64,000 nt of DNA from NCBI GenBank assembly GCA_903918755.1, contig CAIXFN010000035.1, positions 1 to 64,000 of the forward strand, given 5' to 3'. Positions 1 to 64,000 of this stretch are shown piece after piece. The notes under the pieces are model-generated. The model had not been told where the DNA came from. It made no database searches and saw only the letters and a list, made by a program, of their open reading frames with translations. The translations under genes and the position numbers were made by a program. This DNA comes from an uncultured Pedosphaera sp. GTDB lineage: Bacteria; Verrucomicrobiota; Verrucomicrobiia; Limisphaerales; Pedosphaeraceae. The stretch's first letter is position 1. The number at the start of each line of letters is the position of its first letter.

Positions 1-51
1 CACTCCAGCCTCGACACCGGAGCCACGGCCAAGGTAAAGATCAGCGAGTAA
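1..51 (+). CDS. C-terminal end of an unidentified gene
   Basis: The first 16 codons are open in frame 1 and stop with TAA at 49-51, giving a short hydrophilic tail ending in AKVKISE. The gene begins outside the window, so neither its family nor its length can be judged. It would converge on the SUKH gene that follows on the other strand. So short an open stretch could be chance. Confidence 0.35.
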   Translation, partial: HSSLDTGATAKVKISE

Positions 52-246
52 CAAGAACAAACGAAAAACCAAGACCCGGCGGAGCCTGGAACTATAACTT
101 AAAATTGTTAGATTTTGGTCTAAAGAATGGGGTCCACTTCATACAATGCCTGCGCCAATCACAAATTTTTGCTTCTTCGAAATCATTTGACCCTCGTCAA
201 GTCCAACCGGCAGGCGCAATAATTGATCATGGCCATTGTTTTCAGG

Positions 247-687
247 TCACAGCCGGGCCAGATTCAAGCAAACTTCCCGCAAATACGCCTCAAAATTTTC
301 GGCGATTGCCTGCACCGCGCGCGCATCATGGTCGGATATCCAGATTTTGCCCTCCGCATCGAGGCCAATGGGATTGCCAGCATGGTCAGCGGAAATGATG
401 GCCCATTGCTCGACTCCCGGCCAGCGCTGTAACCGGAAGGAGATGGTGACCTCGACGAACGACCCTTCATTGCGCCCCATGGCAGGCGCCTTCCGCAATC
501 CGAACACTCGATAAGGCCCGACAATGGCCCCACCATATCGCCCAATGAACTCCTTGTAGTCCTCTGCGAGCGCCACGCCCACTGAACGCTCGGCAGCCGC
601 GATTTCGGCGGATGCGACAACCTCTGATTGCAGGATTGGGAATCTGGCAAAGAGTTCGTCCAAAGCCTGCCACGTTTCATTTCGCAT
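247..687 (-). CDS. SMI1/KNR4 (SUKH) family protein
   Basis: A 146-residue cytoplasmic protein without a signal peptide. It has the SUKH pattern: an N-terminal helix, the segment LAEDYKEFIGRYGG (about residues 40-53), a central beta region, and a C-terminal block GNPIGLDAEGKIWISDHDA followed by a helix of the type IAENFEAYL. In bacteria SUKH proteins often act as immunity proteins that bind and neutralise polymorphic toxins; others are stand-alone proteins of unknown role. No toxin gene is visible next to it here, so a specific immunity role cannot be assigned. The ATG at 685-687 is the natural start and gives a normal length for one domain. The family is fairly sure, the function is not. Confidence 0.75.
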   Translation of the reverse strand: MRNETWQALDELFARFPILQSEVVASAEIAAAERSVGVALAEDYKEFIGRYGGAIVGPYRVFGLRKAPAMGRNEGSFVEVTISFRLQRWPGVEQWAIISADHAGNPIGLDAEGKIWISDHDARAVQAIAENFEAYLREVCLNLARL

Positions 688-767
688 AATCCAGGTTCCC
701 CACAGTTAACCTAACCTTCCTACCCCAAATTGGGCTTTTTCAAAAGCCAGAGTCTGGGCGCAGTCGG

Positions 768-2249
768 TCAACTCAGAACGCTAGTCAGAACATCCCCATG
801 CACATCCGTAAGGCGACGCTCGATGCCGTTGTGGTAGAAGGTGAGTCGTTGGTGGTTCAGTCCGAGGAGGTGGAGGATGGTGGCGTGGAAATCGTAAACG
901 GTGGCGATGTTTTCCACGGCGGTGTAGCCGAACTCGTCGGTGGCGCCGTAGCTGAACGGGGCTTTGACTCCCGCGCCGGCCATCCAGACGGTGAAGCCTT
1001 TCGGATTGTGGTCGCGGCCGCTCGCGCCTTTTTGGAAGGTGGGCATGCGACCGAATTCGGTGGTCCACACGACCAGGGTGTCGTCCAGGAGACCACGAGA
1101 TTTCAGGTCGCGGAGGAGAGCCGCGGCGGGTTGGTCCAGGATGTGGCCGTGGATGTCGTACTGCTTTTGCAGGGTTTTGTGGCCGTCCCAATTCCCCACG
1201 CCTTCGCCCATGGCGTAGGCACCGTTGAAGAGTTGCACGAATCGGACGCCGCGTTCCAGGAGGCGGCGGGCGAGGAGACAATTTTTGGCGAAGCCGGACT
1301 TGGTTTTGTCGGGGTCGTCCACCCCGTAAAGCGCGCGGGTGGCGGGAGATTCACCAGTAAGGTCGCCCGCTTCCGCCGCGGCCAGTTGCATGCGGGCGGC
1401 CAGTTCGTAACTGGCTACCCGGGCCATGAGCTCATCATCGCCCGGATGTTGGCGCAGGTGTTCGTCGTTCAGGAACTTCAGAAAATCCCGGGTGGCCCGA
1501 TCGGCGTTCGTGCCGATGCTGGGGGGTGGGGAAAGGTTCGGAATGCGCTTTTCGGCATTGAACGGCGTGCCCTGAAACACGGCGGGCAGGAAGCCGGACG
1601 ACCAGTTATTGGGACCGGTTTGCGGGCCGCCCCGGGGATCGGGGATGGCGACAAAGGCCGGGAGATTCTGGCTTTCACTGCCGAGAGCATAGGTAGCCCA
1701 GGCACCCATGCTGGGAAAGCCTTCGAGCGTGTATCCGGTACTCATCTGGTTTTCCCCGGGACCGTGCGTATTACTCTTGGCGGTCATGGAATGGATGAAG
1801 CACAGATCATCCGCCAGGCTGCCGAGTTGCGGGAGGAGGTCCGAGGTCATCTTACCGATTTGACCGCGCGGCCGAAAGGCGTAGGGACTTTTGGTGAGGT
1901 TGCCCTGTTCGCCCTGAAACGTAATCAACTTATCACTGCCCGGCATGGGCTCGCCGTGGCGTTTGATGAGTTCGGGTTTGTAATCCCAGGTGTCCAACTG
2001 GCTGCAGGCACCCGAGCAGAAGATCATCACGACCCTTTTCGCCCGCGGCCGGAAGTGCGGTGCGCGCGGGGCCAGCGGGGATTCGGGACGGATCCGGGGA
2101 CGAATCGGGGAGCGATCCTCCGTGGCCAGCAGACCTTGTTCGGAGAGCAACGTGGCCAGCGCGATCCCGCCCAGGCCCATGCCGGCGTGCCGCAGGAAAG
2201 CGCGGCGGTCGAGGAGTTGCCGTCCGGAGGGGGAAAGGGTCGGGTTCAT
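768..2249 (-). CDS. DUF1501 family exported protein (Tat signal)
   Basis: A 493-residue member of the DUF1501 family, which has an alkaline phosphatase/sulfatase-like fold and is abundant in Planctomycetes and Verrucomicrobia. I chose the ATG at 2247-2249, one base after the stop of the upstream PSD1 gene, because it gives a proper N-terminus; a longer reading runs back into PSD1. Residues 14-30 form a twin-arginine signal ([15 protein letters not shown] then a hydrophobic stretch), so export in folded form is likely. Conserved segments include [16 protein letters not shown] near residue 80 and TTEFGRMP with a following DHNPKGF near the C-terminus, where family members place metal-binding-like residues. 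It is translationally coupled to the DUF1549/DUF1553 gene, a pairing repeated widely in these phyla. The biochemical role is not established. Confidence 0.9.
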
Positions 2250-2250
2250 G

Positions 2251-4800
2251 CTAATAAACAAAGACAAATTCGTTCGCGTTGAACAGGGCGCGACAGAAGG
2301 CGGGGAGCCCGTTTTGCTGGACGAATTGCCCGGCAGTGGCCGATTCCCGGCCGGTCGGTGGCCGACCAAAAGCGAGGATGAAGGCGCGGGCCACTTGATT
2401 CGGCGGTTCCGCTCCTGCCTCGCGGGTCAGGCGTTCCGCGAGGAATCCAGCTTGCTGGAGCAGGAACTGGCTGTTGAGCAGGTTCAGGGCTTGGAGGGCG
2501 GTGATGGAACTGGTGCGCTTGGGGGCGATTTGCGCGCCGTCCGGACAATCGAACGCACCAAAGACGCCGTCCTGCTGCATGCGGGGTTTGAATTGGTAGA
2601 TCATGCGACGCCATTCAGCCGGACCGAATTCCTCCTTGGCGGAATAGACGCGGACGTAGTTGTCGTTGGCCTGGAAGACGTCAAAACCAGGTCCGCCCAT
2701 ACGGAGGTCCAGTTTGCCGGTGGTGGCCAGGATGGCATCGCGGATTTCCTCTGCTTCTAGCCGTTGCGGGGCGAAGTGCCAAAGCCAGCGGTTCCCGGCA
2801 TCGCGGTCCTGTGCCGGAGGGTTGGAGGTGACGGCCTGACGGTAAACGGCGGAGAGGACGATGAGACGTTGGAGCGGCTTGAGGTGCCAACCGTTGGCCA
2901 TCAGTTCAGTGGCGAGCCAGTCCAGCAACTCGGGATGGGTGGGCCGAAAGCCCATGACGCCGAAATCGCTGGGGGTGTTGACGATGCCTTGACCGAAATG
3001 ATAGTGCCAAAGCCGGTTGACGATCACGCGCGCGGCGAGCGGGTTTTCCGGGGCACAAATCCAACGAGCGAGGCCGGCGCGGCGGGTGGCTTCCGGGGCG
3101 TCAGCGGGCAATTGAAACGCCGGGTTAACCCGGGCCAGACCGGCGGGGGTGACGGCTTCGCGGGGTTGCAGGGGGTCCCCGCGAAACAAGAGATGGGAAG
3201 TCGGGGGTGTGGTGAATTTACCGGCGTAAACGGTTTTCTGAATGGCCAATTGCTTTTGGCGGGCGTTCAACTCGGCGCGACGGGCCAACAAGGTTTCCAA
3301 CTCCCGCGCGGATTCCGGGGGCAGACCGGCAGATGTGTAACCGGAGGCTGGCGGGGCATCCGTCTGAAAAGGAACTCGATCCCGGGAACTGGCGACGGTG
3401 ATCCAATGATTGGTGTCGGTGGCGACTTCAATGGAGTACTTCGTGGGGACCCGGTCGGCGAGGCGGGCCAGGCGGTCACGCCCCCAGACAACGCGGTCGA
3501 TGGTGTTGGTCTCCGCGAGTTCCAATTGGACCCAGCCCTTGCCGGCTTCGTTGGAAATCCAGCTCCAGTCATTCCCATAGCGGCCGTCGTTGAGATGTTC
3601 GGGTTGGTGGATGGCGTACCCTGGAAGGGTGCTGGAAACGGAGATCTTGGCGCCAGCACTGGCCAACGCCACGTTGGTGGGGTTGGGGCCAGCGGTAATC
3701 ACTTCCAATTCATCAAGGCAGGGTTCACCGGAAGAACTCCCGGTGATCGTGAAGCGTACAAAACGCGCTGCCACCGGCGCAAAGTGGTCGGAGTTTTGCC
3801 GCGCGTTTACGGCTGGACGCAACGGGGCATCGTTTGTCCCGGAGCCCACGGGCCAGCGAGCGAGAGGTTCAAAGCGCACCAGGCCAGTATCCACCGCGGC
3901 CAAATCCTGCCGCACCTGGGCCAGCTCGGCCGTGCGTTTTGGGGCGTCGGGCGGACGCCAATCCCGCTCGCCATGTTCCACCCCGGCAAAGATGGCGGAA
4001 AGCGAGTAGTAATCGGTCTGGCTGATGGGGTCGAATTTGTGATTGTGGCACCGGGCGCAGCCAACCGTCAGGCCCAGAAAGGCGCTTCCGGCGGTCGCCA
4101 CCATGTCGTGCAATTCATCCGCGCGTTGTTGTTGGGTGAGTTGCACGTCCGGACTTTTGACCTGATCCCAGGGACCCCCGACCAGAAATCCGGTGGCCTC
4201 GTCCACGCCGACCGTATCCCCGGCCAATTGTTCCAGCACGAAACGGTCATAGGGTTTGTCTTCGTTGAAAGCGCGGATGACGTAATCGCGATAAGGCCAG
4301 GCGGTTGCGCGGGGTTGATTCATCTCGAAACCGTGGCTTTCGGCAAAGCGCACCACATCGAGCCAGTGGCGGGCCCAGCGTTCGCCATAGTGTGGGGAAG
4401 CCAGGAGCCGGTCCACGACCCTTTCGTAGGCGTCGGGGGTGTTATCGTACACGAACGCGGTGATTGCCTCCGGCGTCGGTGGCAGGCCGGTGAGATCGAA
4501 TGTCACGCGGCGGATCAGCGTGGCGCGATCGGCCTCGGGCGTGGGGGGCAGACTTTCCGATTCCAGGCGCGCTAGAATGAAACGGTCAATGGGGGTGCGG
4601 CTCCAATCGGCCAGATGGACGGATGGCAGGGCGGGCCGGAGGGGTGGTTGGAGCGACCAAAAAGCATTCGTTCCCGGCATCGCGGGTGCTGGGGAGGGAT
4701 CGGCGGCCCGGATGGCGCCCGGGGTCAAAGGGAGAATGAGGAGGCAAAAAATGCCGCGAAAATAGAGTTTGCGGCTGGTCAGCGATCCCTTGAGTCGCAT
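2251..4800 (-). CDS. DUF1549/DUF1553 (PSCyt2-PSD1) exported protein with a discoidin-like insert
   Basis: About 849 residues. After the signal peptide ([23 protein letters not shown]) comes a DUF1549 domain (roughly 60-270, with [13 protein letters not shown] and the [11 protein letters not shown] haem-type motif), an inserted beta domain (roughly 320-470) resembling an F5/8 type C or discoidin carbohydrate-binding module, and a C-terminal DUF1553 domain (roughly 550-840, ending NANEFVFVY). Unlike the homologue at 22881-26312, it has no N-terminal PSCyt1 cytochrome domain. I start it at the ATG at 4798-4800 because this begins the signal peptide; an in-frame GTG at 4857 adds 19 residues. It ends one base before the DUF1501 start, so the two form an operon. 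Such pairs are thought to act in the cell envelope on glycans, but no reaction is established. Confidence 0.9.
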
Positions 4801-4960
4801 TAGAGCGAGGTTGCCGGAGGAGGCAACGTCGATTCGTTTGGAAAAGCGACGATTCACACCACTATGAAAGCAGGAACGCGAAGGAAATGAAAGACGGAAT
4901 CGGGTCGGGGGGCGATCTTTTCCCGGGGCGTTGGGGAAAGGGATGCGTCATGGAGCACGC

Positions 4961-4990
4961 ACGCGGGGACCGTCTAAAGACGGGACTCCC
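4961..4990. repeat. REP-like palindrome (CCGTCTAAAGACGG)
   Basis: A GC-rich element in the gap between the PSD1 gene and the GH16 gene. Its core is the palindrome CCGTCTAAAGACGG at 4970-4983 (6-bp stem, 2-base centre) followed by GACTCCC. From memory, sequences of this type recur between genes in Limisphaerales genomes; in this window I see one clear copy. It could also act as a weak 3' hairpin for the GH16 gene, which ends at 5013 on the minus strand, but no T-run follows it. Confidence 0.45.
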
Positions 4991-5012
4991 AACCTGAGAA
5001 GCGGTTCGCGGT

Positions 5013-6731
5013 TTAGTGCTTTTCTGCGTAAACCCTCACGTAATCCACGTACATGTCCACCTGGCCGTGGTAACGGGAGAGATCGACGGGCCAACCGCCA
5101 CCGGTGGCGAGGTTGATCATGAAATAAAACGGGCGCGAGCGGGAGACGGGCTGGGTGTGATGGCGGGCGATTTCGCGATTGTCGCAATAGTAGATCGTGT
5201 CGGTCTCGGTCACGAGGCAGCCATAGGTGTGAAAGGTCTCGAACCAGGCGGAGAGGATACCGGCCTTTCTCATGCTGACGGGGCTGCGCACCTCGGATTG
5301 GGCGCGGGTTTCCAAGGCCTTGCCCGGCTCGCCCTGGTTCCAGGCATGCGGGGTGATGCAAAACGTATCGAAGGCATTTGGCGCGCGCGGGCCTTCGCCG
5401 CCGTAAGCCTCGATAATGTCCAATTCATCACCCGGATCATTGTGGCCCCGCGCAGGGTCCCAGTCCGAGAGCAACCAAAACGCCGGCCAGGAACCGATGG
5501 CGTTGGGAGCCAGGAAGCGGCACTCAAAATAGCAGGGCACGGATGCTTTGACGCCGGTGCCGTCGGGATGCAGGGAACTGAGCAGTCCGGCACTCCGGGT
5601 CTTTTCACTGGCGCGGATGCGGAGGTAGGTGTCCATCTGGGCAAATGGATTGGCGGCCGAATGAAAGCCGGAAAAGGGCAGGGAACTGAAATCCCCGCCG
5701 CCGGGCTTATGATCGTAATAGGTGGCGTGGGAATCGCTGCTGGAGATAGTTGGGAGGGTGGTGAAATCATCGGCAAACACGAGGGCCAAACCGCGCGCTG
5801 GTGGGGGCGCTTCCGGCGGCATTCCTTCGTTCCAGGAAGTGCCGCCGCGATTGTAGAGTTGGAGGTAACAATTGTCTCGGTGCGCGCCATTTTCGCCGTG
5901 CAATCGGACCGTGATCGGTCCATGGGGATACGCGTTGCCGGGGAACACAAAGTTGCCCCGTCCTGCCGCATCAAGGCGGATGGCAGCTACCGTGGAATCA
6001 TTACCTGCTCCGGGCCCGGCTTGCCAGCATTTGGCGGTGACGGTGGGGAAGCCGGGGGCGGAGACGTCAATGCGCGTGTCGCCCTGAATGGCGGAACCAT
6101 ACTCGGGCGAAATGACCGCAATGGGTATCATCAAGTCGGCGGGTCCGGTTGTCACGCTGAGGGTGTCAAAGAAAAGGTCGCTTTCGTGCGCGAGTGCCTG
6201 GCCGTCTTTGGTGGGTTGCCCGACGGTGAGGGTGATCCCTTTGATGGGGTAATCCAGTTTGCCGTTTTTGTCCCCGCCCCAGATTTCGTGTCCAGTCGTA
6301 AGGTCGAAGACGATTTCCTTCCAGCCGTGGAAATCAATGATCCCGCCCTGACCGGAGTTCTTGCCGTACTGATGGGTTTCTCCACCGGCATCCGTTACCT
6401 GGACGCCGTAGGCGCAGTAGGAGTCATCGCCGAAGAGCCAGAAATGGAGTTCACGCACCGGGTCGGCGAGTTGGACCGGGATTGGAATTCCCAAGTATTG
6501 AAACCCGCCGGTGGCGACAAAATGGTAATGCAGCTTCAGGCAGGAGGCACCGGCTTGCGGGTGTTCGGCGGAAATCTGCACCGCGGCATTTTGATTCGGG
6601 ATATTCACCACCCAGACTTTGGGCGCGGCAGCCGGTGACTCGAAATCCTGCACGATGAGGGGAGGCGCCGCGGAGGCAGGAGTCAATAGCGCCAGGTGGA
6701 GCATCAAGAGGAAGGCGAGCCAACGTTTCAT
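5013..6731 (-). CDS. Secreted glycoside hydrolase family 16 (beta-glucanase-like)
   Basis: A 572-residue exported enzyme. The start is set at the ATG at 6729-6731, where MKRWLAFLLMLHLALLTPAS forms a clean signal peptide ending near ASA-APP; a longer reading adds 18 residues with no function. Residues about 25-195 look like a beta-sandwich carbohydrate-binding region, about 200-280 like an Ig-type linker domain, and about 300-572 are the GH16 catalytic domain. The GH16 signature ExDxxE is present as GDELDIIEAYGG near residue 437, giving the nucleophile and acid/base glutamates, with FWLLSDWDP just before it and VDYVRVYAE at the end. GH16 enzymes cut beta-1,3, beta-1,3-1,4, agarose, carrageenan or related bonds; the substrate cannot be told from sequence alone. 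It fits a polysaccharide-degrading lifestyle. Confidence 0.85.
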   Translation of the reverse strand: MKRWLAFLLMLHLALLTPASAAPPLIVQDFESPAAAPKVWVVNIPNQNAAVQISAEHPQAGASCLKLHYHFVATGGFQYLGIPIPVQLADPVRELHFWLFGDDSYCAYGVQVTDAGGETHQYGKNSGQGGIIDFHGWKEIVFDLTTGHEIWGGDKNGKLDYPIKGITLTVGQPTKDGQALAHESDLFFDTLSVTTGPADLMIPIAVISPEYGSAIQGDTRIDVSAPGFPTVTAKCWQAGPGAGNDSTVAAIRLDAAGRGNFVFPGNAYPHGPITVRLHGENGAHRDNCYLQLYNRGGTSWNEGMPPEAPPPARGLALVFADDFTTLPTISSSDSHATYYDHKPGGGDFSSLPFSGFHSAANPFAQMDTYLRIRASEKTRSAGLLSSLHPDGTGVKASVPCYFECRFLAPNAIGSWPAFWLLSDWDPARGHNDPGDELDIIEAYGGEGPRAPNAFDTFCITPHAWNQGEPGKALETRAQSEVRSPVSMRKAGILSAWFETFHTYGCLVTETDTIYYCDNREIARHHTQPVSRSRPFYFMINLATGGGWPVDLSRYHGQVDMYVDYVRVYAEKH

Positions 6732-6806
6732 GGAAGGCTCAAGCATCCGGATTGGAGCGGCAATTGTCGATGGAATTTCCCCCAAACCGGGAGGACAAGG
6801 GAGGCA

Positions 6807-7925
6807 TCAGGAGGCAGGAGAAAGCAAGTGGCCGGGGCGGGCGAAGGTATCCGGCGACACTCCCAAGGCGCGCTTCAGTAGGACGTCTCGGTCCCAAGGG
6901 TTTTTGGCATGCGAAACCTGGAGTTTCTGGCGCAAGGATAGACGCAGGTAATACCAAGGCGAAACCAGAGGGGTGTTGACCAGCGGGTAGTCCGAACCGT
7001 ACAGCAAGCGTCCGGCGAACTCCGGGCGGGTAACCGCCTCGCGCAGGGCTCCCGGCTTATTGACGAGCGTAAGGGCGGAGATGTCCGAGTACAGGCGCGG
7101 GTACTCACCCATCAGGCGGGCCAGACGATCGGGACCGCGCTCGCCCTGGTATTCGGCGGACGAGGCGAGGTGCGCGGCCACCACCGTAACGCCGAGACTC
7201 AGGGGGAGTCGCAAACGGTCCGGATCCCCAAAATCCGCCGCGGCGCGGGAAAATGACTTCTCGCGACCGGTCTGGGAGAGCAGGGGCAATCCGAGTTGGA
7301 CCAGTTTGCTGTAAAACGGGACGAGGCGAGGATCCGCAGGATCAATCTCCATGATGGGGGGGATCCACTTTACCAGCACCGCACCATGTGCCTTGGCCCA
7401 TTCCAAACGGGCGAGGGCATCTGGCCGGTAAGGATTCACCGAGGCCCCGAACAAGAGATTCGTATGCTGCCTGACCACGGCGGCCACAAATTCATTGGGG
7501 ACGTATACCTCGGTGTGATTGGTATCGAGATTGCCAGTCGCATCCACGACCCCATCCAGCGCGAGCAGAACCGCCTGCTGGACATATCGGCTGCCGGCCA
7601 GGCGCTCCGAAATACGGTTGGCGATCAAGGTGTCGCCGTGCGCCCGAAGTTCCCGCAGGGAAACGCCAAAGCTCCGCAGGTAAAAACTAAAACGCCAGTT
7701 GTGGAGAAGTCCGGGAGCGACAAAACAGCCACTGCTCCCGGCACCGATGCCGGCAATGTGACAGTGCATGTCCACGATGCCACTGGGGAGGTGATCACCG
7801 GGAGCATCCGGTTGGGCGTCCAGCCGAAGCGTCAGAAACACGGCGAGCAAAGCGCCGAGAATACCCAGCGAGCGACGACGCTTGACGGCGAGTCGCTGGG
7901 CGTTGGAACATTTCGTCCAGTTCAT
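6807..7925 (-). CDS. Exported amidohydrolase-family metal-dependent hydrolase
   Basis: A 372-residue protein with the amidohydrolase (TIM-barrel) pattern. The metal-binding HxH is visible as VDMHCHIAG (H54, H56), and a late LLYGSDYPLV near residue 310 supplies the conserved aspartate. I take the ATG at 7923-7925, giving MNWTKCSNAQRLAVKRRRSL followed by a hydrophobic segment ILGALLAVFLTL, that is, a signal peptide or membrane anchor; the longer reading starts 45 codons earlier in sequence of no coding character. Closest in type to the Amidohydro_2 group, which includes decarboxylases and lactonases. The substrate is unknown. It is separated by 75 bases from the GH16 gene downstream on the same strand. 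Confidence 0.75.
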   Translation of the reverse strand: MNWTKCSNAQRLAVKRRRSLGILGALLAVFLTLRLDAQPDAPGDHLPSGIVDMHCHIAGIGAGSSGCFVAPGLLHNWRFSFYLRSFGVSLRELRAHGDTLIANRISERLAGSRYVQQAVLLALDGVVDATGNLDTNHTEVYVPNEFVAAVVRQHTNLLFGASVNPYRPDALARLEWAKAHGAVLVKWIPPIMEIDPADPRLVPFYSKLVQLGLPLLSQTGREKSFSRAAADFGDPDRLRLPLSLGVTVVAAHLASSAEYQGERGPDRLARLMGEYPRLYSDISALTLVNKPGALREAVTRPEFAGRLLYGSDYPLVNTPLVSPWYYLRLSLRQKLQVSHAKNPWDRDVLLKRALGVSPDTFARPGHLLSPAS

Positions 7926-8117
7926 GATTCCGGACCGGAATGGGGAGCTAGCATGGGGAAAACGTTCTCCAGATGTGGAAAAAGTCAAATCCGAATCCAA
8001 GTCTCTCCGGAGATTGCAAAACGGGCTTGCCGCGGTGATCCGTGTAAACGTAGATTTCACGGACTCTCAGCAAGCCGTGGGCGACGCAATCGTGTGACCG
8101 CATGGAAAGGCAGGACT

Positions 8118-10787
8118 ATGAATGACCAATTGCCGGAAAACACCCCGATAGTGGCCAGAGCCGCGGCGCGGTGGCCCGGAATGCATTTTGTCTGGCTGAT
8201 GCTGGCTTTGCTGGAGGTGACTCCGATCGCAAGGGCCCAAAATACTCCGCCCACGATTTCCTCGTTTCTGAATATCACCATCACCGTGGGCGCCAACCTG
8301 TCCACCCCCGCGCTTGCCTTCAAGGTGGGTGATCGCGAGACCGCCGCCACCAATTTAACGCTCTCCGGTTCCTCCTCGGACCCGGCGGTGATACTGAATA
8401 GCGGCATCCAGTTTGGAGGAAGCGGCAGCAACCGCACGGTAACGCTGACGCCGGTGCCGGGACAAATTGGCGCCTGCACCATCACGGTGACGGTGACGGA
8501 TGGCGACGGGGCGAGCGCAGCGTCCAGCTTTCGCCTGAGTGTTACTAATTCGCTGCCCACCTTCGGTACGGTGCCGACCCAGTTTATTCGAGCGTTGCTG
8601 AGCACTAACATTCCGATAACGATCGGTGATCGGGAGACCCCCGCCACCAATTTGGGTCTGACGGCCACCTCCTTGCAGCCCCTGCTGGTGCCCCAGGCAA
8701 ATGTCGTGCTGGGTGGATCTGGCAGCAACCGCACCGTTCAGTTAACTCCGGTGGCAATCGGGAGTGGGAGCATCAGTCTCACGGTGACGGATACCTGGGG
8801 CGGCCAAAGCAGCATGGTATTCAATTATACGGCGAGAAACGATCCGCCGGTAATCGGGGGTCACACCAATGAGTTGATCATCCCCGTCAACAATACCAAA
8901 CCCATGTCCTTTACGGTGCAAGATACCGAAACGCCGGCGTCCAATCTGACGGTGGCGGTGTCGTCTTCGAATCCCAGCCTGGTGCCGAACCAAAATCTCC
9001 TGCTGGGCGGGGCGGGGACCAATCGGACTTTGACTATCCTGCCGGTCCTCGACCAGTTGGGTGGGGCCAAGATCACCTTGACGGTTTCTGACGGCTTGCA
9101 CGTTTCCGTGAGCAACCAAATCACCCTTTACGTTGAGCAATTTATCTGGATGCCGCCGACGGGATTACCGCCCCTCCTCTATAGCAGTGCGGCCTGGGGG
9201 GACTTTGACAACGACGGACTTTTGGATGTGGCGGTGATGGGAAACGATTCTTCTGGCGGAGGGAACCGGACCCAGATCATGCGGAATAATGGCGATGGCA
9301 CCTTTACCGACATCCAGGCCGGACTCCTCCCGATGACCCAAGGCAGCCTGGCTTGGGGAGATTTTGACAACGACGGCTTCCTCGATTTGGCGGTGGTGGG
9401 ATCGGCTACGAACGGCCCCGCTACCAAACTATACCACAACAACGGCGACGGCACCTTCTCCGACACTCATGCTGGTTTGCCAGCATTCTACGGAGGCCAG
9501 GTTGCCTGGGGGGATTACGACAATGATGGCCGGCCGGATCTGGCCATTTCCGGCCCGACGAATGGGATTGGGAACGGAGTCAGAGTTTTACATAACGATG
9601 GCGGGGGGCATTTTTCGGATTGTGGCTTCGCCCCGACGAATTCCAGTTACTTCGGCATGCTGGCCTGGGGAGATTACGACAACGATGGCAACCTGGATTT
9701 GGCGGTTTCCGGGGTGGAGGATTCCACGGTTTACCACACGCGAATTTTCCATAACGATGGACAAGGTGGATTCCAGCAACGGGTCCCCGTGTTTCCGGGA
9801 TTCTATGGCGGCTCAGTATCCTGGGGCGATTTTGACAATGATGGTCGGCTGGATCTTTTGGCGGTGGGGTCGGACCGGGGCAGTTACCCAAACACGGTGC
9901 TTTACCGCAATATGGGAAATGACCAATTCGCGGTGACTAATACCGTCCTGGAACCCACCGGATCGGTCGGTGCCGCCTGGGGGGATTGCGATAATGATGG
10001 GATGCTGGATGTCGCCTTCGGCTGGAACGGGAATGGGCAGGTGCCGGTGCCGCGGTTGTTCAAAAACAACGCCGGAATTTATGCGGTCACGACGAATTTT
10101 TTCCGGGGTGTATTGAACGGGACAGTCACGTGGGCGGATGTCAATAACGACGGAAGACTGGATTTGCTGATCATGGGGGCGGATACTTTTGCACTCACTC
10201 CGGTGGCCGATTTGTACCAGAATTTTATCCGGGCGACCAACACGCCGCCAAACGCCCCGACCGGACTTTCGGCCACGGTAACCGGTCGGTCGGCGATGCT
10301 GGCCTGGCAGGGAGCCACTGACATCAACCAATCGGGAGGGCTGTCCTACAATCTGCGGGTGGGCACGAAACCTGGCGCAGGAGATGTGTTGAACCCCCTG
10401 GCTCTGGCCAACGGCCACCGCTGTCTGCCTGCACTCGGAAATGCGGGGGAGAATACCCGGTGGAATCTCAAGAATCTGGGGGTGGGCGTTTATTACTGGA
10501 GCGTGCAGGCCATCGATAATGCATTTGCCGGTTCCGCTTTCGCCGGGGAGCAGAGGTTTACCATCACGCAGCCGGTTTTGGAGGCGTCGGGTTACGCGTC
10601 CGGTGGCCCCTTCAGGCTCCGCTTCATCGGCCTGGCTGGATCGACGTATGGGGTTCAAGTTTCCGGCAATCTGCGCGACTGGTCAGACCTGACCAACGTG
10701 GTTCCGCTGGTCACGGGCCCGGTGGAGTTTTCAGATCCGCAGGCGGGCGGCGCGCAGCAGCGGTATTACCGGTTGCGACTGCCTTGA
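8118..10787 (+). CDS. Large secreted FG-GAP/VCBS repeat protein
   Basis: An 889-residue secreted protein. The ATG at 8118 begins a signal peptide (hydrophobic FVWLMLALLEV, then ARAQN); the frame stays open upstream to 7296 but that part overlaps the amidohydrolase and is not needed. Residues about 45-335 hold three similar Ig/cadherin-like repeats, each with a GDRETxATNL or QDTETPASNL segment and ending in a TVTDG-like strand. Residues about 345-700 hold seven or eight FG-GAP/VCBS repeats of the form WGDFDNDGxLDLAV followed by NNGDGTF, with aspartates placed for calcium binding as in integrin-type propellers. A fibronectin III-like domain and a C-terminal beta domain follow. It probably works at the cell surface in adhesion or substrate binding. 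Divergently arranged with the amidohydrolase. Confidence 0.85.
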   Translation: MNDQLPENTPIVARAAARWPGMHFVWLMLALLEVTPIARAQNTPPTISSFLNITITVGANLSTPALAFKVGDRETAATNLTLSGSSSDPAVILNSGIQFGGSGSNRTVTLTPVPGQIGACTITVTVTDGDGASAASSFRLSVTNSLPTFGTVPTQFIRALLSTNIPITIGDRETPATNLGLTATSLQPLLVPQANVVLGGSGSNRTVQLTPVAIGSGSISLTVTDTWGGQSSMVFNYTARNDPPVIGGHTNELIIPVNNTKPMSFTVQDTETPASNLTVAVSSSNPSLVPNQNLLLGGAGTNRTLTILPVLDQLGGAKITLTVSDGLHVSVSNQITLYVEQFIWMPPTGLPPLLYSSAAWGDFDNDGLLDVAVMGNDSSGGGNRTQIMRNNGDGTFTDIQAGLLPMTQGSLAWGDFDNDGFLDLAVVGSATNGPATKLYHNNGDGTFSDTHAGLPAFYGGQVAWGDYDNDGRPDLAISGPTNGIGNGVRVLHNDGGGHFSDCGFAPTNSSYFGMLAWGDYDNDGNLDLAVSGVEDSTVYHTRIFHNDGQGGFQQRVPVFPGFYGGSVSWGDFDNDGRLDLLAVGSDRGSYPNTVLYRNMGNDQFAVTNTVLEPTGSVGAAWGDCDNDGMLDVAFGWNGNGQVPVPRLFKNNAGIYAVTTNFFRGVLNGTVTWADVNNDGRLDLLIMGADTFALTPVADLYQNFIRATNTPPNAPTGLSATVTGRSAMLAWQGATDINQSGGLSYNLRVGTKPGAGDVLNPLALANGHRCLPALGNAGENTRWNLKNLGVGVYYWSVQAIDNAFAGSAFAGEQRFTITQPVLEASGYASGGPFRLRFIGLAGSTYGVQVSGNLRDWSDLTNVVPLVTGPVEFSDPQAGGAQQRYYRLRLP

Positions 10788-10853
10788 GCCAGCCGCCCGG
10801 GATAATTCTCGTGGCTGAAACGGGCAACCGCGGTTAATCTGCAAGGGATTGTT

Positions 10854-12056
10854 ATGAACTCAACCGACATCACCAGTTTATACGTGCACGTGCCGTTTTG
10901 CGCCCAGAAGTGCTCGTATTGCGCTTTCTTTTCGGAGGCGTCGAGTGGGGAATTGATCCAGCGCTATGTGCAGGCACTCGGGCGGGAATTGGAATTGGTG
11001 GCGGATTCGCTGCGGCCCCGAACAATTTTCTTTGGCGGGGGGACGCCTTCGATTCTGAATTTGCGGCAGTGGGAGTTCCTGCTGGAAACCATGCACCGGC
11101 TGAAGTTGACAGGGGCGGAAGAATGGACCGTGGAATGCAATCCGGCCACGGTTTCCTTGGACAAGGCGCGATTGCTCCGCTCGTATGGCGTGAACCGGAT
11201 TTCGATGGGGGTGCAGTCGCTGGATGAAAACCTGCTGGATCGCTTGGGGCGGATTCACAGCCGGGAGATGGTGTTCAAATCCTACGACATTTTGCGGGCG
11301 GCGGGTTTCGAAAACATCAACGTGGATTTGATGTTCGCGATTCCGGGGCAAACGATGGCCATCTGGCAGTCAACGCTGACGGAAGCGGTGGCGTTGGGGA
11401 GCGAACACTTGTCCAGTTACGAAGTGATTTACGAGGAGGATACGCCACTGTACGAGCGGCTCCACGCGCAAGAGTTTGATGTGGACGAAGATTTGGCGTG
11501 CGACATGTACGAGGAATTGATTGCCCGGTCAGGCGCGGCAGGGTTCCGGCAATATGAGATCGCCAATTTTGCCAAGCATCGTCCGGTGGCTGATCCAACC
11601 GCCGACAAGGAGGCAGCGGCCGAAGAGTCGGGAATGACGCGAATTCTGCCGAGCCAAGCCTGCCAGCATAATGTCAACTATTGGCGCGGTGGCCAGTACC
11701 ATGGGCTGGGACCAAGCGCGGCGGGTTACGTAGGCGGCGTGCGGACCAAGAATTGGTCCAACACGGAAATGTATTGCAGTCGGCTGGAGCAGGGGCAGCG
11801 GGCCGTGGAAACCACTGAGCAGTTGGAACCGCTGGCGCGTGCGGCCGAAACCGCGGCCTTCGGCTTGCGCATGAATATTGGCTGGCCGTTTCAGCAATTT
11901 CGGCGGATCACCGGTTGGGATATGCGTCCGGAATGGTCCGTGGAAATGGACCAACTCATTACCCGCGGTTGGGGGCGGGCCGATGCTGACCGGTTTCAAC
12001 TGACGCCGGCCGGATTGCGGTTCGCCGATGCCGCCGCGGAGATGTTTCTCCGCTGA
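10854..12056 (+). CDS. hemW: Radical SAM protein HemW (coproporphyrinogen III oxidase-like)
   Basis: A 400-residue cytoplasmic radical SAM protein. The [4Fe-4S] motif is C16-x3-C20-x2-C23 in VHVPFCAQKCSYCAFF, followed by FFGGGTPS and GVQSLDENLLDRLGR, which are typical of the HemN/HemW group. HemW differs from true HemN in having the motif at the very N-terminus and is regarded as a haem chaperone rather than the oxidase; older annotation calls it oxygen-independent coproporphyrinogen III oxidase. A segment of about 25 residues between IANFAKH and HNVNYWRGGQY is longer than in most members. It starts 66 bases after the VCBS protein and converges on the subtilase gene with a gap of only four bases. 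Confidence 0.88.
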   Translation: MNSTDITSLYVHVPFCAQKCSYCAFFSEASSGELIQRYVQALGRELELVADSLRPRTIFFGGGTPSILNLRQWEFLLETMHRLKLTGAEEWTVECNPATVSLDKARLLRSYGVNRISMGVQSLDENLLDRLGRIHSREMVFKSYDILRAAGFENINVDLMFAIPGQTMAIWQSTLTEAVALGSEHLSSYEVIYEEDTPLYERLHAQEFDVDEDLACDMYEELIARSGAAGFRQYEIANFAKHRPVADPTADKEAAAEESGMTRILPSQACQHNVNYWRGGQYHGLGPSAAGYVGGVRTKNWSNTEMYCSRLEQGQRAVETTEQLEPLARAAETAAFGLRMNIGWPFQQFRRITGWDMRPEWSVEMDQLITRGWGRADADRFQLTPAGLRFADAAAEMFLR

Positions 12057-12060
12057 CGCA

Positions 12061-13461
12061 TCACTGGCCGGGCTTTGCGGCAGCCGGCTTGAGAGATTTT
12101 ACCAACAGGCTCTGGGCCTGGTCCGCGCAAGCGTGGGAGGCATCGGCCAGTCCGGCCGCCATGCCGGAGGCAAAGGCCGTGGAGGTGGAGGTGCCCTGGA
12201 CGAAATAGCTTTGTCCGTTATAAGGCACGACGTCGTTGCCGGGGGCCATCAGGTCAATAAAACTGCCCCGGTTGGCGTAGCTGGCGATCTGGCCATTGGG
12301 ATCGCTGGCCGTCACCGCCACGACTTCGGGATAGGCGGCGGGATAGGTGGGCGTGGTAACGGGTTCATTTCCGGCGGCGGCGTAAATTGGGATGCCGCGT
12401 TTCGCGACGGCAGTAATGGTGTCGTGGAGGAACTGGCTGTCCCCGCTGCTGCCCAGGCTGAGATTGATGACATTGGCGCCACTGTTCACGGCCTGGATGA
12501 TGCCATTGGCCACGTCAAACGTCGTGGTGGTGGAGCTGCTGCCATAGACGTCCACCGGCTGAATCCGGACCGAGGTGGTGCCCCCGGTTTTTTGTTGCAG
12601 CATTTGCATCATCGCGGTGGCCATGGCGGTGCCATGGGTGATATTGCCGGGATCCGGGGTGTAGTTACCGGCCACCTGGATGGGCTTTTTGAAAAATGGA
12701 GCGAGGTTATCGCCCATCGGCTGGGTGGCGGTGTCGATCAGGCCGATGACCAATTGGCAGTTGCTCGTGTTGGTGGCGGGATTCAGTTTGGGCTCGGCAG
12801 CGTTGCTGGTGGACGAGCTGGAAAGCTGGGGCGGGGGATCAGCATTGAAATTGGATTCCACAGCCTGGACATCGGGATTGGCGAGGAGCTCCTTCTTGGC
12901 GGACTGGGTGGCTTCGGCGTCATCGAACTTCAGCAGGTAGGCGCCCTGTTCATCCATGCGACCGATCACCTTGGCCCCCACCGAGCGGGCGAGGTCATCA
13001 ATGTTGATTTTTGAGCCGGGTTTGAGTTTGACCACCAATTCGTTGGGGATGGGAATAGCGGAGGCGGGAATTTTGTCCGGGGATTCCACTGCTTTGGTGG
13101 CTTGCCGGCGGTTGGTGCGGAACACGTAAAGGTGCCGCGTCTTGGGATCAGCCTCGTCCGGCAGGAGAGCAAAATTCAAATCGCCCAAGAGCCGGGCGAG
13201 GCCTTCGCCGGTCGGCAATTCGGAGAATTTGGCGGAGATCTCGCGAGTCAAATCCGGTTCCACAAAAATATGCCATCCCGTGGCAGCCGCGAAACGCTGG
13301 AGAAAACTGATCAGAGGGAGGGATTGGATATCCACCGTCATCCGGTCCTGGGCGCGGTCCCAGGCGAGGGAGTTCGTGGGGTTGGATCCACCCCGGACCA
13401 TACCCGGCAGAGCGACCAGCAGCGCCAGAAAAGCCACCCAAAGCAGACAAATTCGCTTCAT
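12061..13461 (-). CDS. Secreted subtilisin-like serine protease (S8) with prodomain
   Basis: A 466-residue exported protease. The ATG at 13459-13461 gives the signal peptide MKRICLLWVAFLALLVALPG; another ATG lies four codons upstream. Residues about 42-105 resemble the short STN domain of secretin/TonB proteins, about 138-208 an I9-like or fervidolysin-type inhibitory prodomain (ELVVKLKPG to VESNFNADPP), and about 236-445 the S8 catalytic domain. The triad is visible: D243 in GLIDTATQ, H276 in THGTAMA, S425 in QGTSTSTAF, with N365 of AAAGNEP as the oxyanion-hole residue. It is likely autoprocessed after export. Placing an STN-like domain in front of a subtilase prodomain is uncommon. It converges on hemW. 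Confidence 0.88.
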   Translation of the reverse strand: MKRICLLWVAFLALLVALPGMVRGGSNPTNSLAWDRAQDRMTVDIQSLPLISFLQRFAAATGWHIFVEPDLTREISAKFSELPTGEGLARLLGDLNFALLPDEADPKTRHLYVFRTNRRQATKAVESPDKIPASAIPIPNELVVKLKPGSKINIDDLARSVGAKVIGRMDEQGAYLLKFDDAEATQSAKKELLANPDVQAVESNFNADPPPQLSSSSTSNAAEPKLNPATNTSNCQLVIGLIDTATQPMGDNLAPFFKKPIQVAGNYTPDPGNITHGTAMATAMMQMLQQKTGGTTSVRIQPVDVYGSSSTTTTFDVANGIIQAVNSGANVINLSLGSSGDSQFLHDTITAVAKRGIPIYAAAGNEPVTTPTYPAAYPEVVAVTASDPNGQIASYANRGSFIDLMAPGNDVVPYNGQSYFVQGTSTSTAFASGMAAGLADASHACADQAQSLLVKSLKPAAAKPGQ

Positions 13462-13516
13462 CGGGGCCACCATAACACAGAGACGACTTTTCACAAATGC
13501 AAACCGGATGGATCGA

Positions 13517-16066
13517 TCAGGGGGAAACGCGCACCCGGTAGAACGCCGGTGGGGAAGCGGGACCGGTTTCCCGCCACTGGCCCAGGGAATTGGTCGGGGT
13601 GATCGTGGTGCGCAGGCTGTAAGTGCCATTCGCCGCGGTGGCCTGCAAGATGTCGTAGCGCCGACCCGCCGCGGCCGGCCAGGCCAGGGTGGGCGGCGGC
13701 GCAGTGAATTGGAGCGTAAAGGGGCGATCCAGCCCCACCAGGCGAAACCAAATCGTGGGGGTGCGGTATTGCTGGCCATTCGCGGCGGTGATCAGGGCGT
13801 GGAAAGGGTGGAGGCCGAGATCCAGGTTGGTGGTGGCCACGGAGAAGACCGTGCTGGATTGATTGGTCACGGCCGCGAGCAGGCCGCCCGTGCTGAATAA
13901 TTCCATGCGGGAAATGGCACCAGAATTGGCGGCGACGGCGAATTGGAGAGTGGCTTCGAGCGCGGTGTTGGTGCCCCCGACCAGACTGGAAAAAGTGGCG
14001 GAGAGGGGGGTGTTGCGAACGAGCACGGTTTGGGTGGCGCGAGTCTGGGTGTGGACATGAGTGCCTTCATACGCGACCGCGGAGAGTTCATGGTAGCCAT
14101 CCGGCAGTGCGGCCGTGTTCAGGGGGGAAGTGAAAGCAAGATTGGTGACGCCGGTGGACACGTACAAATGGTGCCGCGGGGCGAGGTCGGAGAGATTGTC
14201 CATCAGCGCATTCGTGCCCGACGGGAAAATCAGGAGGTTGGCGGAGCCGTGAAGCACGGTTTTGATTCGCGCGGCGGCGTAGCCGATGGCACGAGCCCGC
14301 AGGTCGAAGTATTGGGTGCCGACGTAATCAAAGGGTTGGACGTCCTCAAGAACCAAACCGTCCAAGCCTTGCAGGGCCACGGAACTGTTCAGGACGTTGC
14401 CGAATTGATTGATGAACGTAGGCAAATCCGTGTTGCCCGGGGAATTGGTGGCGGCGAGCGTCACGACGGAGCCGTTGGTTTTCGTGACGGTGATTTGCAG
14501 ATAACTGTTGGTGGAAAGCGTTCTGCCAACGGTGCAGCCCTGCAAACCCCAGGCAATCGAATCGAGGAAATTGGTGCGATTGCTCTCCACGAAAGTGGTC
14601 AATGGACCACTACCAGCCGCCGTCGCGACGGACACGGAAACCTGTGCGCCGGAACTGATGCCATTGGTGGCCTGCAACTCGATCCGATCCCCATGGGCGA
14701 GGGCGGAAACGCCCGTGACGGGGGCTAGATTGTTGAGGTTGGTTGCCAATCCTGCGGTGATCGCGGCGAGCGTGGCCAGGGGCGGGACAGTGTATTGCGT
14801 GGACTGTCCGGCCAGGGAGACTGTCAGCACATTGCCGGCCGAGGGGATGAGGTTGGTGAGGGATTGCTGCCAGTGGCCATCCACAAACAAATCGACCTGT
14901 TGTAAGGGATGCCGGGCGTCCAGCGCGGAAAACTGGAGGGCGAGATTGGTGATTCCGGAAAGCAACGTGTTGGCCGGCAGTCCCGTCCAGGTGCCGGCAC
15001 CGGACCGGGCGAAGGGGGCGGCGAGTGGTTCACCGATGATCAGGCCCTGATAGGGATTCGTGAGGCTTTGGTAATAACATTCGGCGAGACTGAATCCCCG
15101 GGCCTGGAAGAAGTAATTTTGCGGATCGGGAAATTTTTGGGGATAATTGCACGGTTCCGTAACCGTGCCATAGCTGCCGGCGGCACCCGCGTTCAGAAAG
15201 GCAAATTCCGAAGTCTGGCCGCTGGCCTCGAAGACCTGGCCCGCGAAGGAAGTCAGGCTGTCCGCCATCGCGCCCGGCACAAAGGTATTCGAGGAAATTC
15301 GAAAAATCGCCGCGCCGTTTTCGTAGCCCAGCAGATTGGTCACGTCAACGGGCTCTTCGACATTGGTGCGGAGCATGGAATAATTGCCCCGCAGACGGGT
15401 GTTAAACACGGTGTTGTCGAAGGCAAAGAAACGCAGGTTGCGAATCCAGTCCGAACCTTTTCCCAGGACCACCGTTTGCGACGGAAAGGTGGCATCCGAC
15501 CGCACGCCCTGGTCCACAATTTGTTTGGCCTGGCCCAGGGTATTGCCCGTGAGCATGGTGGCGAGGAAATAACTACCGGGGGTGGCCAGCGGAGGGACGT
15601 TGCGGAAGATCGCCTCGGAACTGGCGTAAGCGCTGGTCGAGTTTTCGGCAAGCGAGCAGGGCGGATTCGGATCGGGCTTGAAACCGTAGAACAGGGCGCC
15701 GGTGGTCGCGTTATCCCCCTGGCCGGGTTCATAAACGCGATACGGGATGTCCATGGAAAGCACCACGTAATCCACCTGATTCGTCAACTGACGGCTGGAC
15801 AGCATCGCCCGGAATGGGTTGAGCAGGGCATTGGTGAAGTCGGTCGTGGTCCATTGGACATTGCCGCCCGTCCAGTTGATGCGGAGGAAATTCTCTGCCG
15901 GCACCTGGCGTTGCTCCTGGTAGTAGTTGCCCAGTTGCACCGAATTGGAACTGGCCTGGTTGACAATGATGACCACATTGAGCCCGCTGCCACCCGCGTA
16001 GAGATTTAGCGTCGCGAACCCGGACAGGAGCCAGCCGGCCAGCGCCAAAGTATGAAGCCACTTCAT
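13517..16066 (-). CDS. TIGR03790 family secreted protein
   Basis: About 849 residues. The N-terminus MKWLHTLALAGWLLSGFATL is a signal peptide, so the ATG at 16064-16066 is preferred over the upstream reading that adds 24 residues. The family signature lies just after it: NVVIIVNQASSNSVQLGNYY, then QRQVPAENFLRINW and DYVVLSMDIPYRVYE. TIGR03790 proteins are uncharacterised exported proteins of Verrucomicrobia, Planctomycetes and some Proteobacteria. The second half is rich in beta-structure and resembles Ig-like or surface-protein repeats. It lies 55 bases upstream of the subtilase gene on the same strand, so the two may be cotranscribed. The function is unknown. Confidence 0.82.
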   Translation of the reverse strand: MKWLHTLALAGWLLSGFATLNLYAGGSGLNVVIIVNQASSNSVQLGNYYQEQRQVPAENFLRINWTGGNVQWTTTDFTNALLNPFRAMLSSRQLTNQVDYVVLSMDIPYRVYEPGQGDNATTGALFYGFKPDPNPPCSLAENSTSAYASSEAIFRNVPPLATPGSYFLATMLTGNTLGQAKQIVDQGVRSDATFPSQTVVLGKGSDWIRNLRFFAFDNTVFNTRLRGNYSMLRTNVEEPVDVTNLLGYENGAAIFRISSNTFVPGAMADSLTSFAGQVFEASGQTSEFAFLNAGAAGSYGTVTEPCNYPQKFPDPQNYFFQARGFSLAECYYQSLTNPYQGLIIGEPLAAPFARSGAGTWTGLPANTLLSGITNLALQFSALDARHPLQQVDLFVDGHWQQSLTNLIPSAGNVLTVSLAGQSTQYTVPPLATLAAITAGLATNLNNLAPVTGVSALAHGDRIELQATNGISSGAQVSVSVATAAGSGPLTTFVESNRTNFLDSIAWGLQGCTVGRTLSTNSYLQITVTKTNGSVVTLAATNSPGNTDLPTFINQFGNVLNSSVALQGLDGLVLEDVQPFDYVGTQYFDLRARAIGYAAARIKTVLHGSANLLIFPSGTNALMDNLSDLAPRHHLYVSTGVTNLAFTSPLNTAALPDGYHELSAVAYEGTHVHTQTRATQTVLVRNTPLSATFSSLVGGTNTALEATLQFAVAANSGAISRMELFSTGGLLAAVTNQSSTVFSVATTNLDLGLHPFHALITAANGQQYRTPTIWFRLVGLDRPFTLQFTAPPPTLAWPAAAGRRYDILQATAANGTYSLRTTITPTNSLGQWRETGPASPPAFYRVRVSP

Positions 16067-16148
16067 TGGGAAAAGGTGGCAGAATTTGGGGGACCAGTAA
16101 AGGCCGGGTAGTTGGACAAAAGCTTGTCTTTCGTGCACCTTTCACAAC

Positions 16149-16379
16149 ATGGGAAAGAAAGTCGCGAACGACGATGCTGCTCACAAGTTGCAGCCTTCAC
16201 TGAAGCGCGATTCCCGTGATGCCTTCAGCAAGGTGATCACGCGAAAGGTGCATAAACCAGCGAAAACATGTGGCGAATTGCTGGATGCCATGGAAGGCGA
16301 ACCACCTCCCCGGCTGGACCTGCACGTGCTTGGCGTGTTGGCTAAGCAGCGGGGCCGACGATACCATATGAAGAAATGA
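16149..16379 (+). CDS. Small basic hypothetical protein
   Basis: A 76-residue reading frame from ATG at 16149 to TGA at 16377. It is hydrophilic and lysine/arginine-rich (MGKKVANDD at the start, RGRRYHMKK at the end), with one helix-like block around TCGELLDAMEGEPPPRLDLHVLGVLAKQ. No signal peptide, membrane segment or family is recognised. It is divergent from the TIGR03790 gene, 82 bases away, and no other frame competes there. Basic composition might suggest nucleic acid binding, but that is a guess. It may equally be a chance frame. Confidence 0.35.
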   Translation: MGKKVANDDAAHKLQPSLKRDSRDAFSKVITRKVHKPAKTCGELLDAMEGEPPPRLDLHVLGVLAKQRGRRYHMKK

Positions 16380-16529
16380 CCGTCACCACCGCTCTCGACT
16401 TTGATCGCCGGGTTTTGTCGTTATTACCGGGAGCCAGTGTTTAGTCGTGACGTGGCGTTCGATCGGGTTCCCGGGCTGCGCCGCATAGCCTATTAAGCGG
16501 TCGACAGCCTTCTGATACTGCGCCGCACC

Positions 16530-17933
16530 TCAGATCGAAGCCAACCGTCCGCTCGAATCCCCAAAGCGATCCAAACCCTGAACTCCCATGCGGTCAGCCA
16601 TGGCGAGGAACAGGTTGGTGGCGGGTTTGCCGCCGTGCTTGACGAAGCGTCCCGGGTTCAAAGTGCCGCCGCCGTGACCCGCCAGGACGATGGGCAAGTC
16701 GTTGTGGCTGTGTCGGTTGCCGTCCGCATTGCCGCTGCCATACACGATCATGGAATTATGGAGGAGCGAATGGCCGTCCACATCCTTGGTGGCGTCCAGT
16801 TTTGCCACAAACTTGGCGAACTGTTTCACATACCACTGGTCGATTTCGGCGACCTTGCGCATCTGTTCCTCCCGGTTTTGGTGATGGGACAGGTCGTGGT
16901 GGCCTTCCGGGATACCGATTTCGCCGAAGGACCGGTTGCTGCCGTCGTGCGCCAGCAGCATGGAAATGACCCGGGTGGAATCGGTCTGGAATGCCAGCAC
17001 CATCAGGTCAAACATGACCTGGACATATTCGGCGTAGTCGTTGGGCACGCCGGCGGGCGTATCCACGGCGGGATCGGGGATATGGCCGAAGCGTTCGGCG
17101 GATTGGATGCGGGTTTCGATTTCCCGGATACCGGTGAGATACTGGTCGAGTTTGTTTTGATCGCGGGGCGCGAGCCGGCGTTGCATCGCCCGGGCGTCTT
17201 CGGTCACGAAGTCGAGAATGGAACGATCTTCGGCCTGGCGTCGTTGCAAGTTGGCCGCGCGTTCCCCGGGGGCGCCCAGGCCGAACAGCCGTTCGAACAG
17301 CAGCCGCGGGTTGTATTCCGGAGTCATCGGGGTGCGGGCGTTGCTCCAGGAGATGTTAAACTGGTAAGCGCAGGCGTAACCGGAATCGCACGCGCCGGAT
17401 TTGCGGATGGCATCGCAAGTCAATTCCAACGACGGAAACCGGGTCAAGTGGCCCACCTTGCGCGCCATGACCTGATCAATGGAAACCCCGGCCTGGATTT
17501 CGGTGGCACTTTTCTTCAGCCGCACGCCGGTGAGGAACGTGCCGTTCGCGCGGGCATGATCGCCGCCGCCGTCCATGCCCCCCGTGGCCGTCAAATGATC
17601 CAATCCCCCCAGCAGTTGCAGGTTGGATTGCGCGCCGGCCAGGGGCTTCAAAGAGGGGCTGGACAGGAAATCGCCGCCTTCCTCCTTGGGCCACCAGGCG
17701 GAGGGAATCGCACCATTGGGAAAATAAACAAAGGCGGACCGCAGCGGAGCGCCTGTGGCCGTGGTGGCGGCCGGGCCGGTGTTGGCGATACCCGCCAGCG
17801 CGGAGAAGGGCCGCAGCGATTCAAACGCCGGCAAAGCCAGACAGGCACCCACGCCGCGGAGGAAATGGCGCCGGCTCAGGCTGGCAGCGCGCTCGGCGGC
17901 GGAATTGACCGGGGTGTAAGATGAGGTTTTCAT
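16530..17933 (-). CDS. DUF1552 family exported protein (Tat signal)
   Basis: A 467-residue DUF1552 protein. Residues about 20-40 form a Tat signal (SRRHFLRGVGACLALPAF). Conserved features include FVYFPNGAIPSAWWP near residue 70 and GLDHLTATGG near 110. A later block near residue 330 reads LLAHDGSNRSFGEIGI, with HHDLSHHQN just after it, and VYGSGNADGNRHSHNDLP follows near 400. DUF1552 is related to DUF1501 and is nearly always beside a DUF1592-type haem protein, as here: its ATG overlaps the stop of the upstream DUF1592 gene by four bases, so translation is coupled. The enzymatic role is not established; envelope location and a link to complex-carbon degradation are the usual inference. Confidence 0.9.
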   Translation of the reverse strand: MKTSSYTPVNSAAERAASLSRRHFLRGVGACLALPAFESLRPFSALAGIANTGPAATTATGAPLRSAFVYFPNGAIPSAWWPKEEGGDFLSSPSLKPLAGAQSNLQLLGGLDHLTATGGMDGGGDHARANGTFLTGVRLKKSATEIQAGVSIDQVMARKVGHLTRFPSLELTCDAIRKSGACDSGYACAYQFNISWSNARTPMTPEYNPRLLFERLFGLGAPGERAANLQRRQAEDRSILDFVTEDARAMQRRLAPRDQNKLDQYLTGIREIETRIQSAERFGHIPDPAVDTPAGVPNDYAEYVQVMFDLMVLAFQTDSTRVISMLLAHDGSNRSFGEIGIPEGHHDLSHHQNREEQMRKVAEIDQWYVKQFAKFVAKLDATKDVDGHSLLHNSMIVYGSGNADGNRHSHNDLPIVLAGHGGGTLNPGRFVKHGGKPATNLFLAMADRMGVQGLDRFGDSSGRLASI

Positions 17934-20467
17934 GGTTTTGCTTTGGCTTCGGCTCGCTGTCCCGTCGGCTTGGTCGGTTCGGAATCCAGGGCGGGTGCGG
18001 TCACCCGCCGTTGCTGAAAGGGCGATGACTCAATGACTCCCTGCAGGAGCGCCAGGCATCGTCCATTTTCCCGGTCCAATCGCTCCACCAACTGGTCGAC
18101 GGATTCCACATCATAAAATTCCAAACCCCGACCGATGGCGTAAGTCAACATCTTCTCCGCCAGCGTGCGGTAAAAGTCAAGTTTACGATCGGTCGCCAGC
18201 ACATGTTTCAGTTCGCGGATCTGCTTGAAGGACTCGCCGGTGACGAGCTGGCCGGTCGGGTCAATCGGTTGTCCAAATTCCTTTTCACGAAACATGCCCA
18301 TTGCGTTGAAATTGTCCAGCGCCAGGCCCAGGGGATCCATGCTGGCATGGCAGGAGGCGCAAATCGGTTTGCTGCGATGCAATTCCAGGGTTTCGCGGAG
18401 AGTGGGAGTGTGGTCCTTGAATCCCTTGCCGGCATCTTCCAGCGGCGGAATGTCCGGCGGGGGCGGGGGCGGGGGCGTGCCCAGGATGTTTTCCAGGATG
18501 AACAGACCGCGTTTGACGGGAGAGGTGCGGGTGGGGTTGGAAGTGATGGCCAGAATTGCGCCCTGCGTCAGGATCCCCCCGCGTTCACTGTCGGCGGGCA
18601 ATTTGACCTTCCGCACCTCACTCCCGGTCACGTTCAAATTGGTCAGGCCATAATGTTTCGCCAGCCGTTCGTTCAGAAAGGTGTAATCGCTCTCCAACAT
18701 TTCCAGCACGCTGCGGTCTTCACGGACAATTGCCTTGAAGTAAGCCTCCGTTTCCCGGCGCATGGCGTCCCGCAATTCCCCGTCCAGCTCGGCGCGAGGC
18801 TTGCGAAAGCCACCTCCCCGGTTGCGGCCGCTCACCGCGTTGGTGGAATCGTCGCGGAACAGCACCGACCGCGCGTCGATTTGCACGGTGTCGATGTCGC
18901 GCACCTGGAGCCATTGGCCGCAAAAATTCCGCACCAGCGCATCGGAGCGGCTATCAGCCAGCATGCGCTTGATTTGGGCGGGCAGATTCCGCCGCAGCGT
19001 TCCGGCGGCAGCCTCCCGGATAAGTTGGTCATCGGGCATGGAAGACCAGAGAAAATAGGAAAGGCGGGACGCGAGGGAGTATTCATCCAATCGCGCAAAA
19101 GCCTGGCCGGCAGCGGCCGGTTCCGCGATTTCCTCCCGGAAAAGAAAGCGCGGGGAGGCCAGGATCGCCACCATGGCATGGGCGATGCCCGCTTCGAAAG
19201 TTTTGCCTTTTTGGGCCGAAACACCGTCCGCCAATTTCACCAACCGTTCGATCGTGGCCGCGTCCGTGGGGCGTCGCAGGGCCTTGCCGGCAAACCCGCC
19301 GAGGAGTTCCCGGGCATAAGCACGGCGGCCGGCGGCGTCTTGCGGCACCGGCCGGGGAAAGAAACGCGCATAATTCTTGGGCGCCACCCAATACTTTGCC
19401 TCCTGCGGACCGCGCACCGTCACGGATTCGATGCGGAAGCGCAGCGACCGGATTTGCCGGGTGTCCGGTGTCAGCGGTTCCACTTCGAAAGCCAAAAGAT
19501 GGGGGGCGGCAGTTAACTCACACGGAAATTCGAAGTGAAACGCCCGGCCGCCCTCCCGGACATATTCCTGGCGGTGCAGCACATTGCCATCGAGCTTGAA
19601 GGTCAACCGGGCTTTGTTCAGGTCGAATTGGTTGTCCACGAACGTTTCGCTCGCCGTCATGTCCAGCACCAATTGGTAATTGCCCGCCACTTTGGGGGTA
19701 AAGACATTGGTGGCGGTGGCGGCCTGGTAGTAGGACAAAACCAGATTGTTGCCATCCTTGCCGTCTTTTCCGGCTTTGTTCGTGAGGGAGGATTCGTCGC
19801 GGTGGAAGTCCCGACCCGTAATCACCTGCTCGGGGACCACACTGGAAACGGCTGGAACGGTCTTTTCAATGATGGTTTTGGCCGCGTCCAGGTATTTCTC
19901 CAACAGCATGGGCGAAATGGTGAGCACATCGGCGATATCATCAAATCCGTGGCCGGTATCGTCGGCCGGAAACTCCACATCGGTATTGAAATCGTAGCCG
20001 AGCAAATCCCGGATCGTGTTGCGATACTCCACGCGGTTCAAGCGGTGCACCGTGACCCGGCCGGGATCCGGACTATGCGGATCCAGGGCGAAGGCATCAT
20101 ACTTGATCCAATTTACCAATTGTTGCCGTTCCTCGGTGGTGGGCTGGGCTTTTTTGTGGGGCGGCATCAGCCCGGCCCGGAGGTTTTTCAGCACCGCCGA
20201 CCACAGTTCCTTTTTGGCCGTGATATCGGCATCGGTTTTGAACTCATCAAAGGCGACTCCGCCCTTCCGGGCACCGTCTTCATGGCAATCGCCGCAATAT
20301 TTGTCCAGCACGGGGCGGACTTGCTGGCTGAAATGGGTGGCGACAGCGGAAGCATCCACGCCGAACGCGGTGTTCGGCAGGGAGAAAAGCACCAGCGCCA
20401 TGGTTGCCAACGACAACCACGGAGCAAAACAATCCGCGACTCGCCCGCGGCGCACTTGTTGATTCAT
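17930..20467 (-). CDS. DUF1587/DUF1592/DUF1588/DUF1585 exported haem protein
   Basis: About 845 residues. After the signal peptide (WLSLATMALVLFSLPNTAFG) an N-terminal cytochrome-like haem motif CGDCH lies near residue 57. Then follow DUF1587 (VEYRNTIRDLLGYDFN, about 125-190), a beta-rich carbohydrate-binding-like region (about 200-360), DUF1595 (about 390-450), DUF1592 (about 460-590, LDEYSLASRLSYFLW), DUF1588 (about 620-715, RGGILTQGAIL, then a proline run and SKPICASCHASMDPLG with a second CxxCH) and DUF1585 (about 760-830, MLTYAIGRGLEFYD). I prefer the ATG at 20465-20467; a TTG four codons earlier is possible. Two CxxCH motifs imply c-type haem outside the cytoplasm. It is coupled to DUF1552 by an ATGA overlap. 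Confidence 0.9.
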   Translation of the reverse strand: MNQQVRRGRVADCFAPWLSLATMALVLFSLPNTAFGVDASAVATHFSQQVRPVLDKYCGDCHEDGARKGGVAFDEFKTDADITAKKELWSAVLKNLRAGLMPPHKKAQPTTEERQQLVNWIKYDAFALDPHSPDPGRVTVHRLNRVEYRNTIRDLLGYDFNTDVEFPADDTGHGFDDIADVLTISPMLLEKYLDAAKTIIEKTVPAVSSVVPEQVITGRDFHRDESSLTNKAGKDGKDGNNLVLSYYQAATATNVFTPKVAGNYQLVLDMTASETFVDNQFDLNKARLTFKLDGNVLHRQEYVREGGRAFHFEFPCELTAAPHLLAFEVEPLTPDTRQIRSLRFRIESVTVRGPQEAKYWVAPKNYARFFPRPVPQDAAGRRAYARELLGGFAGKALRRPTDAATIERLVKLADGVSAQKGKTFEAGIAHAMVAILASPRFLFREEIAEPAAAGQAFARLDEYSLASRLSYFLWSSMPDDQLIREAAAGTLRRNLPAQIKRMLADSRSDALVRNFCGQWLQVRDIDTVQIDARSVLFRDDSTNAVSGRNRGGGFRKPRAELDGELRDAMRRETEAYFKAIVREDRSVLEMLESDYTFLNERLAKHYGLTNLNVTGSEVRKVKLPADSERGGILTQGAILAITSNPTRTSPVKRGLFILENILGTPPPPPPPDIPPLEDAGKGFKDHTPTLRETLELHRSKPICASCHASMDPLGLALDNFNAMGMFREKEFGQPIDPTGQLVTGESFKQIRELKHVLATDRKLDFYRTLAEKMLTYAIGRGLEFYDVESVDQLVERLDRENGRCLALLQGVIESSPFQQRRVTAPALDSEPTKPTGQRAEAKAKP

Positions 20468-20701
20468 CCGTAAATACAATAATTCCCCTCGGCGGTGCCG
20501 AGTCCCGGAGGGATTAGACGCTCAACGAACGCGGGAAGTTACGGTAATGATCTTGCGCGAGACCCCGGTGGGCGACAAGCAAATAAGGCAAGGCAACGCA
20601 GGTCCGCCGTCCCAAGCTTGCCGACCCGGGCGGAAGGTGTTAACTCAAGCGCAGTCCGCAGGCAATCCCGCCAGAGGTGCGGGTTCCGCGGATGCATACT
20701 C

Positions 20702-21448
20702 ATGGGTATTTTATTGGAAATTTGCACCGCTTCGGCGGAGGACTGCGTGATTGCGGAGGCCGCGGGCGCGCAAAGGGTGGAGCTCAATTCCGCGCTACTG
20801 CTGGGCGGTCTGACGCCCTCCTGGGGCTGCTTTCAGGAGGCCCGCGCCACCACGCGGTTGCCGATCATTCCCATGGTCCGACCCCGGGCGGGCGGTTTTG
20901 CCTATAGCCGGGCGGAGTTCGCCACGCTGCTGCGCGACCTGGAGGCCTTCCTGGCGGCGGGGGCAGACGGGATTGCGTTTGGCATTCTCCATCCGGACGG
21001 CCATGTGGATCTGGAACGCTGCCGGAAGGTGGTCGAATTGGCGGGGGGAAGGCAGACCGTTTTTCACCGGGCGTTTGATGTGACCCCGGAACCGCTGCGG
21101 GCGCTGGATCAGTTGATCGACCTGGGAATCACCCGGGTTATGACCTCGGGCCAGGAGGCCAGTGCGTACAACGGAGCGGCCAATATCGCCGGTTACCTCC
21201 GGCACGCCGCGGGGCGGATTGAAGTGCTGCCCGCGGGGGGCATCAATCGGTTTACCGCCACGGATGTCATCTCCCGCACGGGTTGCAATCAGATCCACGC
21301 CTCCCTGAGCACCACCCAACCAGATAACTCCGTCCGGGCGCGTCCCCAGGTGGCTTTTGGCGGGGCGGTGAAGCCACCGGAAGACCAGTTCGGCGTTACG
21401 GATCCGAAGGCGGTGGCGGGGATGCGGCGGTTGCTGGGCGAGGCTTGA
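20702..21448 (+). CDS. cutC: CutC family protein (copper homeostasis)
   Basis: A 248-residue TIM-barrel protein of the CutC family. It opens with MGILLEICTASAEDCVIAEA and contains GAQRVELNSALLLGGLTPS, IPMVRPRAGGFAYS, DGIAFGILHPDGHVD, TVFHRAFDV and LPAGGINRFTA, all family landmarks. CutC was named for copper tolerance in Escherichia coli; later work questions a direct role in copper efflux, so the name is a family label. The frame is open upstream to 20495, but the ATG at 20702 matches the family start. It lies on the plus strand, divergent from the DUF1592 operon, 31 bases before the Gfo/Idh/MocA gene, so the two could be cotranscribed. Confidence 0.9.
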   Translation: MGILLEICTASAEDCVIAEAAGAQRVELNSALLLGGLTPSWGCFQEARATTRLPIIPMVRPRAGGFAYSRAEFATLLRDLEAFLAAGADGIAFGILHPDGHVDLERCRKVVELAGGRQTVFHRAFDVTPEPLRALDQLIDLGITRVMTSGQEASAYNGAANIAGYLRHAAGRIEVLPAGGINRFTATDVISRTGCNQIHASLSTTQPDNSVRARPQVAFGGAVKPPEDQFGVTDPKAVAGMRRLLGEA

Positions 21449-21479
21449 CACCCGCCAGTCCGGTGGATTTAATCCTCCC

Positions 21480-22832
21480 ATGTCCACACCATTCCAAATT
21501 TCCCGGCGCTCCTTTCTGCGCCGTTGCGCGGTGACTTCCGCCCTCACGGGGGTGCCACTGTGGTTTGTCCAGCGTGATCTGGAAGCCCTGGCCCAGCAGG
21601 CGGCCCCGAAGCTGCCCTCCGCCAACGACCGCATCAACATCGCGCAGATCGGCTGCGGCGGCATGGGGTCCGGTGACGCGCAAGGCGCCGCCAGTCGCAC
21701 CAATGTGGTGGCCGTGTGCGATGTGGACGAAAGTCACGCCAAAGGTCTGGCCACCCGGCTGGCCAAGAATGGCAAAACGCCGGATGTTTATACCGACTTC
21801 CGGAAAATGCTGCAGCGGGACGACATTCACGCGCTCATCAATTCCACGCCGGACCACTGGCACTCGCTGATCAACATCGCCGCCGCGCGGGCGAAGAAGG
21901 ATGTTTACGGACAAAAGCCCCTGACCTTGACGATCGACGAAGGCCATCACGTGGTGAAGGCGATCCGGGACAACAAAACCGTGTTTCAAACCGGCAGCCA
22001 GCAGCGCAGCGACCGGCGGTTTCGCCTGGCATGCGAACTGGTCCGCAATGGCCGCATCGGCAAGTTGCACACCGTGCACGTATTTGTGCCGGCGGGCCTG
22101 GTCGGAGGTCCCTTCGCGTCGTCTGCCGCTCCGGCTTCGTTGAACTGGGATTTCTGGCAGGGGCAAACGCCGGCCGTCGATTACGTAAAGGAACGTTGCC
22201 ATGCGAATTTCCGGTGGTGGTTTGAGTATGCGGCCGGACCGGTTTCTGACTGGGGCGCGCACCATAATGACATCGCGCGCTGGGCCATCGGGCTGGATGG
22301 CCCCGTGGCCATTGAAGGCAAACCCCTGACCACCCCGGTGGCCGGCGGCTACAACACGCCCAGCGAATTCGAAGCCACGCTGACCTGGGGCAACGGGGTA
22401 AAGCAGATTGTGCGGACCACGCCGGACGACACCCCGTACGGCGGCGTCATCAAAAAGGATGGTCAACGCAATGGCATCAAATTTGAGGGCACCGAAGGTT
22501 GGATCTGGGTCAACCGGGGCAATCTGGATGCCAGCAAGGAGGAAATCTACACAACCCCGCTGCCGGAGTCCGCGACCCACCTGGAAGTGAGCCTCGACCA
22601 TCTGGGCAACTTCCTGGAATGCATCCGGACCCGCAAAGACCCGATCGCGCATGCCGAAGTGGGGCATCGCTCGGCTTCCATCGGCCATTTGATCGCGATC
22701 GCCATCCGTTCCGGCAAGCCGCTGCAATGGGATCCGGCCAAAGAGGTTTTCGTGGGCGAAAATGCCAGCGTGGGGAACCCCTACCTGGTGCGCGAAATGC
22801 GCAAACCCTACGACTATAGTTTCATCGCCTAA
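21480..22832 (+). CDS. Gfo/Idh/MocA family oxidoreductase with Tat signal
   Basis: A 450-residue NAD(P)-dependent oxidoreductase. The N-terminal Tat signal is SRRSFLRRCAVTSALTG, followed by the Rossmann nucleotide-binding motif INIAQIGCGGMGSG (about residues 55-68). The NSTPDHWHSLINIAAARAK block and GQKPLTLTIDEG are present, the latter replacing the usual EKP motif. The C-terminal domain holds FRWWFEYAAGPVSDWGAHH and the conserved histidines. Exported members of this family are common in Planctomycetes and Verrucomicrobia and act on sugars or cyclitols; the substrate is unknown here. It ends 48 bases before the convergent PSD1 gene, with a strong hairpin in between. Confidence 0.9.
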   Translation: MSTPFQISRRSFLRRCAVTSALTGVPLWFVQRDLEALAQQAAPKLPSANDRINIAQIGCGGMGSGDAQGAASRTNVVAVCDVDESHAKGLATRLAKNGKTPDVYTDFRKMLQRDDIHALINSTPDHWHSLINIAAARAKKDVYGQKPLTLTIDEGHHVVKAIRDNKTVFQTGSQQRSDRRFRLACELVRNGRIGKLHTVHVFVPAGLVGGPFASSAAPASLNWDFWQGQTPAVDYVKERCHANFRWWFEYAAGPVSDWGAHHNDIARWAIGLDGPVAIEGKPLTTPVAGGYNTPSEFEATLTWGNGVKQIVRTTPDDTPYGGVIKKDGQRNGIKFEGTEGWIWVNRGNLDASKEEIYTTPLPESATHLEVSLDHLGNFLECIRTRKDPIAHAEVGHRSASIGHLIAIAIRSGKPLQWDPAKEVFVGENASVGNPYLVREMRKPYDYSFIA

Positions 22833-22842
22833 ATCGGCTTCG

Positions 22843-22885
22843 CGGTTGAGCGGGACGCCCGGCGTCCCGCTCAACCGGTTTTAAT
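22843..22885. terminator. Bidirectional hairpin terminator between convergent genes
   Basis: A perfect 17-bp inverted repeat: left arm 22843-22859 (CGGTTGAGCGGGACGCC), one central base, right arm 22861-22877, followed by GTTTTAATC on the plus strand. It lies exactly between the stop of the Gfo/Idh/MocA gene (22832) and the stop of the convergent PSD1 gene (22881-22883). The near absence of a loop means the real RNA loop must open some pairs. On the minus strand there is no good T-run, so termination in that direction is less certain. Confidence 0.75.
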
Positions 22886-25800
22886 CAACGAAAACCAGCT
22901 CGTTGGTCAGCAGGAGCACCTGCGCATATTTCTGCCAGCGGTCGAGGGGTTGTGGCCGGGGCGGGTCCATCACTCCGAATTCTTCCGCGGCATTCCATTC
23001 CATCTTTTGGGCGGCCGCCGCATGACCATCGGCCACAAAGCGAATGGTCGGAGCCCAATTGAAGGAATCTGAATTCTCGTTTTCCCGACAATCGGTCACG
23101 AAATCTATCTTGTCCCCCTCGGCGACCGTGACTTTTTCAACCCGGGTTTCCGCGTGGGACTCCTTCACCAGCCATTCGCCCAGCAAACCCGATCCGCTGG
23201 CCACAATGCGGCCGCGCACACCGTCACCGGCCGCGGCCGGATGGGATAGGGTGCCGGAAATCGTAATGGTGCCGGCCCGGGGAGCGACCCAGCGGCGGAT
23301 CGCGGCATGTTCCTGATCATTGCCGGGGTGACCGCCACCATTGTTGACCATGACCCAGCCGAGCTTGGGATCGGGCAGGGTGGATCCTCCTTGAAATGCC
23401 GAACCGGTAAAATGGGGCAGTTTGCGGAATTTCGCCACGCGTTGGGTGTTGGTATCGAACCCGCCATAGCCATACAGCCACGAGGAGGGATTTCCGCCCA
23501 GGGCCGGCGGCGGCGGCGCGGCCAGGAATTCCTTGCCGAACTGCAATTCCGTGGGCGTCGGCTCCCGTTGGAAGGCAAGTTGGTAGATTTTGCGAATCCG
23601 CTCTTCCTCGCCCAGGCCGGCCGCCTTGAGTTCGGGGCGTTCCATGAGGCTGCGGGACTGCTGGATGACAAACGGGCTGTTCATCAGAAAGAGCGCCTGC
23701 TGCGGCACCGTGGTATAAAAGCGGCGCGGGTTGCTGGTATCCGGGCTCGCAAAATCAAACGAACGGAGCAGTCCCGGCAGGTTTTGCCGGTCGATATAGC
23801 CGTAAACGGTCCGCCGGGGTACGGTGGGTTCCTCGATGATGTTGACGGCATGCCCGCCTGGTTTTAAATCCAGGTTACCCGCCACCGAGAGTAAGGTGTC
23901 CCGCATCGCTTCAAATTCCAACCGCTGACGGTTCATCCGCCAGAAGAGTTGGTTGCCGGGATCGACCCGCTGCGCCTCCGGATTGTCGCCGCAAGACTGC
24001 TGATACGCGCTGGAAAGGAGCAGCAACCGGTGCAGCTGCTTGACCGACCAGCCATCCGCCATGAAGCGCGCCGCGAGAAAATCCAGCAACTCGAGCTGCG
24101 CCGGCGCTTCGGCGCGCAGGCCGAAATCACTCGGCGTGGTCACCAGACTCGCGCCGAAATGATGCATCCACACCCGATTGGCGAAAACGCGGGCGGTGAG
24201 GGGATTGTCGCGACTGGTAATGGCTTCCGCCAATTCCAAACGGCCGCTGCCCTGCTTGAACGGTTGGCGGTTGGTGGCGCTCAGGAATTCCGGAAATGCC
24301 CGGGGCGCTTCGGGGCCTTGATTATCGGGGCTGCCGCGCAGGAAGACGTGGACATTGCCGGGATTGGGCCGATCCTGCATGGCCATGGCCCGGGGCGGTG
24401 CCCCGAGGTGAGTGGCGTCCAATTCGATGATCTTGCGCTGTAACTCCCGCACTTTCTGGCTGGTGGGGACATCAAAGATCCGGCTGAGTTGATCCCGGGG
24501 GATGTTCGGCGGCGCGTCCGGGCCATAGAGCACCTGGCGCAGACTTTCCGCGGCCGGGTCGGGCAGGGCGGTGGGCTTGTTCGTGCCTTCCTGCGCGTGA
24601 AGCCAGAGTTCATCGGTTTCCACGAAGAGTTTGCCGTAGCGCGTGGCGACTTCCTTCAAGTCGGCCGGGGCGGGGCCGGAAAATGCCTTGGCCACGAGGG
24701 GGTTCAGCGGGGCGGCGAAGTTGGTGCCGGTGGCCACTTGTTTGGCCAGTTCAGCCGCCTGGGGGGCGAATTCCTTTTCCGGAAGTTTGGCGAAAGCATA
24801 CCAGGCCGCAAAAATCGGGTTGGTCTGCTTCTCCCAGGTCTCCAGATTGGCCATCCAGCGGCGGACCACATCGGGGTCGAGTTTGTTCTTCCGGGCCACG
24901 CCTTCGATTTTGCCGGCGTCGTGGATCACCAGGGCCTCATGCGCAGTCAGGAGATAGTCACCAATCTTGTGCCGCAAGTCTGCGGCCACCATCGCTTCTT
25001 TGTCTGCGATAAACTTCTTTCGTTCCTCCGTCCGCTTGTTGTGCTCGGCCAGGTATTCGATATAAAGCTTCGCCTCCGGCTTGGTGCCCAGCAAAGGTTC
25101 CTCCTCCGGTTCCATCGAGCTCGAAAAAATGCCGTAGAGCCCGTAATAATCACGGGTGGACATGGGATCATACTTGTGATCATGGCAACGGGCGCAGGCC
25201 ATGGTCAGGCCCATCGTGCCCCGGCAAACCACATCGATGCGGTCATCTATGATGTCGTGGATGTTATTGATGAACCGGCGGCCCAACGTCAGAAATCCCA
25301 GCGCGGCCAGGGGTTGTTTGTCCTCGCCCAGCGGGAGCAAATCGGCGGCAATCTGCTGCTTCAAAAACTGGTCGTAGGGCAGATCCTGGTTGAACGCGTT
25401 GATGACGTAATCGCGATAGGTGTACGAATAGGGGTAACGGCGTTCTTCCTCGAACACATACCCTTTGGTGTCCGCGTAGCGCGCCACATCGAGCCAATGA
25501 CGTCCCCAGCGTTCGCCATACTGCGGCGACGCCAAAAGATGATCCACCACCCGGGCGAAAGCCTCCGGGGAAGAGTCAGCCACGAAAGCGGCCACTTCCT
25601 CCGGTTTCGGCGGCAATCCGGTGAGATCAAAATAAGCACGGCGGATCAGCGTGCGGGCATCGGCGCGGGGGGAGGGCGTGAGTTGGGCGGCTTCCAGCTT
25701 GGCCAGAATGAAATTATCGACTGGTGTGCTGATCCACGCGGAATTGTGAACCGCCGGCCGGGCGGGTTCCCGGATCGGCTGGAAAGCCCAATGTGCTTTC

Positions 25801-26312
25801 GCGCGTTCTGGAATGGTATTGGCGCCCGCCAGGGGGCTGGCGGACACCCGGGGATCAGGAGCGCCCATTTTGACCCAGGCCACCAGATCAGCCACCTTGT
25901 CCGCCGACAGCCGTTTGTTCTTGGGGGGCATTTGCAGCTTTTCGTCCCCGTAACGTACAGCCTTGATGAGCAAACTGGCTTCGGGATCGCCCGGGACGAT
26001 CGCCGGGCCGCTCTCACCGCCTTTGCGCAAGCCATCGCGTGAGGTGAGAAAAAGGCCGCCTTTGACCTTGGTCGTGACCTGCCCGTGGCACTGATAGCAA
26101 TTGTCCACCAGGATCGGCCGGATCTTTTGCTCGAAGAACTCCAAGTCCGCCGGATTGTCGGCCGCGAAAGCTTTAATTGCGCTGGCCAATCCGAGGCTTA
26201 GCAGCACGGAGCAGAGCAAGGCCGGGCGGGGCAGGGCAAGCCAGGCGGCGACGCGGGGCCAATGGCCCGGCATCCCGGGGATCCCGGGCAACGAAAAAAA
26301 GGTCTTAAGCAT
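22881..26312 (-). CDS. PSCyt1-DUF1549-DUF1553 exported haem protein
   Basis: A 1143-residue exported protein. The hydrophobic N-terminal segment near residues 30-50 is a signal or anchor. PSCyt1 carries the c-type haem motif CYQCHG (near residue 70) with KGGLFLTSRDGLRKGGESGP after it; DUF1549 spans about 185-400 (GERWGRHWLDVARYADTKG, CARCHDHKYDP), and DUF1553 about 700-960 (LTARVFANRVWMHHFG, HRLLLLSSAYQQS). A beta-domain of about 120 residues (TLPDPKLGWVMVNNGGGHPG to APTIRFVADG) is inserted near the end, before the closing DPPRPQPLDRWQKYAQVLL motif. This resembles known PVC planctomycete-type cytochromes; no reaction is established. It stands alone, without an adjacent DUF1501 partner on its own strand. 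Confidence 0.9.
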   Translation of the reverse strand: MLKTFFSLPGIPGMPGHWPRVAAWLALPRPALLCSVLLSLGLASAIKAFAADNPADLEFFEQKIRPILVDNCYQCHGQVTTKVKGGLFLTSRDGLRKGGESGPAIVPGDPEASLLIKAVRYGDEKLQMPPKNKRLSADKVADLVAWVKMGAPDPRVSASPLAGANTIPERAKAHWAFQPIREPARPAVHNSAWISTPVDNFILAKLEAAQLTPSPRADARTLIRRAYFDLTGLPPKPEEVAAFVADSSPEAFARVVDHLLASPQYGERWGRHWLDVARYADTKGYVFEEERRYPYSYTYRDYVINAFNQDLPYDQFLKQQIAADLLPLGEDKQPLAALGFLTLGRRFINNIHDIIDDRIDVVCRGTMGLTMACARCHDHKYDPMSTRDYYGLYGIFSSSMEPEEEPLLGTKPEAKLYIEYLAEHNKRTEERKKFIADKEAMVAADLRHKIGDYLLTAHEALVIHDAGKIEGVARKNKLDPDVVRRWMANLETWEKQTNPIFAAWYAFAKLPEKEFAPQAAELAKQVATGTNFAAPLNPLVAKAFSGPAPADLKEVATRYGKLFVETDELWLHAQEGTNKPTALPDPAAESLRQVLYGPDAPPNIPRDQLSRIFDVPTSQKVRELQRKIIELDATHLGAPPRAMAMQDRPNPGNVHVFLRGSPDNQGPEAPRAFPEFLSATNRQPFKQGSGRLELAEAITSRDNPLTARVFANRVWMHHFGASLVTTPSDFGLRAEAPAQLELLDFLAARFMADGWSVKQLHRLLLLSSAYQQSCGDNPEAQRVDPGNQLFWRMNRQRLEFEAMRDTLLSVAGNLDLKPGGHAVNIIEEPTVPRRTVYGYIDRQNLPGLLRSFDFASPDTSNPRRFYTTVPQQALFLMNSPFVIQQSRSLMERPELKAAGLGEEERIRKIYQLAFQREPTPTELQFGKEFLAAPPPPALGGNPSSWLYGYGGFDTNTQRVAKFRKLPHFTGSAFQGGSTLPDPKLGWVMVNNGGGHPGNDQEHAAIRRWVAPRAGTITISGTLSHPAAAGDGVRGRIVASGSGLLGEWLVKESHAETRVEKVTVAEGDKIDFVTDCRENENSDSFNWAPTIRFVADGHAAAAQKMEWNAAEEFGVMDPPRPQPLDRWQKYAQVLLLTNELVFVD

Positions 26313-26530
26313 TGGCTTTCATCTGGCCCGCAGTTTCATTCATTGAATCGCGGAAAATATACCGCAATCCCGCCGCGGCTCAAAGGCTTAAACAGGGACG
26401 CTGGCGCGACCGGATTTGTTCAAAAACGGGGACGATTACGGGATCAATCAGGCTGCGGCAGACTGCGCAGACGCCGGATGCGCGGAGGGGGGAGACGGGA
26501 AACTATACATCTCTATCCGCCCATTCCTCT

Positions 26531-26711
26531 CCGCCTCAAAATCAACCACCAAAACACCCGGAATTTTAGTCCCAAAGGGACGAAATACGATAGCCCAGGG
26601 CAACGCCCTGGGAACAACGCCACCACCAAATCCCGAGCCCTGAATGGGCGACCCACCCCCTTTCCCATCAATTCCCGTCCGCCTCAAAATCAACCACCAA
26701 AGCACCCCGAA
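26531..26711. repeat. Direct repeat pair (CCGCCTCAAAATCAACCACC)
   Basis: Two copies of a sequence of about 32 bases begin at 26531 and 26679, both reading CCGCCTCAAAATCAACCACC followed by AAAACACCC or AAAGCACCCC. They are 148 bases apart and flank the palindromic AGGGC element. The pair looks like a composite dispersed repeat unit rather than a gene. No terminal duplication or transposase is visible. Confidence 0.6.
26570..26650. repeat. Dispersed palindromic element (CCCAGGGC-AAC-GCCCTGGG)
   Basis: A block reading from CCCAAAGGGACGAAAT through the perfect stem CCCAGGGC (26594-26601), a 3-base loop and GCCCTGGG (26605-26612), to GAGCCCTGAATGGGCG near 26634-26650. A diverged copy with the same order of parts lies at 29478-29562. 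The conserved order in two places shows a mobile or amplified repeat family. I recall similar blocks in other PVC genomes but cannot verify this here. Confidence 0.65.
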
Positions 26712-26949
26712 CCTTTTGCCACGATAGATCACATAACCCACAAAGAAGATCCAAATAGAATGAAAAACTCTCAGTTGTAGTAGCCGACGCTTGGCCGGTA
26801 GTCCGGGGCAGGTCGCGCACCTGCGCATCCGCCCGGCACCGGCCCCAGCCGGGACCAGAACGGCCTGAATGGCCGTGATCCTTAAGCCCAGCCATCACTC
26901 TTCCTCGCCCACCAACACTCATGCTCCGGCATCCGGAGTTCTCGGACCA

Positions 26950-28584
26950 TTATTTTTGCGGCAGAACGGGCCTTGCCTCCGGCGGCGTTGACCGAAAAGC
27001 CCAAAGCTGCGTTTGCGACCGAATATAAACGGTGTTGGCGTCCAAGGCGGGAGTCACCAAGGCTGGCTCTTGCAAGTTATATTGATGCCGCAGATCGAAC
27101 GTCGCTCCGGCCTTGACCACCGAAACGATCCCGGGATTGGAAACGAGATAGATATGGCCGCCCGCAGCCACCGGCGAGGCGGTGTATTGCCCCGGGGCAT
27201 TCAGGCGTTCGTCGAAAAGGATCTTTCCGTCTCCCGGGCTCACCGCGGTCATCAATCCGCCGTTGCGAACCAGGTAGAGTAAATCGCCGTAAAACAAAGC
27301 CGAAGGGACTTCCGGAATGCATTTGCGCAATTCCCATTCAACATGCGTGCTGGTGACGTCGCCTTTTCCCCCCGGCCGAACGGCCACTAATTTAGGCTTA
27401 TTGCCGCGACTGGAGATGCTGGCGACGAATTCTTCATGCGTCCAAAAGCCATCATGATTCTTGTCGATCCATCCAAAAATCTCATTTTGACGCTCTTTGC
27501 GTTTTTCGGGATCAGCCGGCAAGGGAATGCCGAAGCCGGGATGATCCACCGGCACTTCCGCGCGCAAAGGGTAGTTGAAATATTTGGTGATTTCGGTGCG
27601 CGCGATCCGGCCATCCCCGTTGGCATCAAATTGGAGCATGGCCTGCCAGAGAGGTTCCGGATCGGCATGTTCATCGGGCGCCCCGCCCAGGGCCGAGGAC
27701 GCAAAAACCAGGCCCTTGCCCAGGACCGGCTGGACGATGGCTTCCCGCGCAAATCCGGTAACGAACCATTTTTCGGTTCCCGTGTTGGGATCGTAACCGC
27801 ACAAGCGTCCGCTACCGAATACCACCAGGTCCTCGCCTGTGTCGTGTTTCCAAACCGTCGGGGTGGACCAGGCGCTGCGGGCCAAAGGGCGGGGGGCTTC
27901 CCACACCGGGTCCCCGTTTTCCTGCCGGATGGCCATCAGGCGGGAGCGACTGGCCTTGCTGTCGGGCAGGTTCGCATCATCGTCCAATGCCAGGATCAAA
28001 TTGTCACCGTACGTTATTGGCGAGGTGGACATGCCGTAGAGACTTTGTGGCGTTGGCATCGGCTTTTGCCACAGATCATGCCCGTCCATCAGGTCGTAAA
28101 CGAGCAGTCCAAAAGAGCCGAAATAAACGAACACCCGGCCGTTGGCGATGCAGGGAGTGGAGGCGGCTGGATGGCCGAATTCGTGGGTCTTTTCGAGCGA
28201 CACCTTGGGCGCTTCCCGCCGCCAGATTTGGTTCCCGGTGGTCGTATCAAAGGCCAAAGTCACCAGGCTTTCGCCTTCCAAACCGGTGATAATTAATCGC
28301 TGTCCCGCGGTGATAGGGGAAGATAGTCCGCCGGGGATTTTGATTTTCCAGGCCAGATTGTCCGGGCCCAGCTTGGTTGGTGGTTGGGAATCCCGCGCCA
28401 CCCCGGAACCGGCTGCGCCTCGGAATTGGTTCCACGATGGTTCCTCGGTGCCGGCCCGGAGCGGAGTCAGGAACCAACCCGGGAAACAAACACCCACAAG
28501 CAGGAGCCAAAGCAACCCATTCCAATGGTGAGCGGAATTCCGGCAGTTGAACCGGTCTTTAATGTTCGATTTTTGGGGGAACAT
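26950..28584 (-). CDS. PQQ-type beta-propeller protein with EF-hand pair
   Basis: About 544 residues from the ATG at 28582-28584. This start places the hydrophobic segment HWNGLLWLLLVGVCFPGWFL near residues 20-40 as a signal or anchor; in-frame starts at 28605 and 28650 are also possible. The body is a PQQ/BamB-like propeller: WNQFRGAAGSG at the start, LAWKIKIPGGLSSPI, VTLAFDTTTGNQIWRREAP, GYDPNTGTEKWFVTG and similar blades. Two EF-hand loops are inserted between blades: DANGDGRIARTEI (about residue 320) and DKNHDGFWTHEEF (about 373), suggesting calcium binding. Such hybrid proteins are typical of PVC bacteria. It is probably exported; whether it binds PQQ is doubtful, since most of these proteins are structural. 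Confidence 0.85.
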   Translation of the reverse strand: MFPQKSNIKDRFNCRNSAHHWNGLLWLLLVGVCFPGWFLTPLRAGTEEPSWNQFRGAAGSGVARDSQPPTKLGPDNLAWKIKIPGGLSSPITAGQRLIITGLEGESLVTLAFDTTTGNQIWRREAPKVSLEKTHEFGHPAASTPCIANGRVFVYFGSFGLLVYDLMDGHDLWQKPMPTPQSLYGMSTSPITYGDNLILALDDDANLPDSKASRSRLMAIRQENGDPVWEAPRPLARSAWSTPTVWKHDTGEDLVVFGSGRLCGYDPNTGTEKWFVTGFAREAIVQPVLGKGLVFASSALGGAPDEHADPEPLWQAMLQFDANGDGRIARTEITKYFNYPLRAEVPVDHPGFGIPLPADPEKRKERQNEIFGWIDKNHDGFWTHEEFVASISSRGNKPKLVAVRPGGKGDVTSTHVEWELRKCIPEVPSALFYGDLLYLVRNGGLMTAVSPGDGKILFDERLNAPGQYTASPVAAGGHIYLVSNPGIVSVVKAGATFDLRHQYNLQEPALVTPALDANTVYIRSQTQLWAFRSTPPEARPVLPQK

Positions 28585-28725
28585 GGCTGCTATTATTTGG
28601 CCCATCCGCTTTTTCGTGCTTATCGCCAGATGTATAATGCTTAACCGCATCGCTTGGCAACATCCTGCCTGCCGAGCTTAGCTGCGAGTGATGCATGGGA
28701 CCAAAAACCCGATACAGCGAGGCGA

Positions 28726-29422
28726 TTTAGACAGGACTTACAGGATTCTGCATGATAAACCCGAACAAAAGCCGGGCCGCTCAGCCGACATCCGCCTCCC
28801 ATCCTGCCTGCCCAGCATTCCGTCCGGCGACGCACCGGTCCAAAGACCGGATTCACCCAGAGAATTTAGACAGGATTTACAGGATTGAACAGGATGGCCC
28901 CGAACAAAAGCCAGACGGCTCAGCTGAGCTCTGCCTCCCATCCCGATAATCCTGTTCATCCTGTCCTGCCCTGCATCCTTGGCCGGCGACCTGTCCGGCT
29001 TAGCCTCGGCGAAGACGGAAACTCCCAGCGACGCACGGGGCCAAAGACCGGATTCACCCAGAGAATTTAGACAGGATTTACAGGATTGAACAGGATGGCC
29101 CCGAACAAAAGCCAGTCAGCTCAGCTGAGCTCTGCCTCCCATCCCGATAATCCTGTCCATCCTGTCCTGCCCTGCTTCCTTGGCCGGCGACCTGTCCGGC
29201 TTAGCCTCGGCGAAGACGGAAACTCCCGGCGACGCACGGGGCCAAAAACCGGATTCACCCAGAGAATTTGGACAGGATTTACGGGATTGAGCATGATGGG
29301 CCCCGAACAAAAGCCCGGCGGCTCAGCCGACATCTGTCTCCCATCTCGATAATCCTGATTATCATGTTCATCCCGTCCTTCCCTGCATTCCGTCCAGCGA
29401 CGCATGGGGCCAAAAAACGGAT
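28726..29422. repeat. Tandem array of 201-bp units with long hairpins
   Basis: Four consecutive units begin with TTTAGACAGG or a variant at 28726, 28865, 29066 and 29267. The last two spacings are exactly 201 bases; the first unit is shortened to 139 and the fourth is incomplete at its 3' end. Within the second unit, left arm 28869-28897 (GACAGGATTTACAGGATTG onwards) pairs with right arm 28938-28965 (ending CATCCTGTC) as a near-perfect inverted repeat of about 28 bases. The loop holds a GCTCAGCTGAGC palindrome. The later part of each full unit carries a GCCTCGGCGAAGACGG motif related to other dispersed repeats. Since 201 is a multiple of three, frames run through it without being genes. Confidence 0.85.
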
Positions 29423-29477
29423 ATTGCGTTTCTTGCAAATTCCCGACCACTGCCGAAACTTCAAAGAGGCCATGAGA

Positions 29478-29562
29478 ATCAGCCCCAAGGGGGCGACCCA
29501 ATATAGCCCAGGGCACCGCCCTGTGGACCTCGGCCCCTCAAATCCGAAGCCCTGAATGGGCG
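29478..29562. repeat. Second copy of the AGGGC palindromic element
   Basis: Runs from CAGCCCCAAGGGGGCGACCC through CCCAGGGC (29507-29514), a 3-base loop and an imperfect GCCCTGTGG (29518-29526), to GAAGCCCTGAATGGGCG. The order and spacing of parts match the copy at 26570-26650. The stem of this copy has one inserted T, so it is decaying. Confidence 0.6.
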
Positions 29563-29785
29563 ATTCAATTCCGCGCCCCCCGCTGGCCGACTCACCCCAA
29601 GGCCGTCCCAAGGTCGGACTCGGAAGGGGGGGGATTTTACAGGAGAGCTGAACGAGGTAATGGAGTGGGACCACCTCAAACCCGAACAAACTCCGGAATC
29701 TTGGCCGCGAGAATGCGCATAATTCGCATAATACAACGAAGCAACGGGATTTTGTCACACGAAGCGGGTCAAGGTCACGAAGCGA

Positions 29786-30215
29786 TCCAGCGAAACTGGA
29801 CTAAGTGTCCGAAACCTGGACCCGAATTCCCCCTTCGCGAACGCTTCCGTCTTCGCCAAGGCTACGCCGGGCAGGCCAACCGTCTGGAAACTGGATTAAC
29901 CGTCCAGAAACTGGATTAACCGTCCGGAAACTGGATTAACCGTCCGGAAACTGGATTAACCGTCCGGAAACTGGATTAACCGTCCGGAAACTGGATTAAC
30001 CGTCCGGAAACTGGACCCGACTACGCTGGCAGCTACGCCGGGCAGGCCAACCGTCTGGAAACTGGATTAACCTTGTTAAACCTGGACCTGACTGCTGGGA
30101 CCTACCGGCTTCGCTAACAGCTTCCCCCTTCGCTCGTGAGCTACGGGGGGACAGGTCGCCGGGCAGGCCAACCTCAGGGAAACTGGATTAACTGTCCGGA
30201 ACCTGGACTCGGTTC
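29786..30215. repeat. 20-bp tandem array (GTCCGGAAACTGGATTAACC) and scattered relatives
   Basis: Six direct copies of a 20-bp unit fill 29881-30000, with a partial seventh at 30001-30015. Copies differ at only one or two positions (GTCTGG, GTCCAG or GTCCGG at the start). Single diverged copies occur before (about 29792-29812) and after (30051-30070, 30178-30208). Between them lie two copies of CTACGCCGGGCAGGCCAACC (about 29862 and 30033) and a third shortened one. There is no spacer between units, so this is a minisatellite and not a CRISPR array. Confidence 0.85.
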
Positions 30216-30707
30216 CGCGGGCTCAACGATCGAGGGGGTGTGTTGGCGGTTTGGAGCGATGAAACCTGACTAGTTCAGTCGGGATTATGCGCGATTCTTT
30301 CGCGTCGGATTCGGTCGGCTTTGGAATAATGGCGGAGCGGATGGCGGAGTGCCGCGTGTACTGTTGGTTGGGGACAGGGCAGGGGGCACGCGGCAGGGGC
30401 CGCCATCCGCGTCCGGATTCGCCCGACGGCAGTCGGGTGACTGGCGACACCAATATAAATATGTCAAAGAGCGGACCTTCCCGGAGCCAGATCGGTTCTG
30501 GCCGTGAGGCAGGCGAAAGCCGCGGGTGGCCGGTGCGCTGCCGCACGCTTCTCGCGGCGGTCAGACCGGCCCCGGTTTGGTTGTAGCACGGGTTTCGGGA
30601 TTTCGTATTCCTCTGGTAGGAATTTAGCAGGGGATTTTGGAGCAAAAAAACACCGCTTGAAAACACCGCCAGGCGAAAGGTGCGCACCGCAAGTGAGGGC
30701 CACGATG

Positions 30708-30897
30708 CTGCGAAGGTTGGCGCGCTTTTTACCGCGGGAACTCGCAACCAACTCAAAGCCATATATAAAGTGTCCGATAGCCGGGACTGACCCCTTTGCT
30801 GAAGCTGCGAAGGTCTGCGCGATTTTTACCGATTGGAACTCGCAACCCACGGAAAGTCATATCTGAATTGTCCAATAGCCGGGACTGACCCCTTTGC
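30708..30897. repeat. 92-bp tandem duplication ending GCCGGGACTGACCCCTTTGC
   Basis: Copy one spans 30708-30799 and copy two 30805-30897, separated by five bases. Both open with CTGCGAAGGT, share TTTTTACCG and GGAACTCGCAACC, and close with AGCCGGGACTGACCCCTTTGC. The copies differ by about a fifth in the middle, so the duplication is old or the two came from separate family members. Sequences containing CCGGGACTGACCCC recur, as far as I recall, near REP-associated transposase genes in PVC bacteria; no such gene is seen here. Confidence 0.7.
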
Positions 30898-31047
30898 GTT
30901 TCATTGTTTCCCCTACAAAACCCAAGGACTATTCATTCCAAAGAAACATTTGACGATATTTCGGACTTACGTCATAAACATCATATCAAATCCAACGAGC
31001 GTACAATGGCCAATTAAGGAAAAATTACATCTCCACACAAAAAAAGT

Positions 31048-31302
31048 ATGAAAACAAAGCAATTAATTACAATCGCGCTCGCCGCATTAATGTTGGCAGG
31101 TTGCGCGAGCACCCCTGACAACTTGGCGAGAGAGACGGCGCGGACGATTGGGGGGCTCCGCTCAGACCAAGTTACAATTTCAGACGTGAAGCGCGGTGCC
31201 ACCAGCGTTAGTTGGGTCGCAACAACTCCAACGGGAGTTTATGACTGCGAAGCAGACGATATGGTACGCAGGGTTAACGCAGTGACAAGAGAGAAGAAGT
31301 GA
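31048..31302 (+). CDS. Small lipoprotein of unknown function
   Basis: An 84-residue protein. A lipoprotein signal is clear: MKTKQLITIALAALMLAGC, with the lipobox LAGC and lipidated C19. The mature part is about 65 residues, contains VTISDVKRGATSVSWVATTP and YDCEADDMVRRVNAV, and has one further cysteine. The ATG at 31048 follows an A-rich stretch, and the gene and its upstream sequence are more AT-rich than the surroundings, which may mean recent acquisition. It converges on the restriction island that ends at 31340 on the other strand. The family is not recognised. Confidence 0.7.
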   Translation: MKTKQLITIALAALMLAGCASTPDNLARETARTIGGLRSDQVTISDVKRGATSVSWVATTPTGVYDCEADDMVRRVNAVTREKK

Positions 31303-31339
31303 GCAAGAACTCCAGGGTGTATTAGCCCATCTGCCTCAA

Positions 31340-34225
31340 TCACCCGGCGGCCGCATACACGCCGGCGTCGCGTTCGGGGTAGCTTTCGAAGATGTGTTCG
31401 AACAGGGCTGAACATTTTTCCGTGTAGAGGGGTTTGTCGTAGGCGCGGGGTAATCCGGTGTCGAGGACGTCTTCGATGGTGAGCTTGAGTTGGGAGCGGG
31501 CGGTGGATTTCTGCCGCCAGTTGAGCACCAGCAGTTGCTTGAGGCGGGTGAGCAGGTCGCGGGCGACTTTCTTGACCTCGGCGCGTTCTTCGGGGCTCAA
31601 TTCCGGCGCGGGGCGTGTCAGGATGTCGAAGATCACCAGTTCTTCTTCCGTCATGTTTTCGCGGACATGGCGTTGTTGCTCCGCGCTCAGGTTGCGGCTC
31701 AATTTCAGCAGTTCCTCGAACAACTCTTCGATGTTCCGGCTGCCTGCGTTGTAGCTATCGATCAATTTCTCGAATTTCTCGGCGAAATTGGCGCGGGTCT
31801 TGTTCAGGCTGATGAGACGCTCCAGCATCGCACGAATGGTTGCTTTGAGGACTTCGATATCGGTGTTTTTGTGCGGGGATTCCTGGAACCTACGGCGCAA
31901 GGCGGCGAAATCAATCTTCGACAAATCCATCACCGGTGCGGGCTTCACCGGCATGGCAACCCCGGTGATTGAGGCGTCGAGCAATTTGCCGATGTCGCCC
32001 ATGACCTCCGTGATATTGGCCGGGTTGGGGTTGAGCTTGGCGTGAATCGCTCCGGAGATGGTCGTAAGGGTGGCGACGCGGCCGGCGAATTCCAGCGCCG
32101 CGGGATCGGGCTTCACGGCTTTGTATAGCGTGCCGACCAGGCGCTCGTGCCCGAGGAATTCGCGTCGCAGCGGGTCCGGCGAGATGAGGGCATTGACGGC
32201 ATCGGCGATGCGCTCCAACCGGGGCATGGTGCCGACGGCGAGTTGCTCAATGGCGGGCAAGATGACCTGATGGGTGGCGCAGAAGGTGGTGGCCGCGGTC
32301 ACCGCCTGCCGCAAATCGACGACGAGCTTCTGCTTGTCCTTGACCGGGTTCTTGCCGTCTTTGCCCGCGCCGTAGATCGCCAGGGCCTTTTCCAGCGAAA
32401 CGAAGACGTTGGCGTAATCCACGATCATGCCGCTGTGCTTGCCCGGAAAAACCCGGTTCGCCCGCGCGATGGTTTGCATGAGCGTGTGATTCCGCATCGG
32501 CTTGTCGAGATACACCGTGGAACAACTCGGGGCATCGAAACCGGTCAGCCACATGGCACACACAAACACCAGTCGCAGCGGGTCGGTGGTGTCCTTGAAC
32601 TTTTCGTCCAGCGCCTCGTCATTCATGCGCTTCCGGTGTGGCACGATGTCGAGGCCATGCTTCTGCATTTGCTGAATCTCGTTCTGCCCCGGCGACACGA
32701 TCAGCGCCATATCCGTCGTCGTGAGCACGTCCAGACGACGGTTGAGTTCCTGAAGTTTGAGAGCGTCCGCAGCACGGCGCTCATAGAGCGCCGCTACAGC
32801 AGCATCTTCGGTAGCGGCGGTCTGTGACCGCCGTTCGAGTGCGTATTTCGTTAGCTCCGCAATCTCTCTCTCCACTCGTTTTGTCTCGGCTTCCCAATAC
32901 TTCCGCACCTTGTCGTGCATCTTCAGCGCCGTGGCCTTGTCGATCGAAACCACCATCGCCTTGCCCACGAAGCCGCGTCCGAGGAAATGCCGCACGATGT
33001 CCTGCGCCACCGTTTCCAGCCGGTCGTCGCGCGTGAGGATGTGGTATTGCCGGCTCAACTCCCGTTCGAGCTTCGCTTCCTGTTCGGGGTCGAGTTCCGC
33101 CGCCTCGATGAGATTGTAGATGTCCTCGTTCAGATCCGGGTTCACGAGCTGCAACTCCGGCGTGCGGTTCTCGTAGAAGAGCGGCACGGTCGCGCCGTCC
33201 TCGACGGACTGCTGGAAGTCGTAGATGGACACGTAATCGCCAAACACGTCTTTGGTCCGCTCTTCGCCCGCGATGAGCGGTGTGCCGGTGAAGGCGAGGA
33301 ACAGCGCCTTGGGCAAGGCCGCGCGCATGTTCAGAGCCAGCGTGTCGTATTGGCTGCGGTGCGCCTCGTCCGTGAGCACGATCACGTCGGGCCGGTCGCA
33401 GAGCAGCTCCGGCGACTGGAACTTGTGGATGAGCGTGAAAACGTAGCGATGATTCCCGCGCAGCAACTCCCGCAGCTGCACGCCGCTCGCGGCGTGGCAC
33501 TGGTCGCCCTCCGCTTCACTCACCGCGCCGGTGGCCTTGAACGTCTTGGCGATCTGATCATCCAGCTCCACCCGGTCGGTCACGACCACGAACGTCCAGT
33601 TGCCCGCCACCTTGCGCAGCACCTTCTGCGCGAAGAACACCATCGAGAAACTCTTGCCGCTGCCCTGCGTCTGCCAGAACACACCGCCGCGACCGTGCCC
33701 TAGCTTGCGCGCGGCGAGCATCGAGGCGATGGCGTTGTTCACGCCGAGGAACTGGTGATTCTGCCCGATGATCTTCACCAGCCCGGCCTTGTGCTCCGAG
33801 AACAGCGTGAAATTCTCCACCAGGTCGAGCAGCCGCGCGCGGTCGCACGTTCCGCGCAGCATCACCTCCAGCGACACCCGGCGCGGCTCGTCCTCGCGCT
33901 CGATGCGCTTCCACTCGAAGAACCGCTCCCAATCCGCCGTGAGCGAGCCGACGCGGCTGTCTGTGCCGTTCGAGGCGATGAGCAGCGCGTTGAACCAAAA
34001 CAGGGCCGGGATCTGCTGCTTGTAGTGCGTCAGGTTCTCGTCGAACGCCGCGCGCGCCGGCACGCCGGGCTTTTTCAATTCGATCACCACCAGCGGCAGG
34101 CCGTTGACGAAGCTGACCAAATCCGGCCGACAGGTGTAGAGCGCTCCGGTGACGCTGAACTGGCTGACCAGCAGGAATTCATTGTCAAACGAACGAACCT
34201 CGCTGCAACGCCGCTGCCGGGTCAT
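31340..34225 (-). CDS. hsdR: Type I restriction enzyme HsdR, N-terminally truncated
   Basis: About 961 residues if it starts at the ATG at 34223-34225; the frame stays open to 34384 but only inside the preceding gene. Homology begins abruptly at FDNEFLLVSQF, so about 100 N-terminal residues normal for HsdR are gone. The nuclease motif is retained (RPDLVSF then VVIELKKPG), as are the helicase motifs: TQGSGKSFSM (Walker A, near residue 187), LTDEAHRSQYD (near 285), FTGTPL and the later QTIARANRVFPG. HsdR cuts and translocates DNA only in complex with HsdM and HsdS. Here HsdS is missing and HsdM is truncated, so a working type I enzyme is unlikely. A palindromic repeat pair is inserted in frame near residues 465-485. 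It overlaps the upstream endonuclease gene by about 40 bases. Confidence 0.85.
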   Translation of the reverse strand: MTRQRRCSEVRSFDNEFLLVSQFSVTGALYTCRPDLVSFVNGLPLVVIELKKPGVPARAAFDENLTHYKQQIPALFWFNALLIASNGTDSRVGSLTADWERFFEWKRIEREDEPRRVSLEVMLRGTCDRARLLDLVENFTLFSEHKAGLVKIIGQNHQFLGVNNAIASMLAARKLGHGRGGVFWQTQGSGKSFSMVFFAQKVLRKVAGNWTFVVVTDRVELDDQIAKTFKATGAVSEAEGDQCHAASGVQLRELLRGNHRYVFTLIHKFQSPELLCDRPDVIVLTDEAHRSQYDTLALNMRAALPKALFLAFTGTPLIAGEERTKDVFGDYVSIYDFQQSVEDGATVPLFYENRTPELQLVNPDLNEDIYNLIEAAELDPEQEAKLERELSRQYHILTRDDRLETVAQDIVRHFLGRGFVGKAMVVSIDKATALKMHDKVRKYWEAETKRVEREIAELTKYALERRSQTAATEDAAVAALYERRAADALKLQELNRRLDVLTTTDMALIVSPGQNEIQQMQKHGLDIVPHRKRMNDEALDEKFKDTTDPLRLVFVCAMWLTGFDAPSCSTVYLDKPMRNHTLMQTIARANRVFPGKHSGMIVDYANVFVSLEKALAIYGAGKDGKNPVKDKQKLVVDLRQAVTAATTFCATHQVILPAIEQLAVGTMPRLERIADAVNALISPDPLRREFLGHERLVGTLYKAVKPDPAALEFAGRVATLTTISGAIHAKLNPNPANITEVMGDIGKLLDASITGVAMPVKPAPVMDLSKIDFAALRRRFQESPHKNTDIEVLKATIRAMLERLISLNKTRANFAEKFEKLIDSYNAGSRNIEELFEELLKLSRNLSAEQQRHVRENMTEEELVIFDILTRPAPELSPEERAEVKKVARDLLTRLKQLLVLNWRQKSTARSQLKLTIEDVLDTGLPRAYDKPLYTEKCSALFEHIFESYPERDAGVYAAAG
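32775..32833. repeat. REPIN-like pair of palindromes inside hsdR
   Basis: Two 19-base palindromes of one design: CGGCGCTCATAGAGCGCCG (32775-32793) and CGGCGGTCTGTGACCGCCG (32815-32833), each with a 7-bp stem and 5-base loop. They are joined by GCTAC, a short spacer and GTAGC, which pair with each other, so the two elements face each other as in a REPIN. The insertion is in frame and encodes an extra segment (LERRSQTAATEDAAVAALYE) in a part of HsdR where families vary. No matching copy elsewhere in the window was noticed. Confidence 0.7.
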
Positions 34226-35078
34226 ACCAAGCCGCGTTGATGAAAGCCTGAATCTTCTCGACGAACTTCCAGACCACCTCGCCATCGATGGGACAATTCT
34301 CGTGCTGTCGGCGAACCTCGGCCAGCACCGACCGTCTCTCGAATGGCAACCGCTTAGCATGGCGGAGCAGGAACACGTTATCAATTGCCGTCAGCCGACA
34401 ATCCTCCGCCTCCATGTCGAGGTATTCGTTGAGGATGTAGTATTGCGAATACGGACACCCCTGTTTGAGCCGCGAAGCCGTGCCCGCCGCTTCCTGAAAC
34501 ATCGTCTTGTCCAGATTCACCTTGGTCTCCGCCGCCAATACCGCCAACGACAATGAACCCGTGGTCGTCTTGGCTGCCGCGAAAGACGGGTCTGGCGAAA
34601 AGCGATAATGAATCTCTTTACCGATGATGAAATCTTGGTCTTTCACCTTCAACGCGACGACCGGCGCTTCGTTGAGGGCACGCAATGCCGGAGGCGCGAA
34701 CGACAGCGACATGAAGGCGGTGTTCGGCCCGACGGTGAGCGGAAAGTCAGGCAAGCCCGTCAGGACGGTCGGCTGAGTGAGGTCAATCAGGAATTCTTCC
34801 AGCACTGAGTTGTCCAGCTTGAGTTGTCCCTTCTGGCGCTTGATGAAGGCGGAGCCGCGAGCAGCAATCAGTTCCACCTCAAGGAAGTCCTTGTATTCGT
34901 TCAGCAACCGCACCATGGCGATGACGCGGGGCTTGCCCGTGCCAGCGGCAGTAGTGATGGCAGACTTCCATGTTTGATAACGCTCCTTCGCTTCCTCCAG
35001 CAAGCGCACGTCTTCACGCTCGCATTTCGGGTTACGAATGGCGGCGTCCAATTTGTCGAGATGCGGAGTGTTGGGCAT
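34185..35078 (-). CDS. Bpu10I-family type II restriction endonuclease
   Basis: A 297-residue protein opening MPNTPHLDKLDAAIRNPKCE. It resembles the Bpu10I family of restriction endonucleases, most clearly in the block KDQDFIIGK (147-154) and AETKVNLDKTMFQEAAGTA (183-201). These supply a PD-(D/E)XK-type active site: D149, E184 and K186. Characterised Bpu10I cuts an asymmetric seven-base site and uses two different subunits; only one such protein is seen here, so it may act as a homodimer or with the HNH protein. It starts three bases after the methyltransferase stop, and its stop at 34185 lies inside the start of truncated hsdR, at what looks like the recombination junction. Family from memory; moderate to good certainty. 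Confidence 0.78.
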   Translation of the reverse strand: MPNTPHLDKLDAAIRNPKCEREDVRLLEEAKERYQTWKSAITTAAGTGKPRVIAMVRLLNEYKDFLEVELIAARGSAFIKRQKGQLKLDNSVLEEFLIDLTQPTVLTGLPDFPLTVGPNTAFMSLSFAPPALRALNEAPVVALKVKDQDFIIGKEIHYRFSPDPSFAAAKTTTGSLSLAVLAAETKVNLDKTMFQEAAGTASRLKQGCPYSQYYILNEYLDMEAEDCRLTAIDNVFLLRHAKRLPFERRSVLAEVRRQHENCPIDGEVVWKFVEKIQAFINAAWYDPAAALQRGSFV

Positions 35079-35081
35079 AGG

Positions 35082-36272
35082 TCAAAGTTGTGGGTTTCGG
35101 CTGAACACGGGAGACGGTTCGATTCCGTCCGCGTTGGCGATGGCGTCGCGAATATCGTCCTGGACTTCCCCACTCGCATCATCTTCCACTTCTTCAAGCA
35201 GGGCGCGCGCAATGCCCCGGGCCGTTCCCGGTGCAGGCTGCTCATTAACGCGACGGAACAGCAGCACGTCCTCGTAAATGGACGCGCCGAACCGGTTCGT
35301 GAAGCAACGCTCGAAACTGCCTTCCTGATGGAAACCACCAAGGCTCGTCGCGATGTCGGCCACCAGCCGCGAATTTAGAATGGCCACTCCCCTCACGTTG
35401 GATTCCCTGCCAACCACCAACACAAGCTGGCCGCGCGCTTTCAGGCTCAGAGCAAAACTTTCCAGACCCGCCTCCATGTCGAGCGCATACTGAATCACCG
35501 TCCGAAACCGGTTGCCGCGATTTTTCCGATTCGAGCCCATCTCGCTGGCGGCGACATGCAGCAAGTCGAAGCCGAGCAGTTCCAGAATCGCCCGGTGGTT
35601 CTGATGATAGTTGAAGACGTTGATGTAGGGCGGACTCGTGACAATGAGTTCCGCCTCGGCGCGAACATAGCGATGGACTAGCCGCGCATCACAGAGCGAA
35701 GCCTCCAGCGTCGCCGTGGAATCTGTTAGGGCGAGCAGATGCCGCTTCACGCGCCCCAGTGCCGTAAAAATCGCCTGGTTGAGATTCGGCACACGGCAGC
35801 CCTCCGCCTCAAACAACGTGAGCAACGCCAGCAACGTCTCCGACTTGCTCTCCGTCCGCGAGAAAACCTCGCGGCCCAAGTCCAGGAGATTGGAAGCCCG
35901 CCCGCGATAATCCTCCACCGGATTGAACAACGGCAAATCCACGAACTCCGAAGTCGTGCCCCGGAACAGCCGCTCGACGCGATTCGCCAAAGCCATCCGC
36001 TCATCATGCGACAGCCGGGAGAGCGTGAAGAACCGCGACATCGCGTAAGCCGCTGGATTGATTTCAAAGCCGTGCGCTGCGCGATTCCTAGCCGCGCACT
36101 CCTGAAGCACCGTGCCGCTGCCACAGAACGGGTCAACCACCAGCCCCGTGCCCTCGTTGGCCTCGTCCAGCAGATACGCGACGAACTCCGGCGTAAATTG
36201 CCCGCGCCAGCCGAAGATGTTGCTCCGCGTCTTGTTCGTGACGTCCAGTTTTTGGCGGTCGAGGGTTTTCAT
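35082..36272 (-). CDS. Site-specific DNA amino-methyltransferase (TSPPY type)
   Basis: About 396 residues from the ATG at 36270-36272; a longer frame to 36401 would overlap the HNH gene and has no recognisable content. The S-adenosylmethionine-binding motif I is DPFCGSGT (47-54), and the catalytic motif IV is TSPPY (212-216) followed by INVFNYHQNH. TSPPY is typical of N4-cytosine enzymes, though N6-adenine enzymes can carry related motifs. The opening RQKLDVTNKTRSNIFGWRGQ is characteristic of type II methyltransferases of this architecture. It presumably modifies the site cut by the Bpu10I-like enzyme encoded three bases downstream, which makes the pair a self-contained restriction-modification unit. 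It starts 38 bases after the HNH gene. Confidence 0.88.
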   Translation of the reverse strand: MKTLDRQKLDVTNKTRSNIFGWRGQFTPEFVAYLLDEANEGTGLVVDPFCGSGTVLQECAARNRAAHGFEINPAAYAMSRFFTLSRLSHDERMALANRVERLFRGTTSEFVDLPLFNPVEDYRGRASNLLDLGREVFSRTESKSETLLALLTLFEAEGCRVPNLNQAIFTALGRVKRHLLALTDSTATLEASLCDARLVHRYVRAEAELIVTSPPYINVFNYHQNHRAILELLGFDLLHVAASEMGSNRKNRGNRFRTVIQYALDMEAGLESFALSLKARGQLVLVVGRESNVRGVAILNSRLVADIATSLGGFHQEGSFERCFTNRFGASIYEDVLLFRRVNEQPAPGTARGIARALLEEVEDDASGEVQDDIRDAIANADGIEPSPVFSRNPQL

Positions 36273-36310
36273 GGTCTGATGTGTGAAGGTTGGTTTGCCG
36301 AACAGTGGTC

Positions 36311-37924
36311 TCAGCCTTGAATCATCTTCATCAGATTGATACCCGAAGGCAGAACCTGTTGATTCTGCGGAGTCTTTCCTGACTCGAAAATGGTCTGCCA
36401 ATACTCCGGGTTCTGCTTTCCACCGAAGACCGTTTGTGAAAGTTCCCGATTAACCCACAGTGGCATCTTGGTCAGGCTCGTCAGGAAATTCTCTATGCTG
36501 TCCCAAAGAGGTTCGGGGAAACGATATTGGAATAGTTTCTCTTCGAGAATGGGTTTGCCGACGGTGATGAAGTAATTTTGAACAATCTGCCGCACCAGCC
36601 GCAACCAGGCGTAAAGAATCTCCTCACGACTTAAACGGTAAGCGCAAAGATGACCTTCTGGTATGTCCGCCCCTTTTTGGATTTGGCTCTCGACGCGGGC
36701 CGTGCCAATTGCGGGGTCATACTTTCCAGCATAAACTCGTTCCGCAACCAGGTTCATGAGTTTTTGGATTTGTTCTTTCTCCAACTCACGCGGATTTTCG
36801 TTTTCTTCCATCATGTGATTTAGCGGGGTCTCCAATGCATCGCCATAAATGAAAAACGAATAAAAGGTCTTCTCGACAGAACTATACGAGAGCGGGCGTT
36901 CTTTTCCTTTGCCGCCAAACTCAATGTAATCCTTGAGCTTGTTGTCAGGGTGGTGCGTGATGGCGTCGCGAACGGCGTCCAAAATGTAGCGCCTCATCTC
37001 TCGCCATTCGCCCTTGAAGTGGTTGACCAAGTCGCGTTCGGAAAAGTTCTCCGCGTCGGGCGATAAGCCACGGTCTTTGCGGTATCTTTCAAGGCGGTCT
37101 AGGAACAGGGCGCTGCCGAGGTGACGTTGCACAGATTTGTCGAACGCAATTTGCCGCAGTGTCGTGCCGGCATTCGTATTTGCTGTCAGCAAAATGTCGA
37201 GGTTGGGATTCAGGAAAACCCGGATGGGAATTTCGCGGACTCCAAGAAGAACCTGGGCGGTTGCCTTGTGCTGGCCGTCAAAGACAAGAACCTTTGTTTT
37301 GGATTCGCCCGGTTTTAATTCAGCCCACGCCAAGCAAACCTGAAGCTGTGGACGCTTTTTATGAAACTCCTCGATAAGGCCATTCAGACTGCCGCCAACG
37401 GCGCGCGGGTTGATGCGGTCATCGTGAAAAAGATACTCGATAGGCAACTTCACAAAGAAATACTGCAAGCCGCTTAATTCGTCGCGGTAGAGGGGAACAC
37501 GAGCAACGTCGTTTCTCTGCATATCGGGCAGCGTGTAGCACACCGAACCGTCTTCAACTCGCATTGGCAGTTCAAACGTTGCGCCTTTGTAATGGTGCAA
37601 GACATCTCCTAGATTTGGACTCCTGTTTGCGCTGGCCACCTCGTCCCGGATGGAGAGAAACCGGGCGAGGACGCGGGCAACTCGCAAATCGCTCGCCTGC
37701 TTTGAGCGATTACAGGATGCGTGCGTCAGAGCGAAATTGCTTGGGTCGTCTTTCCCGCCAACTTTGATCGGCTCTACATGGTCGATGTCGATTGCGTCGG
37801 CATGGAGCACCATGTCAATCGGCTTCTCGCAGATGAAACATTTACCCTTTTGCGTCTCGTGCAGGCGTTTTTCCAGTTCCTTCCGTTGGTCGGAGGATAA
37901 TGCGTGAAGATAAAGTGAGCCCAT
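36311..37924 (-). CDS. HNH endonuclease with a ParB-like DGQH domain
   Basis: A 537-residue cytoplasmic protein with two recognisable parts. Residues 29-75 form an HNH nuclease domain: C29-x2-C32, D48-H49 in IDIDHVEPI, N63, H68 and C71-N72. Around 216-235 the block VFDGQHKATAQVLLGVREIP resembles the ParB/sulfiredoxin fold and the DGQHR motif seen in DndB-type proteins. The rest is mainly helical, without membrane segments. DGQHR proteins occur in DNA-modification and defence systems such as Dnd and Dpd. Here it leads the cassette, eight bases after the fused hsdM stop, and precedes the methyltransferase, so a defence role is likely. By eye the gene is more AT-rich than its neighbours, which suggests transfer. 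Whether it is a nuclease effector, a regulator or a specificity partner is unknown. Confidence 0.75.
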   Translation of the reverse strand: MGSLYLHALSSDQRKELEKRLHETQKGKCFICEKPIDMVLHADAIDIDHVEPIKVGGKDDPSNFALTHASCNRSKQASDLRVARVLARFLSIRDEVASANRSPNLGDVLHHYKGATFELPMRVEDGSVCYTLPDMQRNDVARVPLYRDELSGLQYFFVKLPIEYLFHDDRINPRAVGGSLNGLIEEFHKKRPQLQVCLAWAELKPGESKTKVLVFDGQHKATAQVLLGVREIPIRVFLNPNLDILLTANTNAGTTLRQIAFDKSVQRHLGSALFLDRLERYRKDRGLSPDAENFSERDLVNHFKGEWREMRRYILDAVRDAITHHPDNKLKDYIEFGGKGKERPLSYSSVEKTFYSFFIYGDALETPLNHMMEENENPRELEKEQIQKLMNLVAERVYAGKYDPAIGTARVESQIQKGADIPEGHLCAYRLSREEILYAWLRLVRQIVQNYFITVGKPILEEKLFQYRFPEPLWDSIENFLTSLTKMPLWVNRELSQTVFGGKQNPEYWQTIFESGKTPQNQQVLPSGINLMKMIQG

Positions 37925-37931
37925 AGTAGTC

Positions 37932-39053
37932 CTATTCTTCCATTCCCATTTTCAACGACACTTCTTCAGCGATGCCTTCTTCGGTGGCGTATTCGAGGTC
38001 GTCTTCGGTAATTTTCATCGAGCAAGAATGCGCGCTTTTTGTTGTGTTGGCCATGATGAATCCGGCGCGGTCCTTGGCATTGTCGGTGCGCGGCAGGCCG
38101 AAGGGGAAGCGGCGACCTGGTCCAACCATGTCTTTCAATCGTTCCTTGTCCACGGCGTTGACGTTGAACGGCGGGTTGGCGAGGACGAAGTCGAAGCGGC
38201 CGGTGGCGTCGTGCGGGTCGTCGTAGTAGCTGTTGATGTTGCCGCCGTGTTTGATTTCGCCCTCCAGTCCGTGCACGGCGAGGTTCAGGCGGCAGAGGCG
38301 GCCGGTTTCGTCGGTTTTCTCGACGCCGTGGATGGAGAGTTCGGCGGCGGGATTCTTCTTATGCTCGGAGACGAAGCGCGCCGAGGAGACAAACATGCCG
38401 CCCGAACCGCACGCGGGGTCGAGGATGCGCCCGTGATAGGGCTCGATGACTTCGGTCAAGAGGCGGACAATGCTGCTGGGGGTGTAGAATTCGCCGCCGC
38501 CCTGGCCCTCGCTCATGGCGAATTCACCGAGGAAATATTCGTAGATGCGGCCGAAGGCGTCGTAGTCCAGCAAGGCGGGAATTTCGGAGACCTTTTTCAG
38601 GAGTTCCTTGAGGAGCGTGCTGGTGAAGAGGTTGTAGGTCTTGGGCAGGACGCCGGCGAGTTGCGGGTTGTGCTTCTCGATGTCGCGCATGGCGGCATTG
38701 ACTTTCGACCCGATGTTTTCGGCTTCGGGACGGTTGAGCAGGTAATCGAAGCGCGCCTCGGCGGGCAGGTAAAGAATGCCTTCGGCGTGGTAGGCGGCGG
38801 GTTCGTCTGCGCGTCCGCCTTCGCCAAGGCTACGGCGCGACGGGCGAGCTGTTTCAGCCTGCTTCAACAGCTTCGCCCGCTGGCTGGCGAAACGGACTTC
38901 GGCGAAGCGGAGGAAGATCAGGCCGAGGACGGGGGCGGAGTATTCCTGGGCTTTGAGGCCGGAGTTGGCGCGGAATTGGTCCGCGGCATCCCAGAGGCGC
39001 TTTTCGAGCGCGGCGTTGCCGGCGTCTTTTTCCGATGGAGCGATCCAAATCAT
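37932..39053 (-). CDS. hsdM: Type I methyltransferase HsdM, truncated and fused to a ThiC-like tail
   Basis: 373 residues, against about 490-520 for an intact HsdM. The N-terminal helical domain and the catalytic core are recognisable: YEYFLGEFAMSEGQGGGEFY, motif I LDPACGSGGMF (near 211) and motif IV NPPFN (near 293). After FPFGLPRTDNA about 16 conserved residues are missing, then KDRAGFIMANTT follows, and HsdM homology ends. The last 31 residues (CSMKITEDDLEYATEEG onwards) resemble the C-terminal part of ThiC instead. Residues about 66-86 are an in-frame repeat-derived insert containing RRSLGEGG. With the target-recognition subunit HsdS absent and these defects, function is doubtful. It is the first gene of the island, eight bases before the HNH gene. 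Confidence 0.85.
   Translation of the reverse strand: MIWIAPSEKDAGNAALEKRLWDAADQFRANSGLKAQEYSAPVLGLIFLRFAEVRFASQRAKLLKQAETARPSRRSLGEGGRADEPAAYHAEGILYLPAEARFDYLLNRPEAENIGSKVNAAMRDIEKHNPQLAGVLPKTYNLFTSTLLKELLKKVSEIPALLDYDAFGRIYEYFLGEFAMSEGQGGGEFYTPSSIVRLLTEVIEPYHGRILDPACGSGGMFVSSARFVSEHKKNPAAELSIHGVEKTDETGRLCRLNLAVHGLEGEIKHGGNINSYYDDPHDATGRFDFVLANPPFNVNAVDKERLKDMVGPGRRFPFGLPRTDNAKDRAGFIMANTTKSAHSCSMKITEDDLEYATEEGIAEEVSLKMGMEE
37935..38027 (-). pseudogene. Fragment resembling the 3' part of thiC, fused to hsdM
   Basis: Thirty-one codons in the hsdM frame encode SCSMKITEDDLEYATEEG and then GIAEEVSLKMGMEE. ThiC (phosphomethylpyrimidine synthase) proteins end in a similar way, with a CSMKITED-type segment that includes the last cluster cysteine, then a helix with GIxEExxLxxGMEE. 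The usual final 10-15 residues are absent, replaced by TAG. Only one of the three cluster cysteines remains, so the piece has no enzymatic role. The match is from memory of the family. Confidence 0.55.
38796..38858. repeat. In-frame dispersed repeat inside hsdM (RRSLGEGG-encoding)
   Basis: The plus-strand sequence CCGCCTTCGCCAAGGCTACG at about 38816-38835 matches the motif found between genes near 29848-29865 (CCGTCTTCGCCAAGGCTACG). On the minus strand it encodes RRSLGEGGRA within HsdM residues 66-86, a place where other HsdM proteins have only a short loop. The frame is kept. This shows the repeat family also enters coding sequence. Confidence 0.65.
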
Positions 39054-39164
39054 ATTCCGTGGTCCTTTGGGCTAATCCAGATGGAAGCGTAGTCAGAACG
39101 GGGCGGGAGGCAAAGTGAAAACGGATAGGGAGTGAATGCGGATGATCGGCAAGGGGAGAATTTT

Positions 39165-39238
39165 GGACAGGATGGACAGGATGGATGGAATGGGCGCGGG
39201 GGCGGAGTGGACAGGATGTACAGGATTTGCAGGATTGC
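39165..39238. repeat. ACAGGAT repeat cluster
   Basis: Contains GGACAGGATGGACAGGATGG at its left end and GGACAGGATGTACAGGATTT at its right end, separated by a GC-rich stretch. The motif is the one that builds the hairpin arms of the 201-bp array at 28.7-29.4 kb, here in direct orientation only. Confidence 0.6.
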
Positions 39239-39305
39239 CGGAGTGGAAGCGGGGAGGGGATTGGGTCGCACTTTCAGCGCTTGGGGCATTTTGTTGGGGT
39301 GAGTT

Positions 39306-39338
39306 CCTGGGGCGCCGCAAGGGGCGCTTTGCCCCAGG
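39306..39338. repeat. GGGGC hairpin element
   Basis: CCTGGGGC (39306-39313) and GCCCCAGG (39331-39338) form a perfect 8-bp stem around a GC-rich loop that itself contains GCGCC and GGCGC. It lies between two ACAGGAT clusters and is probably another small dispersed palindrome; there is no T-run to support a terminator. Confidence 0.5.
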
Positions 39339-39384
39339 CTGGGTTTGGGGCGCACCTTTGGTGCTGGGGAGGGCAAGCGGGGGT

Positions 39385-39692
39385 GAGGGAATTCACAGGA
39401 TGACAGGATGGACATGATGGACAGGATTCCGGGTACCGAGCCGGGAATATTGGTGGGCGAGGGGGAAGATTGCTGGTCGGCCATCGTCGCGGGCCACGCA
39501 AATTCCACGGGCTCAGGAGGCCTGTTGCCTTTCTTGGCAATTCAGCTTTCCCACTCCGCGCCTCCGCGTCTCCGCGTGAAATAGTTCCTTGGGCAGTTTT
39601 CCCCCTCAGTTTCCTCGGTTACCTCCTGTTTAAACTTTGGCACACGGAGCGGAGGGAATTGACAGGATGGACATGATAGACAGGATTCCGGA
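39385..39692. repeat. Direct repeat pair of ACAGGAT type
   Basis: Two segments, 39385-39433 and 39652-39692, both open with GAGGGAATT and share ACAGGATGGACATGAT, then a GACAGGATTCCGG end. They are 267 bases apart and differ by one inserted block and two substitutions. The sequence between them has no gene and may be part of one composite repeat. Confidence 0.6.
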
Positions 39693-40019
39693 AACGGAAG
39701 GGATACAACCTTTCACAGAAGTTCGCGACCCATGCTTCGCTTACAGCTACGCAGGGCAGGAAGGTCGCGAAGGGAGGCACCACAGGAGCGAACAGACCCG
39801 GATTCTTAGCCGGCAAAGTGCGGGGGTCTTCCTCTTCAGCCCCAATAGACCCGTTCCCTTTTGTGCGCTATGTGACTTAATGTGGCCAAGCCTCCGTTTG
39901 TTTTGCCGCTTTTTGCATCGGTTCGCAATTTGCCGAAAATGGCTGTTTTTCGGCTCCAGGATTTGGGCGTTTTTGGCAAATTTCTTGACTTCCGGGCGGG
40001 TTTTTTGCCTGCTGCTGGG

Positions 40020-42164
40020 ATGCTGATCAAATCATGGACGGTTGGGTGGGCCGGGCAATGGTTGAGGGTGGCTTGCTTGTTGACGGGCGTTGGAGTCGCG
40101 GCGGGGATTCTGGCTGTCCCGGCGACGGCGACGGCGGCGGCTCCCGCGCGGGCGATGGAATTGGAGGATTTGTTTCGTCTGAAGCGGTTGGCGGATCCGC
40201 AGATTTCGCCCGATGGGCATTGGGTGGCTTATACGGTCACGGAGGTGGAAAAAGCGGAGAATCGTTCGCGCAGCCGGATCTGGCTCGTGTCCAGCGCGGG
40301 CGGGCCGGCGCGGCAATTTACCAATGGTCCCAAGCATGATCGTCATCCGCGGTGGTCGCCGGATGGCAAGTGGCTGGCGTTTGAGTCGGATCGCACCGGG
40401 AAGGCGCAGATTTACCTGATGCCGGTCGCCGGCGGGGAAGCGCGGGCTTTGACGTCCATCGCCACGGAGGCCGGGCAGCCGGTGTGGTCGCCGGATGGCA
40501 AACGGCTGGCGTTTGTCTCGGCGGTGTTGCCGCAGTTTTCCACTTTGCCTCCCGGGGAGAGCGACAAGGCGAATCAAAAGCACGATGACGACCAGGAAAA
40601 GAGCAAGGTGAAGGCCCGGATTTTCACGAAACTGCTGTACCGGCATTGGGACAGTTGGGTGGAGGGCAAGCGGTTGCATGTGTTTGTAATTCCGGTGCGG
40701 GACGGAGCGGCGGCGGGGGAAGCGCAGGATTGGACGCCCGGCGATCGCGATGGGGTGCCGGCGGCGAGCACTTTTTCGGGCGGGGATGAATTTGACTTTT
40801 CACCGGATGGCCACGAGCTGGCCTATACCGCCACGCCGACTCCGGCGCGCGAGGAGGCCTGGAGCACGGATCACGATATTTACACGGTGAATTTGGAGAC
40901 CGGCGAGCGCAAACAGGTCACGCAAAACAAGGCGGCGGACGGGTTGCCGCGGTATTCGCCCGATGGAAAATTCATCGCCTATCGCGCCCAGTCGCGGCCG
41001 GGGGCGGAGGCGGATCGCTGGCAATTGATGGTTTACGAGCGGGCCACGGGCCAGAGTCGGTCGTTGTCGGCTGATTTTGACACGTCGGTGGAGGGGTATG
41101 TCTGGACCCCGAAGAGCGACGCCTTGTATCTGGAGGCGGAGGAGCAGGGCAACCGCCCCATCTGGAAGCTGGCGTTGGCCGGCGGGGCCGTGCAGAAAGT
41201 GGTGGCGGACGCGGTGAACGGCGAAATCGCGTTGTCCGGGGCCGGGGATCGGCTGGTGTTTTCCCACCAGGCGCTGACACGGCCGGTGGAGATTTGCCAG
41301 GTGCGGGTGGGCGAGGGGGCATCGCCGGCCACGGGCGCGCAGTTGGTCCGGCTTTCGCATGCCAATGATGAGATCTTTGCGGACCTGGCGGTGAGCGAGC
41401 CGGAGTCCGTATGGTTCACGGGGGCGGCCGGAGCCAAGGTGCAGATGTGGATCGTGAAGCCACCGCATTTCGATGCCGCGAAGCAATATCCGCTGGTTTT
41501 CTGGGTGCACGGCGGGCCGCAGTCCGCGTTCATGAATTCCTGGTCGTATCGGTGGAACGCCCAGTTGTGGGCCGCGCAAGGCTACGTGCTGGCGCTGCCG
41601 AATCCGCGGGGCAGCCCGGGGTTTGGACAGAAATTTGTGGATGAAATCAGTCGTGATTGGGGCGGCAAGGTGTTCGAGGATTTGATGGCCGGATTGGCCG
41701 AGATGGAAGCCAAGCCGTATGTGGATCGCACCCGGATGGCGGCGGCGGGGGCGTCGTATGGCGGCTACATGATGAATTGGTTCCAGGGTCACACCGACAA
41801 ATTCAAGACCCTGGTGACCCATGACGGCGTGTTCAATTTCTGGAGCATGTATGGCTCGACGGAGGAACTGTGGTTTGAGGAATGGGAGCACGGGGTGCCG
41901 TGGCAGGATCCGGATTTTGACAAATTCTCGCCGCATCGTTTCGTGGCGAATTTCAAGACACCCAACCTGATCATCCATGGCGAGCAGGATTTTCGGGTGC
42001 CGGCCACGGAAGGGCTCAGCGTTTTCACCGTCTTGCAGCGCAAGGGGATCCCTTCCAAAATGCTCTACTTCCCGGATGAAGGTCACTGGGTGTTGAAACC
42101 GCAGAACAGCGAGCTTTGGCATCGCACCATCTTCGCCTGGCTGGAAGATTACTTGAAAAAGTAG
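40020..42164 (+). CDS. Exported S9 family prolyl oligopeptidase-like peptidase
   Basis: A 714-residue exported peptidase. The ATG at 40020 starts a signal peptide (AGQWLRVACLLTGVGVAAGI, then TATAAAPARA); the frame is open to 39882 but that part lacks coding character. Residues about 45-440 form a WD40-like propeller (ISPDGHWVAYTV, PRWSPDGKWLAFESD, PVWSPDGKRLAFVS and further blades). Residues about 460-714 form the alpha/beta-hydrolase domain: FWVHGGPQSAFMNSW, the nucleophile serine in AAGASYGGYM (near 578), the acid in IHGEQDFRVP (near 656) and the histidine in DEGHWV (near 687). Members of this family cut short peptides, often with dipeptidyl or acylaminoacyl peptidase activity. It is probably periplasmic and involved in peptide scavenging. 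Confidence 0.9.
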   Translation: MLIKSWTVGWAGQWLRVACLLTGVGVAAGILAVPATATAAAPARAMELEDLFRLKRLADPQISPDGHWVAYTVTEVEKAENRSRSRIWLVSSAGGPARQFTNGPKHDRHPRWSPDGKWLAFESDRTGKAQIYLMPVAGGEARALTSIATEAGQPVWSPDGKRLAFVSAVLPQFSTLPPGESDKANQKHDDDQEKSKVKARIFTKLLYRHWDSWVEGKRLHVFVIPVRDGAAAGEAQDWTPGDRDGVPAASTFSGGDEFDFSPDGHELAYTATPTPAREEAWSTDHDIYTVNLETGERKQVTQNKAADGLPRYSPDGKFIAYRAQSRPGAEADRWQLMVYERATGQSRSLSADFDTSVEGYVWTPKSDALYLEAEEQGNRPIWKLALAGGAVQKVVADAVNGEIALSGAGDRLVFSHQALTRPVEICQVRVGEGASPATGAQLVRLSHANDEIFADLAVSEPESVWFTGAAGAKVQMWIVKPPHFDAAKQYPLVFWVHGGPQSAFMNSWSYRWNAQLWAAQGYVLALPNPRGSPGFGQKFVDEISRDWGGKVFEDLMAGLAEMEAKPYVDRTRMAAAGASYGGYMMNWFQGHTDKFKTLVTHDGVFNFWSMYGSTEELWFEEWEHGVPWQDPDFDKFSPHRFVANFKTPNLIIHGEQDFRVPATEGLSVFTVLQRKGIPSKMLYFPDEGHWVLKPQNSELWHRTIFAWLEDYLKK

Positions 42165-42340
42165 GACTGGATTTCTGCGGGAGCGTTCAGCGCTGGCGGG
42201 AATTTCGGACGGCCGATCCGTTCGTGCCAACGCGCCGATTCGCCCCATTCTCCGCGCCGGGAGGTGCCAAAAGTGTCGGTTACCCGGGGAAAAGCAAGGC
42301 GATGGGGTCCGCTTGACTTTCATCTTCCGGCCCGCAAAAT

Positions 42341-43615
42341 GTGGGCGTGGTCACGAAAAAATCTAAAGCAGTGGAACGCGCCTATGTCCTGGCCAAAGAA
42401 CGTTACGCCGGTATGGGCGTGGATGTCGGCGAGGCGCTAAAGCAATTGGTCCGCATTCCCGTTTCGCTGCACTGCTGGCAGGGTGATGATGTGCGGGGAT
42501 TTGAGGATTCGGGCACCGAACTGGGCGGGGGATTGGCGGTCACCGGGAACTATCCGGGCCGGGCCCGGACCCCCGGGGAACTGCGGACGGATTTGGAAAA
42601 GGCCCTTTCCCTCATTCCGGGGCGGCACCGGCTGAACCTGCACGCCTGTTATGCGGAGACAGGAGGCAAGAAGGTGGACCGCAACGAATTGAACCCGGGC
42701 CACTTCCAAGGGTGGATCGAATGGGCCCGGCAACAGGATTTGGGCCTGGATTTTAATCCCACGTTTTTCGCGCACCCCAAGGCGGCGGACGGCTACACCC
42801 TGTCGCATCGGGACCCGGCCATTCGCAAATTCTGGGTGGAACACGGCATCCTCTGTCGGCAAATCGGGGCGGCGATGGGCAAGGCGCTGGGGACTCCGTG
42901 CGTGACGAATCTGTGGATCCCGGACGGCAGCAAGGACACCCCCGCCGACCGCCGAGCGCCCCGCGAGCGGTTGGTGGAATCGCTGGATGCCATTTTCAAG
43001 CCGCCCTTGTCCCACCGATGGAACCGCGATGCCGTGGAACCCAAACTATTTGGGATCGGCAGCGAGAGTTATGTGGTGGGTTCTCACGAGTTTTATCTCG
43101 GCTACGCGATCACCCGGAAGAAATTGCTTTGTCTCGACGCCGGTCATTTTCATCCCACGGAATCGATCGCGGACAAGCTTTCGGCGGTCATGCAATACCT
43201 GCCGGAAATCCTCCTGCATGTCAGCCGCGGCGTGCGCTGGGACAGCGATCATGTGGTGACTTTCAGCGATGACCTGCAGGCCATTGCGCGGGAGATCATC
43301 GCCAATGGGTACGCGGAGCAGGTGCATATTGGACTGGATTATTTTGACGCCAGCATCAACCGCATCGCCGCCTGGACCGTGGGGACGCGGAACATGATCC
43401 GCGCCCTGCTGCTGGCTCTGCTGGAGCCGCCGGCCATCCGCGCCGCGGAAGCCGGGGATGACCTTACCTCCCGCCTGGCTCTGCAGGAGGAGGCCCGGGG
43501 ACTGCCCTGGGGGGCGGTGTGGGATTATTACTGCCTGAGCCAGAATGTACCGGTAGGGCAGGCCTGGCTGGGCGAAGTGCGGCGGCACGAGCAGGACGTG
43601 CTGGCCCTCCGTTAG
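42341..43615 (+). CDS. rhaA: L-rhamnose isomerase
   Basis: A 424-residue enzyme that converts L-rhamnose to L-rhamnulose, the first step of rhamnose breakdown, in the cytoplasm. Family landmarks are [69 protein letters not shown] and [11 protein letters not shown]; the last two carry metal ligands. The start is a GTG at 42341, with an alternative GTG two codons later, and no ATG precedes the conserved region. It heads an operon with an ABC sugar transporter. A TTGACT at 42313-42318 followed 17 bases on by AAAATG is a possible promoter, though it would leave almost no leader. Confidence 0.92.
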
Positions 43616-43626
43616 TTTGCGGACGC

Positions 43627-45131
43627 ATGCCGCCCCTGCTGCAACTGACCGCAGTCACGAAGTCCTTCGGGGCGGTTCGGGCCTTGCGGGGCATTTCCTT
43701 CGATCTGCAGGCGGGCGAGGTGCATGCCTTGCTCGGAGAAAATGGCGCGGGCAAATCCACGTTGATCAAAGTGGTGACCGGCGCGCATCAACCGGATTCC
43801 GGTCACCTGGAGATTGCCGGGCAACGACTCACCGCCCTCAACCCCACTTCCGCGCGGGAAGCGGGGATTGCCTGCATTTATCAGCAGCCCGCGCTGTTTC
43901 CCGATTTGACGGTGGCGGAAAACATTGCCCTGCGCCTGGGCAAAACCACCCCCTTATGCCGCGTGCGCTGGTCGGAGCATCGAAAACGGGCGGATGAGTT
44001 GCTGCGCCGGATTGGCGCGGATATCGATCCCGGGGCGGAGGTTCGAGCGCTCTCCATGCCCGAGCAGCAGTTGGTGGAGATTGCCTGCGCGCTGGGGGCC
44101 AGTGCCCGGATTGTCATCATGGACGAACCGACTGCTTCGCTTACCCAATCCGAGCAGCAATTGCTGTTCGGCGTGGTGCGCAACCTGCGCGCGGCGGGCG
44201 TAGGGGTGATTTACATTTCGCACCGGTTGGAAGAGATCTTCGCCCTGGCGGATCGGGTCACGGTGTTGCGTGATGGCGAAAGCGTCGGCACCCGGCCCAT
44301 TGGCGAATTGAATGAGGCCGAGTTGATCCGGCTCATGATTGGACGGGAGATGGCCCACATCTATCCGGACCGCGGCGGGACCCCAGGTGAAATTGTTCTG
44401 GCGGTGAAGGGACTCAATTGCGCGGCCGGAGGAGTGCGAGACGTCACCCTGGATTTACGCGCGGGCGAGGTGCTGGGCCTGGCGGGGTTGGTGGGGGCGG
44501 GGCGTACCGAATTGGCGCGGGTGTTATTTGGGATTACCCCCGCGGACAGCGGTGAGATCCGATTAAATGGCAAGCCCCTGCGAATTGGCAGCCCGGCGGA
44601 GGCCGTGGCGCAGGGAATTGCCTATGTGCCCGAAGACCGCCGCCGCCACGGGGTGATTTTGGAAATGCCGATCGCCGACAACATGACGATGGCGGTGCAT
44701 GCAAGGATCTTTCCGGGCACTTGGTTGCGCTCGGGCGTGGAGCGGCGACTGGCGCTGGACTACATCCGTGACCTCGGCATCAAAGCCTACGGTCCCGAGG
44801 CCCCGGGCGGTTCACTCAGTGGCGGGAACCAGCAGAAGGTGGCGCTCGCCCGTTGGCTGGCCACGCGGCCCCGGGTCTTGATTCTGGACGAGCCCACGCA
44901 AGGGGTTGATGTGGGCGCCAAGAGTGAGATTCACAAGCTCATCCGCCAATTGGCGCAGCAAGGATTGGCGGTGCTCATGATTTCCAGCGATCTGCCCGAG
45001 GTGCTGGGGATGAGTGACCGCATCGCGGTCATGCGCGGGGGGACGATCACCGCGATGCTGCCGGGCGGAGCCAACGCGCACGAGGTCATGGCGGCGGCGC
45101 TGGGCCAGGAGGAGGGGAACCAAGGCGCCGC

Positions 45132-45135
<4 letters not shown>
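43627..45135 (+). CDS. rhaT: Rhamnose-type sugar ABC transporter, ATP-binding protein
   Basis: A 502-residue ATPase with two nucleotide-binding domains, as in the ribose/galactose/rhamnose importers. The first Walker A is GENGAGKST (38-46), with the signature-like LSMPEQQLVEIA and Walker B IVIMDEPTASLT. The second half has the degenerate GLVGAGRTEL, the signature LSGGNQQKVALARWL near residue 396 and LILDEPTQGVD. The ATG at 43627 gives the family start; the upstream open frame belongs to rhaA sequence. It lies 11 bases after rhaA and its stop overlaps the next ATG by four bases. It powers import by the two permeases downstream. The symbol follows the rhizobial naming; in Escherichia coli rhaT means a different transporter. 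Confidence 0.88.
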
Positions 45136-46078
<943 letters not shown>

Positions 46079-46082
<4 letters not shown>

Positions 46083-47086
46083 AGCAAGGGCTCCGCACTT
46101 TTTTCCTCCGACACGAAACCATCCTGCTGCTGATCCTGGTGGCCGAGTGGTGTTACTTCAATTCCGTGGGCCGCCACTTCGGCTCGCTGGACAACAGCTT
46201 TGACATCGTCCGCCATAGTGTGGAGATCGGTCTGCTCGCCGTCGTCATGACTCCCATCATTTTGACGGGGGGCATTGACCTTTCCGTCGGCTCGCTGTTG
46301 GGGCTTTGCGCGATTGTGTTTGGCAAGCTCTGGCGGGATGCCGGCTGGTCCGTGGGTTCCGCCGCGATGGGCACGGTGGTGCTGGGGGCGCTGGCAGGTG
46401 GGCTTAATGCCACGCTCATTACGTGGCTGCGCTTGCCGCCCCTCATTGTGACGTTGGGCACGTACTCGTTGTTCCGGGGAGTGGCCGAGGCGGTGACCCA
46501 GGGAGTGGATACTTTTACAAATTTCCCCGCGAGCTTCCTGTTTATCGGTCAGGAGCGTTGGCTGGGAATTCCGGCGCAAGCCCCGTTCTTTCTCCTCGTG
46601 GCGGGGGTGGTGTGGTTGCTGGTGCATCGAACCACTTGGGGGCGCTCCTGGCGGGCGATCGGGTTTTCGCCCGAAGGGGCGCGTTATGCGGGCATTCCGG
46701 TGGGACGCCGCCTGGCCACCGTTTATGTCATGGCGGGCATTGTGGCGGCCCTGGCAGCCATCATCTACACCGCCCGATTGGGGCAGGCGAAAGCCGATGC
46801 CGGCAGCGGTTACGAATTGTTCGCCATCACCGCCGTGGTGCTGGGAGGCACCAGCATTTTTGGCGGGACCGGCTCCGTGCATGGCACGCTGCTTGGCGTG
46901 GCGGCCATTGCGGTGCTGAACAACGGATTGGTGCACGCCCGCCAGCCCCGGGAAGTCGGCGGCATGCTCACCGGATTGTTGTTGATCCTGACCATGGCCG
47001 CCTCCGTATTGCCGAAAATGTTGGCCAAGGCGCGGCCCACCGGGCATGCTACCGGTCGTAACACTCAATCCCAGACAAACGCATGA
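46079..47086 (+). CDS. rhaQ: Sugar ABC transporter permease (rhamnose type), second subunit
   Basis: A 335-residue permease related to the previous one. I start it at the ATG at 46079, which overlaps the preceding stop by four bases; the frame is open far upstream only because it reads through the other permease gene out of frame. It has a charged N-terminus (MKQGLRTFFLRHET), hydrophobic segments such as ILLLILVAEWCYF, the motif ILTGGIDLSVGSLLGLCAIV and the loop ITAVVLGGTSIFGGTGSVHG. With its partner it forms the transmembrane channel for the sugar. The last four bases overlap the start of the binding protein gene. Confidence 0.87.
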
Positions 47087-48105
47087 ATCGATTCGTCCCT
47101 TTGCTGCTGATGGCCGGTTTGCTGTTCGCCGCCGGTTGTTCCAAAGCTCCGGAAACCGCCGCCCCGGCTGGTCCGGCTTCCACCGGTGGTTCCGGCAAGA
47201 AATTGACACTGGGATTCATGCCCAAGAGCAAGGGCAACGCCTATTTCATCTCCTGCAAACAAGGCGCGGACGAGGCGGCGAAGGAATTGGGCGTGGAATT
47301 GCTGTTTGACGGCCCCACCGATCCGGATCCCGCCAAGCAAAATGAGATCGTCGAAAACTGGATCACCCAGGGCGTGGACGCCATCGCCGTGGCCTGTGAG
47401 AACAAGGACGGAATTTCGACCGCCCTGCGCAAGGCGAAACAGAAGGGGATCAAGATTGTCACGTTCGATTCCGATGCGGCCACCGATGCGCGCGAGTTCT
47501 TTGTGAATCAAGCGACGCCCGAAGGCATTGGTTACGCCTTGATGGATGAGGCGGCCCGTTTGACCGGTGAAGCGGGAGATTTTGCCATCATCACGGCTTC
47601 CCTCACGGCGGCGAACATGAACGAGTGGCGCAAACACATCGATGCCCGGTTGGCGGCCAAGTACCCGAAGATGAAATTGGTCACCGTGCGTCCCTGCGAC
47701 GATATGAAAGACAAGGCGCAGAGCGAAGCCACCGCCTTGTTGAGCGCTTATCCCAATTTAAAACTGATCATGGCCATCTGCTCGCCGGCGGTGCCGGGCG
47801 CGGCGGAAGCGGTCAAGCAGGCCGGCAAGACCGGGACTGTGAAAGTGATTGGCTTGGGATTGCCCAACGAAAACCGGCGCTATGTAAAGGAAGGGGTGAC
47901 CCAAAGCGTGATTTTGTGGAAAACGGTGGATCTTGGCTACCTGACCATCCAGGCCACCTACGCCGTGGCGAAGGGTGAACTGAAAGCGGGTGCGACCACT
48001 TTTAAAGCGGGGCGTCTGGGTGCCATGGAAATCCAGGGCGACAATATCCTGCTCGGCAAGCCCTTCGTCTTCAACAAGGACAATATCGATCAGTTCGATT
48101 TCTGA
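47083..48105 (+). CDS. rhaS: Rhamnose-type sugar-binding lipoprotein
   Basis: A 340-residue lipoprotein. MNRFVPLLLMAGLLFAAGC is the lipoprotein signal with lipidated C19, followed by a proline- and alanine-rich linker. The mature protein is a periplasmic-binding fold of the ribose/rhamnose type: TLGFMPKSKGNAYFISCKQG, DGPTDPDPAKQNEIVENW, DAIAVACENKDGI, VTFDSDA and VKVIGLGLPNENRRYVKEGV. It captures the sugar outside the membrane and delivers it to the two permeases. Its ATG overlaps the previous stop (ATGA), and the operon ends here, 48 bases before convergent ftsY. The substrate is inferred from rhaA in the same operon; the symbol differs from the Escherichia coli regulator RhaS. Confidence 0.88.
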   Translation: MNRFVPLLLMAGLLFAAGCSKAPETAAPAGPASTGGSGKKLTLGFMPKSKGNAYFISCKQGADEAAKELGVELLFDGPTDPDPAKQNEIVENWITQGVDAIAVACENKDGISTALRKAKQKGIKIVTFDSDAATDAREFFVNQATPEGIGYALMDEAARLTGEAGDFAIITASLTAANMNEWRKHIDARLAAKYPKMKLVTVRPCDDMKDKAQSEATALLSAYPNLKLIMAICSPAVPGAAEAVKQAGKTGTVKVIGLGLPNENRRYVKEGVTQSVILWKTVDLGYLTIQATYAVAKGELKAGATTFKAGRLGAMEIQGDNILLGKPFVFNKDNIDQFDF

Positions 48106-48153
48106 GGACGCGGTTGGCCGTTGGCGGAGCGCGGGCGGGCTGGGCGGGGTGGC

Positions 48154-49071
48154 CTACTGCTTCTCGCTAAAAAGGGCTTCCGCGAATTGCTTGGGATCGA
48201 AGGGTTGCAGGTCGTCGGGCTGTTCCCCCAGTCCGATGAACTTGATGGGCAGGCCCAGTTCCTTTTGAATCGCCACGACCATGCCGCCCTTGCTCGTGCC
48301 ATCCAGCTTGGTGACGACCAGTCCGGTCAGAGGGACGGCTTTGTGGAATTCCCGGGCCTGATTTAGCGCATTCATTCCGGTGGTGGCGTCCAGCACCAGG
48401 AGGACTTCATGCGGCGCGCCCGGGGTTTGTTTGCCAATGACGCGATGAAGCCGCTGCAGTTCCTGCATCAGGTTATGCTTCGTATGCAGCCGGCCGGCGG
48501 TGTCCACCAACAGGTAATCCGCGTGGCGGGCATTGGCGGCCGTGACGGCGTCATGCGCCACGGAAGCGGGATCGGACTTGTCCGCCCCGGCAATAACCGT
48601 GACGGAGAGACGCTCGCCCCAAAGTTTGAGTTGTTCGATGGCCGCGGCGCGGAAAGTGTCGCAAGCCGCCAGCACGGCAGTTTGGCCGCGGGACTGGATG
48701 AGATGGGCCAGCTTGGCGGTCGTGGTGGTTTTGCCGGTGCCGTTCACGCCCACCAGGGAAACCACCGTGAGGCCGGTGGGGGCTTTGATTAACTCCGCGT
48801 TGCCCGTGGCCAGGCTGCGTTCCACCTCGCCGCTGGCAATGGTGAAGACGTCCACCCCGGCGGTGCCCTGGGTTTCGTAAGCCTTTTTAACGGCGGTGAT
48901 GATCTGGTTGGTCATCGCCATTCCCAGATCCGCGCCGATCAGAGCGATCTCCAATTCCTCAATACCACCGGCCGTCAGCCGCGGGGAGCGGGTGACGATC
49001 CGTTTGATCTCATGGACGAGTTTGGCGTGGGTCTTTTGCAGTCCCGCTTTGAACTTGGCGAATATTCCCAT
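48154..49071 (-). CDS. ftsY: Signal recognition particle receptor FtsY
   Basis: A 305-residue SRP GTPase that docks ribosome-nascent chain complexes at the membrane for insertion of membrane proteins. The ATG at 49069-49071 gives the expected short N domain (MGIFAKFKAGLQKTHAKLVH) without the long acidic A domain of Escherichia coli FtsY. The NG domain has G1 GVNGTGKTTTTAKLA (near 108), DTFRAAAIEQL, G3 DTAGRLHT (near 188), G4 TKLDGTSKGG (near 254) and the closing GLGEQPDDLQPFDP. It begins four bases after the stop of the PHP gene, in the order nusB, PHP, ftsY, so the three probably share a transcript. Confidence 0.95.
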   Translation of the reverse strand: MGIFAKFKAGLQKTHAKLVHEIKRIVTRSPRLTAGGIEELEIALIGADLGMAMTNQIITAVKKAYETQGTAGVDVFTIASGEVERSLATGNAELIKAPTGLTVVSLVGVNGTGKTTTTAKLAHLIQSRGQTAVLAACDTFRAAAIEQLKLWGERLSVTVIAGADKSDPASVAHDAVTAANARHADYLLVDTAGRLHTKHNLMQELQRLHRVIGKQTPGAPHEVLLVLDATTGMNALNQAREFHKAVPLTGLVVTKLDGTSKGGMVVAIQKELGLPIKFIGLGEQPDDLQPFDPKQFAEALFSEKQ

Positions 49072-49075
49072 GGCA

Positions 49076-49921
49076 TTAAATCGCGATTGCAAGATTGGCC
49101 CGCCGACGGTCCGCGGCGCGGGCTTGCAACTGCCGGACATATTCGTACGGCAATTTGAGCGAGCCGATCAGGGGTTTGCCCTTGTTCATTCCGTGGCAAT
49201 CGGAACCTCCGGTCACCAGCAAACCGTGGGCCTTGGCGAGCTCCAGGTAATGCCGGGAGGCGGTGTTGGAATGCCGCGTGTGAAAGCATTCGATTCCATC
49301 CAACCCGGCCGCCACCAATTCGGGGATCACGTCGTCGCAACGATTCAATCCGGGATGCGCCAACACGGCCACGCCCCCCGCCTGATGAATCAAGGTCAAC
49401 GCTTCCCCGGCCGACATCTTGCACTTGGGGACCCAGGCGGGGCGGTTTTGCTTGAGAAAGCGCTCGAACGCCTCCTCGAGGCTGCGGCAAAATCGTCCCT
49501 CCACCAAGGCCCGGGCCACGTGCGGCCGGCCAGGAGAATTGCAATTGGCGATGGCCAGCACGGCTTCGGCCGTCAAAGGAATTCCCGCGTGGTTCAGCCG
49601 CGCCACCATTTCATGGATACGGGACTGGCGGACGGTCTGGAAGCGGGCCATGGCGGCCAGAAAATGCGGATCCTGCAGGTCGATTTCGTAGGCCAGGACG
49701 TGGATTTCGTGACCTTGCAACTCGGCGGTCAATTCCGTGCCCGCAATGAATTCCAGTCCGCGGGCCTGACAGGCCGCGCGCATCCGCGGGCAGCCCTCGA
49801 CGGTGTCGTGGTCCGTCAAGGCCAGCGCGCGCAGCCCATGGGAGTGTCCCAAGGTCGCCACTTCCTCCGGCGTGAACGTGCCATCCGAGAAGCGGGTGTG
49901 GAGATGAAGGTCGGCAAACAT
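49076..49921 (-). CDS. PHP domain phosphoesterase (RNase AM/YciV-like)
   Basis: A 281-residue PHP-fold metalloenzyme. The metal-binding motifs are DLHLHTRFSDGTFTPEE at the N-terminus, LTDHDTVEG near residue 36, the glutamate of FIAGTELTAE, HILAYEID, then LAHPGLN near residue 180, CFHTRHSN and the closing TGGSDCHG. This motif order matches the YciV/RnmA group, which removes 3'-phosphoadenosine 5'-phosphate or trims RNA 5' ends. It lies 12 bases after nusB and four before ftsY on the same strand. Cytoplasmic; the exact substrate is not determined by the sequence. Confidence 0.88.
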   Translation of the reverse strand: MFADLHLHTRFSDGTFTPEEVATLGHSHGLRALALTDHDTVEGCPRMRAACQARGLEFIAGTELTAELQGHEIHVLAYEIDLQDPHFLAAMARFQTVRQSRIHEMVARLNHAGIPLTAEAVLAIANCNSPGRPHVARALVEGRFCRSLEEAFERFLKQNRPAWVPKCKMSAGEALTLIHQAGGVAVLAHPGLNRCDDVIPELVAAGLDGIECFHTRHSNTASRHYLELAKAHGLLVTGGSDCHGMNKGKPLIGSLKLPYEYVRQLQARAADRRRANLAIAI

Positions 49922-49933
49922 GCGGAGACCCGG

Positions 49934-50434
49934 CTACTTCACAATGCGGGCCGGGCGCATCAACTCGCCTTTGACCTTGTCCAGGATGCCGTTGACGAAT
50001 TTGCCGCTGTCCTGGGTGGAAAACTTTTTGGCCACATCCACCGCTTCGTTGATGCTGACAACGGGCGGGATGTCATCGCGGTGCAACATTTCAAAGATGG
50101 CCAGGCGCAGGATATTGCGGTCCACCGCGGCGATGCGGTGCAAATCCCAGTTTTGGGCATATTTCTTGATGTAGGTGTCGGCCTCGTCGCGATATTGCAG
50201 GGCGCCGCGGATCAGCGGGTCGGCGAAGAGCCGGACGGCGGTCTCCTCGGCGGTAATGGGGGGAAGTTCCACCTTTTGTCCCCAGGTGGCATCGCCCTTG
50301 TCCTCGGCGATGGCGGCCTCGCGCTGGGTATCCCAAAAATGATTCAACGCATCATCCAACGTTTCGGAAGGATTGATGTCGTACTGAAAAAGAAATTGCA
50401 CAGCGCGTTCCCGCGCTTCACGTCGTTTACCCAT
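49934..50434 (-). CDS. nusB: Transcription antitermination factor NusB
   Basis: A 166-residue all-helical RNA-binding protein. Landmarks are the N-terminal GKRREARERAVQFLFQYD, the central LFADPLIRGALQYRDEADTY, and the C-terminal RNILRLAIFEMLHRDDIPPV with SINEAVDVAKKFSTQDSGKF and VNGILDKV. With NusE (S10) it binds boxA RNA and supports antitermination of ribosomal RNA operons. The ATG at 50432-50434 gives the family start. It is the first gene of the nusB, PHP, ftsY row. Confidence 0.95.
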   Translation of the reverse strand: MGKRREARERAVQFLFQYDINPSETLDDALNHFWDTQREAAIAEDKGDATWGQKVELPPITAEETAVRLFADPLIRGALQYRDEADTYIKKYAQNWDLHRIAAVDRNILRLAIFEMLHRDDIPPVVSINEAVDVAKKFSTQDSGKFVNGILDKVKGELMRPARIVK

Positions 50435-50579
50435 ACGGTAGCATGATTACCCAGAAGTCCCGGCGGCGAAAGGAAATCTTTGCCCATCAGTTTTTTCGAT
50501 AACGAGCGCATGATTATCGATTCACGCCATTTCGTCGAATGGGTTAAGAATGGACCCGTAACCGCGGGAAGCCATTTTT

Positions 50580-53500
50580 ATGACGAACAGCGAGCGCGAG
50601 GAATTGGAGCAACTGAAACGTCGGCAAGGCGAGTTGGCGGACCGTGTCCGCCAATTGAGTCGGGAAATCGCCGCCCTGGAGAGCCGGGTCAACCTGCCGG
50701 AGCCGGTTTTGCGGATGGTTCCAAAACCGGCAATGGAAGCGCCCCCGATCATCACCCCGGTTCCCGCGCCCGAACCGGTGGCGCAGGCACTTCCGATGGC
50801 CCCCGGGGAAGTCGTGCCCGCCCTGCCGCTCCGGGCCGAAGCCAAACGTGACCCTGGCTTTGCGACCGCCGAACCACCGCCCATTCCGGTTCGCCTTCCC
50901 GAGCGTGGTCCGGTTCCCACGGCGCCCGTGGCCCGGGGTTCGTTCGAACTTCAGTTGGGCACCTATTGGCTGGTCCGGATCGGGATTGTGATGATCCTGA
51001 GCGCCCTGGGTTTGGTGGGGCTGTATGCCTATCAGCATGTGGTTCCCCATCTCGGGCCGGGCGGCAAAGTGGGGCTGCTCTATGCGGCCAGCGGCCTCCT
51101 GGCCGGATTGGGAGCCTGGCTGCAGCGGAAGCAGGATCGGATGAAGAACTACGGGCAGGTGCTGCTGGCGGGCGGATTGGCGGCCATCTACTTTACGACC
51201 TACGCGGCCTACCATATCCCGAATCTCCAGATCATCCCCAATGCCGTGGTGGATGGGGTGCTGCTGCTTGTTTGTGCCGGCGGCATCGTGGCCCTGGCCG
51301 ACCGCCAGCGCTCCGAGGTGCTGGCGCTCTTCGCGGTGGTCCTGGCCTACTACACTTCCGTGATCACCAACGTCGGTTTGTTCACCCTGTATTCCAATCT
51401 AGTACTGACCCTGGCGGCCATTTTCTTCCTCATCCGGCACCGCTGGGCCACGCTTTCGTTCGCGAGTTTGATCGGAACCTATTTGAGCTATGCGTTCTGG
51501 AGATTTTACGCCGGGGGCCATTGGCATCTGGTGTCGCCGGAAGAGGGGTTGTGGCAGGGGAACATCTTCCTGTTAAGCTATTGGGTCCTGTTTACGGTCG
51601 CGGTCTTCTGGTCGTCCAGCAAGGAATTTGCGGGAACGCGGCGCGCGGGTTTTGTGAGCCTCAACAACGGCGCCTTCTTCACCGCGTTCCTGGTAACCAT
51701 GTGGCAGGTCAACACCGGCCGGTTTTACGTGTTCGCCTTCAGCTATGGCGCGGTGCTGCTGGCGCTGGCCGCGCTGGCCTGGCGGTTGCGCCGGGAGGAC
51801 GCGCTTTTCCGCAACACTTATCTGACGCAGGGGCTGCTGCTGGTGACCCTCGGGTGCCTTAGCTATTTTGCGGGGCTGCATCTCAGCCTGGTGCTGGCCT
51901 GCGAAAGCATCCTGCTGGTGGTGCTCGGGCGCCAATTGCAAAGCCGGGTGTTGCGCGCCGCCTCGTTTCCGGCGGCCGCGCTGGCGGTCTTCTGGTGCGT
52001 GACCATGTTGGAGCCGTTTAACAAATCCGATTTGGGCAGCGCCATTTGCGCGGGCCTCATCTTGCTGCTGGGCGCCTTTCTCACGCGCGATGAAGCCCCG
52101 CTGCCCAATGGGCGATTTGGCCCCCGCGGGCTCTTTTATACCTCGGGAGCCATGACAATCTGGTTGGTGGCAACCTGGCAAAATACCACGGCGGAAGGCC
52201 GGGCGGTGAGCCTGACGGCCGAGAGCGCGATTTTTCTCCTGGCCTCCCGGCCGCTCAGCAATGGCGCGCTGCGTTGGGCCAGTTTGCTGTTTGGTTTACT
52301 GGGCACGCTCTGGCAACTTTTTGAATTGGGTGAAAGCTACTTCCGTTTGGCGGGACCGACCCAGCGGACGGGGGCCTCGGGCGCGCTGATCACGGGAGCT
52401 TTATTGCTGGGGAACGCCTTGGTTTATCGTCGCGTGGCGCCCGCGGCACCCGCGTCGCCTTATCGTCCCGCGGTCACGCTATTCTCGGTGATGAGTATGG
52501 TGGTGGGGTTGGTCACGACCCTGGTTTTTGTCTCTCCGCTGTGGCTGGCCCCGGTCCTGGGGGCGGAGGCGGTCGTGTTGACGCTAGCCTATTACCTCCT
52601 GCAGCTCCGGGAAACGGCGATGTTCGGGCAAGTTTTCCTCGTGGTGGCGCAGGTGGTTTGGTTGGCCCGGGTGGCCGCCGATCAGGTCCAACCCTGGTGG
52701 AATCCGGCTCTGGTCATTGCCTTTACCCTGGGCCTGGCCCAGTGGTGGCAGCGGCAACGGTCTTTGGTCCTGGAGAAAACCACCCAGCAGGGGTTGCAGA
52801 TCTTTTACGCCACGGGGGCGGTGGTCTTGCTGTATTGCTGGCTGCAACCGCAATTTGGTGGCGCCGAATGGCTGGCGTTGTCGTCGCTGATGGCCGTGGC
52901 GTTGACGGTTTACGGAGCCCTGACGCGGGGTTGGTGGGTGGCGGCAGTGGGGCAGGCGTTCTCGCTGGTGAGCGTGGTGGAATTTGCCCGGCAATTATCC
53001 CTTGGCCGTCCCCCGGGGTGGTACTCCATCCTGCCGGTCGCGGTGCTGCTGGGGCTTTCCCTCGCCACCGGGCAATGGCTGCGCGTCCGGCCGGTGAACC
53101 AACCAGAACTGACCGGATCGTTGCTCCATGTCAGCCGCGTTTATCGTATCGTGGCGGCCGTGATGCTCCTGGGCTGGGTCGAGACCTACGTGCCGGCTAA
53201 TGCGCGATGCCTGTCGCTGGCGGCTCTGGGGTTGGGATTGTTCGTGGGAGCGGGCATCCGGGGCAATCGGGAAATGCTGATCTTCAGCGGCGTCTATGGC
53301 AGCGTGGCCGTGCTGCGGTTCGGGTGGGGCATGGCGGAAGGCACCCCGGCTTCCTTTCTCCACCTGCTCGGCTTGGTGTTGGTGCCCTTGCAGCAACAGT
53401 TGGCCCGCCGCCAGGAGGGGCGTTACCGCCTGGCGACCTGGGTGCATAACGTGGCGCTCCTGGTCGGTGGCTTGAGCCTTTGGCTGTGGCTTTCCCGCTG

Positions 53501-53774
53501 GGTGGATCTCCGTTCGGGCGGTTTCTATCTCACCGCTTCGTGGTCGGCCCTCGCCCTGGTCATTTTCCTGGCCGGGATGGCGCTACGGGAACGGGTTTAC
53601 CGGTGGTTGGGCCTCGGGATCCTCGCGGTGGCCCTCGGGCGGGGCTTGCTGATTGACATGCGGACGCTGGAATTGATCTACCGGATCCTGAGCGTGCTGG
53701 CTTTGGGGATCGTTTTGCTGGTCCTGGGATTCCTCTACAACAAGTATCAGGACCGACTCAAGGAGTGGCTGTGA
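50580..53774 (+). CDS. DUF2339 large multispanning membrane protein
   Basis: A 1064-residue integral membrane protein. Residues 1-45 form a charged coiled coil (EREELEQLKRRQGELADRVR), about 50-120 are a proline-rich linker, and from about 125 more than twenty-five hydrophobic helices follow almost without pause to the end. The segment FELQLGTYWLVRIGIVMILS and VGLLYAASGLLAGLGAWLQR are typical of DUF2339. The end LGIVLLVLGFLYNKYQDRL also matches. DUF2339 proteins are widespread and uncharacterised; an envelope role is likely. The ATG at 50580 starts the coiled coil. Its last 17 bases overlap the 3' end of the convergent cytochrome gene. Confidence 0.88.
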   Translation: MTNSEREELEQLKRRQGELADRVRQLSREIAALESRVNLPEPVLRMVPKPAMEAPPIITPVPAPEPVAQALPMAPGEVVPALPLRAEAKRDPGFATAEPPPIPVRLPERGPVPTAPVARGSFELQLGTYWLVRIGIVMILSALGLVGLYAYQHVVPHLGPGGKVGLLYAASGLLAGLGAWLQRKQDRMKNYGQVLLAGGLAAIYFTTYAAYHIPNLQIIPNAVVDGVLLLVCAGGIVALADRQRSEVLALFAVVLAYYTSVITNVGLFTLYSNLVLTLAAIFFLIRHRWATLSFASLIGTYLSYAFWRFYAGGHWHLVSPEEGLWQGNIFLLSYWVLFTVAVFWSSSKEFAGTRRAGFVSLNNGAFFTAFLVTMWQVNTGRFYVFAFSYGAVLLALAALAWRLRREDALFRNTYLTQGLLLVTLGCLSYFAGLHLSLVLACESILLVVLGRQLQSRVLRAASFPAAALAVFWCVTMLEPFNKSDLGSAICAGLILLLGAFLTRDEAPLPNGRFGPRGLFYTSGAMTIWLVATWQNTTAEGRAVSLTAESAIFLLASRPLSNGALRWASLLFGLLGTLWQLFELGESYFRLAGPTQRTGASGALITGALLLGNALVYRRVAPAAPASPYRPAVTLFSVMSMVVGLVTTLVFVSPLWLAPVLGAEAVVLTLAYYLLQLRETAMFGQVFLVVAQVVWLARVAADQVQPWWNPALVIAFTLGLAQWWQRQRSLVLEKTTQQGLQIFYATGAVVLLYCWLQPQFGGAEWLALSSLMAVALTVYGALTRGWWVAAVGQAFSLVSVVEFARQLSLGRPPGWYSILPVAVLLGLSLATGQWLRVRPVNQPELTGSLLHVSRVYRIVAAVMLLGWVETYVPANARCLSLAALGLGLFVGAGIRGNREMLIFSGVYGSVAVLRFGWGMAEGTPASFLHLLGLVLVPLQQQLARRQEGRYRLATWVHNVALLVGGLSLWLWLSRWVDLRSGGFYLTASWSALALVIFLAGMALRERVYRWLGLGILAVALGRGLLIDMRTLELIYRILSVLALGIVLLVLGFLYNKYQDRLKEWL

Positions 53775-56673
53775 CCAGGAATTCCAACAAATCGGCCAGA
53801 TCAGCGGCCCGCCAGCCGGACACCAAACCTTCCGGCATGGACGAACCGCCCAGGGTGGTGACGGAAGCGATCAGAGGGCGGGGCAGGACGCGCAATTCCC
53901 CGGTGCTTTTGCGCAGCGAGAGACTCGTGGTGGACTGCCTGACGATGCAACCCGCCAGCGTCTCGCCGTCCCGCATCACCACGCAGGAACTGGCCCGGCC
54001 CGGACTCAGGAAGCGCTCCGGATCCAGAATGTTGGTCACCAGCGTCGATCGGCCGTTCCGGACCGCAGCCGCCAAATCCAGTCCCAACCGATCTCCCTGC
54101 GACCCGATCCGGTGGCAATTGGCACAACGCTCCCGATATAGTTCGCGGCCATGGACTACATTGCCGGGCATCGTCGCCGCGGGGAGATAGCGCGAAACGA
54201 GTCCGGCGGGGGAGGTATTCCGGCCGTCTCCGAAGAGTTGCCGGGCCTGTTGGCGCAAGGCCGGATCGGGATGCTCCACCAGGAAGCGCAGTTCAGGCGA
54301 ATCGAGCATGTCGCGGGTGAATTGGCCACTGCGAAAGCCCGCCAGCAGGGTTTGCGTGCGGGCCGGCCAATTCAGCAGGATGCCCACGGTGGCACGGCGG
54401 GCGGGCGGGGAAAGAAACGGCCAGCGGGCCAGCAAAGACGCAGTTACCCGATCATCGTTCCAGTTTCCCAAACTCTGGATGGCGGCAACCGTCAGACCCG
54501 GGGATTGGCTCGTATAAACCAATCCGAGCAGGAAATCACCGGCGACCGGGTAGCCGCCCAGCCCCAACACCCGGATGGCCGCCAGGCGCGCGCCCTCGCC
54601 CGCGCTTTCATTTACCACCACGTTTTTGGCCCGATTGAACAGGGCACCGAGGATACCTTGACTATCCGCCTGGGTCAGGGAGTTGTTCGCTTCGCGCAAG
54701 ACCTCATCCAGGCTGAGCAACAGGTGGAATGCGACTTCCGCATCGGGAATGTTGCCGATGGTGGCCAGGGTCCGGGCGACTTCGCCGGGTTGATTGCGGT
54801 GGCCCACGGTGCGCGTCAGGTTCGCCAAAAAATCCCCGCCGTCGGCGGCGGATCGCAGCGCCGGATTGGCCGCGGCGGCGGACAAAACGTCGGCCGCGCC
54901 CGCCCCGGCGGCGATGGCGACGGCAGATTGAACCCAGGCATTCGCGGGATCGTGGCCCAAAATGGTCACCAACGCCGCAATCTGCCGGGGATCCCGCAAA
55001 AATCCCAACGTGCAAGCCGCCTGATGCCGCACCCGGATGGAGGGATCGTCACCGAGGGCGGTGATGCTATCCGCGAGACCGGGCGGGGTGGGGCCGGGGG
55101 CGAGAAGAAACTTTTCCGCCAATTGGAGGGCGTGGATGCGCACGCGTTCGTCGGGGTCCGCCAGCCCGTGAATGAGGTGCTGCGGGGTCAATCGATGCAG
55201 CCCGTCCAGCGCGCGCAGGGCATACATCCGCGCCCAACCAGGGCTTTTGGGATCAAAGATCAGCCGGCCCAGCGGACCGACGGCAGCGGGGTCCTGGCGT
55301 TCGTAGAGCAGACGCGCGGCGGTCTCGCGATCCCAGCCGTCGGTGTGGCGAAAGCAGGCGACCAATTCCACCGTCGTCAACTCGCCCATGGGCCAGGGGT
55401 CGGGTTGTTCAAAGCGCGCTGGAACGATGCGGTAGATGCGGCCGTGAGGCGCGGCTCCGGGATTTACCGGGAAGGTGAAGTCGGCCAGATACAGCGCGCC
55501 CTCGGGCCCATTGATCACTTGCACGGGCTGGAAAGCTGGATCGGACCCCGCCAGGAATTCGCTGCCCCCTTCGTTGGCCGCACGTTCCGCGACGAGCTCC
55601 AAACCATTCAACCGCAGCTTGTCCCGGTGCACGATGCCGGCGGCGGCGTCCGTCACAAAAGCGTTCTCGGAAAAATCCGGGCCGAACAGGTTTCCACGAT
55701 AGATGGTGAGGCCGCTGGCTGCGCTGAAATAGGTGATGGTGGCCGCGGGCACCGGAGTGGCGGGACGGCGGATTGGCGGTGCGGTGGCCACCGACCGGCG
55801 GGCGAAAAGAGGCGTGGCCCGCCCGTCCTTGGCGATGTCCAGCAGACTGGGCGGAGCTTCCAGCCAGGGATTCCGCGCGGCATAACGGGCTTCGTTCATC
55901 ACCAGGGCGATATGGTCATGGGCGCTGCTGACGAATTTGCGGCCCCGGCTGTCAAAACAAATGCCCGTGGGCCCGGAACCGCCTTCCGATTGGATTTTGA
56001 AGTCGCGCGGATCGAAGGAGAAATTGCCCTCGGCCAGAGTGACGCCATTGCCGGGAGTTGCCGCCGTCAGGATATCGCCGCCCGTTCCGGCGGTGGCCAC
56101 ATGGATGCGATTATCCAGTCCCCAGGCAAAGCCGGTGAACGAAATCTGGCCGTTCACCTTGTTGGCCGAGGGAGCGTAGTCGGTGAGGACGACCCGACGA
56201 ATATCCGCATGGCCATCGCGTTGGCTGTCCTTGAGGTAGAGAATCTCGGGACCGGCCGCCACGAAAATCCCCCCGTCGAAATAAATGAGAGCGGAAGGGC
56301 TCTCCAAATCATCGGCGTAAACCGAACTGACATCAAAGGAGCCATCCCCATCCTGGTCTTCGAGGAGGCGGATGCGTCCCCGGTGGCTGCCGGACTTGCC
56401 GGTCGGAGCGCGTGACTCGATGACAAACAGACGGCCACTTTCATCAAAAGCCATGGCGATCGGATCCATCACGAGTGGCTCCGCGGCCACCAGTTCCAAC
56501 CGGAATCCCGGATGAATCTGGAAACTCTTGAGGAGCGCGTTGAGATTCGCCGGAGTACCCAAAGGAAGGGCGTTGGTGCCGGTCCGGACGGGGTCCGCCG
56601 CCGGGACGGCGAAAGGCAGGGCGAACGTGGCGAACAGCAGGGGCAAGGCCAACGATAAGCGGGTTATGAACAC
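53758..56673 (-). CDS. PVC-type haem-binding CxxCH protein with propeller and HEAT repeats
   Basis: A 971-residue exported protein. MFITRLSLALPLLFATFALP is the signal peptide. Residues about 40-430 form a propeller of the membrane-bound dehydrogenase type common in PVC bacteria (FRLELVAAEPLVMDPIAMAF, ESGRLFVIESRAPTG, EGALYLADF). Residues about 430-830 contain HEAT-like helical repeats (HLIHGLADPDERVRIHALQL and relatives). The C-terminal domain is a c-type cytochrome with CANCH near residue 850, preceded by GRELYRER. The domain order is that of the PVC-type haem-binding CxxCH family, whose reaction is unknown; sugar or alcohol oxidation is a common guess. Its 3' end overlaps the convergent DUF2339 gene by 17 bases. 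Confidence 0.9.
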   Translation of the reverse strand: MFITRLSLALPLLFATFALPFAVPAADPVRTGTNALPLGTPANLNALLKSFQIHPGFRLELVAAEPLVMDPIAMAFDESGRLFVIESRAPTGKSGSHRGRIRLLEDQDGDGSFDVSSVYADDLESPSALIYFDGGIFVAAGPEILYLKDSQRDGHADIRRVVLTDYAPSANKVNGQISFTGFAWGLDNRIHVATAGTGGDILTAATPGNGVTLAEGNFSFDPRDFKIQSEGGSGPTGICFDSRGRKFVSSAHDHIALVMNEARYAARNPWLEAPPSLLDIAKDGRATPLFARRSVATAPPIRRPATPVPAATITYFSAASGLTIYRGNLFGPDFSENAFVTDAAAGIVHRDKLRLNGLELVAERAANEGGSEFLAGSDPAFQPVQVINGPEGALYLADFTFPVNPGAAPHGRIYRIVPARFEQPDPWPMGELTTVELVACFRHTDGWDRETAARLLYERQDPAAVGPLGRLIFDPKSPGWARMYALRALDGLHRLTPQHLIHGLADPDERVRIHALQLAEKFLLAPGPTPPGLADSITALGDDPSIRVRHQAACTLGFLRDPRQIAALVTILGHDPANAWVQSAVAIAAGAGAADVLSAAAANPALRSAADGGDFLANLTRTVGHRNQPGEVARTLATIGNIPDAEVAFHLLLSLDEVLREANNSLTQADSQGILGALFNRAKNVVVNESAGEGARLAAIRVLGLGGYPVAGDFLLGLVYTSQSPGLTVAAIQSLGNWNDDRVTASLLARWPFLSPPARRATVGILLNWPARTQTLLAGFRSGQFTRDMLDSPELRFLVEHPDPALRQQARQLFGDGRNTSPAGLVSRYLPAATMPGNVVHGRELYRERCANCHRIGSQGDRLGLDLAAAVRNGRSTLVTNILDPERFLSPGRASSCVVMRDGETLAGCIVRQSTTSLSLRKSTGELRVLPRPLIASVTTLGGSSMPEGLVSGWRAADLADLLEFLVTATP

Positions 56674-56925
56674 GCCGCAACATGGCCCAAGATCGCCCGC
56701 CGCGAAAGTGGGAAAATGGCCTGATGGTCATTTGGACTCAGCGAGAGGTGGAGGCGTTATGAAGTGGATGGCGTCCAAGGCGGATTCGGTGTCCGACGGC
56801 GTGGCTGGAGGTGATTTGCCGCAGCGTTTTTTTCCGGGGGACGATGGAAGGAACCGGTTTTGCCCGGCGTTTTCCCTTCCCGTCCCGGTCAGGTTCGGGC
56901 TAGACTCGGGAAACACCGGTGTTCT

Positions 56926-58212
56926 ATGATCCGCACCTTTTGGATTCTTGTCCTCCTAATTCCGGGAATGCTCAGGGCTGCCGATTGGCCGCAGTGGCGC
57001 GGACCGAATCGCGACGGAGTTTGGTCCGAGACGGGCATTGTTTCCAACCTCCCGGACGCCGGATTGCCCCTTGCATGGCAGGTTCCGGTTGGATTCGGGT
57101 ATTCCAGTCCGATCATCGCCGACGGGATGCTTTACCTGTCCGACCTGATCGCGGACAAACCGATCGCCCATGAAAGGGTTCGGGGTTTCGACGCTGGCAC
57201 CGGCAAGCAGGTTTGGGTGACGGAACACGAAGCGACGCCGCCCGATTGGTTCTTCACTTCCGATCAAATGCGCGGCCCGGGTCCCACACCGATCATTCAC
57301 GACGGCAAAGTATATGCAATTGGCATGTTCTACGTGCTGACGTGCCTGGATGCCCGCACGGGCGCGGTTGTGTGGAAAAGGGACCTCGCCGCCGATTACC
57401 ACATGCCGCCGACCTCCCTCGACGCCTCGCCATTGATCGATGGCGATCTCGTGATTGTTGCAATCGGGGGAACCCCCGCGGCGGGCGTGGTGGCCCTCGA
57501 TCGCCGGACGGGCAAGGAAGTTTGGAAAGCCCTGGCGGAAGCCGCCACCTGGAGTTCGCCCGTGATCATTTCCGCCGGGGGAACCCGCCAACTTATCGTC
57601 TGGATGCGTCAATCCGTCACCGCGTTGAACCCCACTAATGGCGCCGTCTATTGGCGCGAGCCCACGGTGTCCGGCGGTACTCCCGGATTCGCCGCTGTTT
57701 CCACGCCCGTGTGCCGGGGAAATCGGCTGCTGGTTAGCGGTCTAATGTTTCAACTGGACGACACCCAACCCACCGCCAAGGTTCTCTGGCCGGACACCGC
57801 GTCGGGGACCCGCCGCATCTTGAGCGACACATCCACACCCTTGTTTCAGGATGACGCCATTTACAGCCCTCGATCCGGCGGATCGTTTGTCTGCCTGGAT
57901 GCCGCGACCGGGCAGGAACGGTGGCAAACCAACACCGTGACGGAATTGCGGCAAGGCGCCTGCGTTCACCTGACCACAAATGGGGGAGCGCTGTTCCTTT
58001 TTACCGATCAAGGCGACCTGATTCAGGCGCGACTTTCGCCCGCCCGCTACACCGAATTGGGGCGGATTCATCTGATAGACCCCACGTCGCCGTTGTTTCA
58101 CAAGAAATTCGTCTGGGCCGCGCCCGCCTTTGCCAATCGGAACATTTTCGTTAGAAACGATCGCGAACTCCGTTGCTTTTCGCTGGCGGCAAAGACCAGC
58201 GGCGCGAAATAG
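56926..58212 (+). CDS. Exported PQQ-like beta-propeller protein
   Basis: A 428-residue exported protein. The ATG at 56926 gives the signal peptide MIRTFWILVLLIPGMLRAAD; the frame is open to 56860 without added content. The propeller blades are clear: WPQWRGPNRDGVWSETGIV, GFDAGTGKQVWVTEHE, CLDARTGAVVWKRDL, ALDRRTGKEVWKALAEAA and CLDAATGQERWQTN. The WPQWRGP opening is the usual start of PVC PQQ-propeller proteins. It has no EF hands, unlike the homologue at 26950-28584. It is probably periplasmic and may be structural or a scaffold rather than a true quinoprotein. It is divergent from the PVC-type cytochrome gene, 252 bases away. Confidence 0.88.
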   Translation: MIRTFWILVLLIPGMLRAADWPQWRGPNRDGVWSETGIVSNLPDAGLPLAWQVPVGFGYSSPIIADGMLYLSDLIADKPIAHERVRGFDAGTGKQVWVTEHEATPPDWFFTSDQMRGPGPTPIIHDGKVYAIGMFYVLTCLDARTGAVVWKRDLAADYHMPPTSLDASPLIDGDLVIVAIGGTPAAGVVALDRRTGKEVWKALAEAATWSSPVIISAGGTRQLIVWMRQSVTALNPTNGAVYWREPTVSGGTPGFAAVSTPVCRGNRLLVSGLMFQLDDTQPTAKVLWPDTASGTRRILSDTSTPLFQDDAIYSPRSGGSFVCLDAATGQERWQTNTVTELRQGACVHLTTNGGALFLFTDQGDLIQARLSPARYTELGRIHLIDPTSPLFHKKFVWAAPAFANRNIFVRNDRELRCFSLAAKTSGAK

Positions 58213-58399
58213 GCAGGTCGTTTACGAAACCGGAGTGCTCAGCCATATTCCACGGGCCTTTTTGATTGGCGCATACAACGTAGCTGTTACAGTTGGCGCG
58301 ACCGAACTGGCAGGCGGTCAAAGCTATGGAGATTCCATTATTTAAGAACTTGATCGAAAAAAAACGGAGGGATATCCGGACTCCAGGGGACGCCGAGAC

Positions 58400-58417
58400 C
58401 CGGTATTTTCTTACCGG
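58400..58417. other. Small hairpin (CCGGTA-TTTTCT-TACCGG)
   Basis: A 6-bp stem with a 6-base loop in the 279-base gap between the PQQ protein and the DUF4337 gene. It is too far (about 190 bases) from the upstream stop to be a clear terminator, and no T-run follows. Nothing else is recognised in this gap. Confidence 0.3.
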
Positions 58418-58491
58418 AGAATTCCTTAGTTAATGTGCCGACCTGCCCGGCCTCGTCGCCCTTACCGCGCAATCCACTAAAATCGCACCCC

Positions 58492-59043
58492 ATGGAAGAT
58501 CCCGAAGTCCCCACTGAACACCTGCACGAGGAGATGGAGCATGGGGTTGCCCATGGGGGCGGCGGGAGGTGGACGCTGGGAGTTGCGTTAAGTTCCGCCT
58601 TGCTGGCCGCGATGGCAGCGGTGTCCTCCATGAAGGCCGGACATTATGCCAATGAGGCGATGATTTCGCAGATCGAGTCCGCCAATCAGTGGAATTACTA
58701 CCAGGCCAAGGGGATCAAGGAAGCGCAACTGAAGACCAAGGTGGAGATCCTCAACGCCCTGGGCAAGACCATGGCTGAGCCGGACAAGGCCAAGTTGGAC
58801 GAATATCACGCGGAAAAGGAGCAGATCCAAAAGAAGGCGGACGAACTGAGCCGGGAGGCCCGACATTTCTTGCACGCCCACAGCATCCTGGCGCACAGCG
58901 TGACGATGTTCCAGATCGCCATTTCCGTGGGGGCGATCTCTGTGCTGACGAAACGGCGTCGATTTTGGTTGGTCAGTCTGGGATTCGGGGCCGTCGGGTT
59001 GCTCTACGTCGCGCAAGCGGTTTGGTTTGTAATTGCGGGATAG
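58492..59043 (+). CDS. DUF4337 family membrane protein
   Basis: A 183-residue membrane protein. A charged, histidine- and glutamate-rich N-terminus (EVPTEHLHEEMEHGVAHG) precedes a first membrane segment LGVALSSALLAAMAAVSSM (about 29-47). A long helical region (about 50-125, SANQWNYYQAKGIKEAQLK and following) comes next, then further membrane segments (FQIAISVGAISVLT and LGFGAVGLLYVAQAVWFVIA). This order is that of DUF4337, an uncharacterised family found in Proteobacteria and PVC bacteria. I choose the ATG at 58492 because it begins the conserved acidic segment; a GTG at 58435 adds 19 residues of no apparent use. A GGGGGTATCCCCC hairpin lies 65 bases after the stop. Confidence 0.82.
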   Translation: MEDPEVPTEHLHEEMEHGVAHGGGGRWTLGVALSSALLAAMAAVSSMKAGHYANEAMISQIESANQWNYYQAKGIKEAQLKTKVEILNALGKTMAEPDKAKLDEYHAEKEQIQKKADELSREARHFLHAHSILAHSVTMFQIAISVGAISVLTKRRRFWLVSLGFGAVGLLYVAQAVWFVIAG

Positions 59044-59249
59044 ATTCGGCCCGCTCGACCTTTCGGTGGACGAGCATCATCAAGAATTGTGCCCTTGTCC
59101 GAGGCCCTGGGGGTATCCCCCCACTAGCCAGGCCACGCAATTACGGGTTATCGGATTGAAAGGCCCCCGAGCACGGACGGCAAAGAGAATCATGTGAGTG
59201 CGGCTTGGGCTGGCTTCGCGGATGGAAAGCAAATTGCGGATTCCAAAAT

Positions 59250-59828
59250 ATGAAACCAATCATCAAGCTATTGCAGCCGGCTTTCTGGCTGCGTCTTCCG
59301 CGCCTCAGTGCCAGGAGGGCGCTTGTTCGTGGCCAATTGCTGGTTATTTTCGCACTCGTAGCCATGCTGGCCTCGGCCATTCCCGCAACGGCCGGCGACT
59401 TGCAAACGGCCAGGAAAGCAAATCTAGAAATGAGCCAGGGAGATGTCCGGGTCATTCTTTTGCGAACCCGGTCGGTCGTTTTGACCAATGGCCAATCGGG
59501 CTTCGCCGTGACTTTTGCGGTGGAAGTTCCGCAGAAAGGCGCGTTTTCGGATCTGGCGTTTAGCAGCGACACCGAAGTCGTGCTCATCGAGGGAGGAAAG
59601 TTGCTTACTCCCCCTGGATTCTCGGGAATGATGTATGGGAGTTTCAAACAGCTTCCTTTTAGAAATGAATTGATCGAACCAGCTACCACTGACGGGAACG
59701 CGATGTGTGTCGAAGACGTGGTTTTCACTGGAATCGCGGTCCATGCCCGGAAAATCGACATCAGAATCCAGTTTTCCTGGCGGGGAAGCCCCCAGCGCTT
59801 TGACTTCAAGAACGTGGTAGTGGATTGA
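59250..59828 (+). CDS. Exported hypothetical protein
   Basis: A 192-residue protein from the ATG at 59250. A basic N-terminus is followed by the hydrophobic stretch LLVIFALVAMLASAIPATAG (about residues 32-51), a signal peptide that is somewhat far from the start. The mature part, about 140 residues, is beta-rich (VRVILLRTRSVVLTNGQSGF, AVTFAVEVPQKGAFSDLAF, IDIRIQFSWRG) with one cysteine, and may be a single beta-sandwich. I recognise no family. It lies 76 bases upstream of the sigma factor gene on the same strand; a link between the two is possible but not shown. Confidence 0.65.
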   Translation: MKPIIKLLQPAFWLRLPRLSARRALVRGQLLVIFALVAMLASAIPATAGDLQTARKANLEMSQGDVRVILLRTRSVVLTNGQSGFAVTFAVEVPQKGAFSDLAFSSDTEVVLIEGGKLLTPPGFSGMMYGSFKQLPFRNELIEPATTDGNAMCVEDVVFTGIAVHARKIDIRIQFSWRGSPQRFDFKNVVVD

Positions 59829-59903
59829 CTGCTTTCTGAGGGTGGAGGTTCGGCGATTTTCTGTCCGGTTTCGATTTTCGGTGCCGTATAGTAGGCGAAG
59901 ACG

Positions 59904-61466
59904 ATGACTGATGATCGCGAATTATTGGCCCGGTATGTGGACGAAGGTTCCCAGGATGCCTTTGCGCTCATCGTGGACCGTTATCTCAATCTGGTTTATG
60001 CCAGTGCGCTCCGGCAGGTGGACCACGAACTGGCGGCGGATGTGGCGCAGACGGTGTTTATCAATCTGGCACGGAAGGCGCGCACGTTGCCGCGTCACAT
60101 CCCGCTGGCTGGTTGGCTGCACCGGGATACCCGGTTTACCGCCATCGATTTGCTGCGGACCGAGCAGCGCCGGCGGGCGCGCGAGCAGGAGGCTTTGGCG
60201 ATGAACAACCTGAGTCCTGATTCGGCGGCCGACTGGACGACGATTCGTCCGGTGCTGGATGCTGCGCTGGATCATTTGCCAACGGCCGACCGGGATGCCG
60301 TTTTGCTTCGCTATTTTGAGCAACGCTCCTTGCGGGAAGTGGGGGAAGCTTTGGGATTCAGCGAAGAAGCCGCGCGCAAGCGGGTTGCACGGGGCCTGGA
60401 AAAGCTCCGGGATTCGCTGGCGAGGAAGGGGGTTCATACCACCGCGGCAGCACTTTCGATTGCCCTGACCGCCAACGGCAGCCCGATGGCGCCCGTCGGT
60501 ATGGCTTCCCTCATTTTGCCGGCCGCCCTGGCGGCCGGTGCCCAGACCGCAGCCGGGGGACTCCTGGCGGCCAAAATCACGGAAAGTATCCTCATGACCA
60601 AACTCCAATTCAGCACCGTATCCGTCATCATCGCCGCCGCTTTGACGACGGGATTTCTTCAGCACCAGTCCGCCGCCACCCTGCGGGCCGAGAATGCCGC
60701 CCTGCGGGCGACGATTGCTGAAAAGGCTCGTCAGGAGGCCGAAAACGCCACCCGCACTGCCGCTGTGGCGACGAGCCAACCGGCCGGTTTGACGCCGGAC
60801 CAACTGTCCGAACTGCTTCGCCTGCGGTCGCAGGTCGGGCAACTGCGCTCGGAATTGAAGGGGGCGCAGGCGTCCCGGCCGGGCTCCGCCGCTCGCCCGG
60901 TAGCTCCGGAGGCCGTGGCGGCCCCTGATCCGGTCGCCGCCCAACCCTTTACCGTGGAATTGACCGCGCGGGTGCCGGCCGGACAGAGCTTGATCACGGG
61001 TGGATGGACCACGTCCCCGGGAATGCGCACTTTCATCTGGGTTAATCCTTCCGGGGTGGCGCAAGCCAAGGCGGCCGACGGGTCGGTTAATTCGGGGCAA
61101 GCCCTGCTGAGTTCCGTGATCTTTGAGGTTCCCGAGAAAGCGCTGACGCAATTGGGGCTGGATCAACTGACGAGCGCGGGGGCGCAGAGTGCGGTGCAGG
61201 GACTTTTGGGCGCAGCGAATGGCAAATCCCTGCTGGAGGCGCTAAGCAACACGGAAGGCGTCAACATTCTCAGCAAACCACGGGTCCAGACAAGTGACGG
61301 GGTGGCGGCGAGTATCAGCATTGGCGAATCGTCGTCGAATCCTGGTGAACCGGCCAGCGGTCACACCATCGAATTCACCCCCCACGTCGCCGCCGACGGT
61401 TCCGGGGTCGATCTGGCCATGAAAGCGGTCATCCGGACGGCCAAAGCGAAGCCCGGAGACCGTTAG
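59904..61466 (+). CDS. ECF sigma-70 factor with membrane-anchored secretin-like extension
   Basis: A 520-residue protein. Residues about 8-90 are sigma-70 region 2 (YVDEGSQDAFALIVDRYLNL, ADVAQTVFINLARKA, LAGWLHRDTRFTAIDLLRTE), and about 112-172 are region 4 (LDHLPTADRDAVLLRYFEQR, GFSEEAARKRVARGLEKLRD). A hydrophobic stretch follows (about 180-225), then a predicted membrane helix (VSVIIAAALTTGFLQ, about 239-253), coiled coils (257-282, 296-322) and a C-terminal domain. Its end, GVNILSKPRVQTSDGVAASI, with TIEFTPHVAADGSGVDL after it, resembles the secretin fold of type II secretion proteins. The sigma part is of the type frequent in Pedosphaera-like bacteria. A membrane-bound sigma factor that senses something outside by its own extension is an inference. 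Confidence 0.85.
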   Translation: MTDDRELLARYVDEGSQDAFALIVDRYLNLVYASALRQVDHELAADVAQTVFINLARKARTLPRHIPLAGWLHRDTRFTAIDLLRTEQRRRAREQEALAMNNLSPDSAADWTTIRPVLDAALDHLPTADRDAVLLRYFEQRSLREVGEALGFSEEAARKRVARGLEKLRDSLARKGVHTTAAALSIALTANGSPMAPVGMASLILPAALAAGAQTAAGGLLAAKITESILMTKLQFSTVSVIIAAALTTGFLQHQSAATLRAENAALRATIAEKARQEAENATRTAAVATSQPAGLTPDQLSELLRLRSQVGQLRSELKGAQASRPGSAARPVAPEAVAAPDPVAAQPFTVELTARVPAGQSLITGGWTTSPGMRTFIWVNPSGVAQAKAADGSVNSGQALLSSVIFEVPEKALTQLGLDQLTSAGAQSAVQGLLGAANGKSLLEALSNTEGVNILSKPRVQTSDGVAASISIGESSSNPGEPASGHTIEFTPHVAADGSGVDLAMKAVIRTAKAKPGDR

Positions 61467-61515
61467 GTCGGCAGGATTCCGGGCCGACAATGTCGCTTGG
61501 AGGGGCGGGGGAAGT

Positions 61516-62733
61516 ATGGTTTATTGCGGGATGAGTTTTGTCCGTGAATTTAATGCTTTGGATCTGGATCGACGGGTGCGGGAGTCGGAAATGACCGGCG
61601 CGGCGGCGGTGCGGGGTGCGCTCGCCCGGGAGCGGCCGGGTTTGGACGACTTCGCGGCTTTGATTTCACCAGCGGCGGCGGCGAATTTGGAAATTTTGTG
61701 CCAGCGTTCCCAGGCCCTGACCCAGCAGCGATTCGGGCGGGTCATCCGGTTGTTTGCCCCCCTCTACCTGTCCAACGAGTGCATCAATAATTGCAAGTAT
61801 TGCGGTTTTTCCCGGGATAATCCCATCCTGCGCGTGACTTTGTCCGTGGAGGAAGTCATGCGGGAGGCGCGGGAACTGCAGGCCCAGGGATTTCGCAATG
61901 TCCTCCTGGTGGCGGGGGAGCATCCCAAATTCATTTCCAACGGCTACCTGGCCGATTGCATCGCCGCGCTGCATCGGGAGATTCCGAGTTTGTCCCTGGA
62001 AATTGGACCAATGGAGACGGAGGAATATCGTCCCCTGGTGGCAGCCGGGGCCGAAGGCTTGGTGGTTTATCAGGAGACGTATGATCGCGCGGTGTATGAG
62101 GAGATGCATACCGCCGGGCCGAAGCGCAATTTTGACTGGCGCCTGGAGACGCCCGAGCGGGCGGCCGCAGCGGGGTTCCGTCGTTTGGGGATCGGGGCGC
62201 TTTACGGATTGAGCGGCTGGCGCCGGGAGGCCATCGCAGTGGCGGCGCATGCGGCGTACTTGTTGCGGACTTGTTGGAAAGCCCAATTGACTATTTCGCT
62301 GCCCCGTTTGCGGCCGTGCGCCGGAGAATTTGAGCCGTTAACCCATCTGAGCGACAAAGAACTGGTGCAACTGGTGGCGGCGTTTCGCCTGTTCCTGCCG
62401 GATGTGGGACTGGTGCTGTCGACCCGCGAGCCGGCAAGTTTGCGCGATGGCTTGCTGCCGCTGGGGGTCACCCTGGCCAGCGCGGGCAGCCACACGGAGC
62501 CCGGTGGATACACGGGTGCGGGCAAAGAGAAGATCCATCATACCGAACGGGGGCGCATAATTGAATTGGCCGCCGGCGCGAGTGAATGGGCGGCGGAAGC
62601 CAACCGGGCGACGAACGCGACCGGGCAGTTTGAGATTGCGGATGACCGCTCCCCGGAACAGGTGGCTGCGCAAATCCGGAAATTGGGATACGAACCGGTC
62701 TGGAAGGATTGGGACGCCGCGTTGACGGCCTGA
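61516..62733 (+). CDS. thiH: 2-iminoacetate synthase ThiH
   Basis: A 405-residue radical SAM enzyme that makes dehydroglycine from tyrosine for the thiazole part of thiamine. The cluster motif is C89-x3-C93-x2-C96 in NECINNCKYCGFSRDN. Other landmarks are NVLLVAGEHPKFISNGYL, LEIGPMETEEYRPLVAAGAE, GLVVYQETYDRAVYEEMHTA, LGIGALYGLSGWR, and SLPRLRPCAGEF. The ATG at 61516 has a purine-rich sequence (GGAGGGGCGGGGGAAG) just before it; an ATG five codons on is possible. The DUF2071 and thiS genes follow on the same strand. No thiamine riboswitch was recognised upstream. Confidence 0.92.
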   Translation: MVYCGMSFVREFNALDLDRRVRESEMTGAAAVRGALARERPGLDDFAALISPAAAANLEILCQRSQALTQQRFGRVIRLFAPLYLSNECINNCKYCGFSRDNPILRVTLSVEEVMREARELQAQGFRNVLLVAGEHPKFISNGYLADCIAALHREIPSLSLEIGPMETEEYRPLVAAGAEGLVVYQETYDRAVYEEMHTAGPKRNFDWRLETPERAAAAGFRRLGIGALYGLSGWRREAIAVAAHAAYLLRTCWKAQLTISLPRLRPCAGEFEPLTHLSDKELVQLVAAFRLFLPDVGLVLSTREPASLRDGLLPLGVTLASAGSHTEPGGYTGAGKEKIHHTERGRIIELAAGASEWAAEANRATNATGQFEIADDRSPEQVAAQIRKLGYEPVWKDWDAALTA

Positions 62734-62764
62734 GCGGGCGGATGGAGCGCGAACGTCGCAAGTC

Positions 62765-63505
62765 ATGAAACTTCCCGCAATTCAAGGGATCATCCGGCGG
62801 CGGATCCTCCTGAATTTCCGGGTGGATCCGGCGCGGTTGAGACCGTATTTGCCCGCCGGATTTGAGCTGCAATTGCAATCCGGTTGGGCGGTTGCGGGCG
62901 TGTGCCTGATCCGCCTAGATCAAATGCGCCCGTGCGGTTGGCCAGCGATTCTTGGAATCAGCAGCGAAAACGCCGCGCACCGGATGGCTGTCCGTTGGCG
63001 GGAGGTATCGGGAGAAACTCGCACCGGGGTGTATGTGCCGCGCCGCGATACGGATTCCCGGCTCAATCAGTTGGCCGGGGGGCGGCTTTTCCCGGGGGAA
63101 CAAAATGCCGCGGAGTTTACCGTCCGGGAGCAGGGGGATGCTATTGATTTTGCCATGCGGTCCGTGGACGGAACGGTGGCGGTCGAATTTCAAGGCGCCG
63201 GAACCACGACCTGGCCCGGAACGTCGATTTTCGGTTCGCTGGCGGAGGCTTCGAGCTTCTTTCAGGCCGGATCACTGGGCTACTCGGCGCGGAAGATGCC
63301 GGGAACGCTGGATGGGATTGAATTACGGGTACAGAATTGGCAGGTCAGCCCTTTGGCGGTGACCCGCGTCCGTTCCAGCTATTTTGCTGATGCCACGCAA
63401 TATCCGGCCGGCAGCGTGGAATTTGACAATGCCCTCGTGATGCGGGACATCCCGCACGAATGGCGGGGGGTGCCGTCCAGGACTGATTCATCCGCAGGTT
63501 TATGA
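62765..63505 (+). CDS. DUF2071 family protein
   Basis: A 246-residue protein of the DUF2071 (YqjF-like) family, which shares a fold with acetoacetate decarboxylase. Landmarks are the opening IIRRRILLNFRVDPARLRPY, LPAGFELQLQSG, GVCLIRLDQMRP and ENAAHRMAVRW, plus the closing NWQVSPLAVTRVRSSYF. No signal or membrane segment is seen. Its role is unknown. It lies 31 bases after thiH and overlaps thiS by four bases (ATGA), so it is embedded in a thiamine-type operon; whether it takes part in that pathway is not known. Confidence 0.82.
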   Translation: MKLPAIQGIIRRRILLNFRVDPARLRPYLPAGFELQLQSGWAVAGVCLIRLDQMRPCGWPAILGISSENAAHRMAVRWREVSGETRTGVYVPRRDTDSRLNQLAGGRLFPGEQNAAEFTVREQGDAIDFAMRSVDGTVAVEFQGAGTTTWPGTSIFGSLAEASSFFQAGSLGYSARKMPGTLDGIELRVQNWQVSPLAVTRVRSSYFADATQYPAGSVEFDNALVMRDIPHEWRGVPSRTDSSAGL

Positions 63506-63717
63506 ACTCGAACCCAGAATTTGTGATGGCGAACGGTCAGCAGGTGGCGACGCAACTGCCCGCCACCCTGGAGGCTTTCCTGCTCAGCCAGAACCTGCTG
63601 CCGCGGAGCGTGGTGGTGGAGCATAACGGGGAAGCCGTGGCGCCTTCAGAGTTTGCCCAGCGGGAGGTTCGACCCGGGGACCGCTTGGAGATCGTCCGGA
63701 TTGTGGCCGGGGGCTGA
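63502..63717 (+). CDS. thiS: Sulfur carrier protein ThiS
   Basis: A 71-residue ubiquitin-like protein ending in the required Gly-Gly (EIVRIVAGG). The C-terminal glycine is adenylated by ThiF and turned into a thiocarboxylate that gives sulfur to the thiazole ring. Typical parts are VMANGQQVATQLPATLEAFL, then a block of hydrophobic strands, then VRPGDRLEIVRIVAGG. The ATG at 63502 overlaps the DUF2071 stop by four bases. The companion genes thiF and thiG are not in view and may lie beyond the window. Confidence 0.9.
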   Translation: MNSNPEFVMANGQQVATQLPATLEAFLLSQNLLPRSVVVEHNGEAVAPSEFAQREVRPGDRLEIVRIVAGG

Positions 63718-63761
63718 TCCGGGATTGTCTTTTTGGGACGGGGACCGATAATCCCCGCGCC

Positions 63762-64000
63762 ATGAAAGTCAAATTTGAAACCTGCCATCGGGCCTTGCTG
63801 GGCCTGTTGCTGTTGACGCTTTTTTGGTCGGTTTGGTCGGCGATGGCGCAAACCACCAATTCGAACACGCCGCCGGCCCACGCGACTGAAGCGACGACCA
63901 ACCGGGCACCGTTGCTGAAAATCGCCAAAACGCTGCCGCTGGAGAGTCAGGTGACGCCGGACTGGGTGGAAGGTCTGGCGGTGGACTTTCCCGTGCTCAA
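63762..64000 (+). CDS. N-terminal part of an exported protein (cut by the window end)
   Basis: An open frame from the ATG at 63762 that runs past the window end without a stop (79 codons visible). It begins MKVKFETCHRALLGLLLLTL and continues FWSVWSAMAQ, a signal peptide with a likely cut after AMA, then a threonine- and asparagine-rich linker (TNSNTPPAHATEATTNR) and KIAKTLPLESQVTPDWVEGL. The family cannot be told from this part. It starts 44 bases after thiS. Confidence 0.65.
   Translation, partial: MKVKFETCHRALLGLLLLTLFWSVWSAMAQTTNSNTPPAHATEATTNRAPLLKIAKTLPLESQVTPDWVEGLAVDFPVL

Follow-up and report, generated by a model that had tools for sequence, protein, structure and literature searches.

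An ECF sigma factor fused to a membrane helix and a secretin-related domain in an uncultured Pedosphaera sp.

Architecture and predicted membrane topology of the fused protein

The DNA analysed here, a stretch of 64,000 nucleotides from an uncultured Pedosphaera sp. (contig CAIXFN010000035.1, positions 1 to 64,000; hereafter the window), carries near its end a single intact reading frame of 520 residues without internal stops. The gene and the features assigned to it, all on the forward strand, are as follows.

59862-59890, + strand: promoter-like element TGTCCGGTTT-N10-TGCCGTATA, ending 13 bases before the start codon (family recurrence, fixed-spacing scan)
59904-61466, + strand: whole fused gene, 520 residues plus stop (ATG at 59904 to stop at 61466; orthologous fusions)
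59973-60173, + strand: sigma-70 region 2, residues 24-90 (Pfam PF04542, E 1.7e-7)
60264-60410, + strand: sigma-70 region 4, residues 121-169 (Pfam PF04545, E 1.3e-12)
60426-60593, + strand: conserved Ala/Gly-rich hydrophobic linker, residues 175-230, with Pro197 in 38/38 aligned members (column counts, hydropathy)
60594-60596, + strand: Met231, directly before the membrane helix and the start point of stand-alone homologues
60600-60662, + strand: predicted membrane helix, about residues 233-253 (hydropathy, charge bias)
60663-60863, + strand: coiled coil, residues 254-320, with the family motif ELLRLRGEVxxLR, here ELLRLRSQVGQLR (303-315) (AlphaFold2, column counts)
60942-61058, + strand: N-part of the C-terminal domain, residues 347-385, whose GqTLvxGG piece matches the end of secretin cores (hhalign, HMM placements)
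61059-61463, + strand: C-part of the domain, residues 386-520, matching the first part of secretin cores (profiles, AlphaFold2)
61239-61430, + strand: Pfam Secretin match within the C-part, residues 446-509

The sigma regions PF04542 (Sigma70_r2) and PF04545 (Sigma70_r4) both scored above their Pfam cut-offs, and the protein reached 79.2 bits against the NCBIfam ECF superfamily model sigma70-ECF (TIGR02937; cut-off 42.9). The first-pass annotation of this DNA had described an ECF sigma factor and a membrane helix within 520 residues, which the intact frame, these matches and the helix near 233-253 bear out. It had also named coiled coils, in agreement with the helices that AlphaFold2 placed at 251-290 and 298-323; the model of the whole protein had a mean pLDDT of 70.1 and a pTM of 0.35. 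The coil motif is a family trait, with the commonest residue at each of its eleven columns present in 27-35 of 38 members.

Besides the helix near 233-253, we found a second hydrophobic stretch near 195-213 that the annotation did not mention. The two are nearly equal in the window protein (mean Kyte-Doolittle values of 1.74 and 1.67), and across the family the better-scoring segment was the helix near 235 in 28 of 38 members and the second stretch in the other 10, which leaves room for a second membrane pass. Were the second stretch to cross the membrane as well, the C-terminal domain would be cytoplasmic and might bind the sigma part or act as its scaffold; the near-equal scores are what speaks for this arrangement, which we regard as quite unlikely given that the helix near 235 scores best in most members. 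Mean net charge in the 36 scorable of the 38 members was +2.1 before the helix and +0.9 after it, and this bias, together with stand-alone homologues that start at the helix, favours a single pass with the domain outside. Secretin-derived domains, moreover, are envelope domains.

The secretin-related C-terminal domain

The C-terminus had been likened to the secretin core. Kinship with secretins is well supported by sequence comparison, but an intact core was not found: the domain is shortened and its halves are exchanged. The Pfam secretin family PF00263 matched with an E-value of 2.7e-4 in the whole protein and 1.4e-5 in the C-terminal part alone, with scores (21.0 bits for the whole protein, 25.1-25.2 for the domain) below the curated 27.5 bits, and 10 of the 22 family members had a match at E <= 0.01. 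When PDB sequences were searched with a domain profile, 20 of the 21 matches at E <= 1 were secretins (best 2.6e-6). Read in ordinary order, only the first half of the secretin profile matched, and the GG end of the core sat upstream of it. The lip segment, which in secretins connects the GG motif to the final TP strand, is missing as a stretch of 29 alignment columns, and no Pfam family of secretin N-domains matched the 520-residue protein at E <= 1.

The order of the halves was examined by setting a profile (A1) of 22 C-terminal domains against secretin ORFs taken from genomes of the same family. In HMM placements the second part of this profile fitted the beginning of the core, with a best E-value of 2.2e-16; the leading 39 residues of the profile were placed on the GG motif near the core end in 26 of 34 ORFs by hand count, each such placement being weak on its own (best i-E 0.0098, whole-sequence E 7e-4; best reversed decoy 2.4). 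For hhalign we used a template of 29 ORFs, L067, L076, L082, L085 and L099 having been dropped as wrong frames. The original order aligned with a single core at a score of 101.1 over columns 45-164 only, whereas a core written twice yielded one alignment of 159 columns running across the junction (score 129.7). Exchanging the halves raised the score against a single core to 122.7, compared with 105.0 for a control in which the moved half was reversed, and the N-part piece aligned with an E-value of 1.9e-5 (reversed control 0.21). ORF by ORF, the exchanged profile beat the original in 29/34 and the reversed control in 30/34, counts that include at least five wrong frames and are not independent trials because secretins are mutually related; the reversed control itself also beat the original in 13/34 (hand count).

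The Myxococcus xanthus PilQ structure (3jc8) hinted at a different arrangement. Its matching profile pieces were ordered 26-68, 92-165, 4-21, with the GG piece at only -0.2 bits, and piece 26-68 precedes the core, so that PilQ is partly aligned in ordinary order. The corresponding proposal, that the N-part is a stretch lying upstream of secretin cores in ordinary order, found no support in the secretins of the family. With the template lengthened by 60, 120 and 180 residues upstream, the alignment of the original order began at column 42 (100.8-101.2), and the first part kept its place on the GG motif at the core end; in this run the GG piece had an E-value of 8.1e-6 and the TP piece (GKRTLvLvTP on the last TP strand), weak alone, 0.0038. 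The exchanged order, interpreted as circular permutation, is thus supported at the level of sequence profiles.

The annotation had proposed structure prediction as a check on the C-terminus. Comparison of predicted structures was weaker evidence than sequence, leaning towards secretins in one search and giving no match in another. The AlphaFold2 model of residues 347-520 (pLDDT 83.3, pTM 0.81) was mostly beta with one long helix. Foldseek returned no match to it at E <= 0.001. The leading 28 rows of VIA-align included 24 secretins (Z 4.4-5.9), whose register differed from that of the sequence alignment, and the top row was a non-secretin, CcsBA (Z 6.8). Compared with the PF00263 secretins (GspD, PilQ, InvG), the domain, taken with its halves exchanged, shows profile similarity along most of the core; unlike them, it has the exchanged order, no lip segment, no N-domains that we could find and a predicted inner-membrane helix before it. 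A literature search, in which sigma factor and secretin were not queried jointly, found no circularly permuted secretin among the matches listed.

The window's own genome has two secretin-like cores about 1.5 kb apart (C34:87366-87926 and 89401-89910; L072 and L073), and a permuted core could have arisen from tandem cores such as these. Separately, locus L031 of genome G004 encodes a stand-alone membrane-anchored protein with a shortened secretin core that seems, by eye, to be in ordinary order.

Distribution, module exchange and stand-alone relatives

The sigma half is not confined to the window. Its genome contains eight further genes (L002-L009) with the same sigma half and different ends, as well as one (L010) that lacks the sigma part but encodes the membrane helix, the coil and the C-terminal domain. 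The sigma fusion was present in four of eight genomes of the family (the window's own, G003, G005 and G006). Within the order, 88 of 293 genomes matched at E <= 1e-60, and a nearly full-length fusion (query residues <=7 to >=505) was counted by hand, among the matches listed, in at least 24 of the 293, the window's own included; the fusion is therefore not an assembly error of one genome. A phylum-wide draw of 387 genomes, with few members of the order in it, gave matches in 22 at E <= 1e-45, none of which, among those listed, extended past query residue 389 except the window's own protein. The C-terminal domain was detected in five of these 387 genomes at E <= 1e-15, four of them outside the order, in frames of 291-420 residues. 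Among the loci that carry names, two appear by eye to be proteins already in the set: L104 (a Pedosphaera sp. MAG) that of G005, from the same family as the window, and L105 (a Limisphaerales MAG) that of G208, from the same order.

Mapping the C-termini onto a tree of 38 sigma halves, 21 of which bear the secretin-related domain, indicated that one sigma-membrane-coil front end is common to the family and is followed by differing C-termini. With nine rows in no group left uncounted, the domain required five label changes, at least four of them forced by well-supported branches; 17 of 500 label shuffles were as low as observed, so the label is also partly clustered on the tree. The window protein grouped with L037, L038, L039 and L040, all domain-bearing (99/86), and the next row outside this group, L058, has by eye another C-terminus (97/89). 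Two of the labels on the tree were assigned by eye, namely 'pilin' and, in the case of L058, L059 and L063, 'sno'. Among 15 C-termini scanned, only those of L007 and L009 reached a Pfam cut-off, both with carboxypeptidase-regulatory-like domains, and DUF4878 matches below cut-off were found in L055 (E 8e-5) and L057 (0.0089). The C-termini of L002, L049 and L051 carry FADGH/FGDGH-type motifs and look by eye like pseudopilins; neither Pfam nor NCBIfam gave a pilin match for L002 and L049. L009, on contig C5 of the window's genome, is a family sigma factor in an open frame of 1252 residues, with three carboxypeptidase-regulatory-like stretches in the part examined.

Repeated gain or loss, along with the divergence of the domain (22-39 % identity between other copies and that of the window), might be expected of a mobile membrane module merely attached to sigma genes and devoid of any regulatory role. 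We consider this highly improbable, as open fusions have been kept in so many genomes of the order and the domain alignment retains invariant G, W, G and P columns.

Full-length domain matches (profile start <=10, end >=155) listed in the order numbered 70 by hand count, comprising 26 in frames of at least 500 residues, 23 of which sit in genomes with the sigma part shown, and 44 in shorter frames, some of them cut by contig ends. The annotation had asked whether the parts exist elsewhere as separate genes. The membrane-coil-domain part does occur alone, but the fusion itself is conserved, and the fused reading of the gene stands. The idea that a stand-alone domain gene is paired with a sigma gene was rejected, since a sigma gene was found in only three of 20 such loci; in the other 17 no family sigma gene was found nearby, with some contigs ending close by. 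In L142 the sigma gene lies 1.45 kb upstream on the same strand, and in L145 and L158 the sigma part overlaps the membrane-coil-domain part in another frame, representing either broken or shifted fusions or assembly errors.

By eye, 13 of 19 stand-alone proteins begin with a methionine directly before the helix, in the manner of a signal anchor. The fusions keep a methionine at the same place: in 33 of the 36 members that could be scored it lies no more than eight residues ahead of the helix (background 11.7 %). This suggests that a sigma gene was once joined to the start of such a stand-alone protein. The same two observations would also fit a gene with two products, in which a second start at Met231 yields a separate membrane-coil-domain protein that tunes the fused one. 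An internal start with a Shine-Dalgarno sequence was not supported: there was no match at Met231 and no enrichment at the internal methionines of the family. Most of the family's own starts also lack such a sequence, which softens this result. The methionine may be a relic of gene fusion or be needed in the helix, and we judge a two-product gene decidedly improbable.

A shared promoter-like element and a proposed model of regulation

Family sigma genes are preceded by TGTCCGGTTT, followed in many rows, some 10 bases on, by CGGC and a T/A-rich part. Within 70 bases of the start taken, at least 8/10 matches to TGTCCGGTTT were found for 31 of 38 family sigma genes (2.5 expected from shuffles) and at least 9/10 for 20 of 38 (0.27 expected); L009 was outside these 38, and for many rows the TTG taken as the start lies some codons within the gene, and the 70 bases then reach into coding sequence. 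Of the other ECF genes of the window's genome, 2/9 reached 8/10. The stand-alone genes did so in 1/19 cases (L160 not scored), namely L145 with its sigma remnant; in at least four of the 19 (L142, L150, L152 and L156) the first ATG lies inside the domain and the wrong stretch was scored. At fixed spacing, three sites in 7.19 Mb had no more than one mismatch, all preceding family sigma genes (L002, L004 and that of the window). Allowing two mismatches gave 55 sites against 39 in the control and placed a site at five of the nine family genes of the window's genome, L003, L006, L007 and L009 being without one; of 27 two-mismatch loci examined, one was a family sigma gene (L008's). As the pattern was drawn from family genes, weight falls on the absence of other best sites and on recurrence across genomes. 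These best sites, all lying at family sigma genes, suggest from sequence alone that the sigma factor may regulate its own gene. The element resembles ECF promoters.

A wider regulon was not supported. The window's genome gave 12 pattern hits against six in the control. The hits fall on 11 distinct places; three of these lie before family sigma genes, and at the remainder no gene start was seen by eye at the family's distance. Two two-mismatch sites in this genome, L184 (C30:29230) and L195 (C56:40065), are followed after 19-21 bases by an ATG opening a frame (116 and 123 residues, respectively) and are possible further targets. Since the window's element ends 13 bases before the start codon, the leader of a transcript begun there would be very short. 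Most family start codons likewise have no Shine-Dalgarno match and a promoter-like element very close, and family transcripts may be nearly leaderless.

A separate anti-sigma factor may be dispensable, as the annotation had suggested for direct control by the protein's own membrane domain. We rejected an anti-sigma gene next door, the neighbours being a DUF4337 protein, a 207-residue protein, ThiH, a PQQ propeller and a DUF2071 protein; neither a FecR-like anti-sigma domain nor a TonB-dependent receptor was matched by Pfam in the protein or the five neighbour genes scanned. ORFs of at least 100 residues within about 3-4 kb were compared among six fusion loci and one stand-alone (the window, L101, L102, L103, L105, L106 and L141), and no common neighbour that could be an anti-sigma factor was found; the only neighbour in common was the PQQ propeller of the window and L141 (26 % identity, E 9e-31). 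The 207-residue protein (59205-59828, same strand, directly upstream of the fusion) seems by eye to begin with a hydrophobic segment, and no Pfam family matched it above cut-off.

Sigma factors tethered to the membrane are already known, so the principle of the window's fusion is not new. PMC5411451 describes how, in IutY of Pseudomonas putida, a membrane helix tethers the ECF domain and Prc and RseP set it free; PMC8999054 classes this sigma/anti-sigma hybrid as ECF243. IutY resembles the window protein in combining an ECF sigma factor, one membrane helix and a periplasmic domain (predicted to be so here) in one chain, and differs in that its periplasmic domain is an anti-sigma domain and its gene adjoins the receptor gene iutA, where the window protein has a permuted secretin-like domain and no such neighbour. 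The many alternative C-termini of the window's family also set it apart from IutY. ECF48, ECF52 (SCO4117) and ECF53 of Actinobacteria, for which PMC8999054 reports proposed proteolysis, share the C-terminal membrane-helix fusion and long extension; they belong to another phylum and have a zinc-finger part, of which Pfam found no match in the window protein at E <= 1. In the literature covered, a permuted secretin sensor and modules exchanged behind a common sigma front end appear to be new.

On balance, we lean slightly towards a one-piece, membrane-held ECF sigma factor that is freed when its permuted secretin sensor receives an envelope signal. The N-terminal sigma domain would lie in the cytoplasm, a single helix would cross the inner membrane, and the coil would bear a periplasmic sensor derived from a secretin core that was circularly permuted and lost its lip segment. 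By analogy with IutY, the resting sigma domain would be held at the membrane until the outer module responds. The signal would be an envelope change acting on the permuted domain; most likely a protein partner, for instance a secretin or some other beta-rich protein of the envelope, would bind to it or be lost from it. Contact between proteins is suggested by the origin of the module, and contact with secretins is conjecture. Passed on by the coil, the signal would free the sigma domain, probably through stepwise proteolysis including a site-2 protease, and the freed domain would act at TGTCCGG-type promoters, its own included. A site-2 protease family, M50, is present in the window's genome, but M50 proteases also occur in all 14 control genomes and their presence says little.

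Membrane-held one-component regulators of the ToxR/CadC type work from the membrane. The fused sigma factor could similarly function, or be blocked, without cleavage, the coil and C-terminal domain altering access to RNA polymerase, and the retention of the coil motif and of the linker with Pro197 across differing C-termini would suit a fixed rod. We consider this unlikely, since IutY, a tethered sigma fusion studied experimentally, is freed by proteolysis according to PMC5411451.

A further elaboration of the membrane-held, releasable sigma factor, which we think unlikely, is a plug-in platform: a single sigma-membrane-coil transmitter would accept exchangeable envelope modules, and every cell would have several self-regulated sigma factors without need of an anti-sigma factor. 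In the window protein the permuted secretin subunit would be a decoy that senses whether real secretins are being assembled or are misplaced at the inner membrane, and would switch genes directly. Eight places in the window's genome score above the secretin cut-off. We know of no sigma factor fusion in the Psp response. That system is described in PMC5596341 as a regulatory response to secretins mislocalised in the inner membrane.

If the favoured reading is true, one protein would be sensor, anti-sigma factor and sigma factor at once, and new inputs would be gained by swapping the outer domain, much as in sensor kinases. Verrucomicrobia would then join the lineages with tethered sigma factors, the secretin core would have found a use outside pores, and the promoter element would serve to find the genes that the sigma factor controls.
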